Shown here piece by piece: positions 1 to 40,737 of a stretch of DNA of 40,737 nt. The stretch's first letter is position 1; the number at the start of each line of letters is the position of its first letter. The stretch lies in the IMG/VR virus record IMGVR_UViG_3300030104_001146, positions 1 through 40,737 of that record; one strand, 5' to 3'. Under the pieces are notes generated by a model. It was not told the origin of the DNA and made no database searches. It worked only from the letters and a program-made list of their open reading frames with translations. The position numbers and the translations under genes are program-made. This stretch comes from a virus.

Positions 1-630
1 AACTTCAAAGAGGTTGCATCCTCTTCTGCAGCTTACGCTCTTAAAGATGCTTTTGATGAAGGTGTTATTGCTGAATTGTTTAGTGGTGTCTCAACTTCTT
101 CACCTGATCACGTATTAGGTGCAGACGCTGCTGCTGCTACTCAAACAATGGCGCAACATCAAGGCGGTTCTAATGGTATCGACCTTACAGGTTCTGATGG
201 TACTGGAACTGATCCTCTTGATGTAATGGCATTTATGGCTAGATTGTTGGACGAGCAAAACATTCCTGAAGAAGGAAGATGGTTTGTAGCTCCTCCTTCT
301 TGGTACGAGCAACTGTCTCAATCTGGTTCAAAATTAATGTCAGTCGATTTCAACGCAGGGCAAGGTTCTATCCGTAATGGACTAGTATCAAGTGGAAAGC
401 TGCGTGGTTTTGATATGTACAAGTCTAATAACATTGCTGCTGCTTCTACAGCTAGTGGTAAATGTATAGCTGGACATATTTCTGCCTGCGCTACTGCACA
501 AGCTATTACACAAACTGAGGTTCTTCGTGATCCTGACAGTTTTGGTGACATCGTTAGAGGTCTTCACGTCTATGGCGCTGATGTACTTCGTAGCGAAGCT
601 TTAGTATCTGCTTTCTATTCAATTGACTAA
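1..630 (+). CDS. Major capsid protein, C-terminal part (5' truncated)
   Basis: The reading frame is open from base 1 to the TAA at 630, about 209 residues, so the start lies outside the window. The ending, with RDPDSFGDIVRGLHVYGADV followed by a short hydrophobic tail, resembles the C-terminal region of HK97-fold major capsid proteins of marine podoviruses. A Gly/Ser/Asp-rich segment precedes it. Position directly upstream of connector and tail genes fits the head gene order of these phages. The family is recognised by pattern only; another abundant head protein is the main alternative. Confidence 0.75.
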   Translation, partial: NFKEVASSSAAYALKDAFDEGVIAELFSGVSTSSPDHVLGADAAAATQTMAQHQGGSNGIDLTGSDGTGTDPLDVMAFMARLLDEQNIPEEGRWFVAPPSWYEQLSQSGSKLMSVDFNAGQGSIRNGLVSSGKLRGFDMYKSNNIAAASTASGKCIAGHISACATAQAITQTEVLRDPDSFGDIVRGLHVYGADVLRSEALVSAFYSID

Positions 631-659
631 TCGTTAATTAAAGCAATAAAACGGTGTGA

Positions 660-690
660 GGGAAGGAAATTCTATAATATTCTCCTTCCC
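660..690 (+). other. Stem-loop after the capsid gene
   Basis: GGGAAGGA at 660-667 pairs perfectly with TCCTTCCC at 683-690 around a 15-base loop. It lies 30 bases after the capsid stop. No T-run follows, so a simple intrinsic terminator is unlikely; an mRNA processing or stabilising hairpin, or partial attenuation after the most strongly expressed gene, is possible. Confidence 0.5.
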
Positions 691-714
691 CATACTTAGA
701 AAAAAAGGAAACAA

Positions 715-891
715 ATGCCACAACTAGGAACAGATGCAAGACCTGTAATCTTAAAGAATAAGAAAAAAGGCAATAGAAAAGTAGTAAGTGCAGGCAATAG
801 AATGACTGCTCAAGAAAGAAAAACATACAATAAGAATTTTGATAGGATTTTTGGAAAAACCCAAAAGAATTATAACAGACAAAAAGGATAA
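715..891 (+). CDS. Small basic hypothetical protein (58 aa)
   Basis: ATG at 715 follows an A-rich AAGGAA Shine-Dalgarno. The product begins MPQLGTDARPVILKNKKKGN and is strongly basic (Lys/Arg/Asn-rich) with no cysteines or membrane segment. It is the first of three tiny, tightly packed basic genes between capsid and connector. I do not recognise the family. A DNA-binding or head-associated role is a guess from charge and position. Confidence 0.6.
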   Translation: MPQLGTDARPVILKNKKKGNRKVVSAGNRMTAQERKTYNKNFDRIFGKTQKNYNRQKG

Positions 892-893
892 AA

Positions 894-1049
894 ATGTACT
901 ATAGTAAAGATAAAGATAAAAGAAAAAAAATGAATAAAGGCACTCCTAAAAGAATGACGTATAGTAATGGTGGAATTGTTCAATATACAAGCATAGAAGA
1001 TAAAGTTGAAAAGTGTACTGCCAAAGTTGGCATGAACACAATGAAGTAA
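894..1049 (+). CDS. Small basic hypothetical protein (51 aa)
   Basis: ATG at 894, two bases after the previous stop. The stop region AAAAAGGATAA supplies the ribosome-binding site. The product begins MYYSKDKDKRKKMNKGTPKR and is very Lys-rich in its first half; the second half (YSNGGIVQY, then Lys/Thr-rich) could be a small ordered unit. Second of the three-gene basic cluster. No family recognised. Confidence 0.55.
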   Translation: MYYSKDKDKRKKMNKGTPKRMTYSNGGIVQYTSIEDKVEKCTAKVGMNTMK

Positions 1050-1064
1050 TTGTAAGGATTTAAA

Positions 1065-1241
1065 ATGGCTAAAGGTGTAAAACATTATTTTAGAAACGGC
1101 ACTGAGTTTAAAGGCAACACACACAAAATGCCCAACGGACATGTACATTCTAATAAAACGCATACTAAAACAAGTAAAAGGCTTTATCATTTTAAAGATT
1201 TAAGTAAGACAGCAAAGAAAAAAGCTAAAGGTAAGAAATAA
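1065..1241 (+). CDS. Small His/Lys-rich hypothetical protein (58 aa)
   Basis: ATG at 1065 after a TAAGGATT ribosome-binding site. The product carries a run of histidines (KHYF, NTHKMPNGHVHS, KTHTK, LYHF) and a poly-basic end (KTAKKKAKGKK). It could bind metal or nucleic acid, but no known family is recognised. It stops two bases before the connector gene, so it is translated in the head-tail operon. Confidence 0.6.
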   Translation: MAKGVKHYFRNGTEFKGNTHKMPNGHVHSNKTHTKTSKRLYHFKDLSKTAKKKAKGKK

Positions 1242-1243
1242 AA

Positions 1244-2005
1244 ATGGCAACTACTTACTTACAATTAACGAATGAGTTATTAAGAGAATCAAACGAAGTT
1301 GTTTTAACTTCTTCTAATTTTAGTAGTGCTTTAGGAGTTCAAGCTCATGTTAAAGACTGTGTTAATAGAGCTTATAATGATATAGTAAGCGCTGAACCTA
1401 GATGGTCTTTTCTTGCTACAGGAGAAAGCGGAGCAACAGATCCTTTTTATGGAAATGTGTATGTTGAAACAACAGCAGGAACAAGATGGTACGAATTAAA
1501 AGCAGCATCAAGCTCAGTTACAACTGATTATGGCGCAATAGATTGGAATGATTTTTATCTAACAACTATTGGAGTTAGCGGTGAATCAGCGCCTTATACA
1601 AGCCAAAATTTATCTTTTGTAACATTAGAAGAATGGAAAGATCATCGTAGAGAATCTGAAAATATAGACGATGCAGATACACAAACATATGGTGAACCTA
1701 AAGTTGTTATAAGAAGTCCTGACGGTAGAAAATTTGGAGTAAGTCCAATACCTGACAAAGTTTATAGAGTGTGGTTTTTTGCTTGGGATTTACCTACAGC
1801 ATTAGATGCACACGGAGATACAATAGTATTTCCTGATATGTATAGTTCGGTTTTATTAGCAAGAGCTAGGTATTATATGCATCAATTTAAAGATAACCCA
1901 CAGACAGCAGCTTTTGCATTAGATGATTATAAAAAAGGACTAAGAAAAATGAGATCTAATTTAATGAATCCTGCGCCTAAGTATATGTCAACGGATCAAA
2001 TATAA
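1244..2005 (+). CDS. Head-tail connector / tail tubular A-like protein
   Basis: The 253-residue protein starts MATTYLQLTNELLRESNEV and has the pattern of phage adaptor proteins that dock beneath the portal: an N-terminal helix, then RAYNDIVSAEPRWSFLATGE, a central beta-rich part and a C-terminal helical stretch with repeated aromatic and arginine residues (LLARARYYMHQF). Its size and its place before a large beta-rich nozzle protein match the gp11/gp12 pair of T7. The gene ends in TAATG, so its stop shares a base with the next start, implying coupled synthesis. The assignment rests on order and general pattern. Confidence 0.65.
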   Translation: MATTYLQLTNELLRESNEVVLTSSNFSSALGVQAHVKDCVNRAYNDIVSAEPRWSFLATGESGATDPFYGNVYVETTAGTRWYELKAASSSVTTDYGAIDWNDFYLTTIGVSGESAPYTSQNLSFVTLEEWKDHRRESENIDDADTQTYGEPKVVIRSPDGRKFGVSPIPDKVYRVWFFAWDLPTALDAHGDTIVFPDMYSSVLLARARYYMHQFKDNPQTAAFALDDYKKGLRKMRSNLMNPAPKYMSTDQI

Positions 2006-3642
2006 TGACTTCTTCTCAACCTTTTGCATTAGCATGTGAAGGAGGACTAGACAAGTCTTCAAGTTCTTTTGAAATGTTAAGAACTCCGGGTTCTGCTACA
2101 TTGTTAGAAAACTTTGAAGTTGATATTGCTGGAGGATATAGACGAGTAAATGGTTATTCGGCTTTTGGAGGAGGAAGTGCAGCAAATCCAAGCAGTGAAG
2201 ACGATATATTAGGTCTTCATGTTTATGCTGATGGAGTTATAGCTTGTTCAAGTACTAACATATATTTTAGTTTAGACGGAACAAGTTGGTTGCAAATAAA
2301 TAGAGCAAGTGTTTCAGGTAGTGGAGACAACTATAGTACTTTTACAGGTCGTAGTGCTTCTGCTAGAACCTCACAAAGTCTTGCACATTTTGCAACTTAT
2401 GAAGGTGATACAACTTATGGAGAAGTTATAATCACTGATGAAGGATCAGGTGTAAAACCTTTTTATTTTAAAATGACAGGAACTGGCGCACTAAGTGATC
2501 GAACTTATTACGCAAAAGAAATAACAGTAAGTGGAACACACTATCCTAAGTTTTGTACGATACACGATAGACACTTAGTTGTAGCAGGTGCAGCCACAGC
2601 ACCAAACACTATATTTTATAGTGGAACAAATGACATAGATGATTTTACAACAAGCGGTTCAGGAAGTATAGTATTAGATGATCAAGTAGTAGGTTTAAGA
2701 TCTTTTCGTGATGATCTAATTATATTTTGTAAAAATAGTATTTATAAATTAGTAAATATAAATATATCAGCAAGTATTGCAATAGAACCAATTACACAAA
2801 ATATTGGTTGTTTAGATGGTAAAAGTATTCAAGAGATTGGTGGTGACTTAGTATTTTTAGCACCTGATGGCATAAGAACACTAGCAGGTACAGCAAGAAT
2901 TGGTGACGTAGAGTTAAGTACAGTTACTAGAGCAATACAGCCTGTAATGAAAAACATTGCAGATAATATTGGAAGTTTTAATGTAAGCAGTATTGTTATA
3001 CGAGATAAATCGCAGTATCGTTTATATTATGGAGATTCTTCTTCTGGAAGTTCTGCAAGAGGAATAATAGGTACTTTGAAAACTACACAACAAGGAACAC
3101 AATTTCAGTGGTCTGAAACAATAGGTATAGATGCAAGTGCTGCAGCAGTTTCAGGCTTTAACTCAAGCGGTGTTGAAAAATATTATCATGGTGATTACAA
3201 TGGAAAAGTATATAATCACGACACAGGAGACAGTTTTTTAGATTCTGGTGGAACAGCAACAAATATTATAGCTAAGTATCAGACACCAGACATTGATTAC
3301 GGAGATTTAGGAACTTTAAAAACTCTTAAGTATGTAAAAGTTTCTATAACTCCAGAAGGAACAGTTGATACAAGTTTAAGAATAAGATATAATTTTGATG
3401 ATCTAGATAGTCCACAGCCTACAGATTATTCATTATCAATACCAAAACCTTCGTTGTTTGGAACAGCAGTTTTTGGTTCTACAGCAGGTCATAAGTTTGG
3501 AGCAGCAACAGACCCAATAACTAGACAATCAGTAGAAGGCAGTGGAAAAAGTAATTATTTTAGAATATTTAGCGATAATCAAAATTCACCTTATACAGTA
3601 AATGGAATATATATAGATTACGTACCTTCAGGGAGAGAATAA
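2005..3642 (+). CDS. Tail nozzle / tubular B-like structural protein
   Basis: The 545-residue protein is almost entirely beta-strand, Gly/Ser-rich, with the opening ACEGGLDKSSSSFEMLRTPG and NFEVDIAGGYRRVNGYSAFG. This opening is common in podovirus tail stabilisation or nozzle proteins built on a beta-propeller. It is shorter than T7 gp12 (794 aa) and nearer P22 gp10 in size. Translation is coupled to the connector through TAATG at 2003-2007. It probably forms the tail tube end on which fibres sit. A general virion protein is the fallback call. Confidence 0.65.
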   Translation: MTSSQPFALACEGGLDKSSSSFEMLRTPGSATLLENFEVDIAGGYRRVNGYSAFGGGSAANPSSEDDILGLHVYADGVIACSSTNIYFSLDGTSWLQINRASVSGSGDNYSTFTGRSASARTSQSLAHFATYEGDTTYGEVIITDEGSGVKPFYFKMTGTGALSDRTYYAKEITVSGTHYPKFCTIHDRHLVVAGAATAPNTIFYSGTNDIDDFTTSGSGSIVLDDQVVGLRSFRDDLIIFCKNSIYKLVNINISASIAIEPITQNIGCLDGKSIQEIGGDLVFLAPDGIRTLAGTARIGDVELSTVTRAIQPVMKNIADNIGSFNVSSIVIRDKSQYRLYYGDSSSGSSARGIIGTLKTTQQGTQFQWSETIGIDASAAAVSGFNSSGVEKYYHGDYNGKVYNHDTGDSFLDSGGTATNIIAKYQTPDIDYGDLGTLKTLKYVKVSITPEGTVDTSLRIRYNFDDLDSPQPTDYSLSIPKPSLFGTAVFGSTAGHKFGAATDPITRQSVEGSGKSNYFRIFSDNQNSPYTVNGIYIDYVPSGRE

Positions 3643-3645
3643 AAC

Positions 3646-6600
3646 ATGGCACAAAGTTATACAAGACAAAGTACGTTTAGTGATGGAGATACCATTACTG
3701 CTGCATTGTTTAACAATGAATACAACCAATTAGTAAATGCATTTACATACAGCTCTAGTAGTGCTTCAAGCACTGGACACAGGCATGACGGTACAGCAGG
3801 ACATGGTGGTAATATACATACTATTGGTGATTTAGATTTTCTTAATAAAATTGTAGCAGACAGTACAAATAATCGTTGGGGAGTATTTGTAGAAGTTTCT
3901 AGTGCTGCAGTTGAGCAGATTAGAATACAAGACGGAGCTATTGTTCCAGTAACAGATAATGATATTGATTTAGGAACAAGTTCTTTAGAGTTTAAAGATG
4001 CTTACTTTGATGGTACAATTACCACAGATTTATTAACAGTTTCAGGAGCAACAAATCTTGATGGTGCTATTCAAGTAGACAATACTATAACTGTTGGTGT
4101 AGACGATACTGGTTACGATGTTAAATTCTTTGGCGATACAGCTAGTGCTTATATGTTATGGGATGCTTCTGCTGATGATTTAGTATTAGCAGGTGCTGCA
4201 GGTCTAGATGTTGCAGGAGATATAGATGTTGATGGAACTTCTAACTTAGACAATACAGACATAGACGGAACACTTGCAGTAGATGGAACAACTATTTCAC
4301 TAGATGCAACAACATCATTAAATATAGACAACTCTAATACTTCTAACGGTATTACTATTGGTACTGCAACTTCTGGTGTTCCAGTTTCAATAGGTCACAC
4401 AACTTCTGAAGTAACAGTAAACGATAATCTTACCGTAACAGGAACACTTACATTAGGTTCAGGTGCAGAATTAACAGAAGCTGAACTAGAAATGCTTGAC
4501 GGAATTACAGCAGGAACTGTTGCAGCTTCTAAAGCAGTCGTAGTAGATTCAAATAAAGATGCAGCTTCGTTTAGAAACATTACACTTACAGGTGAACTTG
4601 ATGCAGGCTCATTGGATGTATCAGGTGATGCAGATATAGATGGTACATTAGAGACAGATGCTTTATCAATTAACGGAACTGCAGTTACATCTACAGCAGC
4701 CGAACTAAATATCCTTGATGGTGTTACATCAACGGCTGCAGAATTAAACATTCTTGATGGTGTTACAGCAAGCGCAACCGATATTAACCTTATAGACGGA
4801 ATTACAAACGGAACTGTTATAGCCAGTAAAGCTATTATAACAGATGCTAACAAAGACATTAGTGGTGGTAGGAACATAACCATTAGTGGCGAACTAGATG
4901 CTGCTACATTAGATATTAGTGGAGATGCTGATATTGATGGAACATTGGAAGCCGATGCAATTACTATCGGTGGAACTACACTTGCAGAAACAATCAGCGA
5001 TACTGTTGGAGCAATGGTTGGCTCTAATACTGAAACTGGTATTACTGTTACTTACGAAGATGGAGACAATACACTAGACTTTGTAATTGGTACACTTAAC
5101 CAAGACACTACAGGAACAGCAGACAATATTACAGTCTCTGCAAATAACAGCGCAGATGAAACTGTATATCCTATATTTGTTGATGGAGCTACAGGATCAC
5201 AAGGTGCTGAAAGCGATACAGGACTTACTTATAATCCTTCTAGTGGAGTATTAACATCTACTTCATTTACAGGTAATTTAACAGGTAATGTAACAGGTAA
5301 TACAAGCGGTACAGCAGCTACAGTAACAGGAGCAGCACAATCAAACATTACAAGTCTTGGAACGCTTACAACTCTTACAGTTGATAATGTAATAGTTAAT
5401 GGTACAACTATAGGACATACATCAGATACTGATTTAATAACATTAGCTGATGGAAATGTTACTATTGCAGGAGAGCTTGATCTAACTACTTTAGATGTAT
5501 CAGGTGATGCTGACATAGACGGCACACTCGAAGCAGATGCAATTACTGTTAATGGTTCAAGTTTAGCAAGTGTTATTGCAGGAACCACAGTAGCAAATGC
5601 AACATTAGCTGCTACAACTACAGTTACAGACAGCACAGCAAACACCAATTTCCCTGTAGTCTTTCATGATGAATCAAATGCATTGTTAGACGATACAGGA
5701 GCTTTAAGATACAATCCAAGCACAGGAGAACTATTGGTTCCTAAACTGACTGTAGCAGGTGTAACTACTACAGCAGATACAGTAACTATGCAGGCTTCAA
5801 ACGCTATTATCTTTGAAGGTGCTACAGCAGACTCAAACGAAACGACACTTAGTATCGTAGATCCTACAGGCGATCACACACAATATTTAATCAATCAAGG
5901 TGGATACATTCCAGTCTTGGCAGCCGCTACAACGACTGCAATTACTTCGACACCTGCAGAACTAAATATCCTAGACGGAGCAACAGTTGTTGTAGGTGAA
6001 ATAAACGCATTAGACTTAGGTTCAACGGCTGTCGGTACAGCAATAGCCTCTAAAGCAGTGATACTCGATTCCAATAAAGATTACACAGGTTTAAGAAACT
6101 TAACCATTACAGGTGAGTTAGATGCAGCCACATTAGATATAAGTGGTGATGTAGACATTGACGGAACTTTAGAAACAGACAACCTAACAGTTGGTGGTTC
6201 GCAAGGCTCTGACGGACAAGTACTGACTTCAACAGGAAGTGGAGTGGCTTGGGAAAGCTCTAGTAGTGGTGCAGTTACAGCAATAAACAATGCTACAGCA
6301 AATGAGCTAGTAACAATTGGAAGCACTACTACGGAACTAGATGCAGAAGCTAATCTTGTTTTTGATGGCACTAATCTTGGAATCGGAACCGCAAGCCCAA
6401 GTACCAATCTACATGTTTATTCAACAGCAGACAACGCACCACATCTTCTTTTAGAAAACTTCCAAAACGCTGACACAGACGATGCAGCAGTTATTGAGTT
6501 GTACTTAAACGACCAAACAACAGGTGGCATTGGCGATAATACAGATGTTGGTGTTATTCGATTTACAGGCGATGAAAAAGATGGCGGAACAAAAGAAACC

Positions 6601-7911
6601 TATGCAGAGATAAGAGGTGTTGCACACGATCCCGGTCAAGGATCAGCAAACAAAGGTCATTTATCTTTCTTTGTTCAAGCTGCTGGTGATTTAAATGAAA
6701 CACTTACACTAGACGAAAATATGGTAGGAATCGGCACTACAAGCCCTGATTGTACTTTAGAAGTAAATGGTTCTGCTAATTCTGAACAAGTAATAATTAC
6801 TGGTACTGATAATAGAGGTCTTTCAATATCTACCGCAGCTAATGCTGGACAAAATGATGCCCATGTAATTTTTAATGCACAAGATACTGGACACGCAGAT
6901 TATCCAACGATGTCTTTCCAAACGGGTGGTACAGAAAGAATGCGTATTACTTCAGATGGAAAAGTTGGAATCGGCACCGCAAGTCCGGGTGCCTTGCTAG
7001 ATGTAGGCGGTGGCTCAATAGCAGACCCAACAATACTTATAGATTCTGCAAGCGGTGGCGATCCAACATTGATATTTGATACAGGTGCAGCAAATAGATC
7101 AGCTCTTATTAAATTTAAAGATCAAGGCACTATTCATGGTTTTATTGACTATAAACATAATGGGGATTTAATGAGCTTTGGTTCTGGCTCATCTACGGCT
7201 GTAACCGCGACCGTTGGAGATGGAGTATTCTTTGTCGGTGCTACAGCAGCCGTTGACGGAGAAAGAGCAGCCATATCAAAAGAGGGAACTTGCAAACTTT
7301 TAATACATTGCACCGAAGACTCCAGTGCGAGAGATGCAATACTTTCTATGCACACTCGAAATGGTGGCTCACAATGTAGGATTAATTTTGCAGACGGTGC
7401 TGGTGCTGGTACTGGTTCTGGTCAGATTTATTACAATCACGATGGAAACGATTTAATTTTTATCACGGATGCAACAGAGGTAGGTAAGTTTGCTGGTAAT
7501 GGTGATTTTTATACCAATGACGGAACTGTTCATTCTCTTTCAGATCAAAGATTAAAAACAAATGTTGAAGATTACACATATGATATGGATGTTTTTAAAT
7601 CTTATCAAACAAAAATGTTTGATTGGATTAATCCAGAAGAACATGGAAACAGATCAAGACAAATAGGTTTTATTGCTCAAGAACAAGAAGCCATTGACTC
7701 TAGGTTTGTAAAAGAATTAGACATATCTCCAGATAGTGCAGATACAGCCTTGCTCGATACGATTACAAAAGAAGATGGAGATGTTAGGGGAATAGGTAAA
7801 ACTTCTGAATTTAATCAAAAGGATGCAATGTACATTTCAGTCATCCAACAACTCATAACAAGATTAGAAACTGCTGAAGAAAAAATTGCAGCACTAGAAG
7901 GAGGAAGCTAA
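3646..7911 (+). CDS. Tail fibre with C-terminal S74 self-cleaving chaperone domain
   Basis: This 1421-residue protein should form the trimeric host-recognition fibre. The N-terminal 60 residues probably attach to the tail. Most of the protein is repetitive beta-structure with recurring units such as TAAELNILDGVT, SGDADIDGTLE and ASKAVI..DSNKD, followed by head-domain repeats of the type VGIGT(A/T)SP. Near residue 1300, SDQRLKTNVEDY followed by RQIGFIAQEQE is the hallmark of the peptidase S74 intramolecular chaperone; in that family the Ser and Lys of SDxxLK form the catalytic dyad that releases the chaperone after trimer folding. A C-terminal coiled coil (QLITRLETAEEKIAALEGG) fits. It starts four bases after the nozzle gene. 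Confidence 0.9.
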   Translation: MAQSYTRQSTFSDGDTITAALFNNEYNQLVNAFTYSSSSASSTGHRHDGTAGHGGNIHTIGDLDFLNKIVADSTNNRWGVFVEVSSAAVEQIRIQDGAIVPVTDNDIDLGTSSLEFKDAYFDGTITTDLLTVSGATNLDGAIQVDNTITVGVDDTGYDVKFFGDTASAYMLWDASADDLVLAGAAGLDVAGDIDVDGTSNLDNTDIDGTLAVDGTTISLDATTSLNIDNSNTSNGITIGTATSGVPVSIGHTTSEVTVNDNLTVTGTLTLGSGAELTEAELEMLDGITAGTVAASKAVVVDSNKDAASFRNITLTGELDAGSLDVSGDADIDGTLETDALSINGTAVTSTAAELNILDGVTSTAAELNILDGVTASATDINLIDGITNGTVIASKAIITDANKDISGGRNITISGELDAATLDISGDADIDGTLEADAITIGGTTLAETISDTVGAMVGSNTETGITVTYEDGDNTLDFVIGTLNQDTTGTADNITVSANNSADETVYPIFVDGATGSQGAESDTGLTYNPSSGVLTSTSFTGNLTGNVTGNTSGTAATVTGAAQSNITSLGTLTTLTVDNVIVNGTTIGHTSDTDLITLADGNVTIAGELDLTTLDVSGDADIDGTLEADAITVNGSSLASVIAGTTVANATLAATTTVTDSTANTNFPVVFHDESNALLDDTGALRYNPSTGELLVPKLTVAGVTTTADTVTMQASNAIIFEGATADSNETTLSIVDPTGDHTQYLINQGGYIPVLAAATTTAITSTPAELNILDGATVVVGEINALDLGSTAVGTAIASKAVILDSNKDYTGLRNLTITGELDAATLDISGDVDIDGTLETDNLTVGGSQGSDGQVLTSTGSGVAWESSSSGAVTAINNATANELVTIGSTTTELDAEANLVFDGTNLGIGTASPSTNLHVYSTADNAPHLLLENFQNADTDDAAVIELYLNDQTTGGIGDNTDVGVIRFTGDEKDGGTKETYAEIRGVAHDPGQGSANKGHLSFFVQAAGDLNETLTLDENMVGIGTTSPDCTLEVNGSANSEQVIITGTDNRGLSISTAANAGQNDAHVIFNAQDTGHADYPTMSFQTGGTERMRITSDGKVGIGTASPGALLDVGGGSIADPTILIDSASGGDPTLIFDTGAANRSALIKFKDQGTIHGFIDYKHNGDLMSFGSGSSTAVTATVGDGVFFVGATAAVDGERAAISKEGTCKLLIHCTEDSSARDAILSMHTRNGGSQCRINFADGAGAGTGSGQIYYNHDGNDLIFITDATEVGKFAGNGDFYTNDGTVHSLSDQRLKTNVEDYTYDMDVFKSYQTKMFDWINPEEHGNRSRQIGFIAQEQEAIDSRFVKELDISPDSADTALLDTITKEDGDVRGIGKTSEFNQKDAMYISVIQQLITRLETAEEKIAALEGGS

Positions 7912-7912
7912 A

Positions 7913-8260
7913 ATGGCAATCGGATATACATGGGATGTTTCTACAGTAGATACATATCCAACTAAGAGCAGCAAAAGTGATGTTATTTACACAGTACATT
8001 GGAAACTTAAAGCAACTGACGATACCAATAAAGACGAAGACGGTGTAAATATTTCAGAAACTATATATAGTTCACAAGAATTAGATACTTCAGACCTTTC
8101 AAGCTTTAAAGCTTTTGCAGATGTTACAGTTTCTGACGTACAAGGATGGGTTGAAACTGCTATGGGTTCTACGAAAGTCAATGAACTTAAAGCAATGTTA
8201 GATGCAAAGATAGCTGAAACGATTACACCTACAAGCGTTCAAAAAACTATAGGAAGTTAA
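7913..8260 (+). CDS. Conserved fibre-adjacent small protein (115 aa)
   Basis: The protein begins MAIGYTWDVSTVDTYPT and continues with VIYTVHWKLKATDD. It looks like a small mostly beta domain (first 60 residues) followed by helices (LKAMLDAKIAE). Proteins of this pattern are common directly after tail fibre genes in marine phages, but no function is established that I can name. GGAGG at the end of the fibre gene serves as its ribosome-binding site. It may be a fibre accessory or assembly protein, inferred from position only. Confidence 0.6.
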   Translation: MAIGYTWDVSTVDTYPTKSSKSDVIYTVHWKLKATDDTNKDEDGVNISETIYSSQELDTSDLSSFKAFADVTVSDVQGWVETAMGSTKVNELKAMLDAKIAETITPTSVQKTIGS

Positions 8261-8505
8261 TGGAACTTTCAAGCTACATAATTTGGAACGTAATATTAAC
8301 GCTTGTAGTCGCACCTGTGTTGTACGCTATACGCAGTAATGCTACAGAGCTTAAAAGACTTGACATCCTTATAAATAAAACAAGAGAAGAGATGGCTAAA
8401 GAATACATATCTAGAGATACTTTTGAGTATGACATGGGTAAACTTATGAAGGTCTTAGAAAAATTAGAACAAAAAATAGACAGACTTTTTGAAGAGAGTA
8501 AATAA
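8260..8505 (+). CDS. Membrane-anchored coiled-coil protein (81 aa)
   Basis: An N-terminal hydrophobic helix at about residues 4-23 (SYIIWNVILTLVVAPVLYAI) is followed by a charged coiled coil (KRLDILINKTREEMAKE ... MKVLEKLEQKIDRLF). The start ATG overlaps the stop of the previous gene. One membrane helix plus a long cytoplasmic or periplasmic coiled coil resembles small phage holin-adjacent or spanin-like proteins, but it lies far from the endolysin-like domain, so the role is open. Confidence 0.6.
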   Translation: MELSSYIIWNVILTLVVAPVLYAIRSNATELKRLDILINKTREEMAKEYISRDTFEYDMGKLMKVLEKLEQKIDRLFEESK

Positions 8506-8507
8506 TA

Positions 8508-10964
8508 ATGGCAAGAAAAAGATATAATAAAGGTAATAGACTTGATATGAGACAAGGCGGTAGAGTTGCTTTGGCTAAAGGTCGTAGAACAAAAGATCGT
8601 TCATATACTGCAAAAAAAGATGAGGGTATGGAACAAATGATGGCATCTCTTCCTCAAGATCAAAAAAATACTTCTGTAAATCAACAGCTACTACAAAACA
8701 CTATTAAAAAAGATCCTGCACCTGCTCCTGAAAAGGAAAGACCACAAACTGCTTCTATTTCTCAACCACAGCCTCAAGCTGAAGAACCTGCTATCGGAGC
8801 CAACGAAGACACAATGCAAGTTGCGAGTTCAGATCCAAAAACAGCAACAGGTAAAGAAGGAAGAGAAGGAGGTCCTTGGTGGAGAAGAGCAGGTTTTAAT
8901 TCTAAAGAAGAAGCAATTGCAGCAGGTTGGAAAAATATAGGCGGTGTTTGGACTCCACCAAATACTACAGATGATGATACTCCTCCTGATGATACTCCTC
9001 CTGATGATACTCCTCCTGATGATACTCCTCCTGATGATACTCCTCCTGATGATGACCAAGGTAACGTAACTATAGATCCAAATAGAGTAAGAGATGCTAT
9101 AGACTGGGCAGCAAGTGCTGATCCAGCTTACGCACAAAGAGTTGCAGAAGAACAAGAAAAAACAAGAGGAATTATACAAGAAGCAGCAGAAGGCAAAGTT
9201 CCTGAAACTGCTGTAATTCCTGATGCAGAAAAAGTTGATCCTGATATAAAAGCAACCACAAAACAAATGGCAGAGCTTACAGAAGCTGAAGCAGCCGAAG
9301 CAGTTTTACCTACTGATGAAACAGTTGATACAGGAATAAGTACAGCAGCAGAAGGACCTGAAAAGTTTGATGCTGCGACATACGAAGGCGAACAAGTCAC
9401 TGAAGAAGTAGTGTTTGATCCAGCAACAGGAAAAATTAATGCTGAAGATACTGCTGAACTAGAAGAAAAAGCACTTACATATTCAGCAAGCGGTGTTACT
9501 TTCTCACAAGAACAAAAAGACCAAGGAATTATAGATAGAGTTGTTGGTACATTAGATGATGCTGCAAAAGCAAAAGCTGCTAAAGTTGCAGGCACTACAT
9601 TACCTAAAGTATTAAGAGCTAAAAAACAATTAAGAAATGCAGGTTTATCTGAAGAAGATATAGCAGCCATTGGTAATGATCCAGAAGACTTAGAAGATCG
9701 TTTAATGGACTTTACAGCAGAACAAAGAGGAATGGTTGGTAATCTTCCTGAAGAAGCTTTAGTCGGTAAACAAATAGAAGGTCTATTAGAAGGAATGGAA
9801 AATGGAGAAGTTCCTATATGGGCAAGACCTGCTGTATCTGCGGTTAATCAAATGATGGCTGCAAGAGGATTAGATGCTTCAACAGTAGGAAGAGATAATC
9901 TTTTTAATGCTGTGATTCAAGCAGCTATGCCGATTGCTTCTCAAAATGCACAGACTATAAAAGAAAGTGCAATGCAACAAATAAACATTGAAGCACAAGC
10001 AGCACAACAAGATGCTCAAATGGCACAGCAAACAGCACTCAGTAACGCTGACAAAGTATTTAATCTTAATATGCAACAGTTTTCTGTGGATGTACAAACA
10101 GAGTTAGCAAACAAAAAGTTTCTACAAACTGTTAGTATGACAGAAGTAAACAACGAGCAACAAGCAGTGATGCAAAATGCTGTCAATCAAACACAACTAG
10201 ATTTAGCAAATCTTAATACACAAGAAAGACTGGCTGTTCAAAATGCTCAAGCCTTTTTAAGTATGAATATGGCTAACTTAAATAACGAGCAACAAGGTAA
10301 AGTTTTAAAAGCACAACAAGAACAGCAAAGATTGTTAAGTAATCAAGCTTCTACAAATGCTTCTCGACAATTTAATGCTGCATCTGAAAACCAAACAAAT
10401 CAGTTTATGACTAACTTAGCAACACAGGTTGAGTTAAACAATAAACAAAGAATGGATGCTATGGAACAATTTAATGCTAATTCTGAAAATGCTAAAGAAG
10501 CAAGAAGAGTTGGTATCGAAGCAGACATTAATAAAGCAAATGCTATGATGATTAATGACATTGAAAAGTTTAATAGCCAACAAAGATTTGCTAGAGATCA
10601 ATGGAATACTGCAAATGCACAAGCTGTAGAGATGTCAAATGTAGAGTGGAGAAGAAAAGCAAATCTTGCAAACACTGCTGCACAAAATGCAATCAACCAA
10701 CAAAATGCACAGAATGCTTTTGGATTATCTACGCAAGCTATGTCTATGCTTTGGCAAGAAATGAGAGATCAAGCAGATTATGCATTTAAAGCTGCTGAAA
10801 ACGAAGCAACTCGTAAGACACAGTTATTAGCTACAGCTTTAGGAAACGAAGGAGCAGGTTCTCAAGATAACTGGTCAAGTAATATAGGTAGTTTATTAAG
10901 TTCAGTAAATACTGCAATTTATGGTTCGTCAGTATCGACACCTGCTACTCCCGGACCGGGCTAA
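8508..10964 (+). CDS. Large Gln/Asn/Ala-rich virion (internal or ejection) protein
   Basis: This 818-residue protein has three parts: a basic N-terminus (MARKRYNKGNRLDMRQGGRV), a proline/acid linker containing five exact DDTPP repeats near residues 156-180, and a very long helical Ala/Gln/Asn-rich region (about residues 440-790). There, heptad-like phrases such as NAQ, NQFMTN and AQNAINQQNAQNAF recur. Such helical proteins encoded between fibre and lysis genes in podoviruses are usually internal virion proteins ejected with DNA. No enzyme motif is visible. The GFNSKEEAIAAGWKNIGGVW segment near residue 130 looks like a small folded module. Confidence 0.6.
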   Translation: MARKRYNKGNRLDMRQGGRVALAKGRRTKDRSYTAKKDEGMEQMMASLPQDQKNTSVNQQLLQNTIKKDPAPAPEKERPQTASISQPQPQAEEPAIGANEDTMQVASSDPKTATGKEGREGGPWWRRAGFNSKEEAIAAGWKNIGGVWTPPNTTDDDTPPDDTPPDDTPPDDTPPDDTPPDDDQGNVTIDPNRVRDAIDWAASADPAYAQRVAEEQEKTRGIIQEAAEGKVPETAVIPDAEKVDPDIKATTKQMAELTEAEAAEAVLPTDETVDTGISTAAEGPEKFDAATYEGEQVTEEVVFDPATGKINAEDTAELEEKALTYSASGVTFSQEQKDQGIIDRVVGTLDDAAKAKAAKVAGTTLPKVLRAKKQLRNAGLSEEDIAAIGNDPEDLEDRLMDFTAEQRGMVGNLPEEALVGKQIEGLLEGMENGEVPIWARPAVSAVNQMMAARGLDASTVGRDNLFNAVIQAAMPIASQNAQTIKESAMQQINIEAQAAQQDAQMAQQTALSNADKVFNLNMQQFSVDVQTELANKKFLQTVSMTEVNNEQQAVMQNAVNQTQLDLANLNTQERLAVQNAQAFLSMNMANLNNEQQGKVLKAQQEQQRLLSNQASTNASRQFNAASENQTNQFMTNLATQVELNNKQRMDAMEQFNANSENAKEARRVGIEADINKANAMMINDIEKFNSQQRFARDQWNTANAQAVEMSNVEWRRKANLANTAAQNAINQQNAQNAFGLSTQAMSMLWQEMRDQADYAFKAAENEATRKTQLLATALGNEGAGSQDNWSSNIGSLLSSVNTAIYGSSVSTPATPGPG
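8973..9053 (+). repeat. Five perfect 15-bp tandem repeats (DDTPP)
   Basis: The unit GATGATACTCCTCCT occurs five times without a mismatch from 8973 to 9047, followed by a six-base partial copy. The unit length is a multiple of three, so copy number can change without breaking the frame. Perfect identity at wobble positions points to recent slippage. Confidence 0.95.
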
Positions 10965-10990
10965 GAATTTTAAAAGGAGAATAATTTAAA

Positions 10991-11998
10991 ATGTTTAAAA
11001 AGATAGGTAAGTTTATAAAACGAGGACTCAAAAAGGTCGGTAAGTTTTTCAAAAGAGCTTTTAAAAAAGTAGGTAAGTTTGTAGGTAAACTTGGTCCTGT
11101 AGGTATGTTGGGTATGATGTTGATTATGCCACAGTTAGGATCATGGTGGGGTGATTTTGGAGCATGGGCAGGTAATCTTAAAGGACCTTTTAGTGGTTTA
11201 ATGAAAGGAATACATAAAGCTGGAGAGTTTGTAGGAACGGCTTCTTCTACTGTAACTGAAGGTATATCTAGTCTTATTAAATCAATTCCCGGAGTTGGAG
11301 ATGCTTATCAAGGTTTTGAAACTTGGGCGCAAGAACAAATGGAAAGTGCTAGAGACTTTTTAGGATTACAAACTAAACAAGGTCTTGAGTGGGAAAAAAT
11401 GAATAGAGAAAGTGATAAACTTTTTGAAGAACTTCCAGACAGTATAAAAGCTATAGGAGACGATGCAAATTACGATCTAAACATTGCTAGAGGAGAAACT
11501 GCTGTGGTAGATGTGCCTACAGTCGAAACACCTTCGTTAATGTCTCCGTCATCTCAAAAAGAATTAAATTTACTTGGAAGAGAAGAAGGATTTAGCCAGT
11601 CTGTACCTACATCAAAAATACAACCAGATGTACTTACAAAAGACGATGTTTCGGGTTTTACAGGTGAAGATACAATTACTCCACCAAATCCAATAGACTC
11701 TCCTACTTGGTGGGAAAGAAATGTAACAGGAGATAACTCGTTTGTTTCAAAAGCAAAAGAAGTAAAATCTTTTGTAGATAAACTCAGTGGTGAAGAAGAG
11801 TATGATCCTGTTTATCAAACTTATGTTGCTGATAACTATGTTCCTATGTATGAGTCTGCTCAAGTTGATTGGACACAACAAGGTTTTGCAGGAACTCCAA
11901 CTACTGGTCCAGCAAGCCCTGCTTTTTTACAATCTATAGATGCTGCTTTTCAAAATGATCCTTATTATCAATGGATGGCGCAGCAAAGGAGAGCTTAA
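10991..11998 (+). CDS. Virion protein with cationic amphipathic N-terminal repeats
   Basis: The 335-residue protein opens with three 11-residue units, KKIGKFIKRGL, KKVGKFFKRAF and KKVGKFVGKLG (residues 3-35). A hydrophobic Gly/Met-rich stretch (GMLGMMLIMPQLG) and further amphipathic helices follow to about residue 130. The C-terminal half is acidic and probably extended. The N-terminus resembles membrane-active peptides, which suggests an ejection or membrane-penetration protein. The Shine-Dalgarno AAGGAG sits about 11 bases before the ATG. No family was recognised; the functional idea is inference. Confidence 0.6.
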   Translation: MFKKIGKFIKRGLKKVGKFFKRAFKKVGKFVGKLGPVGMLGMMLIMPQLGSWWGDFGAWAGNLKGPFSGLMKGIHKAGEFVGTASSTVTEGISSLIKSIPGVGDAYQGFETWAQEQMESARDFLGLQTKQGLEWEKMNRESDKLFEELPDSIKAIGDDANYDLNIARGETAVVDVPTVETPSLMSPSSQKELNLLGREEGFSQSVPTSKIQPDVLTKDDVSGFTGEDTITPPNPIDSPTWWERNVTGDNSFVSKAKEVKSFVDKLSGEEEYDPVYQTYVADNYVPMYESAQVDWTQQGFAGTPTTGPASPAFLQSIDAAFQNDPYYQWMAQQRRA

Positions 11999-12004
11999 AA
12001 ACAC

Positions 12005-12637
12005 ATGGAAAACTTAGAAAAAGAAGTTAAAAACCAAGAGATATTAGATTATCTTGGTCAGATGAATGGACCTGTTCCGGGTCAAAGTTTAACGAACAAC
12101 CCTGATGAACCTTATCCTTGGGAAAAACCTTCTACATATACAACAATGAACGAAGCAATGCATGGTTTATTTGATATGCTGACAGAAGAAGAAATGTATA
12201 TTGATGTAGTCAGCGCAATCGGACAAGGTATGCCTATCGTAAATTTAACAGAAGTTATATTAACCGATGGTTTTCAAAAAGGAGCATGGAATCCTGATTT
12301 AATGGTACAACTAATAGAGCCTACTATGTATATGCTTATGTCAATGGCTGAAAAAGCAGGTGTTAAGTATAAAATAGATGATGAAGATGATCCAGATATA
12401 GAAGAAGCAACACCTGAAGAAGAACTAGAAATGTTTAAAGGTTTAACTAAGATTGCTGAAGATAGAATAAGAGGAAACAAAAAACCAGCTCAAGAGGTTT
12501 TACCAAGAGAGATTGCACAACAAATTGAAAAAATAGAAGTTCCAGAAAGCTTGTTAAGTAAGCCAACTGAACCTATAGCAACAGAAACAAACAACAGTTT
12601 ACTAGCAGCACCTAGTCAACAACAAGGAGTAATGTAA
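12005..12637 (+). CDS. Conserved phage virion-region protein (210 aa)
   Basis: The product begins MENLEKEVKNQEILDYLGQM and contains a predicted helical core (TMNEAMHGLFDMLTEEEMYI through EPTMYMLMSMAEKAGVKYKI), followed by a strongly acidic stretch (DDEDDPDIEEATPEEELEMF) and a Pro/Gln-rich tail. Residues near 155 (IAEDRIRGN) are basic. It is transcribed between two large internal-type proteins, so a structural or assembly role is likely, but I cannot name a family. Confidence 0.6.
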   Translation: MENLEKEVKNQEILDYLGQMNGPVPGQSLTNNPDEPYPWEKPSTYTTMNEAMHGLFDMLTEEEMYIDVVSAIGQGMPIVNLTEVILTDGFQKGAWNPDLMVQLIEPTMYMLMSMAEKAGVKYKIDDEDDPDIEEATPEEELEMFKGLTKIAEDRIRGNKKPAQEVLPREIAQQIEKIEVPESLLSKPTEPIATETNNSLLAAPSQQQGVM

Positions 12638-12638
12638 G

Positions 12639-14972
12639 ATGGCAATGGGAGATTTTGATTCAAAACAATCATCTTTTGATTTTGGAATGTCTTTGTTAGG
12701 AGAAAAAGACGAAAGAGATAGAAGAGCTAGAAAAAAACAAAAGAAGATAAAAAATGTTAGTTATCTACTAGGTGCGGTGGGTGTTGCTGATATGTTTCTT
12801 GCGAATAAAGCAAATAAAAAAGCAGCGTTATTTGAAGAAAATTTAGTGGCTGAAAAAGCAGAGGCTTTAACTGCGGTAAAATTAGCAACAGACTTTAATT
12901 CAAACCAACTACAAAAACTACAATCACAAGCTGGAGGAACTCTTGACTTTGACGATCCTAACCAGTGGAAAGAAGGTGGTCTTATATATCATGCAATTAA
13001 ACCTAAACAAGGTTTAAATGCTAGAAATATGTTAGGTATTGGACAAAACCAAGATATACCTACTGATAAATTACAAGATTATAATGATACTGTTGAGGAA
13101 TTAACAAAACAAAGTCTTGAATCCATTAAATCAGAATATAAGAAATTTAAACCTGATTTAGAAAGGTCTACTGAACTTGTTAATTCTCAATACGAAAAAC
13201 TATTAAAAGAAGGTACTCGACAAATAATGAGTCCTAGAAACACAAGTTCTATTCGTAAGCTATTAGCTAAATTTGATATTGCAAATGATATTGGACCTGA
13301 ACTTGAAAAACAAGAAAAGTTTTTTGGAGTTGAAGATATTTATTTCAATAAAAATTTAGCAGAACAACATAGAAATAGATTACAAACAAACAAAATTGCG
13401 TATGATAATTATCTAACAACTATAGGAGAAAGAACTACAACTTCTGACGAAATAAATTTAAGTAGGATAAACACAGGAACAAACAGTGTCATTACAACAC
13501 AAAGAAGTAAGCATCCTGCTATGTTTAATCGGTTAGATTCTTATGTTATGCAAATGGGTCCTTCAGACAGTCCAGCAGGAAAAGAAGGAGTTACAGAATT
13601 TGCAAACAGTGATCAAAACACAACTTTGAAAGAGTTAAGCGCTATTAATGTAACAACACAAGCTGGAGTAGAACAAGGTTTAGGGATTCTTTCTGTAGAT
13701 CCTGCTGACTCTAATGCAACAGCTATGTTTTCTGAAATATGGGATCAGTTAGATGAAACTGAAAGAGGAAGACTATATCAAGGTGCAGAATACTTTTTAG
13801 GCAAAAGTACCGAAAAGTATGGTATTGATGGTGCAACGGCTGATCCTTCTGTTATTGCTCAAGCATGGTATGATTCTTATATAGCTTTAGCAACTCCTAA
13901 AGGAATAAGCCAAGAACCTTTTAAAAGTAGAGAATTTGACATTGATATTATGACTATTGATGATTATTTATCTTTACCTGAAAACGAAGCTGAAGCAAAT
14001 AATGTTATTTCTATTTCTAAAAACGAAGAATTTGCTAAGAAAAATCCTCCTAGTATTACAACAACAGACAATGGTGAGCAATTAATTTCTATACCTGATA
14101 ATGGTGAAATTTTAACATTGCCTTATGATAAGGTAATAGAAAATTTTGAATCAGAATTAGAAAACGCTGAGACAAACGAAAGAAGAGAAACTTTAATAAA
14201 TGATGCATTAAATGATTTACCTTCAGGAATACATCCAGAGCTTCAAAGTATATATGATCAATCAATTATTGAAACAGAAACGATTAGTCCTTTTACAGCT
14301 ACAACTGTAGAATCTGGAAGTGTTTCAGTTCCTAGAAAAAGAGAAAGCGGAAAAGGATATGATACGATTACATTAGAAATGGATGATGAAGGTAATATTA
14401 ATCAAGTAAGATTACCTATAGCAAAGAAAAATCAAAAAATTTCTTTTGATGATATACCTGAAGGTCCAATAAAAGAACAAATTAGAAATCTTTCAATGCA
14501 ATATGTTTTATCAGAATCTTTTTTACCTAGAGGATCAGAATCTCAACCATCTATACAAGAAATACAGTCTTTTATAAATGGAGAGTTAAATCCAGAAGAA
14601 ACTATGGAAAGAGGAGACATGGGATTTGTTGAGCCAGAAGGAAGCCCGTATAGGTATTTTAATATTGAAGGAACTTTAACTCCTGATAAAATATTAAACG
14701 CTTCAAAAACAGAGATGTATATTGAAAGTAAAGTTGATAGAGATATTGGTATCGGCTCTTTATTGGGTGGACCGTTTGTAGAAACAGCTAAATCTTTAAC
14801 AGGACAAGGCGGTATTACTTTTACAAATAATGGACAAAAAATAATAAACAAAATAGATTTGGTAGGTATAGGAGACTTAGGTGATATAAGAGCTTTGTTT
14901 AAAGATGCTTTTTATGATAGCAAAACTCAAGATTATATTAATAGCCTTCCTTATAAACTATATACTGAATAA
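12639..14972 (+). CDS. Large virion (internal) protein, 777 aa
   Basis: The start ATG at 12639 follows AAGGAG at the end of the previous gene. The N-terminus (MAMGDFDSKQSSFDFGMSLL) is followed by a basic segment (RDRRARKKQKKIKN) and a hydrophobic stretch (VSYLLGAVGVADMFLAN). Then come long charged helices with many Asn, Glu and Lys. The C-terminus contains a hydrophobic Gly-rich piece (DIGIGSLLGGPFV). No enzymatic motif is seen. Its place in a run of four large proteins before the lysis block fits the internal core or ejection proteins of podoviruses. Confidence 0.55.
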   Translation: MAMGDFDSKQSSFDFGMSLLGEKDERDRRARKKQKKIKNVSYLLGAVGVADMFLANKANKKAALFEENLVAEKAEALTAVKLATDFNSNQLQKLQSQAGGTLDFDDPNQWKEGGLIYHAIKPKQGLNARNMLGIGQNQDIPTDKLQDYNDTVEELTKQSLESIKSEYKKFKPDLERSTELVNSQYEKLLKEGTRQIMSPRNTSSIRKLLAKFDIANDIGPELEKQEKFFGVEDIYFNKNLAEQHRNRLQTNKIAYDNYLTTIGERTTTSDEINLSRINTGTNSVITTQRSKHPAMFNRLDSYVMQMGPSDSPAGKEGVTEFANSDQNTTLKELSAINVTTQAGVEQGLGILSVDPADSNATAMFSEIWDQLDETERGRLYQGAEYFLGKSTEKYGIDGATADPSVIAQAWYDSYIALATPKGISQEPFKSREFDIDIMTIDDYLSLPENEAEANNVISISKNEEFAKKNPPSITTTDNGEQLISIPDNGEILTLPYDKVIENFESELENAETNERRETLINDALNDLPSGIHPELQSIYDQSIIETETISPFTATTVESGSVSVPRKRESGKGYDTITLEMDDEGNINQVRLPIAKKNQKISFDDIPEGPIKEQIRNLSMQYVLSESFLPRGSESQPSIQEIQSFINGELNPEETMERGDMGFVEPEGSPYRYFNIEGTLTPDKILNASKTEMYIESKVDRDIGIGSLLGGPFVETAKSLTGQGGITFTNNGQKIINKIDLVGIGDLGDIRALFKDAFYDSKTQDYINSLPYKLYTE

Positions 14973-14986
14973 ATGGAGAGTGCTTA

Positions 14987-17900
14987 ATGCCTTCATCTAC
15001 ATTAGATTGGTTTGTTACTACTGGACCACAAGATTCTACTACAGAAGACGGTGGTTTTACTATTGATTCTACAGAAGAAACAGAAGAAGAAAGACTAAAA
15101 AGAGAAGCAGAAGAAGAAGAAGCTAGACGAAAAGCAGAAGAAGAAGCAGAACGTATTCGTTTAGAAGCCGAACAAAGAAAACAACAACAAAAAGAAACTG
15201 TTAGTAAAAGCAGTACATTAGATTGGTTTAAAGAAAAACCTTCTCCAAAAACAACTGACACAGTTCCTACAGCACCAGAAAAAACTTATCAAGAAGAAAA
15301 AGATCCTTTTATGATTAAAAGGAAACTAGCTTATGGAGCTAAACAAGAGCCAACAATAGCCGGAAGTTTATATAGACTTGGTAAGGCTCGTTTCAATTCT
15401 TGGCTTGGTGATAAAACTTATAAAGAAGCTGCTCGTGAAATAGAAGCCGAAAGACAAGCAGAAATCGCAAAACTATTCCCCGACTTAATAAATAAAGACG
15501 AAGACCTTACGGTTATGACTGGTCGTATGGGTGTTGCTATTGCTGATCCAGTTACATTTTTAATTCCTTGGATGAAGTTTGCAAAAGCTGGTAAGTTAGC
15601 TTCCGTAACTGCTGGTAGTGCTGTAGCAACTGGAGATATAGCTTTAAGAGAAGAAGCTCTTTATGGTGAAGTAAGTCCTCTTTCTCTTGGATTGGGAGCT
15701 ACACTAGGTGGAGCAAGTTCTTTAGTAAGTTCTATGCTTATACCAGTAGGAAGACAGATAGACGAAGCTGTAGATATAACCACTAAAGCAGGAACAACTA
15801 CAAAACCTGTTAAAATTTATGGTCCTGTTGAGCCTCCTAAAGTTCCTAATAATCTAATAAAATCTTTTGAAGAAACAGGAGAAGAAGTATTAACACAAGG
15901 CGGTTTAAAAACAGTTCAAAATATTTTTACTAATAATAAAAACTATGGTTATCTTGTTAGTGAATATGAGTTAGGGCTTGTCCAAAGAAAAAACCTTATA
16001 GGTGATATAAGAAAACTAAGACAAAAAAGAAATAATACAAAACTTACTGCTAGTGATGAAATGCAAATCATTACTAGTAAAAAAGAAGTTTCAGAAATAG
16101 AACGTAATTTAAGAAAAATATATAGTCAAGCAAACGATATTAGACTAAAAGAAATGCCTAAAGATTTTGCTGATCTTGGTTATAGAAACTTAATGGCTGC
16201 TCTTGAAAAAGGAATACTAACAAAAGATTTTGCAGCAGCTTTAATGCAAGAAACAATAAGACCTTTAGTAGGTATGGTCGGAGGTTTTGCAGTAGGAGTA
16301 ACTACAGCAGACGAAAACGATACTATGAACTATGTTTATGGTCTAATGGCAACAGGAGCAACACTAGGTCTTTTGCAAAAAAGAATACAAGTTGCAGACT
16401 TTAAAGTTAAAGAACGAAGATTTATAAAAGCTTTTCAAGACGAAGGAGAAAAAATATATAGAACAGAATATTGGACTTTTTTAAAAAGATTAAGTGCTGG
16501 TACTCAAGCTTCTGTCTTACAAGCTGGACCAGAAGAACTTAGAAAGTTTGGTTCTTTGATGGTAAAATCTCAAGGAGGAGGAGTAAAAGCTGGTGTTGCA
16601 ATTCAAGATTCTGTTGAAGAAATGAAAAACCAAGCAATGAACTATTGGACTTCTGTTGCTTTACCTGCAACAATACAAGGAGCTAGAGAAGATACTATTT
16701 TAGCAGCAGGTCGTATTTTAAATCAAAGAAACATGCCTAAAACAGCAAAACATAGTTTCTTAAAAGAAGGAGATTTACGAAATAGTGATGCTCAAGCATT
16801 GGCTTATAGACTAGAACATCTTACAACCGAGTTTAAAAAGTATGTTAAATCTGTCGGTATTAAAATGACAGAAGAAGACAGTTATGGTTTAACTCAAATT
16901 GCAAGTAATAAAATGTTTCGTAATGGAGAACAAGTTAAAAAAGACGCTGCCGAAGCTTTTAAAATTCAATTTAATAATTGGAGAAGATACGGAGTTTTAA
17001 TAGGACCAGACCAACAACCAGAATTAAAAAAATTATATAATGGTGTTGGTGGTTATGTACATAGAGATGATCTTGATTTTGTTTTAGATTCAATTAAAGC
17101 TGGTGCGCCTAAAGATGATTTTAATTTAAGATTAAATGCTAGAATGTATGAAAAAAGATTTGTTGAAAAAGACAGTATTGAAAATACTAATGAATTTTTA
17201 AAATGGTCAGAAAGAAAAGCAAAAGAGTATTATGATGGTCATACTACAAGAAGAAGTAATTCTATTTGGGCTAAAGAAGAAGGAGATAATCTTTTTCAAA
17301 ACAGAGCAAGTAAGGATGAAAGGTTTATAATAACAGCAGCTAGACATTTTGAAAACAAAAGAGTTCTTGCAGATCAAGAAGCAAGAGCATTTATGGCAAA
17401 CAAAGGTTATTTTTTAGACGATCCTATTTTAACTTTTCAATCTTTAGCTAAACAAACAATACCTGTTACTGAGTTTTCTAGGGTTTTTGGAGCAAGAGGA
17501 GAAAGACTACAAGGGTTTATTAATGGTATAAGACGAGAAGTTTATGGTGGTTCAGATACAACAAACAATACAAGCCTTAAAAAAATAGCAGACAAATATG
17601 TTAAAGATTTAAAAGGAACTGTTGATGGTTATTTTGGTTTACATCATGCAGAAAGATCAGTTGCTAATAATGAAACAGCAGCATCTACTGTAGCAATTCT
17701 ACAAGCTTTACTAGCAACTACTAAACTTACAAAAGTAGCTTTACCGAGTTTTGGTGATCTTATACAAACTTACAAAAACAGTGGATTCTCTGCTGGTTTT
17801 GAAGCAACAAAAAAACAAATAGTTCGTATGCGTAACGAAGATCAGTTTAGACCTTCTGAAGCTTTAGGACTTAGAACAGTAAAAAGTAAAGAAGATTTAA

Positions 17901-19948
17901 AAGGTGCTGAAAAAATAGGAGATGTTCTTTGGAATAATAGAAGATATAATGGTCTATTAGATAGAGTAATGGCTGAGTGGATGATTGAAATTAATCCTGC
18001 CAATTTAACTCAAAGATATGCACAAGAATATCAGCGTAAATTTTTTGAAATTGTTCAACTTGGTAGGATTACTAGGTTTGCAAGAGAATTTGCATTTGAT
18101 GCAGGAGCTATTAGAGCATGGCAAATAGGGCAAAAAATAGGAGACAAAGGAAAAGTTAAAAGAAGTTTATTAAAAGAACTAAGTGATATAGGTTTAGATG
18201 TAGATAGCGCTAGGTATCTTAGTAAGTTTAAAAAGATGGATGACATACAAGGAGATGAAGTAGCAGAAAGATTAATCAATAGAGCAGGATTTAAGTCAGC
18301 AGAAAGAGATGCACTTATACCTACAGTTGGTAATAGACGATTATTTGCAGCTTCAAGAGATCCGTCAGTTCGTTTTTTAGGAAGTTTTCTTTCTTGGGCG
18401 CAAGCAAAAACAACACAAACAAATGCTCTTGTTACTCGTTTAGAAAATGGAGATGCTGCTTTAGGTGCAAGAATGATAGGTGCTTTATCAGTTTATGCTT
18501 CAATAAGACAACTACAACTAGATTTAAACTCATCAGAAGCCTTTAGGGATGATACGTTAATTTCAGAAAGTAAAGAAATAGATCCTTTATTAACAAAATT
18601 AGGAGACACTGTTATCTTTTCTGCTGAAGTAATGCCTTGGTATTTAGACAAAGCAGTAAATACAATACGTTATGATTATGGTAGTAATCCTGTAACAGGA
18701 CTTGCTCCTGTGTTAGAACTAATGGATGACTTAGTAACTGAATCAATAAAAGCTGGAAGAGGTGTAGACGAAGCCTTACAAGAAGGAGATAGAGAAGAAC
18801 TTGTTGAAGGTTTAGTAGGTATTGGTGAAACTCTTGTTCCGTTCTTTAAAGATTGGTCGAGAAGTTATAGTGGTCTTTTTGGTATGGGAGGTCAGAAAAA
18901 AATAGCTGAACTAAAAGGAGAAAAGTATGCTCCTGTTCAATATAAATTTGAAGGATCAAAGCCAAGATATAAAAATTTCAAAGGCGGTGAAGTCTCAGAA
19001 GAAAACCCTGTACCTAACGCTGCTCCAGAACCTTCTGAAAGAATCAACCCTTATACTGGAGAGCCTTACGAATCTGAGATGGAACGTCTTGGTTTTAAAG
19101 ACGGCTTACTTGTATCTATTGGTGTTGCACCTGTATCCGATAAAGAAATTAATAAATTAAAGAAGTCTTTAAAGAAACGACAAGCTAAACGAAATGGTGG
19201 TAAAGCTACTCGTAACTACGCAAAAGAATACGCTAATTACCATTCTTCTGAAAAACAAAAGAAAGACAGGGCGCACAGAAACAACGCAAACAGGCAGTTA
19301 AAAAGAGAAGGAAGAATTGCAGCAGGTGATGGTAAAGATGTCGATCATAAAGATGGTAATCCTAGAAATAATTCACCAAGTAATTTAACTGTTAAAAGTA
19401 AACATACAAATAGAACAAGAAAGTTTGCTGGTGGTATGTTAATAAAAGCTTTAGCACAAAGACAAGCTCAAAAGTTTGAAGAAGAAATGCCTGAAGATGC
19501 GAAAACTTATAGACAGTTTTATCGTTTTGCAAGAGAACAAGGGCTTTCTCATCCTGAAGCAGTAGCTGCTCAAGCCAGTTTAGAATCAGGACACGGTAAA
19601 TCAGAGCTTGCTCTAAATCAAAACAATGTTTTAGGTATAAAAGTTCAAAGAAAGAAAGAGGTAGAAGAACAAGAATCTGTTTCTATGCCTACTGTTGAAT
19701 ACGAAGACGGAAAGAAAAAAGTTATTGATGCAAACTTTAGAGTGTTTGACAATGTTAGGGATTCATTTAAAGGATATGAAGAAAAAACAGCGCACGAAAG
19801 ATATAATAAAGCAAAAGAAGCTGAATCAGCAGAACAATATTTAAGAGAGATACAGGAAGCAGGATATGCAACTGATCCAAACTACGCAGATAAAACAATT
19901 GATATTATGAATCGTTATTCAGATTATATTTCTCCTAGATTTAAATAA
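14987..19948 (+). CDS. Giant internal virion protein with HNH-like motif and C-terminal glucosaminidase
   Basis: The 1653-residue protein occupies the place of T7 gp16, the ejected channel and peptidoglycan-hydrolase protein. Residues 3-9 and 75-81 both read SSTLDWF and flank a Glu/Arg-rich helix. Hydrophobic Gly/Ala segments near 190-250 and 420-465 could interact with membrane. Residues about 1404-1490 carry an HNH-like pattern: DVDHKDGNPRNNSPSNL with His1454, Asn1458 and Asn1466, set in basic sequence. Residues about 1498-1653 match glucosaminidase (GH73, FlgJ-like) domains: ASLESGHGKS with putative catalytic Glu1533, NVLGIK, then FRVFDNVRDSFKGY and a C-terminal YATDPNYADK. It probably cuts peptidoglycan during DNA entry. 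The lytic domain is at the C-terminus, unlike T7 gp16 where it is N-terminal. Confidence 0.8.
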   Translation: MPSSTLDWFVTTGPQDSTTEDGGFTIDSTEETEEERLKREAEEEEARRKAEEEAERIRLEAEQRKQQQKETVSKSSTLDWFKEKPSPKTTDTVPTAPEKTYQEEKDPFMIKRKLAYGAKQEPTIAGSLYRLGKARFNSWLGDKTYKEAAREIEAERQAEIAKLFPDLINKDEDLTVMTGRMGVAIADPVTFLIPWMKFAKAGKLASVTAGSAVATGDIALREEALYGEVSPLSLGLGATLGGASSLVSSMLIPVGRQIDEAVDITTKAGTTTKPVKIYGPVEPPKVPNNLIKSFEETGEEVLTQGGLKTVQNIFTNNKNYGYLVSEYELGLVQRKNLIGDIRKLRQKRNNTKLTASDEMQIITSKKEVSEIERNLRKIYSQANDIRLKEMPKDFADLGYRNLMAALEKGILTKDFAAALMQETIRPLVGMVGGFAVGVTTADENDTMNYVYGLMATGATLGLLQKRIQVADFKVKERRFIKAFQDEGEKIYRTEYWTFLKRLSAGTQASVLQAGPEELRKFGSLMVKSQGGGVKAGVAIQDSVEEMKNQAMNYWTSVALPATIQGAREDTILAAGRILNQRNMPKTAKHSFLKEGDLRNSDAQALAYRLEHLTTEFKKYVKSVGIKMTEEDSYGLTQIASNKMFRNGEQVKKDAAEAFKIQFNNWRRYGVLIGPDQQPELKKLYNGVGGYVHRDDLDFVLDSIKAGAPKDDFNLRLNARMYEKRFVEKDSIENTNEFLKWSERKAKEYYDGHTTRRSNSIWAKEEGDNLFQNRASKDERFIITAARHFENKRVLADQEARAFMANKGYFLDDPILTFQSLAKQTIPVTEFSRVFGARGERLQGFINGIRREVYGGSDTTNNTSLKKIADKYVKDLKGTVDGYFGLHHAERSVANNETAASTVAILQALLATTKLTKVALPSFGDLIQTYKNSGFSAGFEATKKQIVRMRNEDQFRPSEALGLRTVKSKEDLKGAEKIGDVLWNNRRYNGLLDRVMAEWMIEINPANLTQRYAQEYQRKFFEIVQLGRITRFAREFAFDAGAIRAWQIGQKIGDKGKVKRSLLKELSDIGLDVDSARYLSKFKKMDDIQGDEVAERLINRAGFKSAERDALIPTVGNRRLFAASRDPSVRFLGSFLSWAQAKTTQTNALVTRLENGDAALGARMIGALSVYASIRQLQLDLNSSEAFRDDTLISESKEIDPLLTKLGDTVIFSAEVMPWYLDKAVNTIRYDYGSNPVTGLAPVLELMDDLVTESIKAGRGVDEALQEGDREELVEGLVGIGETLVPFFKDWSRSYSGLFGMGGQKKIAELKGEKYAPVQYKFEGSKPRYKNFKGGEVSEENPVPNAAPEPSERINPYTGEPYESEMERLGFKDGLLVSIGVAPVSDKEINKLKKSLKKRQAKRNGGKATRNYAKEYANYHSSEKQKKDRAHRNNANRQLKREGRIAAGDGKDVDHKDGNPRNNSPSNLTVKSKHTNRTRKFAGGMLIKALAQRQAQKFEEEMPEDAKTYRQFYRFAREQGLSHPEAVAAQASLESGHGKSELALNQNNVLGIKVQRKKEVEEQESVSMPTVEYEDGKKKVIDANFRVFDNVRDSFKGYEEKTAHERYNKAKEAESAEQYLREIQEAGYATDPNYADKTIDIMNRYSDYISPRFK

Positions 19949-19951
19949 TAC

Positions 19952-19980
19952 TTGACAAAACTTAAAAAGGATACTATACT
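19952..19980 (+). promoter_or_regulatory. Strong sigma70-type promoter before the membrane/export block
   Basis: TTGACA at 19952-19957 and TATACT at 19975-19980 are separated by exactly 17 bases, one mismatch from consensus. It begins four bases after the stop of the giant virion gene. Transcription should start near 19987, after the ATG of the following small gene, so it mainly serves the genes from 20138 onwards (holin candidates, Hsp20, exported proteins). Confidence 0.75.
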
Positions 19981-20157
19981 ATGTTACTATACACCGAAGA
20001 ACAATTAGAAAATGCTTACGATATTTATCGTACTCATCAAGCCAGACAAGATTTAAGCTTTATGAGTTTAGAACATTTTCGATTATTCTATGAACAACTG
20101 GCTGAAGAAGTCTTAACAGGTGACATAGAGGAGAGTTATGGTGGGTTTTCCATTTGA
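19981..20157 (+). CDS. Small acidic hypothetical protein (58 aa)
   Basis: ATG at 19981 follows AAAGGA by ten bases. The product starts MLLYTEEQLENAYDIYRTHQ and is acidic and helical, with no membrane segment. It overlaps the next gene by 20 bases in another frame. The ATG touches the -10 hexamer of the promoter at 19952-19980, so this gene can only be read from transcripts coming from upstream. Short phage proteins of this type often precede holin genes. Function unknown. Confidence 0.65.
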   Translation: MLLYTEEQLENAYDIYRTHQARQDLSFMSLEHFRLFYEQLAEEVLTGDIEESYGGFSI

Positions 20158-20581
20158 AATAATTACGATGCTTGGCTCTACTTTGCTAAGTAGTTTGCTA
20201 AGTATATGGTCGCAAAGTCGCAAGGCTAAAGAAGAACAACAAAAACTTCTTATAACGAGAGGTGAGTTCGAGATGAAAGCCAAGCAACAGTCTCTTGATC
20301 ACGGATTAAAAGACAAAGGTTTTGCTTGGACACGAAGAATCATAGCTTTGGTTTCTGTATTCGCAATAGTAGTGCTGCCAAAAATGGTCGCAGTATTTTA
20401 TCCAGATGTGGATGTAACAGTCGGATACACCAATTGGAATCCGGGTTTTTGGTTTTTTAGAGAAGGTAGAGAGATTTTTGAATGGATTACTTTTCAAGGT
20501 TTGGTAATAACGCAATTAGATACCAATTTAGTATCGGCTATAATTGGCATGTACTTTGGTGGTAGTCTAGTTAAGAAGTAG
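20138..20581 (+). CDS. Multi-pass membrane protein, holin candidate (147 aa)
   Basis: The start ATG follows GAGGAGAGTT. Hydrophobic segments lie at about residues 5-25 (FEIITMLGSTLLSSLLSIW), 67-86 (RRIIALVSVFAIVVLPKMVA) and 119-143 (FQGLVITQLDTNLVSAIIGMYFG). A basic, Gln/Lys-rich loop (about 27-62) separates the first two. Size, topology and position after the peptidoglycan-degrading virion protein fit a holin. It is followed 13 bases later by a second membrane protein, so the two may act together. The sequence gives no diagnostic motif. Confidence 0.65.
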   Translation: MVGFPFEIITMLGSTLLSSLLSIWSQSRKAKEEQQKLLITRGEFEMKAKQQSLDHGLKDKGFAWTRRIIALVSVFAIVVLPKMVAVFYPDVDVTVGYTNWNPGFWFFREGREIFEWITFQGLVITQLDTNLVSAIIGMYFGGSLVKK

Positions 20582-20594
20582 AGGAAGAAAAAAA

Positions 20595-20975
20595 ATGAAT
20601 ATGCAAAATCAAATGAGTGGTTTCTCAGGAGACATGGACAGGAACGAGGTCGAAATAGACTTAAGTAAATTCATGGCACTCCTTCAAGAGAAGTCAGATT
20701 TAAAAGACAGGATAAGGGAACTTGAAGATGAGAAGAACGACAACCCTTATCAAAAATTTATATTTGTAGCAGAAGCAATAGACAGTTGGAGAATAATTCC
20801 AAGAGCTTTCTTAGGTGTCTATATGTATCTGTTATATTTTACAACATTCTGGTTCATGGACTTGCCTGAACCTACATTTGAACAATCAGGATTAATCTCG
20901 ATTGTTGTGGGCGCTGGCGCAGCATGGTTTGGATTATATACAAACAGCCATAAGCCAGACGGTAAAAAAGACTAG
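20595..20975 (+). CDS. Two-helix membrane protein with N-terminal coiled coil (126 aa)
   Basis: Residues about 22-50 form a charged coiled coil (FMALLQEKSDLKDRIRELED). Two membrane segments follow at about 69-90 (PRAFLGVYMYLLYFTTFWFM) and 98-116 (SGLISIVVGAGAAWFGLY), with a basic C-terminal tail. GAGGAAG precedes the ATG. Proteins of this shape occur in marine phage lysis regions and may be a holin or its partner. I cannot decide between this and the preceding gene as the holin. Confidence 0.65.
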   Translation: MNMQNQMSGFSGDMDRNEVEIDLSKFMALLQEKSDLKDRIRELEDEKNDNPYQKFIFVAEAIDSWRIIPRAFLGVYMYLLYFTTFWFMDLPEPTFEQSGLISIVVGAGAAWFGLYTNSHKPDGKKD

Positions 20976-20987
20976 AGGTAAAAACTA

Positions 20988-21167
20988 ATGAGTTTAATAT
21001 TATTTTTAATAATTATCGTCATGGGTATTATGTGGCATTGTGAGCCAAACATGATGCGAGACATGGTTGCTAAATCTAAAATTGTTTTAGAAAAAGCAAA
21101 AGTTCTTGCAGTCAAATGTAAAAAATACGCAGTCGATATAAAAGATTTGTTTAAGTATAAAGGGTAA
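20988..21167 (+). CDS. Small single-pass membrane protein (59 aa)
   Basis: ATG at 20988 follows AGAGGTAAAAACTA. The N-terminal 16 residues are hydrophobic (MSLILFLIIIVMGIMW) and the rest is basic and helical (Lys-rich, ending KDLFKYKG). This is a classic small anchored peptide. It closes the run of membrane genes and could be a holin regulator or spanin-like component; nothing in the sequence settles this. Confidence 0.6.
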   Translation: MSLILFLIIIVMGIMWHCEPNMMRDMVAKSKIVLEKAKVLAVKCKKYAVDIKDLFKYKG

Positions 21168-21187
21168 TCTTTATCTTAACAATAGGA

Positions 21188-21222
21188 GTCTCTTAGAACG
21201 CTCATATGGAGGTCTGAGAGGC
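21188..21222 (+). other. Long imperfect hairpin before the Hsp20 gene
   Basis: CTCTTAGA at 21190-21197 pairs with TCTGAGAG at 21213-21220 (one G-U). CTC at 21201-21203 can pair with GAG at 21209-21211 inside it. It lies in the 96-base gap between the small membrane gene and Hsp20 and is not followed by a T-run. It may be an RNA-processing site or weak attenuator. Confidence 0.45.
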
Positions 21223-21263
21223 ATTTATAAACAGCATTCTTGCTTATAATAAGGAGAAGAAAA

Positions 21264-21707
21264 ATGGTCAGAAAAAGAAATGACTTTTATGGAATGGTGG
21301 ATTTTAGAGATCCAATATTTTCATCATTGTTTGTAGGATTTGATGGTCTTTTTAAGAACATGGCAGAGATGTCAGCAGGTTCTAAAAGCCTACCAAGTTA
21401 TCCACCTTACAATGTGCTTCAAGATGGAGACGATTACGTAATTGAAATTGCTCTCGCAGGTATCAATAAAAAAGATATCGACATCACATTACAAGAAAGT
21501 ACTTTAACAGTTTCTTATGAGTCTTCAGAAGATGAAGGCGATAACAAACTGTACAAAGGTATTGCGCAAAGATCTTTTAAAAGACAATTCAATTTGTCTG
21601 AAGACATAGAGATTGAAGGTGCAAATTTTGTCAATGGTATGTTAAATATTTTCTTGAAGAGAATAATTCCTGAAGAAAAGAAACCTAAAAAAATAAAAAT
21701 TAAATAG
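21264..21707 (+). CDS. Small heat-shock protein (Hsp20/alpha-crystallin family)
   Basis: The frame is open earlier, but ATG at 21264 is chosen because AAGGAG lies eight bases before it; this gives 147 residues, usual for the family. The alpha-crystallin domain begins at YPPYNVLQDGDDYVIEIALA (about residue 43). It includes KKDIDITL and LTVSYE, then the conserved IAQRSFKRQFNLSEDI and the signature GANFVNGMLNIFL, ending in the basic strand KKPKKIKIK. These proteins hold unfolded clients without ATP. Homologues occur in cyanophages and other marine phages, probably helping virion protein folding. It sits between holin-like genes and the exported proteins. Confidence 0.94.
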   Translation: MVRKRNDFYGMVDFRDPIFSSLFVGFDGLFKNMAEMSAGSKSLPSYPPYNVLQDGDDYVIEIALAGINKKDIDITLQESTLTVSYESSEDEGDNKLYKGIAQRSFKRQFNLSEDIEIEGANFVNGMLNIFLKRIIPEEKKPKKIKIK

Positions 21708-21714
21708 TGATAAA

Positions 21715-21867
21715 GTGGAATACGATTTTGAAAGAAAGTGGACAAGAGTGAACAAGGAATATCTTGCGACCTTAGTTGATGATCACCAAAGATATCGCTT
21801 TATGTTTCGAGTTTTATTTGGCTATTTAATTTTCGATATTATATTACACTTAGGATTACTAAATTAA
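21715..21867 (+). CDS. Small C-terminally anchored membrane protein (50 aa, GTG start)
   Basis: A GTG at 21715, eight bases after the Hsp20 stop, opens a frame with a charged first half (EYDFERKWTRVNKEYLATL) and one hydrophobic segment at the C-terminus (RVLFGYLIFDIILHLGLL). The ribosome-binding site is weak (AGTGATAAA), so expression may depend on coupling to Hsp20. The clear membrane segment supports coding. The exact start is uncertain. Confidence 0.45.
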   Translation: MEYDFERKWTRVNKEYLATLVDDHQRYRFMFRVLFGYLIFDIILHLGLLN

Positions 21868-21870
21868 TTT

Positions 21871-21894
21871 TATACTGAAGAGGAGGGCAGTATA
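21871..21894 (+). promoter_or_regulatory. Perfect hairpin with the Shine-Dalgarno in its loop
   Basis: TATACTG (21871-21877) and CAGTATA (21888-21894) are perfect inverted repeats. Their ten-base loop AAGAGGAGGG contains the whole Shine-Dalgarno. The second arm ends on the A of the start codon of the exported protein gene. Folding would present or shield the ribosome-binding site, so it probably tunes translation. Confidence 0.65.
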
Positions 21895-23054
21895 TGAAAA
21901 TAACTAAAAATTTATTGGGAGCTTTTATTGTATCTGCTCTTTTCTTTGGCAGTCCTGCGCAAGCAGATCAGACTGGAGATTGTACAGCAGGTGAACAGTA
22001 TTGTGAACAAAATTCATTAGCGACAACCAATACGACAACTACTACGAATATCAATACGAACACAAACACTAACACGAATACAAACACTAACACCAATACG
22101 AATACCAATACAAATACTAATACTACAACAACAACTGGTACTCAAACAAATACTAACAACAACACCAATACTAATACCAATACTAGCACCGCTACAAATA
22201 CCAACAGCAACACAAATGTTAATACGAATACGACAACAGGTACGCAGACAAATACAAATACTAACACAAATGTTAGTACAAACACTAATACTAATACCAA
22301 TAATAATACAACTAATTCAACTGTATCTAGTACGGTAAATTCTACTAACAATAACAACAACACTAGTACAAGTACAAATACAAATAACAACAACAATACT
22401 AGTACAAGTACAAATACAAATACTAATAATAACAACAATAATAGTATAAGTACGAACACTAATAATAATACGAACACTAATGTAAATAAATCTGACTCAA
22501 CTTCACAGGTTACATCAAACAATAAGAACGTAAATGAAAACAAATCTACGTCAGATAATACAAATAGAAATATAAATGAGAGCAAATCTGAGCAAACTAT
22601 CAATCAGAATATCACGCAAAAAGCACCGCCTGCTTCTGCGATTGCTCCTAGTATTATGAGTTACAGTCAAGACCTTTGTACTGTAGGAAGGTCAGGTGCT
22701 TATCAAGGACAAGTGTTTGGCTTTTCTACAGGTCGTACAGTTCGTGATGAGAATTGTGAACGCTTAAAGCTTTCCAAGTATCTATACGATACAGGCATGA
22801 AAGTAGCCAGTGTCTCTATACTTTGCCAAGACCCTCGTGTTTTTAAAGCAATGTCTATGGCAGGCACTCCTTGCCCTTATGAAGGCAAGATAGGTGACGA
22901 AGCAAAACTTGCATGGAAAGAAAACATTACAGATAGACCTGATTACATCGAAGCAAAAGCTCAGTATCTAAAAAAATGTAAAGGTACTAGAGATAAAAAT
23001 AAACTGAAAAAGTCGAGGCTGACTTGTGCTAGGGAATTTGACAAAGGCATTTAG
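21894..23054 (+). CDS. Sec-exported Asn/Thr-repeat protein with C-terminal Cys-rich domain
   Basis: The 386-residue protein has a textbook signal peptide: MKITKN, a hydrophobic core LLGAFIVSALFF, and cleavage after GSPAQA (residue 24). Next comes a short segment with two cysteines (GDCTAGEQYC). A low-complexity region of alternating Asn and Thr/Ser follows (about residues 45-240). The C-terminal 130 residues form a conserved-looking domain: SYSQDLCTVGRSGAYQGQVF, ENCERLKLSKYLYDTGMKVA, LCQDPRVF and AGTPCPYEGKIG, with six cysteines in all (eight in the mature protein). I recall similar C-terminal domains in other marine phage proteins without a function. Disulfides and a periplasmic or surface location are inferred. 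Its 3' end overlaps the next gene by 29 bases. Confidence 0.8.
   Translation: MKITKNLLGAFIVSALFFGSPAQADQTGDCTAGEQYCEQNSLATTNTTTTTNINTNTNTNTNTNTNTNTNTNTNTNTTTTTGTQTNTNNNTNTNTNTSTATNTNSNTNVNTNTTTGTQTNTNTNTNVSTNTNTNTNNNTTNSTVSSTVNSTNNNNNTSTSTNTNNNNNTSTSTNTNTNNNNNNSISTNTNNNTNTNVNKSDSTSQVTSNNKNVNENKSTSDNTNRNINESKSEQTINQNITQKAPPASAIAPSIMSYSQDLCTVGRSGAYQGQVFGFSTGRTVRDENCERLKLSKYLYDTGMKVASVSILCQDPRVFKAMSMAGTPCPYEGKIGDEAKLAWKENITDRPDYIEAKAQYLKKCKGTRDKNKLKKSRLTCAREFDKGI
22024..22490 (+). repeat. Asn-Thr coding repeat tract
   Basis: About 470 bases consist almost only of Asn and Thr (some Ser) codons. Synonymous codons vary freely (AAT/AAC; ACA/ACT/ACC/ACG), with local near-repeats such as AATACTAGTACAAGTACAAA. 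The protein pattern is kept while the DNA is not a perfect repeat. The antisense frame is open but is a shadow. Confidence 0.9.
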
Positions 23055-25257
23055 TGTAGCACTTCTTTTATTTGCCTCGTCAGTCAACGCTAATTATATA
23101 TACGAAGCAAACCAAAGTCTTTTTGATTTAACAAGTCAAACAGGCACAACAAACATGGCATCTGGTGACGATCAAGTCTCAGGTGCTTTTAATTTAGATT
23201 TTACATTTACGTTCTATGGCGAGGATTTTACAACTGCTAGAATGGCAACCAATGGTTGTCTACATTTTGGGTCGTCAGGATCTTACTGTAACGACTACAC
23301 ACCTGATCCTCTACCTGAAATTACATACACCTTATATCCTTTTTGGACTGATCTAATACGAGACAACGGCTCAAAAGTTTTAGCCAAAAACTTTACCGAT
23401 AAGACTGTCTTTGGTTGGTACAACCTACGAGAATACAACAGAAGCAACACAGACAATTCTTTTGAAGTTATCCTTTGGAACTCTAACGACACCTTTGAGT
23501 ATCGTTATGGTGGATTAAATATTATTAATCACGATGTTTTAATTGGTGAACAAGGTGCAGCAGACGAAACATATACATATTTGTTCTATGACCAATGCGG
23601 TAAAGGAACAACAAATGCTTCTGGTACTTGTGTAAATGCTACATGGAACAACAGTTCTTTTAATACGCTGTTAGAAAACGGAGGTAGTTTATATGGTTTA
23701 GGAACAGGAAACTCTATAGATTGTAGCAATCCTCTTAATAATAGTTCTTGTACAGGCTACGATGCAGCATACCTAACACAACAATGTGGATTAGATTCAC
23801 TACACAGCACCTCTTGTCCTTTATATTGGGAAGCCTACGATGATTTACAATGTGATTTAGATCCTCAATATGCTCCGTTTTGTGCAGGTTATACTCAAGA
23901 AGCATCTGTAGCTTACTACATTGAAGACGAGTTTGATTATGGCTACGAAGAAGAAACAAGTTATGGTTATTATGAAGAAGAATTTTATTATGATGACTAT
24001 ATAGAGGAAGAGCTATACGAGGAATACGTTACATTTTTTGAAGAAGACCAATACGAAGAACTGTTCTTTGAAGTTCCAGAAGAATTTGAAGTGTTTGTTT
24101 TTGAAGAAGAACTCTTTGAAGAAGAAATATTTATAACAATAGACGAAGAATATTATATACCTATGGAAACTATGGAACGAGATGAGCTTCCTATTTTATT
24201 AGAAGAAGAATACATAGACTTTGTAGTTGATATCTTTGAGCAAGATACTCCTGATCCTATATTCTTAGAAGAAGTTTTATTTGAAGAGTTTGAAAGACGA
24301 GAGATAATAATAGAAGAAGAGCAATGGGAAGAAGAGCCTGTAGAGTATTTAGAGTTTGAAACCATAGAAGAACTTGAAGAGTGGTTTGAAGAAGAGGAAG
24401 AAATAGAAGAAGAAATACAGGAAGAAATAGAAGAACTTGAAGAAGAAGTAGAAGAAACTGTAGTAGCTGAAGAAGAAAAAGGCGGTATTACTTCACAAAT
24501 GTTAAGTGTTGTAGCCAGTACAATTGAGGTAGCAACAAATAGTGTAAGCGGTACAACATCAGGAACAACTATTCATACAACAGGAAACACAAAAGCATCA
24601 GGCGGTAGTGTCGCAGGAAATACAACTGCTACAGCCGTAACCAGTAGTGTCACAGGTGGACAAAGCATGTCAAACTCACCAAGCATATCTGCTCAAGTCG
24701 TTAGTTCAGTGGTCCAAACTCAACAAGTCTTGAATAGTTTTAATGCCGACAGCAGTGTTTCAAATACCATGAGTACACAAAACACAGCAGTAGGGAATAC
24801 CGACAGTGGTAGCAACACAGCAGTAGGTTCAACTACCACAACAACTACTGAAACCACTGCCAATACTAGTGTTGCGAGCAATACAACAGGCACACAAAAC
24901 ACAGCAGTAGGAAATACAGGTGGTGACGAAAACACAGCAGTAGGTGAAACAACTGGTCCTCAAAATACAGCAGTAGCTTTTGAGAATAATATGCAAGACC
25001 AACAAGAGCAGTTAGAACAACAACAAGAAGAGACAGGAGAATACGCAGATTCTACACAGCTTGTTGCGTATATGGGTACAGTTCCGGGATTTGATGCATA
25101 CAGACAAATAACTATGCCACAGGCTTCTGCATGGTATGAACCTAAAGATATTTACATGTCGGCTTTGATGCCTGATAACAATCAAGCATTCTTTGGAATG
25201 TATTCAGATAGTTTGAATGGATTAAAAGCCTTGCAAGATTTACAACCTAACTTATAA
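23026..25257 (+). CDS. Sec-exported acidic fibre-like protein with NIDO-like domain
   Basis: GTG at 23026 is chosen because GAGG lies seven bases upstream; it gives a signal peptide (LTKAFSVALLLFASSVNA, cleavage near residue 22). Residues about 48-190 resemble nidogen-like extracellular domains (DDQVSGAFNLDFTFTFYGED, MATNGCLHF, LYPFWTDLIR, NSFEVILW). Residues 233-290 hold three units of C-x8/9-C-xxY (C233/242, C254/264, C276/286). Residues about 300-488 are extremely Glu/Tyr/Phe-rich. A Ser/Thr-rich region follows with repeated NTAVG phrases. The last 70 residues (YMGTVPGFDAYRQITMPQAS) look conserved. An extracellular or periplasmic role is inferred; adhesin-like surface display and superinfection exclusion are both possible. 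Confidence 0.75.
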   Translation: MLGNLTKAFSVALLLFASSVNANYIYEANQSLFDLTSQTGTTNMASGDDQVSGAFNLDFTFTFYGEDFTTARMATNGCLHFGSSGSYCNDYTPDPLPEITYTLYPFWTDLIRDNGSKVLAKNFTDKTVFGWYNLREYNRSNTDNSFEVILWNSNDTFEYRYGGLNIINHDVLIGEQGAADETYTYLFYDQCGKGTTNASGTCVNATWNNSSFNTLLENGGSLYGLGTGNSIDCSNPLNNSSCTGYDAAYLTQQCGLDSLHSTSCPLYWEAYDDLQCDLDPQYAPFCAGYTQEASVAYYIEDEFDYGYEEETSYGYYEEEFYYDDYIEEELYEEYVTFFEEDQYEELFFEVPEEFEVFVFEEELFEEEIFITIDEEYYIPMETMERDELPILLEEEYIDFVVDIFEQDTPDPIFLEEVLFEEFERREIIIEEEQWEEEPVEYLEFETIEELEEWFEEEEEIEEEIQEEIEELEEEVEETVVAEEEKGGITSQMLSVVASTIEVATNSVSGTTSGTTIHTTGNTKASGGSVAGNTTATAVTSSVTGGQSMSNSPSISAQVVSSVVQTQQVLNSFNADSSVSNTMSTQNTAVGNTDSGSNTAVGSTTTTTTETTANTSVASNTTGTQNTAVGNTGGDENTAVGETTGPQNTAVAFENNMQDQQEQLEQQQEETGEYADSTQLVAYMGTVPGFDAYRQITMPQASAWYEPKDIYMSALMPDNNQAFFGMYSDSLNGLKALQDLQPNL

Positions 25258-25272
25258 TAATGGAGAAATAAA

Positions 25273-25641
25273 ATGGATTGGTTTCAATCAAGAGCAACAC
25301 AAATAATAGGTTTGGTTTCTATTATAGGAACTTTAGCTGGATTTGGATACACAGGTGCTACCTATGTAAACAGAATCGAAAACCTAGAGAAAAAAATAGG
25401 AAGACTAGAAGGCACAGAAGACGCTCAACAAGAAATTGAAGAACGCTTTAGTGCTATAGAAACTTCTGTTGAATATATTAATAAGACAATTGATGATAGT
25501 ATTATGCCTGAAGTCAAAGAGAATAGCAATATGGTTAAGGTACTTGATCTAGATATATCTACAGTTGATGTAGAAATAACTAACTTAGAAAATAGAGTCG
25601 AAAGAATAGAAGACCAAGACGATAATCCGTTGGCAAATTAG
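25273..25641 (+). CDS. Membrane-anchored coiled-coil protein (122 aa)
   Basis: TGGAG lies seven bases before the ATG. The N-terminus has one membrane helix (residues about 10-31, TQIIGLVSIIGTLAGFGYTG). The rest is a long acidic coiled coil (NRIENLEKKIGRLEG ... VEITNLENRVERIED). This shape matches inner-membrane spanin-like subunits and other phage envelope proteins, and it lies right after the exported proteins. No lipoprotein partner was found, so spanin is only one option. Its stop overlaps the stop of the converging gene by four bases. Confidence 0.7.
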   Translation: MDWFQSRATQIIGLVSIIGTLAGFGYTGATYVNRIENLEKKIGRLEGTEDAQQEIEERFSAIETSVEYINKTIDDSIMPEVKENSNMVKVLDLDISTVDVEITNLENRVERIEDQDDNPLAN

Positions 25642-25856
25642 TCAACGTATTGAACAGCAGTTATTTCATCTTCAAGGTACTTATGAATGCCTTGAAGTTT
25701 TATTGTGCCTTCGTGTACAATCTTCTTGATAACCTGTGCATCTTCTTTATTTCTAAAAACTTTGTCGATGTCTTTCATAGGTAGTCCTCCAAGATCAGAT
25801 ACTATGTTTCCTTTAGAGTCTAGTACAATTTTAAAAGTGAGTAAGGTTGCTTCCAT
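25638..25856 (-). CDS. Small hypothetical protein after RNR (72 aa)
   Basis: The product begins MEATLLTFKIVLDSKGNIVS, beta-rich at first, then charged and helical (DIDKVFRNKEDAQVIKKIVH). Its ATG shares a base with the RNR stop (TAATG), so it is translated by coupling. It is the last gene of the left-reading arm and converges on the last right-reading gene. Function unknown; a role tied to nucleotide metabolism is conjecture from coupling. Confidence 0.7.
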   Translation of the reverse strand: MEATLLTFKIVLDSKGNIVSDLGGLPMKDIDKVFRNKEDAQVIKKIVHEGTIKLQGIHKYLEDEITAVQYVD

Positions 25857-27775
25857 TATATTATCTCACATGCGCCTGCAGTACAGGCTAGTTCTTTAGT
25901 GTTTTCAGTCATGTCTTCCTTTTCGTATTCAGTTATGCGACTCCAATCAATTTCATGTACAGTCTTTTCCATCCATTCATTGTATTCGTCTTCAAATATT
26001 TCTTGATAAGGTGCTTGTTGGTAGGAATGATCTGCATAAGGAAGGAATGAAACTCCTGATATTCTATCAAAGTTATCCCATACCCATGCGCCAACCTTTA
26101 ACCATTCTGATTCTCTAACTGAGATGGTGGCTGATGGTTTGTGTTCACACCAATTGTCTTGATACATCTTCCAAATTTCTAAATGTTTTATTGCTGACAA
26201 GTCAATCCTTGTTAAAGAATTAGATGGAGACTTGATTGGAAAATAAAATACTAATGTATGTTCAGGCTTAGTGATATCGTCTTCGTGATACACTCCTTGA
26301 TCAACCATTAACTGCGCAACAGGATCTTTCTTATCGGCACGAACAGTTCTTAAATAGTATTCGCTGTGTCTTGTATGTATTCCACTAGCACTATCAACCA
26401 ACTGACTCACAGTACCGCTAGGTTTAACACATGTAATAGCAACCGATTGTTTGATTCCTAGTTTCTTTGCCCACTCTTTATTTTTAATGACAGATACATT
26501 TTTAAAGTTTTGTAATCTTCTTGGTAAGTTATCTCCTTCATACATCTTTTTATTATCCATAATGCCTGTAAGAGAAACACCAAGTAATGCTTCTTCTTCT
26601 GTGTTGTCTTTCCAAGCTTTTGTTAAGTATCTAAAGTTAGTTAATGTTGCTTGAAACGTACCAAGAATAGTAGCCAATTCTACTTTTCTTTCTAAGCTTT
26701 TCCAAGTATCTTCAGGTCTAACAACAACCTCTGTTAAATTACAGAACTGTTTATTCCTTAGTATGATTTCACTGCATGGATTACATCCAAAGTCCTTGTA
26801 CTCTTCTCGCCTACCATTCTTAGAAGCTTGTTCTTCAGCAGCTTGACGATTAAAAATACCACGTTCACCGCTTTTAGATTCGTATAAAGACAACCACTCT
26901 TTCATGAATGCGCCCATCTCTGCTGAGTCTGTATATGCTACTGAGTTATTGGACAATGCTCTGTGTTGACTATGCTCCCACCAAGAACCTGATTTAGCAT
27001 TGCGCATACGCTCGTCTGAGAGGTTGCTGAGTGAGATCAAAGCGCTACGTCTAACACCACCCACCACAACAACTTCTGCGATCTTACACATCAAATCATG
27101 ACAATCAATTGAAACAAGTTTCTTTTGGTTTTTACTGAGTGCATCTTTAAAAATGTTAATAGTAAAATGCATGAGATCATCTAAAGGTGCTGGACCACTT
27201 GCACGACCACCAAAGGTTTTAAGTCTTGCGCCTTGAGGTCTAATATTACTGAGATCCCATTGAGGAATATGTCCTGCATAAAGCAAAGACATGAGTTCTT
27301 TATAAGCTTTAGCCCATCCAATCTTTGAATCAGCCACTTTAATTATAGTATCTGTAGGATGTAGCTCTTCAGGAAGATCAGGAAGTTTATTTATGTACTG
27401 TCGCTCAACACTGAAGCCAACACCTGTACCACACATAAGAATGTAAAGTGTTTCATCAAAAGCTCTAGGTGTATCAACAGCAACATAACTACAGTTAAAT
27501 CCTGCTACGTTGTCTCGTTCTAAAGCTGTACCTGCTGACATTAAAGCTCTCATGCTCGGCATAATTTCTAAGTTAAGTACCGCTTGTTCTAATTCTTTTC
27601 TAATTTTAGATATGTCTGTTTTGTTATTCTTTTTTAAATGCTCTTGCATAAAGTCAAAGTATCTTGCAACTGTCTCTTGCCAAGTCTCTCGTCTTCCTGT
27701 ATCTTCGTTCCATCTAGCATATCTGCTAAGATGTATGAACTCTTGATAAGTTGTAGGTAGTTTAGTTTGTTCCAT
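25856..27775 (-). CDS. nrdJ: Class II (adenosylcobalamin-dependent) ribonucleoside triphosphate reductase, monomeric
   Basis: The 639-residue enzyme reduces ribonucleotides to deoxyribonucleotides for phage DNA synthesis, using B12 to form a thiyl radical. Visible active-site features are Cys95 (GFNCSYV), the NPCSEI loop with Asn332, radical Cys334 and Glu336, Cys345 (QFCNLTEV), and the C-terminal redox pair Cys631/Cys636 (ACTAGACEI). This arrangement matches the monomeric RTPR type of Lactobacillus leichmannii, which is about 100 residues longer. It needs host or scavenged cobalamin. It starts after AAGGAAAG, overlaps DUF3310 by 14 bases, and ends in TAATG into the next gene. Confidence 0.95.
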   Translation of the reverse strand: MEQTKLPTTYQEFIHLSRYARWNEDTGRRETWQETVARYFDFMQEHLKKNNKTDISKIRKELEQAVLNLEIMPSMRALMSAGTALERDNVAGFNCSYVAVDTPRAFDETLYILMCGTGVGFSVERQYINKLPDLPEELHPTDTIIKVADSKIGWAKAYKELMSLLYAGHIPQWDLSNIRPQGARLKTFGGRASGPAPLDDLMHFTINIFKDALSKNQKKLVSIDCHDLMCKIAEVVVVGGVRRSALISLSNLSDERMRNAKSGSWWEHSQHRALSNNSVAYTDSAEMGAFMKEWLSLYESKSGERGIFNRQAAEEQASKNGRREEYKDFGCNPCSEIILRNKQFCNLTEVVVRPEDTWKSLERKVELATILGTFQATLTNFRYLTKAWKDNTEEEALLGVSLTGIMDNKKMYEGDNLPRRLQNFKNVSVIKNKEWAKKLGIKQSVAITCVKPSGTVSQLVDSASGIHTRHSEYYLRTVRADKKDPVAQLMVDQGVYHEDDITKPEHTLVFYFPIKSPSNSLTRIDLSAIKHLEIWKMYQDNWCEHKPSATISVRESEWLKVGAWVWDNFDRISGVSFLPYADHSYQQAPYQEIFEDEYNEWMEKTVHEIDWSRITEYEKEDMTENTKELACTAGACEII

Positions 27776-28034
27776 TTCTTTCCTTGTTTAATAATATTTC
27801 TTTTAGTTTTGTTTCGTACCAATCTGCTTTATCTAAGTCTTGTACTCCATTCTTGTATCTAAATCTCCAACGATACTTCAATGAGTTTCCTCTTAGATAA
27901 CCAATAAATTCTTCGTGTGTTAGCATGGCTTCAATAGCTTCAATGCATTCTATCTTGCCGTTGTTGTAGTGCGGTGGATGATTAACTAAATCTTCATCCA
28001 TTATCTTATGTGCTTGTTCCATTAGTTCTTCCAT
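27762..28034 (-). CDS. DUF3310 (SaV-like nucleotide kinase-region) protein
   Basis: The 90-residue protein shows the DUF3310 pattern: VNHPPHYNNGKIECIEAIEA, then FIGYLRGNSLKYRWR and KNGVQDLDKADWY. These small proteins are widespread in phages near replication genes, often called SaV-like; their biochemical role is not established. A strong GAGGAGGAG lies before the ATG. The 3' end overlaps the RNR start, linking their translation. Confidence 0.9.
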   Translation of the reverse strand: MEELMEQAHKIMDEDLVNHPPHYNNGKIECIEAIEAMLTHEEFIGYLRGNSLKYRWRFRYKNGVQDLDKADWYETKLKEILLNKERNGTN

Positions 28035-28035
28035 G

Positions 28036-28200
28036 TTACTCCTCCTCTTCGTTGTTCATATAGTTCGGTAAATAAACTTCTACAAAACAATTACAATTAG
28101 GACAAGAAAGATTAGTAACAATGGAATATTCTTCGTTTTCATGTTCAATATCGTGATCTCCTCCCCAAATTAAGTCATGATTACAGTACCAACAGTTCAT
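28036..28200 (-). CDS. Zinc-ribbon small protein (54 aa)
   Basis: The frame is open from 28224, but ATG at 28200 is preceded by GAGGAGGAAC and begins MNCWYCNHDLIWGGDHD. Two CxxC knuckles (CWYC and CPNC) about 30 residues apart form a zinc ribbon. The C-terminus is acidic (NNEEEE). Small zinc ribbons of this kind are common beside phage nucleases. It is probably nucleic-acid or protein binding. Its ATG shares a base with the endonuclease stop. Confidence 0.8.
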   Translation of the reverse strand: MNCWYCNHDLIWGGDHDIEHENEEYSIVTNLSCPNCNCFVEVYLPNYMNNEEEE

Positions 28201-28637
28201 TATTGTTCCTCCTCTTCTTTCCATTCTTTAGGTAAACTCTCGGTGCTATACCACCTGAATCCGTTCTTTGATGCCCACTCAGCGTGACTTCTTTTTGTTC
28301 CATCTCTTCTCATCTTTGCATTAGGCATAGGTGCTGAAGGATTAGAAAATAAAAATACTAATTCACAATCATCTGGAAGTATCTCTTTAATCCATTTGTA
28401 TTTATTGTATTCAGCATAATCCCAGAACCTTCCCTTTGCTTCTAAGTATATAACCTTACCTTCTAAGATGCGAATAAAATCAGGATGATATTTATGTGGA
28501 ATAGAATACTCTATGATTCCTTTGTGGTGTTCCCAATGTTGTAGTTCTTCTTGGTGAAGATCGTACTCCCATTTAGAGTCGTATCCTTTTGGTAGTCCTT
28601 TCTCGATTGGTCTTTTCTTTCTTGGTTTTCTTTTCAT
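28200..28637 (-). CDS. Endonuclease I (T7 gp3-like Holliday junction resolvase)
   Basis: The 145-residue protein keeps the fold signature of T7 endonuclease I. Glu24 (SKWEYDL), Asp53 (YHPDF), Glu66 and Lys68 (YLEAKGRF) correspond to T7 Glu20, Asp55, Glu65 and Lys67. The C-terminal half has FLFSNPSAPMPNAKMRRDGT and KRSHAEWA, typical for the family. It resolves branched DNA during replication and packaging and may help degrade host DNA. A basic N-terminus (KRKPRKKRP) probably contacts DNA. The size matches T7 gp3 (149). Confidence 0.93.
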   Translation of the reverse strand: MKRKPRKKRPIEKGLPKGYDSKWEYDLHQEELQHWEHHKGIIEYSIPHKYHPDFIRILEGKVIYLEAKGRFWDYAEYNKYKWIKEILPDDCELVFLFSNPSAPMPNAKMRRDGTKRSHAEWASKNGFRWYSTESLPKEWKEEEEQ

Positions 28638-28638
28638 A

Positions 28639-28866
28639 TCAATGTATGGTGTCCTCTCCTTTAGGAGGTCTTATATCATTCTCTCTTATAATGAGTTCTG
28701 CTTTGATTAGCTCTTCTAATCTTATTAATAAGATCTCGTCAAGCTCTTCTATCTCTGCTCCTGAAAATAAAACACCGCCTACTGATATTAAAAGTTCGTC
28801 TAGTTCTATTTTATTTAAATCTAAAGTAAGCACATTTTCCTCTTCTTCTTTTTTGTCTTTAGCCAT
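28639..28866 (-). CDS. Acidic helical hypothetical protein (75 aa)
   Basis: ATG at 28866 (MAKDKKEEEENVLTLDLNKI) is preferred to the ATG three codons earlier; it overlaps the end of the upstream gene, and no clear Shine-Dalgarno is seen, so coupling is likely. The product is Glu/Leu/Ile-rich and helical. It lies between a conserved small gene and endonuclease I. No family recognised. Confidence 0.65.
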   Translation of the reverse strand: MAKDKKEEEENVLTLDLNKIELDELLISVGGVLFSGAEIEELDEILLIRLEELIKAELIIRENDIRPPKGEDTIH

Positions 28867-29158
28867 AAAAATCATAATCGCTTGTGTTTGTTTTTTGTTC
28901 GTTAATTAAGTCTTGTTGTAATTGTTCTAAAGTTAATTGTGGTTTTCTTTTTACTCTTTTGTAGATCCATTTCAAAGAATAGGCACTCAACATAAACTTT
29001 CTATTTAAATAAACATGTGTTTGTTCTGATAAATATTCTTCTAAATTATTTACGTTAATTTGTTTCGCATCTTCTTCGTCAGGAATAATACTGCGCAACC
29101 AACGCACCAGTAGTTGCTTACCTTTTCGCCTTACTTCTTTAGCTCTTTTGCCATTCAT
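28859..29158 (-). CDS. Conserved phage hypothetical protein (99 aa)
   Basis: The product starts MNGKRAKEVRRKGKQLLVRW and contains YLSEQTHVYLNRKFMLSAYS followed by LKWIYKRVKRKP. Proteins with this basic N-terminus and the (Q)T(H/Y)xYxxRxxxLSxxxLKW pattern recur in T7-like marine phage replication regions, as I recall, without known function. GAGG lies six bases before the ATG, and the gene overlaps the exonuclease end by 20 bases. Confidence 0.7.
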   Translation of the reverse strand: MNGKRAKEVRRKGKQLLVRWLRSIIPDEEDAKQINVNNLEEYLSEQTHVYLNRKFMLSAYSLKWIYKRVKRKPQLTLEQLQQDLINEQKTNTSDYDFYG

Positions 29159-30011
29159 TCGTAACCTCTTCTACTCTTGGTTGTTTAACTACAGTCGTAA
29201 AAAATGCTAGGTTTTTCGCATACTTAAATACTCTCAAACCTTGTCCGTTGTTTGAATCTTTATGACATGTGAATTTGTGTCGGCAATAGACACATTGTTT
29301 AGGAAGCTTCATGTTCCCTGATTTTCCGTCAGGTATAGGATTATAGCACAGGCTGGGCGGATTGTCAAGCTTTAATTCTCTTTTTAATTTAGCGATCCTG
29401 TGTTTGATGTTTGGTTTATCCATTTCTGCTGGAATTAGAAGAGCAAGTTCTCCTGTTTCTTTGTTGATTGCTAAGAAACCTCCGTTGTTTGTACCTTCGC
29501 TTGCTTCATAACCTGCAAGTTGCGCCATATAACCAAACGGATCGTCTTCAGGCAGTGTTCCATTTCTAAATTTCTGGAAAGCAAAACCTGAAGCTGACTT
29601 AACATCAACAACTTCTCCGTCTATGATACAATCCATATGACCAAGCACACCTGATACCTTAACTTCTTTTTGTTCTCCTTCAACTTTATGTCCTGCTAAA
29701 CGAACCAACATCAATACGACTTCTTCTAAGATATGACCATAAAGAAACTTAATCTGTGTTGAAGGTTTCATAGGCAGTGGTTCATCTTCTGATTTAAAGT
29801 CATACCAAAGCTGACGATTTGGTTTACCTACATTAGACATTCTCAAAGTTTCTTTCTTTCTTTCGTAAGGCTTTGCCCATTGAAGAAGAATATCTTTCAT
29901 GGCATTGCCAAATTCTTCAGCATCTTTTTCAGATATGTCTAGTGCTTTGCCGTTACTAAGCCCATCAAGTTCTTTGTAGATGTCTCCTATTAATGTATTT
30001 AATTTTTTCAT
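29139..30011 (-). CDS. PD-(D/E)XK exonuclease (Cas4/RecB-type)
   Basis: The 290-residue nuclease has the motif order of the RecB/Cas4 nuclease clan: His93 (YGHILEE), Asp127 (GHMDCII), Asp136-Val-Lys138 as the D-x-K catalytic core, and QLAGYE (Gln164, Tyr168). Cys222, Cys240, Cys243 and Cys249 near the C-terminus could hold zinc or an iron-sulfur cluster, as in Cas4. In marine T7-like phages this gene replaces T7 gp6 and is thought to supply exonuclease for recombination and host DNA recycling. It has no Shine-Dalgarno and starts through an ATGA overlap with the upstream gene. Confidence 0.82.
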   Translation of the reverse strand: MKKLNTLIGDIYKELDGLSNGKALDISEKDAEEFGNAMKDILLQWAKPYERKKETLRMSNVGKPNRQLWYDFKSEDEPLPMKPSTQIKFLYGHILEEVVLMLVRLAGHKVEGEQKEVKVSGVLGHMDCIIDGEVVDVKSASGFAFQKFRNGTLPEDDPFGYMAQLAGYEASEGTNNGGFLAINKETGELALLIPAEMDKPNIKHRIAKLKRELKLDNPPSLCYNPIPDGKSGNMKLPKQCVYCRHKFTCHKDSNNGQGLRVFKYAKNLAFFTTVVKQPRVEEVTNEWQKS

Positions 30012-30514
30012 AGTTTTACTGGTATCTTTTCTATAATTTGTTGAGCAGTATTTCTATCTGTCTTAAACCACTCTCCGTTATTTTTCTTAGCAATCTTTTT
30101 AAGTTCTCGCATAACTTTTGTTTCTGCTTTTCTTCTGTCGTTAAATCTTCTTGAATAGATAAGTTGATAATCTCTATGTGGACTGCTTGTTTGATAACCA
30201 TTACATCTGTCTTCTGCATCAACAGCCATACCAATCTTGAGCCAACCATCAAAAGAAGGATTAGCTATTATATATACATAACCTTCTGTAGTTTTTTCAT
30301 ATCCTTTTAAAGATGAGAAAGCAGCGCCTTCAAATGTTTTATATCTTCCTGCTTTGTACAGAGGATGAGACTTAGGTATGTATTTTCCATTAACAAACAT
30401 GCGTGTATTGTTTTTCTTTTCATGTGAGTTTACTCGTCTTCTTCCGTCTGCTTGTCCAACGTACCACCATTCTCCGTCTTCAAATCTTATGTTTTTTGTT
30501 TTAGTGTGTTTCAT
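30008..30514 (-). CDS. GIY-YIG-type nuclease (T5orf172/MUG113-like)
   Basis: Residues 78-150 show a T5orf172-like GIY-YIG domain: GYVYIIANPSFDGWLKIG, Arg103 (DAEDRCNGYQTSSP), Glu131 (RRKAETKV) and a closing NGEWFKT. The N-terminal 70 residues (DGEWWYVGQADGRRRVNSHE, FVNGKYIPKSHP) look like a separate substrate-binding part. The domain is a nuclease fold used by homing endonucleases. The gene starts at a repeated junction motif (MKHT), has AAAGGAG ten bases upstream, and ends ATGA into the exonuclease. It may be a homing element or a repair nuclease. Confidence 0.82.
   Translation of the reverse strand: MKHTKTKNIRFEDGEWWYVGQADGRRRVNSHEKKNNTRMFVNGKYIPKSHPLYKAGRYKTFEGAAFSSLKGYEKTTEGYVYIIANPSFDGWLKIGMAVDAEDRCNGYQTSSPHRDYQLIYSRRFNDRRKAETKVMRELKKIAKKNNGEWFKTDRNTAQQIIEKIPVKL
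30501..30513 (-). repeat. Junction motif copy 3
   Basis: TGAAACACACTAA on the minus strand. It ends the PD-(D/E)XK gene (ETH-stop) and begins the GIY-YIG gene (MKHT) in another frame. Confidence 0.85.
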
Positions 30515-30968
30515 TTTTGATTAACTCCTTTGTTTTAAAACAATATTTTTTAAATAAATCTATTTTTATGAGACAAGCAATCTTGGGTTGTGAGTCTCCA
30601 AAACCAGTTAGTTTTCTTGATTGTATATTATTAGTTATAATACATTCTATAATTTTAATAGGAGTTATATATAAAAGTTCTTGTCCTGTAAAAATAATCC
30701 AGTAATCTGCTTTTGTTGTTAATAAAGCGGAAGGTTTATCATACATACTTAATTCAATTATAATATTACCTGTCTCGCAACTTTTGTAATCTCCTTTAAT
30801 TTCTATTTTTTTGTTTGTTTCTGGTATGAAAAGATCATAGTCTTTAAACTTACCATCAATTAAAGTAGCACACGGATATTTATTTTTTATTTTGTTTAAC
30901 AAAAATTCTTCTATGTTTCTGCCTCTCTTTAAATCTTTTATAAAATTATCTCGGCTAGTGTGTTTCAT
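30501..30968 (-). CDS. PD-(D/E)XK endonuclease-like protein (155 aa)
   Basis: Residues 43-72 fit a restriction-endonuclease-like core: Asp45 (FKDYDLFI), Glu56-Ile-Lys58 (KKIEIKGDY) and a strand with acidic residue (GNIIIEL). TTKADYWIIF follows, typical of this clan. The rest is Lys/Ile-rich with several cysteines. AGGAGG lies seven bases before the ATG. The gene begins MKHT and ends NETH, both from the repeated junction motif. Base composition looks more AT-rich than the flanking replication genes, suggesting acquisition. The target specificity is unknown. Confidence 0.7.
   Translation of the reverse strand: MKHTSRDNFIKDLKRGRNIEEFLLNKIKNKYPCATLIDGKFKDYDLFIPETNKKIEIKGDYKSCETGNIIIELSMYDKPSALLTTKADYWIIFTGQELLYITPIKIIECIITNNIQSRKLTGFGDSQPKIACLIKIDLFKKYCFKTKELIKNETH
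30955..30967 (-). repeat. Junction motif copy 2
   Basis: TGAAACACACTAG on the minus strand, one base different from the other two copies. It begins the PD-(D/E)XK gene (MKHT); the upstream gene stops at its first bases (GTATGA). Confidence 0.85.
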
Positions 30969-31552
30969 ACTAGTTCCTCCTGTGGTTTAAAAAATTTTTT
31001 AATAAAGGCTTCTATACTACTTGCTTGATAGTAAGTTTCATTATAACTGCCATGCATTCTCCATTTACCAGTTCCTATAATGTAATCAAATGTATATCTT
31101 CTTTTATTACCCTTACCATCTTTTCTAGGTTTAGCTTTAGTAGTCAAAGTAACTGTGTCTTTTTTTATTTTGTATTCTATTTGTTCATCGTCAAGAATTT
31201 TCTTTACTTCTTTTTTGGTTTCTGTGTCACCTTTAAATGTAGGTTTATCGGCTACTAAAAATCTAGTATAAAAATCTTCTATACCTTTAGATGTGTAGTG
31301 TTTATCAGGATAACAACCCTTATTATAAGGCGCCCATCTTCCAGTTGTAGGATAATAAGAATATAACTTATGTTTATAATGAATCCACATCATATTACCT
31401 TCTTTTTTTTCTTCATACTTAATTCCTTTTTCTTTTAAAAAGTTAGAAGCATCTTCTATGGTTTCATCTGTATCATGTTTAAAAATAACTTTGCCTTTAG
31501 AATTAGTTCTAGAATACCTCCATTTATATTCTTTTTCTTTAGTGTGTTTCAC
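30965..31552 (-). CDS. Duplicated-domain hypothetical protein (195 aa, GTG start)
   Basis: GTG at 31552 is chosen because AGGAG lies nine bases before it and the protein then begins M-K-H-T like its two neighbours; the ATG at 31561 has the Shine-Dalgarno touching it. The protein holds two similar halves of about 80 residues, each with a helix and an Ile-x-Tyr-x-x-Lys-Lys strand. The first half ends TGRWAPYNKG ... YTSKGIEDFYTRF and the second TGKWRMHGSY ... YQASSIEAFIKKF. It is basic and may bind nucleic acid. No family recognised. The start lies within the last codons of DNA polymerase. Confidence 0.65.
   Translation of the reverse strand: MKHTKEKEYKWRYSRTNSKGKVIFKHDTDETIEDASNFLKEKGIKYEEKKEGNMMWIHYKHKLYSYYPTTGRWAPYNKGCYPDKHYTSKGIEDFYTRFLVADKPTFKGDTETKKEVKKILDDEQIEYKIKKDTVTLTTKAKPRKDGKGNKRRYTFDYIIGTGKWRMHGSYNETYYQASSIEAFIKKFFKPQEELV
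31539..31551 (-). repeat. Junction motif copy 1
   Basis: TGAAACACACTAA on the minus strand. It encodes the last codons of DNA polymerase (ETH-stop) and, shifted, the start of the duplicated-domain protein (GTG, then KHT). Confidence 0.85.
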
Positions 31553-33302
31553 TCCAGTCATCTCCTATTTTATATTCGGCATCTAAAGGACACCTCATGT
31601 TATAATAATCTCCTGAGTCTTCAATTGCTTTGACTGCAAGAGTACCAAAATCTTTAGCGTGGTCTTCTCTAACTTCAACTTGCCACTCGTCATGTATGTT
31701 TGCAACAAACTTATAATCTAAATTATTTTTAGTTGCTTCTTCATCTAACATGATCAATGCTCTTTTCATTACGATTGCTCCACCGCCTTGTAGTAAACTA
31801 TTCAGAGAAGCGTGTGCGTTTCTTATAAATATCTTTCTACCATCTATTCCTTTGAGATAACCTTTTGCCGATGCCTTTGTAACTCTCTCTCGAAGTCGTT
31901 TAAATGAAGGTTGATTAGCAAAGAAGCGTTCCTTAAGTCTAGCTCCATCTTCTTTGCTTCCTCCAACCACTTGTCCAATTTTGGTATCTCCTGCTCCGTA
32001 TAAGAGTGCATAGATGAAAGTTTTTGCCTGATCTCTTGATTGAAGTCCTGCAGTTTTTTGATTCCTTGTGTGGATATCTCCATTAATAATTTCATTTGTA
32101 AATTCCTCGTCTTTCATATAATGTGCTAACATTCGTAGCTCCAACCCTGAAGCATCAATGCCTACTAATTTATTTCCTTTTTTAACTGTCCAACAAGACC
32201 TACATTCTTCTCCGTAAGGACTCTTAACAGAAGGAACTTGAGCCATGTTGGGATTACGATGGGTCATTCGACCTGTAATAGTACCATTAGGTATCACAAA
32301 CCCATGTACTCTTCCATCATCTTCAACAAACTTGATCCAAGATTCTACTTGAGCAATTCTTTTCTGAAGAAGAAGATACTCTGCAATGAGTTGAGCTTCA
32401 GGTATATCTGTTATTTTATGTAGAACTTTCTCGTCAACAATCGGTTGCCCTGTTGGTGTAAATTTCTTAGGCTTCCAACCAAAGTCTTGTAAGTATTCTC
32501 CAATTTGTTTTCTTGATCCTAAATTAAAAGGGATCTCGTATGTACGAATAACAAAAGGTTCTCCATCTAATAGATGTTGTAGTTCATCGTCAAGAAGTTT
32601 TGTTCTCTTTTTTGTTGTTTCATTCTGAGCCATACGACCTAACTTACCACTCTTTAAAATAATAGGTGTCAGTTTTTCTTTCATTACTTTAGGCTTGAAA
32701 GTTTCGTGTACTTCTTCCTCAACCTCATTCATTCTTTTATAAAGACTGGCTAATAAGCTCTCGGCTTTTGTTTGATTAAACTCGAAACCATCCTGTTCTT
32801 GTTCTTTTAATATTAAACTTACTCCTTGTTCTAGACGTGCGCTTTCTTTTGAAAATCCTGCCGACTCTTGTTGAATAAGTCTATGATAAACTTGAGTATT
32901 AAGCTTAACATCTCTAACACAGTAGTCCATCATCTCTTCAGAGTAGTGTGAGTAGTCTTCAAACTCAATCTTATTGTAGTTAAGTTTGTATCCCCACATC
33001 TCTAAGCTATGTCCTCCCTCTCGTACTGGATTGAATAGTCTAGACAATACAAGCGTATCAATTACTTTCTTGTTTGAGAGATCAACTCCTGTTAATTTTT
33101 TAATAACAGGAATATCAAACCCTATAATGTTATGCCCTAATAACACGTTTGCTGATTTCAATAACTCAAGACCTGACTCTAACTGGTGAGGAGCAAACCG
33201 ATAGATTTTGTTAGAATCAAGATCTTGAGCCACGATACACCACAGTTTTGTGGCTTTCAAATCGTCTGTTTCAATGTCAAATACAAGCTTAAGCATAGTC
33301 AT
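31539..33302 (-). CDS. Family A DNA polymerase with 3'-5' exonuclease (T7 gp5-like)
   Basis: The replicative polymerase, 587 residues from the ATG at 33302 (an alternative ATG lies two codons later, inside the helicase 3' end). Exonuclease motifs: Asp9/Glu11 (FDIETD), HNIIGFD and YCVRD (Asp131). Polymerase motifs: A, GIDASGLELRMLAHYM (Asp383); B, RDQAKTFIYALLYGAG with Arg423, Lys427 and Tyr431; C, NIHDEWQVEV (His537-Asp538). Tyr431 occupies the position of T7 Tyr526 and E. coli Phe762, an arrangement often linked with lytic phages. It is shorter than T7 gp5 (704), mostly before motif A and between motifs B and C. Like T7 gp5 it ends in His. It overlaps helicase upstream and a cassette gene downstream. 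Confidence 0.97.
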   Translation of the reverse strand: MTMLKLVFDIETDDLKATKLWCIVAQDLDSNKIYRFAPHQLESGLELLKSANVLLGHNIIGFDIPVIKKLTGVDLSNKKVIDTLVLSRLFNPVREGGHSLEMWGYKLNYNKIEFEDYSHYSEEMMDYCVRDVKLNTQVYHRLIQQESAGFSKESARLEQGVSLILKEQEQDGFEFNQTKAESLLASLYKRMNEVEEEVHETFKPKVMKEKLTPIILKSGKLGRMAQNETTKKRTKLLDDELQHLLDGEPFVIRTYEIPFNLGSRKQIGEYLQDFGWKPKKFTPTGQPIVDEKVLHKITDIPEAQLIAEYLLLQKRIAQVESWIKFVEDDGRVHGFVIPNGTITGRMTHRNPNMAQVPSVKSPYGEECRSCWTVKKGNKLVGIDASGLELRMLAHYMKDEEFTNEIINGDIHTRNQKTAGLQSRDQAKTFIYALLYGAGDTKIGQVVGGSKEDGARLKERFFANQPSFKRLRERVTKASAKGYLKGIDGRKIFIRNAHASLNSLLQGGGAIVMKRALIMLDEEATKNNLDYKFVANIHDEWQVEVREDHAKDFGTLAVKAIEDSGDYYNMRCPLDAEYKIGDDWSETH

Positions 33303-35001
33303 CAAACTCTATGTCTTTGCCATCGTCTTCGTAATCTTCTGTTGGAATCTCGTTTAAACGACCTGTCTCTCTGTCGTAAAGAAGCCGACAAGCCAGACCA
33401 ACATCACCTGTGTATCTTGATTTCAATACACGAAGCTGTGTTGTATTTGATTCTTGAATATCCTCTGCTTGTTGATTTCTTTCTAATGCGATTACACAAT
33501 CACTTAACTGTGCAATAGATTGACTACCTCTCAAATGACTTAGACTTACTTGGACTCCATTCTCATGTCCTTTGTTGCCGTCTACTCGTCTAAGATGAGA
33601 TACTAAGATAAGTCCTGCACCTGTTTCTTCGCAAATAGATCTTAACTTGGTCATAATAGAATCAATGGCTCGTCTCTCGTCTCCTTCAAACATGGCGCTG
33701 ACTAACATGTGTAAGTGATCGACCACCACCCATTTACATCCACAGCCAACAATCATGTATCTTAGTTTAGAGAAGATGTCTTCGATAGAGTTCGTTCCGA
33801 AATGTGCATGTACCCATACACGATTCTCATTCTTTCCGTTGTAAAGTATATCAAAGTAATCATTGATTTCTTCTTTAGAAAGCTGTTCTAATTCTTGTTC
33901 AATGTATAGTCTCTTGTTGGCTTCGATAGATAGGATACCACTGATGGTTCTATTAGGATCTTCTTCTAAGGCAATGATACCTACATTATCTTCTGTGTTT
34001 TTAATAAGCCAATGTTCTAGTTCTCTAGTTACACTAGACTTACCCAAGCCTGTACCACCTGTGAAGGTTACAAGTTCTCCTTGTCTCAAGCCATACAGTT
34101 TCTTGTTGAGTCCTTCATAAGGATAAGGAACACTCGCTTTCTTTTCTCTTGTAAAGAACTTATCTTTAAACTCTGATACATTAATAACACCTGCAGGAGT
34201 ATAAGTCTTGGCTGACCACCATGCTTGACTGAATGCGTTTCCTTTGTTGGCAATCAACATATCATTTGGATCATTGAACTGTTCAGGCAGTGTCATAATC
34301 TTTGCTTTGCTTGGAGTAAATAACCTAGCAACTTTCTTTGATGCTTCTTTCCCTGCTTTGTCGTTGTCAAAACAAATGACGATGTTATCAAAAGATTCTA
34401 AAAACTCTAGGCTTTCTTTAACATCTTTGACTGCGCCTGAAGCACCTCGTTTGATAGATACGACTGCCCATTTTGATCCAAGCATTTCATATCCTGCCAT
34501 TGCATCACACTCACCTTCAACAAGAGTAACATACTTACCGCCACCACTAAAGAGTTGCTCTCCGAATAGACCTGCTTCTGTAGTAGAGCCAGTCCAACTA
34601 AAGTTTTTAGATATTCCGTCATGGCTTTTGTATCGTACCTTTGTAGCAACCATTTGATTGCCTGAATAAAAAGGATAGATGTGATCGCCTGTTGCTTCGA
34701 CAACTTTAACTCCGTACTTAATGGCTGTTGCCTTAGATATTTTACGATCTGTTAAGTCTGTGAATGTTCCGTTGGAAGGAACGCTTAACTTATTTCTGTG
34801 ATCTTTTATTTTAGATACAGTTGTTGTTTTTCTTTCTAATCCTTGAGACTCACATGCCTTGTCATAATCGTGGAAGTGTGTGTCGCAACTAAAACAGTGC
34901 GCTGATCCGTCTTTGTTCTTACCGACTGGATCAGATCCACCACACTCAGGACAAGGCAGTTTGTATTCATCCCAATTTGATCCTTCATGATCTGTCATCA
35001 T
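33289..35001 (-). CDS. Bifunctional primase-helicase (T7 gp4-like)
   Basis: The 570-residue protein primes and unwinds DNA at the fork. The N-terminal zinc ribbon has CPECGG and HCFSC (Cys17, 20, 36, 39). The TOPRIM primase core includes VEGECDAMAGYE and VICFDNDKAGKEA. The RecA/DnaB-like helicase has Walker A GGTGLGKSS, Walker B-like WVVVDHLHML and the arginine-bearing ILVSHLRR. The acidic tail (ending EDDGKDIEFDDYA) resembles the gp4 tail that contacts the polymerase. GGAG is eight bases before the first of two adjacent ATGs. The 3' end overlaps the polymerase start. Confidence 0.97.
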   Translation of the reverse strand: MMTDHEGSNWDEYKLPCPECGGSDPVGKNKDGSAHCFSCDTHFHDYDKACESQGLERKTTTVSKIKDHRNKLSVPSNGTFTDLTDRKISKATAIKYGVKVVEATGDHIYPFYSGNQMVATKVRYKSHDGISKNFSWTGSTTEAGLFGEQLFSGGGKYVTLVEGECDAMAGYEMLGSKWAVVSIKRGASGAVKDVKESLEFLESFDNIVICFDNDKAGKEASKKVARLFTPSKAKIMTLPEQFNDPNDMLIANKGNAFSQAWWSAKTYTPAGVINVSEFKDKFFTREKKASVPYPYEGLNKKLYGLRQGELVTFTGGTGLGKSSVTRELEHWLIKNTEDNVGIIALEEDPNRTISGILSIEANKRLYIEQELEQLSKEEINDYFDILYNGKNENRVWVHAHFGTNSIEDIFSKLRYMIVGCGCKWVVVDHLHMLVSAMFEGDERRAIDSIMTKLRSICEETGAGLILVSHLRRVDGNKGHENGVQVSLSHLRGSQSIAQLSDCVIALERNQQAEDIQESNTTQLRVLKSRYTGDVGLACRLLYDRETGRLNEIPTEDYEDDGKDIEFDDYA

Positions 35002-35290
35002 TTGTTTTGCTCCTTCTCGTTATTAAAATCTGTGGTAGTTTTTTAGTTCCGAAGATAACTACCAACTCCTCCAACAGCAACATAACTATCGGTTTTTTAA
35101 GTGCCTGTCAACACTAGTTTGTAAGTAAACTAAACTCCTGACCCTAGGATTTTAAGTCATACTCTCAGGACTGATGACTTGATAAAGCGTTGTTCATATG
35201 ATATCTAAGCCGATACTATGTATGGACTACTGTACCAAACAGGATTTATACTTTAAATGCTATCCTCTTTTCCGCATACTTTATCTTTAA
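35002..35290 (-). promoter_or_regulatory. Structured gap and candidate promoter before primase-helicase
   Basis: This 289-base stretch contains no convincing gene. On the minus strand TTGACA (35106-35111) is a perfect -35, but 17 bases on the -10 is only TAGTTA (35083-35088). GGTAGTT/AACTACC (35034-35040 and 35057-35063) is a perfect 7-bp stem whose loop can fold an alternative AGTT-C-TTCG-G-AACT hairpin. A second perfect 7-bp dyad, AAGTCAT/ATGACTT, lies at 35154-35160 and 35174-35180. It may be an mRNA leader, an attenuator or a replication start. Confidence 0.5.
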
Positions 35291-35563
35291 TTAATCCTCT
35301 TCAGGAGGAAAAGCATCTGTCTCTTCGATGTCAACTTCAGCTTCTTCTTCACCATCGTTGTTAACTATATCTACGATGCGGTTAGAAAAGAAATTGATAC
35401 CTGCTTGTATCTCTTCTAAGTCTAATACAAGGTTAGCCTTTTTCTGATTGAGTCTTTGAAGTCTACCAAAGAAAGCTTGTCCTTCTTGAGGTAACTCATC
35501 CACAGATATTTTTACTCCTTTGATTTCAATATAAGGCATTTCGTTTTGAACTTCTTCATTCAT
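35291..35563 (-). CDS. Small acidic hypothetical protein between SSB and helicase (90 aa)
   Basis: The product begins MNEEVQNEMPYIEIKGVKIS; a short beta strand pair (IEIKGVKISVDELP) leads into a helical coiled coil (FGRLQRLNQKKANLVLDLEE) and an acidic tail ending in PPEED. The overall shape, a short strand unit followed by a helical hairpin, recurs in small phage proteins next to replication genes, but I cannot assign it. It is 18 bases after SSB, with GGAG before the ATG. Confidence 0.65.
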   Translation of the reverse strand: MNEEVQNEMPYIEIKGVKISVDELPQEGQAFFGRLQRLNQKKANLVLDLEEIQAGINFFSNRIVDIVNNDGEEEAEVDIEETDAFPPEED

Positions 35564-35581
35564 ATTGTTCTCCAGTTTAAA

Positions 35582-36046
35582 TTAAAATTCGTCATCGTCA
35601 AAGTCGCTTTCACCACCACCTGAATATTCAACAAGGTCAATGATCTTTACTTTGACTAGATCAAGTCCTTGAAACTTACCATAGGTGTTATCAACTGCCC
35701 ACTCTCTGTACTTGACTAATACTCTTGAGCCATTACCTACAGTCAGGTCAACTTGCTCTCCGTTAGCATCGTATAGTTTGGGTTTGATATTAGGTGTTCC
35801 GTCTTTACGACTTACCTTTCTTTTAACCATAACGGCTCTGCCTTCGTAATGATCGGAAGTTTTTTGACTTCCGTCTTTTTTCTTAGCTGTTCCGTTAATA
35901 GTAGGGAAACCTCTTGCTTCTAAATCATCTGCTACTGCATCATCAATGACCAATTCTATTTGATAGACTGGTTCAAAGGTAGTGCTAGGCACAGTGATGT
36001 TAGCCCAATAAGCAATTCCTTCTACTGTTTTAATACTGTTATCCAT
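35582..36046 (-). CDS. Single-stranded DNA-binding protein (T7 gp2.5-like)
   Basis: The 154-residue protein has an OB-fold-like beta-rich body (VEGIAYWANITVPSTTFEP, YQIELVIDD, RAVMVKRKVSRKDG, RVLVKYREW) with basic loops, and an acidic tail ending ESDFDDDEF. A short acidic tail closing in phenylalanine is the feature T7 gp2.5 uses to bind polymerase and helicase. It lies upstream of helicase and polymerase. A perfect promoter (36100-36128) lies about 50 bases upstream. GAGAGAGG lies 13 bases before the ATG, rather far. The functional call is from pattern and context. Confidence 0.75.
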   Translation of the reverse strand: MDNSIKTVEGIAYWANITVPSTTFEPVYQIELVIDDAVADDLEARGFPTINGTAKKKDGSQKTSDHYEGRAVMVKRKVSRKDGTPNIKPKLYDANGEQVDLTVGNGSRVLVKYREWAVDNTYGKFQGLDLVKVKIIDLVEYSGGGESDFDDDEF

Positions 36047-36099
36047 AATTATATATTTACCTCTCTCTTATTTGTTTAAGTTATAATAGATTAAGCGAC

Positions 36100-36128
36100 A
36101 TTATACCAGATCCTGATATAGATGTCAA
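36100..36128 (-). promoter_or_regulatory. Perfect sigma70 promoter P2 before SSB
   Basis: On the minus strand TTGACA (36123-36128), a 17-base spacer and TATAAT (36100-36105) match consensus at all twelve positions. The predicted start near 36093 gives a 5' leader of about 47 bases for SSB. Confidence 0.85.
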
Positions 36129-36325
36129 GTCTTTTTTTAAAGGTGGGATAAAAATAAAGGCATTGGTTTTTTGCGAATCATTAGAAAAACCAAAAAGAAA
36201 AACTAATCTGTTCAGGACAGCACGGATCTTACCTAGTTGTTGATGAGCAAAACTAAGAAAGAATGTGGTAAAATACCGCAAACTCTGTGTTGTTGTTATT
36301 ATTACTTTATTATTATCCATCTATT
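36129..36325 (-). other. Leader between tandem promoters P1 and P2
   Basis: This stretch contains no convincing gene. Two inverted repeats can form hairpins on the minus strand transcript: CTTAGTT/AACTAGG (36251-36257 with 36232-36238, one G-U) and GGTTTTT/AAAAACC (36185-36191 with 36165-36171). It may act as a regulatory leader or release a small RNA. This is inference from structure only. Confidence 0.4.
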
Positions 36326-36354
36326 ATTATAAGGCTTTATTAAGTTCTTGTCAA
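36326..36354 (-). promoter_or_regulatory. Perfect sigma70 promoter P1, tandem to P2
   Basis: TTGACA (36349-36354), 17 bases, TATAAT (36326-36331) on the minus strand, again all consensus. The -35 lies in the last codons of the upstream gene. It would add a roughly 225-base leader that runs into P2. Confidence 0.85.
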
Positions 36355-36849
36355 GTTATTATTTTTAGTGGTCCACCAATCAGGCTTGGCTCTGCCTTGT
36401 TCCCATTTAGCATAGTGTTTCTCGTTGATACAGTAGTTGCGATAAGCAACAATAGGATCATCGTCTTTGTATTGATCTGGCATAGCCTGTGCAACTGGTG
36501 TCATAGTTTTTAAAGGTATGTTGTTTGGCGGTTCAGACAAAAGAATATACAAGTCATTTACGCTTTTATGTTTTTTATTGTAGCGAAAAGCGTACTCATC
36601 ACCTAATGCTAAGAAATGTCTAAGAAGCCAATAATAATTTTCACTGGTTTCTCTTGCCCAAACAGTGCAAGGATGATTCCAGTAAGCTCTCTTGTATAAA
36701 CCTACCTTGTCTGCATACTCATCACCATCTAACTCTCGGTGTGCTGTGCATAACATCTGTGCTGTTTCTAAAGGCATTTTGACTAACATCTTATCGGGCT
36801 GTGCTTTAGCTGAAGCTATCGGACAATCATCAAAATAAAATATGTTCAT
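36340..36849 (-). CDS. Conserved phage protein (169 aa)
   Basis: The product begins MNIFYFDDCPIASAKAQPDK and contains VKMPLETAQMLCTAHREL, then YWNHPCTVWARETSENYYWL and QAMPDQYKDDDPIVAYRNYC. I recall many marine phages carrying proteins of this pattern without a proven role. Conserved His, Cys and Trp residues suggest an enzyme or metal site, but I will not name one. AGAGAG lies before the ATG. Its 3' end contains the -35 of promoter P1, so it marks the boundary between the small-gene block and the replication genes. Confidence 0.7.
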   Translation of the reverse strand: MNIFYFDDCPIASAKAQPDKMLVKMPLETAQMLCTAHRELDGDEYADKVGLYKRAYWNHPCTVWARETSENYYWLLRHFLALGDEYAFRYNKKHKSVNDLYILLSEPPNNIPLKTMTPVAQAMPDQYKDDDPIVAYRNYCINEKHYAKWEQGRAKPDWWTTKNNNLTRT

Positions 36850-36850
36850 C

Positions 36851-37147
36851 TTAATATCTCTCTACTTCATAGACTTCTGTTTCGTTAGTGCAGTGTTCGT
36901 ATCTTTGAACTTGATCACCATCAAGCCAACGATCTCTTGCATCTTCTTCTGACTCTGCTTCGACTTGATATTCTTCGTACCAATGTCCAATTACTTTAAT
37001 ATGTACGCTGTAAGTTTCTAATATCTTTGCTTTTTTCGTTTCGGTATTTAAAACAATCTTTGTTTGAGATTCTATATCATCAAACTCATCTATTTCTTTT
37101 GATAGAGGTTCAACGAAAGGTGTTATCTTTTTAAATCTGTTGGTCAT
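36851..37147 (-). CDS. Hypothetical protein (98 aa)
   Basis: The product begins MTNRFKKITPFVEPLSKEID. The second half (YSVHIKVIGHWYEEYQVEAE then SEEDARDRWLDGD) is a compact beta-alpha unit seen in many small phage proteins whose residues EAESEEDA mark a strand-to-helix turn. It is acidic. It stops one base before the next start and overlaps the upstream gene by four bases. Function unknown. Confidence 0.65.
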   Translation of the reverse strand: MTNRFKKITPFVEPLSKEIDEFDDIESQTKIVLNTETKKAKILETYSVHIKVIGHWYEEYQVEAESEEDARDRWLDGDQVQRYEHCTNETEVYEVERY

Positions 37148-37419
37148 ACCTTGTCTCCTTTTACTAACTCTTTTGCAAATTCAAGAGCTTGTGCATCTGC
37201 GGTTCTCGCATCATCGAATCTGTCAATGTAAAACTGTGACATCCAATCAATGCACTCTTCAAATGTTCCGCTAAACTGTCGAGATACTTTTACAAATAGA
37301 ATATTCCAATGTGGTTTGAAATTGTATGGAATGTAATTTAGCTCACTTGCTTTTGCAATGTAGTCAAGCTCGAAAGCTCCATCGTCTATTTTTAAATGGT
37401 TATAAGGTTTAGTATTCAT
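37144..37419 (-). CDS. Hypothetical protein (91 aa)
   Basis: The product begins MNTKPYNHLKIDDGAFELDY, with aromatic-rich middle (NYIPYNFKPHWNILFVKVSR) and a C-terminal helix (ARTADAQALEFAKELVKGD). AAAGGAG lies nine bases before the ATG. Overlaps its downstream gene by an ATGA junction, so expression is coupled. No family recognised. Confidence 0.65.
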   Translation of the reverse strand: MNTKPYNHLKIDDGAFELDYIAKASELNYIPYNFKPHWNILFVKVSRQFSGTFEECIDWMSQFYIDRFDDARTADAQALEFAKELVKGDKV

Positions 37420-37433
37420 TGTTGTTTACTCCT

Positions 37434-37679
37434 TTATTTATTTCTTTGTGTATAATCATAGTGATAGGCTTTTGGATTATCTAAACCATTAACAATCTTT
37501 ATTCTACCTAATCCATGCATCTTAAACTTAGCCTTATTAAGTAATTCATAATCATTATTATTATTTAATCTAATCACTATGGACATATCTTTAAACTGTC
37601 TTAGATAATCTCTAGCTGTTTCTATATCTTTTAGGTTTAGGTTCAGTCCAGTCCAATTATAATTATTATTGTCATTCAT
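37434..37679 (-). CDS. Hypothetical protein (81 aa)
   Basis: The product begins MNDNNNYNWTGLNLNLKDIE, Asn-rich, then a helix (ETARDYLRQFKDMSIVIRLN) and a basic C-terminal half. AAAGGAG is nine bases before the ATG. No known motif. Part of the co-directional small-gene block. Confidence 0.6.
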   Translation of the reverse strand: MNDNNNYNWTGLNLNLKDIETARDYLRQFKDMSIVIRLNNNNDYELLNKAKFKMHGLGRIKIVNGLDNPKAYHYDYTQRNK

Positions 37680-37730
37680 TTTGTTTTACTCCTTTGTCAA
37701 GTTATAGGGTATCATAGTTTAGATCAAAAG

Positions 37731-37943
37731 TCAAGCATTATTTTTTTCTCGTTTTTCTTTTAAAACATAATCAACAACATCCACAACCTTTTTAGAAGTT
37801 CTGAGTATTGGAAATCCTTCTTCATATTCATCATCCTCTCTGCTTCCAATGATATTTATTAAATGCATTTTCTTATGCTTAATTAATTTTGATACTTGCC
37901 ATTTAGAAAAAGTTTTATAATAAAACTCAAATTCACTATCCAT
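37731..37943 (-). CDS. Hypothetical protein (70 aa)
   Basis: ATG at 37943 is chosen because GAGG lies seven bases upstream, so the longer GTG-started frame from 37955 is unlikely. The product begins MDSEFEFYYKTFSKWQVSKL; a basic helix (KLIKHKKMHLINIIG) is followed by an acidic turn and VVDVVDYVLKEKREK. The basic helix could bind nucleic acid. It lies behind the promoter at 37984-38012. Function unknown. Confidence 0.65.
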   Translation of the reverse strand: MDSEFEFYYKTFSKWQVSKLIKHKKMHLINIIGSREDDEYEEGFPILRTSKKVVDVVDYVLKEKREKNNA

Positions 37944-37983
37944 AATTTTCCTCACACTATTAATTAATTAAATTTAAAATACT

Positions 37984-38012
37984 AATCTAACATACTTTTT
38001 TATAAAAGTCAA
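37984..38012 (-). promoter_or_regulatory. Probable sigma70-type promoter
   Basis: On the minus strand TTGACT (38007-38012), a 17-base spacer and TAGATT (37984-37989). One mismatch in the -35 and two in the -10. It lies in the roughly 110-base gap between two small genes and would give a leader of about 35 bases. Confidence 0.55.
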
Positions 38013-38031
38013 GAGATTTTTAAAATTGTTT

Positions 38032-38077
38032 GTTGTTTATTTGCAACAACTATACTTAACTGTTGTTTTTTTCCAAC
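38032..38077. other. Two GTTG-N8-CAAC dyads exactly 30 bp apart
   Basis: GTTG-TTTATTTG-CAAC (38032-38047) and GTTG-TTTTTTTC-CAAC (38062-38077) are the same spaced palindrome repeated at 30 bp, about three helical turns. They lie just upstream of the promoter at 37984-38012; the second overlaps the end of a small gene. They could be protein-binding sites. Confidence 0.4.
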
Positions 38078-38232
38078 ACTTCTTTTAATTTAAAGACTCT
38101 GAAGGTTTCTCTTTCTAAGTTTTTTTCTTTGTAAACTTCTAAGTAATAATCTCCAGTCATACCATCTCTAAATACTTTTAGGTCATAATCCTCAAAGACT
38201 TCTATGAAGTTGTTAAATGCTTCTTGATTCAT
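38056..38232 (-). CDS. Small acidic hypothetical protein (58 aa)
   Basis: ATG at 38232 follows GAGGAT by six bases. The product is MNQEAFNNFIEVFEDYDLKV then a beta-like GDYYLEVYKEKNLERETFRV and a helical end (KLKEVLEKNNS). It overlaps the end of the upstream gene by 20 bases. Function unknown. Confidence 0.6.
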   Translation of the reverse strand: MNQEAFNNFIEVFEDYDLKVFRDGMTGDYYLEVYKEKNLERETFRVFKLKEVLEKNNS

Positions 38233-38401
38233 AACGATCCTCTAATATTATTTCTAAGATAACATCTAAGTCATCGTCTGCATGTAAATTTTTAGAGTAT
38301 GCAATCTCATTGATTTCTTTTGAAAGTTTACCTGCATTTAATTCATCTTCAATATCTTCGTAAATATTCTCAATGATCATGTCGTTTATTAAGTGGCTCA
38401 T
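38213..38401 (-). CDS. Small acidic hypothetical protein (62 aa)
   Basis: The product begins MSHLINDMIIENIYEDIEDE and is Asp/Glu/Ile-rich with helical character throughout. GGAGAAG lies before the ATG. The start overlaps the upstream stop by four bases (ATGA). Function unknown. Confidence 0.6.
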   Translation of the reverse strand: MSHLINDMIIENIYEDIEDELNAGKLSKEINEIAYSKNLHADDDLDVILEIILEDRYESRSI

Positions 38402-38580
38402 AATTCTTCTCCATTATAAAATTCATCTACATAATCTGCAATGCTGTTAGTAGAAAATCCTTTAGAAATCAATAAGTTATGTTGTCTTTCTAATTCATCT
38501 TCTAGGTCGTAGCTCATGCCATTCAGATAATATAAATCGTCTTCGTCATTGTAATCGTTGTCGTTAAATTCGTAAGTCAT
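38398..38580 (-). CDS. Small very acidic hypothetical protein (60 aa)
   Basis: The product begins MTYEFNDNDYNDEDDLYYLN and is unusually rich in Asp, Asn and Tyr; the second half (LEDELERQHNLLISKGFSTN) is helical. GGAG lies before the ATG. A very acidic small protein could be a DNA mimic, but there is no specific evidence. Confidence 0.6.
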   Translation of the reverse strand: MTYEFNDNDYNDEDDLYYLNGMSYDLEDELERQHNLLISKGFSTNSIADYVDEFYNGEEL

Positions 38581-38581
38581 T

Positions 38582-38758
38582 TTATTTTACTCCTTCTATC
38601 CATTGTTCAAATTGTCTAGTGCTTTTTACACTACAGATTTCTAAAATTATTCTGGCTCTAACAGTTGGAAAATTAGTCTTTAAAATTTCATTTTCTAACT
38701 CATGATTTAACCATTTTAATTTCTTCATATGTAGTTCAGTATTAGCTTTGATTTTCAT
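38582..38758 (-). CDS. Small basic hypothetical protein (58 aa)
   Basis: ATG at 38758 follows GGAGGATCACAATA. The product begins MKIKANTELHMKKLKWLNHE and contains LKTNFPTVRARIILEI and RQFEQWIEG. It is basic and helical, in contrast to its acidic neighbours. The ATG shares a base with the upstream stop (TAATG). Function unknown. Confidence 0.6.
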   Translation of the reverse strand: MKIKANTELHMKKLKWLNHELENEILKTNFPTVRARIILEICSVKSTRQFEQWIEGVK

Positions 38759-38940
38759 TATTGTGATCCTCCACTATGTTTCCATTGATTAAAAAATGTT
38801 TCTCTTACCCAGTCAATAACCTTTTCTTTATCTTCTTCTGATTTAAATTCAGCTTCAACAAGTAAAGGCTCCATTTCATTTGCGTATTCGTTTAGTTTTT
38901 TAAAGTCTTTTCTTATATCTAAGTATCTATTATAGCTCAT
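38758..38940 (-). CDS. Small hypothetical protein (60 aa)
   Basis: The ATG at 38940 (MSYNRYLDIRKDFKKLNEYA) is preferred because GGAGG lies nine bases upstream; an ATG at 38946 is only three bases from it. The protein is charged and helical, with KEKVIDWVRETFFNQWKHSG near its end. It overlaps the upstream gene by 11 bases. Function unknown. Confidence 0.55.
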   Translation of the reverse strand: MSYNRYLDIRKDFKKLNEYANEMEPLLVEAEFKSEEDKEKVIDWVRETFFNQWKHSGGSQ

Positions 38941-39169
38941 TGTCATAGTCCTCCTCTGTTTCTCTTTCCATCTCATCTAATCGATAAGACATTAGTTCTC
39001 TTAGCATTTCATCTTGGTTGAGCCTGTTATGTATCTCATCCTCAATAAACTTTTGTTGCTCTGCTTTTGTCCATACTAAGCCTAATTCAAGCATTGTTTT
39101 TAACATCAACTCAGACTTTTGCCGTGCTTGTAGTTTAATCAAAGCCGTGTTTATTTTATTTGTTGCCAT
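38930..39169 (-). CDS. Helical hypothetical protein (79 aa)
   Basis: Two ATGs stand side by side; the second (39169) is taken because GAGG is six bases before it. The product begins MATNKINTALIKLQARQKSE and is a long charged helix or coiled coil ending in EEDYDNEL. No family recognised. Confidence 0.6.
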   Translation of the reverse strand: MATNKINTALIKLQARQKSELMLKTMLELGLVWTKAEQQKFIEDEIHNRLNQDEMLRELMSYRLDEMERETEEDYDNEL

Positions 39170-39368
39170 CATACACCTCTATTATTTGTAAATTATTGGG
39201 ATACAGCTCGATAAAAGCCAGTATTGAAGAGTCATTATTGTTTGCTTCTTTAAACTCGGCATCACTGACACACTCTAAAGCACTAGAATAGTTATTTGCT
39301 TTAACTGTTGCGGTAGACACATTTAAGTCTGTATCTGTTTTTATTAACATCCATTTACTATTCATCAT
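39156..39368 (-). CDS. Small hypothetical protein (70 aa)
   Basis: The ATG at 39368 follows GAAGG by six bases; the frame open to 39395 is therefore shortened. The product begins MMNSKWMLIKTDTDLNVSTA, with a beta strand, then VKANNYSSALECVSDAEF and a C-terminal strand (LQIIEVYDGNK). This looks like a small alpha/beta fold. It overlaps neighbours at both ends. Confidence 0.6.
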   Translation of the reverse strand: MMNSKWMLIKTDTDLNVSTATVKANNYSSALECVSDAEFKEANNNDSSILAFIELYPNNLQIIEVYDGNK

Positions 39369-39606
39369 AAGACACCTTCTTCCAATCTTTACCATAAGCT
39401 CTGTAAGAGGTTGGATGTTTCCAATCTATTTTAGGTTCATAATTAGGCTCATATTTTTTAATGCTTCCATCTTTATATAGGACATTAAGCGTTCCCCATT
39501 TTACCCAATAATCATGGACATCATTCCAATCTACCTCTAGCTTTTCTAAATCAAATTGAACTGCTTGTGAATATATAGCTTCAATGTATTTTACTTTACT
39601 CATCAT
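39358..39606 (-). CDS. Hypothetical protein (82 aa)
   Basis: The product begins MMSKVKYIEAIYSQAVQFDL; then DWNDVHDYWVKWGTLNVLYK and DGSIKKYEPNYEP. The pattern of an aromatic-rich strand pair with a basic Tyr/Trp-rich C-terminus is seen in small phage proteins of no known role. GGAGG lies six bases before the first of two ATGs. Confidence 0.65.
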   Translation of the reverse strand: MMSKVKYIEAIYSQAVQFDLEKLEVDWNDVHDYWVKWGTLNVLYKDGSIKKYEPNYEPKIDWKHPTSYRAYGKDWKKVSYDE

Positions 39607-39835
39607 CAGACACCTCCCTATTTAATTTATTTCTTTGCTCTCTGATATACCATAAGTCGCACTTTGCTATCTCTCTCCTAAGTATCATTTTGCTTTCTTT
39701 CACATAGTCTTTGAATTCATCATAACTAATACCAAGTGATTCTAGTAATGGATCATCATATAGTTCAACTTCCATATCCCTCTCTACATAAAGCTGTGCC
39801 AAAGCTTCATAAGTTTTTCTTGTTGCTTTTTTCAT
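39596..39835 (-). CDS. Helical hypothetical protein (79 aa)
   Basis: The product begins MKKATRKTYEALAQLYVERD, with a helix, an acidic turn (ELYDDPLLESLGISYDEFKD) and a further helix rich in Lys and Arg. GGAG precedes the ATG, which overlaps the upstream stop by four bases. Function unknown. Confidence 0.6.
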   Translation of the reverse strand: MKKATRKTYEALAQLYVERDMEVELYDDPLLESLGISYDEFKDYVKESKMILRREIAKCDLWYIREQRNKLNREVSDDE

Positions 39836-40149
39836 TTATACTCTCCTAATAATTCGTCTGTTCTTTGTTCGATAAATTGCCAACGATCAACAAGCTCATC
39901 AAATTTAAAATTGCTTGAATCTTTGATAGCCTGTTTAAACGCTCTCAATCTTTTTTCTCTTTTTAGTTTTTTATTAAGCTCTTTTGTATTTGCATTTTTT
40001 AAAATCTTATAATCTTTTTTTGTTGCTTTACCATCTAATAAATTATTCAATGCTGTCAATTGAGCTAATGAAAGTTTATTTACTTTTTTTGTGTTTACTG
40101 TTTTTTTAAAATCTATATTCATTTTGTTTGCTTTCTTTGGTTTGTTCAT
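39832..40149 (-). CDS. Basic helical hypothetical protein (105 aa)
   Basis: The product begins MNKPKKANKMNIDFKKTVNT and is strongly basic in the first 70 residues (KKVNKLSLAQLTALNNLLDG, then ELNKKLKREKRLRAFKQAIK), ending in an acidic helix. It may bind nucleic acid. AAAGGAT lies about eight bases before the ATG. It is the first gene downstream of the candidate promoter near 40236. Confidence 0.6.
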   Translation of the reverse strand: MNKPKKANKMNIDFKKTVNTKKVNKLSLAQLTALNNLLDGKATKKDYKILKNANTKELNKKLKREKRLRAFKQAIKDSSNFKFDELVDRWQFIEQRTDELLGEYK

Positions 40150-40210
40150 GTTATTTATCCTTTCATAGTTTTAGTACACAGTCAATAGTTAAATTGTAAG
40201 TCATTGATTT

Positions 40211-40241
40211 ATATAGATATTTATTTTAATGTACCTGTCAA
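40211..40241 (-). promoter_or_regulatory. Candidate promoter in the 40150-40289 gap
   Basis: On the minus strand a perfect TTGACA (40236-40241) is followed 16 bases on by TATCTA and an AT-rich stretch (40211-40219). The -10 match is only partial. It would serve the small-gene block from 40149 leftwards. Confidence 0.4.
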
Positions 40242-40270
40242 AATCATATATAACTTGCGCATTATATCCT

Positions 40271-40287
40271 TATAACTTTTGGTTATA
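40271..40287. repeat. Perfect 6-bp dyad (TATAAC/GTTATA)
   Basis: TATAAC at 40271-40276 and GTTATA at 40282-40287 around TTTTG. It lies about 30 bases upstream of the candidate promoter at 40236 (minus strand). It could be a small operator or hairpin. Confidence 0.4.
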
Positions 40288-40289
40288 TC

Positions 40290-40385
40290 TTAATAGATAA
40301 AAAGATGACTTAGCTGTATTCTATCAATTAGTTTTTCTACTTGCTCTAGTTCTAAATGCTCGTCAATTATATCAAGTGCTTCAAT
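40290..40385 (-). pseudogene. Out-of-frame coding-like extension of the 65-aa gene
   Basis: Read in the -1 frame after the AAA codon at 40385-40387, this stretch encodes IEALDIIDEHLELEQVEKLI then DRIQLSHLFIY and a stop. No start codon other than ATT is available. It is either a lost C-terminus of the upstream gene, a product of ribosomal frameshifting, or a sequencing error. Confidence 0.4.
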
Positions 40386-40564
40386 TTAAACTGGAGAACA
40401 ATTTCACCTCTTGCTGATTCTATGGTTTCCATTAGATTCATTCTTAAATCTAATAAAGCTTGTTCTACTTGCTCTATCTCACCACGATTCAATTTGATTG
40501 TGTAAGTTTCCTCAAGAATATTTTTCTCATTTACCTTTACATTTATTTTCATTTCGTTTTTCAT
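40367..40564 (-). CDS. Small hypothetical protein, possibly frameshifted (65 aa)
   Basis: The product begins MKNEMKINVKVNEKNILEET; a strand-rich N-terminus leads into a helix (GEIEQVEQALLDLRMNLMET). AGGAG lies ten bases before the ATG. The frame stops after LQFKLKHLI, but a -1 shift near 40385 continues for 31 residues (IEALDIIDEHLELEQVEKLI and on) to a stop at 40290. The extension reads like coding sequence, so this may be a frameshifted or programmed-shift gene. Confidence 0.6.
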   Translation of the reverse strand: MKNEMKINVKVNEKNILEETYTIKLNRGEIEQVEQALLDLRMNLMETIESARGEIVLQFKLKHLI

Positions 40565-40589
40565 TGTTATATTACTCCTCTTTTTGTTT

Positions 40590-40679
40590 TTAGTCGATTG
40601 ATGATAGTAGTAATAATATAATAATCATTACTGCTAGTGCTATTGCTGTTATACCTATTACCATAAATACTTCATTCAT
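40590..40679 (-). CDS. Tiny membrane peptide (29 aa)
   Basis: ATG at 40679 follows AAGGAG by nine bases. The product (MNEVFMVIGITAIALAVMII followed by ILLLLSSID) is one membrane helix. A tidy Shine-Dalgarno and the next gene 26 bases on, with its own AGGAG, support a real gene. Small early membrane peptides are frequent in phages; the role is unknown. Confidence 0.6.
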   Translation of the reverse strand: MNEVFMVIGITAIALAVMIIILLLLSSID

Positions 40680-40737
40680 TTTTATCTACTCCTTTTGTAT
40701 TGTTTAGTTTCTTTTATTCTCATATAGTTTTTTTGCG

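Follow-up and report, generated by a model that had tools for sequence, protein, structure and literature searches.

The stretch of viral DNA analysed here (40,737 nucleotides, hereafter the window) carries on its minus strand a primase-helicase gene followed by a family A DNA polymerase, three small genes, a Cas4-domain exonuclease and then a T7 endonuclease I-type gene. The polymerase (31539..33305, 588 aa; Pfam DNA_pol_A, E 1.7e-56; PHROG DNA polymerase, E 1.1e-153) has the C-terminus ...GDDWSETH, and the conserved right flank of the locus is formed by the exonuclease (29139..30011; PHROG Cas4-domain exonuclease, E 1e-49). Between them lie cassette 1 (30965..31552), an add-on gene that encodes a protein of 195 aa (P2) without functional assignment, cassette 2 (30501..30968), which encodes a PD-(D/E)XK nuclease-like protein of 155 aa (P3), and cassette 3 (30008..30514), the core cassette adjoining the exonuclease, which encodes a GIY-YIG nuclease (T5orf172/MUG113) of 168 aa (P4), all three on the minus strand. 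The T7 endonuclease I-type resolvase gene (28200–28637; Pfam Phage_endo_I, E 2.3e-09) is located about 1 kb downstream of the cassettes, and a T7 gp2.5-like annealing protein is also encoded in the window. Additionally, a ribonucleotide reductase gene (PHROG 367; 25856–27775, minus strand) lies beside the replication genes and a pyrimidine dimer glycosylase-like gene (Pfam Pyr_excise; 36340–36849) lies in the early region.

The cassettes are joined by a short repeated motif. An exact-match search of the window found exactly three perfect copies of TGAAACACACTA, all on the minus strand (31540–31551, 30956–30967 and 30502–30513), with A, G and A as the 13th base in copies 1, 2 and 3 respectively, and every coordinate given in the original prediction was correct. 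Each copy is a gene start and reads GTG/ATG-AAA-CAC-ACT (V/M-K-H-T), and the predicted AGGAG-type ribosome-binding sites are seen ahead of all three genes (AGGAG at 31566–31562, AGGAGG at 30981–30976 and AAGGAG at 30530–30525). Read in another frame, the motif ends both the polymerase (...DDWSETH) and the PD-(D/E)XK gene (...KNETH), as had been proposed from their SETH and NETH termini; in the third frame, the TGA of copy 2 is the stop codon of cassette 1 (...PQEELV). The GIY-YIG cassette 3 has no motif on its 3' side, where the start of the exonuclease gene reads ATGAAAAAATTA.

The motif is the end of the polymerase coding sequence (…W-S-E-T-H-stop) and not an independent cassette element. 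Copy 1 (TGAAACACACTAA, 31539..31551, minus strand) is the original and belongs to the polymerase tail AGGAGATGACTGGAGTGAAACACACTAA (31539..31566, minus strand), here called the dock, which holds a ribosome-binding site (31566–31562), a GTG (31552–31550) and the polymerase stop codon (31541–31539). This tail codes for G-D-D-W-S-E-T-H-stop and, in the +1 frame, A-GTG-AAA-CAC-ACT gives the GTG start, with a GGAG about nine bases upstream that is made up of the glycine codon and the next codon. Because the tail is doubly coding, a gene joined right after the stop would obtain its start signals at once and leave the polymerase protein intact. The second junction is a decayed copy of the same tail (AGGAGGAACTAGTATGAAACACACTAG, 30955..30981, minus strand) that holds motif copy 2 at 30955–30967, and the third (AAGGAGTTAATCAAAAATGAAACACACTAA, 30501..30530, minus strand) comprises a ribosome-binding site and motif copy 3 (30501–30513). 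It had been suggested that the motif restores the polymerase C-terminus after insertion, a view that has to be abandoned since the polymerase was never interrupted: the motif is its tail and the internal copies are decayed duplicates.

The tail consensus in the clade is G-D/G-x-W-S-E-T-H-stop. Among 126 clade loci that were not picked by the tail pattern (loci from L198 on were found with it), 125 use AGT as the serine codon and 125 carry the GGAG, compared to 4 of 22 more distant relatives in each case, and dual coding of the polymerase tail is, by these comparisons, a feature of this clade. Motif-class starts are found at 27 of the 59 second or third genes in the intervals of relatives and at none of 804 ORFs outside the interval; some second genes, mainly of an Hjc-like family, start without the motif. 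The synonymous threonine codon of the tail tracks the cassette family rather than polymerase distance (linkage of 0.70–0.98 vs 0.34–0.47 at equal polymerase distance in most bins above 0.1, and 0.57 in one bin), which suggests that the tail itself moves together with the cassette or is under selection to match it, and that the next 100 nt do not. The possibility that V-K-H-T is a conserved protein N-terminus was considered and rejected, given that P2, P3 and P4 homologues elsewhere start differently: cassette homologues at other genome sites (L038 at the start of the locus, L099, L110 and L175) lack this start. V-K-H-T gene starts in such phages are therefore a signature of location and not of protein family.

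In relatives the same codon is used by a remarkable variety of genes. In all 79 readable loci that a search with the polymerase alone had retrieved, a gene starts exactly at stop-11, with GTG (ATG once) and with the N-terminal pattern V/M-[KRTI]-[HPLR]-[TI], in which the third and fourth residues vary because of synonymous choices in the polymerase codons. In a wider set, 181 of 183 distinct clade loci start a gene at that codon, about half of this set having been found through cassette genes or the tail pattern, which makes 79 of 79 the cleaner figure. With interval genes called mechanically, the first genes of the wider set fall into a dozen or more unrelated families, most of which are nucleases (GIY-YIG, three PD-(D/E)XK types, Endonuclease VII, several HNH types) along with several without assignment. 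On a polymerase tree of 159 leaves the family of the first gene changes a minimum of 81 times, compared to 96–110 times for shuffled labels; polymerase relatedness predicts the cassette only weakly, and cassette turnover is accordingly very fast. An empty slot is essentially never seen within the clade, either in the 79 polymerase-found loci or in the 183 distinct loci. The empty site was found in HTVC115P/103P/104P (52–53% polymerase identity), where the exonuclease overlaps the polymerase directly. Degenerate cassettes are also few, with 3 clearly short ORFs in relatives. At the polymerase stop of L335, a one-base deletion shortens a PD-(D/E)XK cassette whose counterpart in the near-identical L338 is full-length, and this could be a pseudogene or a sequencing error. 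The clade members are exclusively metagenomic contigs, with no isolate inside the clade (best polymerase identity 53%), and from the nearest isolates we would guess a marine, perhaps SAR11-like, host.

Alignment of the polymerase–exonuclease interval, which the original prediction had put forward as its main check, revealed relatives with one, two or three cassettes that meet at the motif. Cassette 3 alone lies directly at the polymerase stop in L003 and L124, cassettes 2 and 3 are present in L001, L002, L005 and L085, and all three occur in the window. The expected zero-cassette state was absent from the clade and is represented by the three HTVC phages; conversely, relatives do not all share the same three genes, nor is the motif unconserved or missing at cassette edges. 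L124 provides the closest comparison: it is 97–99% identical to the window in the primase, polymerase (98–99%), cassette 3 (99%) and exonuclease (98%), and lacks one continuous 1038-bp stretch that corresponds to cassettes 1 and 2 of the window, with its edges at the motif. Alleles with and without a gene between the same conserved genes are likewise seen when the window is compared with L085, L001 and L003. Cassette 2 is 95–100% identical among L001, the window, L005, L143 and L090, compared to 73–96% (mostly 78–92%) in 100-bp polymerase bins of these five loci, and in L143 and L090, where a different cassette lies behind P3, identity falls to 46% and 42% directly after it. Relative to its flanks, P3 has by this comparison of sequences moved horizontally with edges at the motif. 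No clear excess of similarity was detected in the last 114 nt of the polymerase between pairs with the same cassette, the threonine codon alone being linked. Identity reaches 100% over P3-P4-exonuclease in L085 and over polymerase-P2 in L117, and L093 has the same P2-P3-GIY order. An assembly artefact was considered and is unlikely, as independent contigs obtained from different samples share the junctions.

The internal gene starts are copies of the tail of the polymerase of the same genome. Exact copies extend over 33 nt in L091 and L155, 28 nt in L119, 27 nt in L121, 26 nt in L093, 25 nt in L090 and 22 nt in L120, and the match falls to 12–14 nt in the internal copies of the window; the intact counterpart of the second tail copy of the window (GGAGGAACTGGAGTGAAACACA) is found in L093 and L119–L121. 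In complete intervals, P2, P3, a further family (C5) and some others are never last before the exonuclease and are always followed by a core nuclease, as expected if entry lies between the polymerase and the resident cassette. The motif on both sides is restricted to these add-on cassettes. The combinations vary: L001, L090 and L143 have the same P3 end in front of different GIY-YIG variants, and behind C5 the same 33-nt tail copy leads either to P3 or to GIY-YIG. These nested states support the earlier proposal that the polymerase 3' end is an insertion site, and the polymerase protein is unaltered in stacked relatives, in line with the proposed stacking without damage.

The idea of a modular nuclease island holds for P3 and P4, which are nuclease-like, and is not supported for P2, in which no nuclease domain could be detected. 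P4 matches Pfam T5orf172 (E 7.2e-14) and MUG113 (E 2.7e-11) and its GIY-YIG catalytic pattern is intact in 64 of 74 relatives; the nearest isolates with a P4 relative are the Roseobacter phages CRP-235 and CRP-2, at other sites, and the sole match in a PADLOC scan was that of the GIY-YIG domain to the candidate PDC-S57. P3 contains a conserved E56-x-K58 (the E-x-K motif is found in 51 of 51 relatives) and has no match among isolate phages; its best fold match is the homing endonuclease I-Ssp6803I (Foldseek probability 1.00, E 0.0086, TM ~0.43–0.45, 16% identity). A homing-endonuclease fold is thus indicated for P4 by its GIY-YIG domain and for P3 by its nearest fold, and none was found for P2, which had no nuclease domain or fold match in Pfam or in solved-structure sequence and fold searches; C5 had no nuclease match either, and solved-structure sequence searches with P2, P3 and P4 returned nothing useful. 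P2 resembles a tandem of two ~90-aa repeats in which TTGRW and SxxIExFxxxFF are conserved (window 30965–31552), and its homologues in L267 and L223 share the first repeat alone and have other C-termini. Additionally, L014 and L142 carry a P2 half-repeat and a GIY-YIG domain in one reading frame after the polymerase, with the M-K-H-I joint kept inside the protein.

The same families, again in the +1 frame, are found at the equivalent polymerase stop codon of a second, distant podovirus lineage (about 40% polymerase identity). There the nuclease frame extends upstream inside the polymerase gene and stays open for about 45 codons (MRQEDLF...), so that a long stretch is read in two frames and no GTG at the tail is used. 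GIY-YIG, PD-(D/E)XK and zinc-finger-bearing genes fused at the polymerase stop were noted in this lineage (L158, 3780–4490; L315–L394).

The polymerase stop probably serves free-standing endonuclease genes of the homing type as a landing site, and these genes would pass from one related marine podovirus to another. What suggests homing-type mobility is that the cassettes are mostly nucleases and have spread horizontally, that P3 is nearest in fold to a homing endonuclease, and that the ~40% lineage has the same families at this stop codon too. The nucleases would cut the DNA of relatives at or near the junction, and donor-templated repair would copy the cassette in, either through annealing of strands at the tail or motif or through ordinary recombination in the flanks; annealing at short homology is plausible because the tail is linked to the cassette and the next 100 nt are not, and the T7 gp2.5-like protein of the phage could carry it out. 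A new cassette would enter between the polymerase and the resident cassette, an event that could duplicate 22–33 nt of the polymerase tail and keep the ribosome-binding site and start of the resident. The duplicated tail would then decay to the 12–14 nt that still encode a start and a stop, an order suggested by the graded series of copies, and the repeated tails and motifs would allow gain, loss and recombination of cassettes. Where homing genes are active, alleles that are empty or degenerate are normally left behind. The locus departs from a standard homing locus in that the site is essentially never empty, degenerate cassettes are few and P2 has no detectable nuclease domain; constant occupancy together with few degenerate cassettes implies that either the drive is extremely strong or the phage benefits.

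Such a benefit might come from interference, with the nucleases destroying co-infecting relatives that carry another cassette and the slot being kept by selection at the phage level. Interference between co-infecting phages would result in constant occupancy together with constant turnover, and the slot in this clade is indeed permanently filled, turns over very rapidly and seldom holds a degenerate copy. A precedent exists in gp210 of phage PhiPA3, which blocks co-infecting PhiKZ (PMC11620839). Spread of the same cassette between lineages also needs transfer, however, and interference overlaps and is compatible with homing, for which it may simply be the reason why the genes are retained; as an explanation of its own we regard it as possible, yet doubtful. 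An equally tentative extension combines these elements into a permanently occupied combinatorial nuclease dock, in which the tail of an essential gene would have evolved start signals for the immediate expression of any nuclease that arrives, stacking would proceed by tail duplication, the cassettes would be kept as co-infection weapons and the empty site would be the losing allele.

A required function refilled by non-homologous nucleases through ordinary mosaicism (a Holliday-junction resolvase or a debranching nuclease, for example) would also fill the slot in essentially every clade member, almost always with an intact nuclease beside the exonuclease, and the Endonuclease VII and Hjc-like families do include resolvases. 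A resolvase role is nevertheless disfavoured because a separate T7 endonuclease I-type gene is present in the window and in 38 of the 49 relatives whose sequence is long enough, irrespective of the cassette, and no complementarity with other genomic resolvases was found. Two or three cassettes can coexist, the pelagiphages HTVC115P/103P/104P manage without any, and the fold of P3 is nearest to a homing endonuclease, all of which makes a required slot unlikely. Passive recombination, in which crossovers within the conserved end of the polymerase gene carry in any gene that happens to lie behind it, appears about as improbable. The overlap frame forced by E-T-H-stop would by itself account for V-K-[HPLR]-[TI] in first-position genes, and the polymerase shows no co-conversion tract beside common cassettes, but this leaves unexplained why most arrivals are nucleases of unrelated folds, why internal tail copies exist and why the outgroup lacks the GGAG/AGT dual coding, and the same families occupy this codon in another, distant lineage.

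Several elements of the homing-type landing site are already known, namely the exchange of homing genes at one position, the overlap of T4 homing genes with the ORF ahead of them and a homing enzyme with an Endo VII motif. The free-standing homing genes of T4 (SegF, SegC, MobA, MobC, MobE) are GIY-YIG or HNH genes between conserved genes and several of them overlap the upstream ORF, by 11 bp in segF, 20 bp in segC, 23 bp in mobA and 24 bp in mobC (PMC2988022). The locus differs from these in that one host-gene tail supplies a ribosome-binding site and start to many unrelated nuclease families, and in that cassettes stack with duplicated tails at a site that is almost never empty. According to Barth et al. 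(2023; PMC10448857), homing endonuclease genes (HEGs) of different classes replace each other at one position beside essential phage genes, include T5orf172 and PD-(D/E)XK families and have modular DNA-binding parts. The HEG islands of that study bracket essential genes on both ends, whereas the cassettes are known from the right side of the polymerase, and the sections consulted describe neither a base-exact common junction nor fossil tail copies (PMC10448857). F-CphI of cyanophage S-PM2 is a free-standing homing endonuclease with an Endo VII motif (PMC6083498) and shows that homing enzymes exist among the Endo VII-like proteins, a family also represented in the cassettes. I-Ssp6803I, a PD-(D/E)XK homing endonuclease, resembles cassette 2 as its best fold match, at the low TM and identity given above, and cassette 2 is not in an intron. 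T7 endonuclease I is also a phage nuclease of the same replication module, but it corresponds to a separate gene in the window. In the open-access full text, no description was found of a host-gene tail with start signals for many unrelated nucleases or of tail duplications as stacking joints, and a literature search on the C-terminal histidine of T7 polymerase returned nothing usable.

The locus provides a base-exact record of free-standing nuclease genes entering at an essential phage gene that stays unbroken, a record that comprises the doubly coding tail, tail duplicates at every stage of decay and close relatives with one, two or three cassettes in a nested series. It opens to experiment the questions of competition among unrelated nucleases for a single target and of whether phage–phage competition can keep homing genes filled. 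The other insertion sites of cassette homologues (L038, L099, L110 and L175) are also worth mapping.
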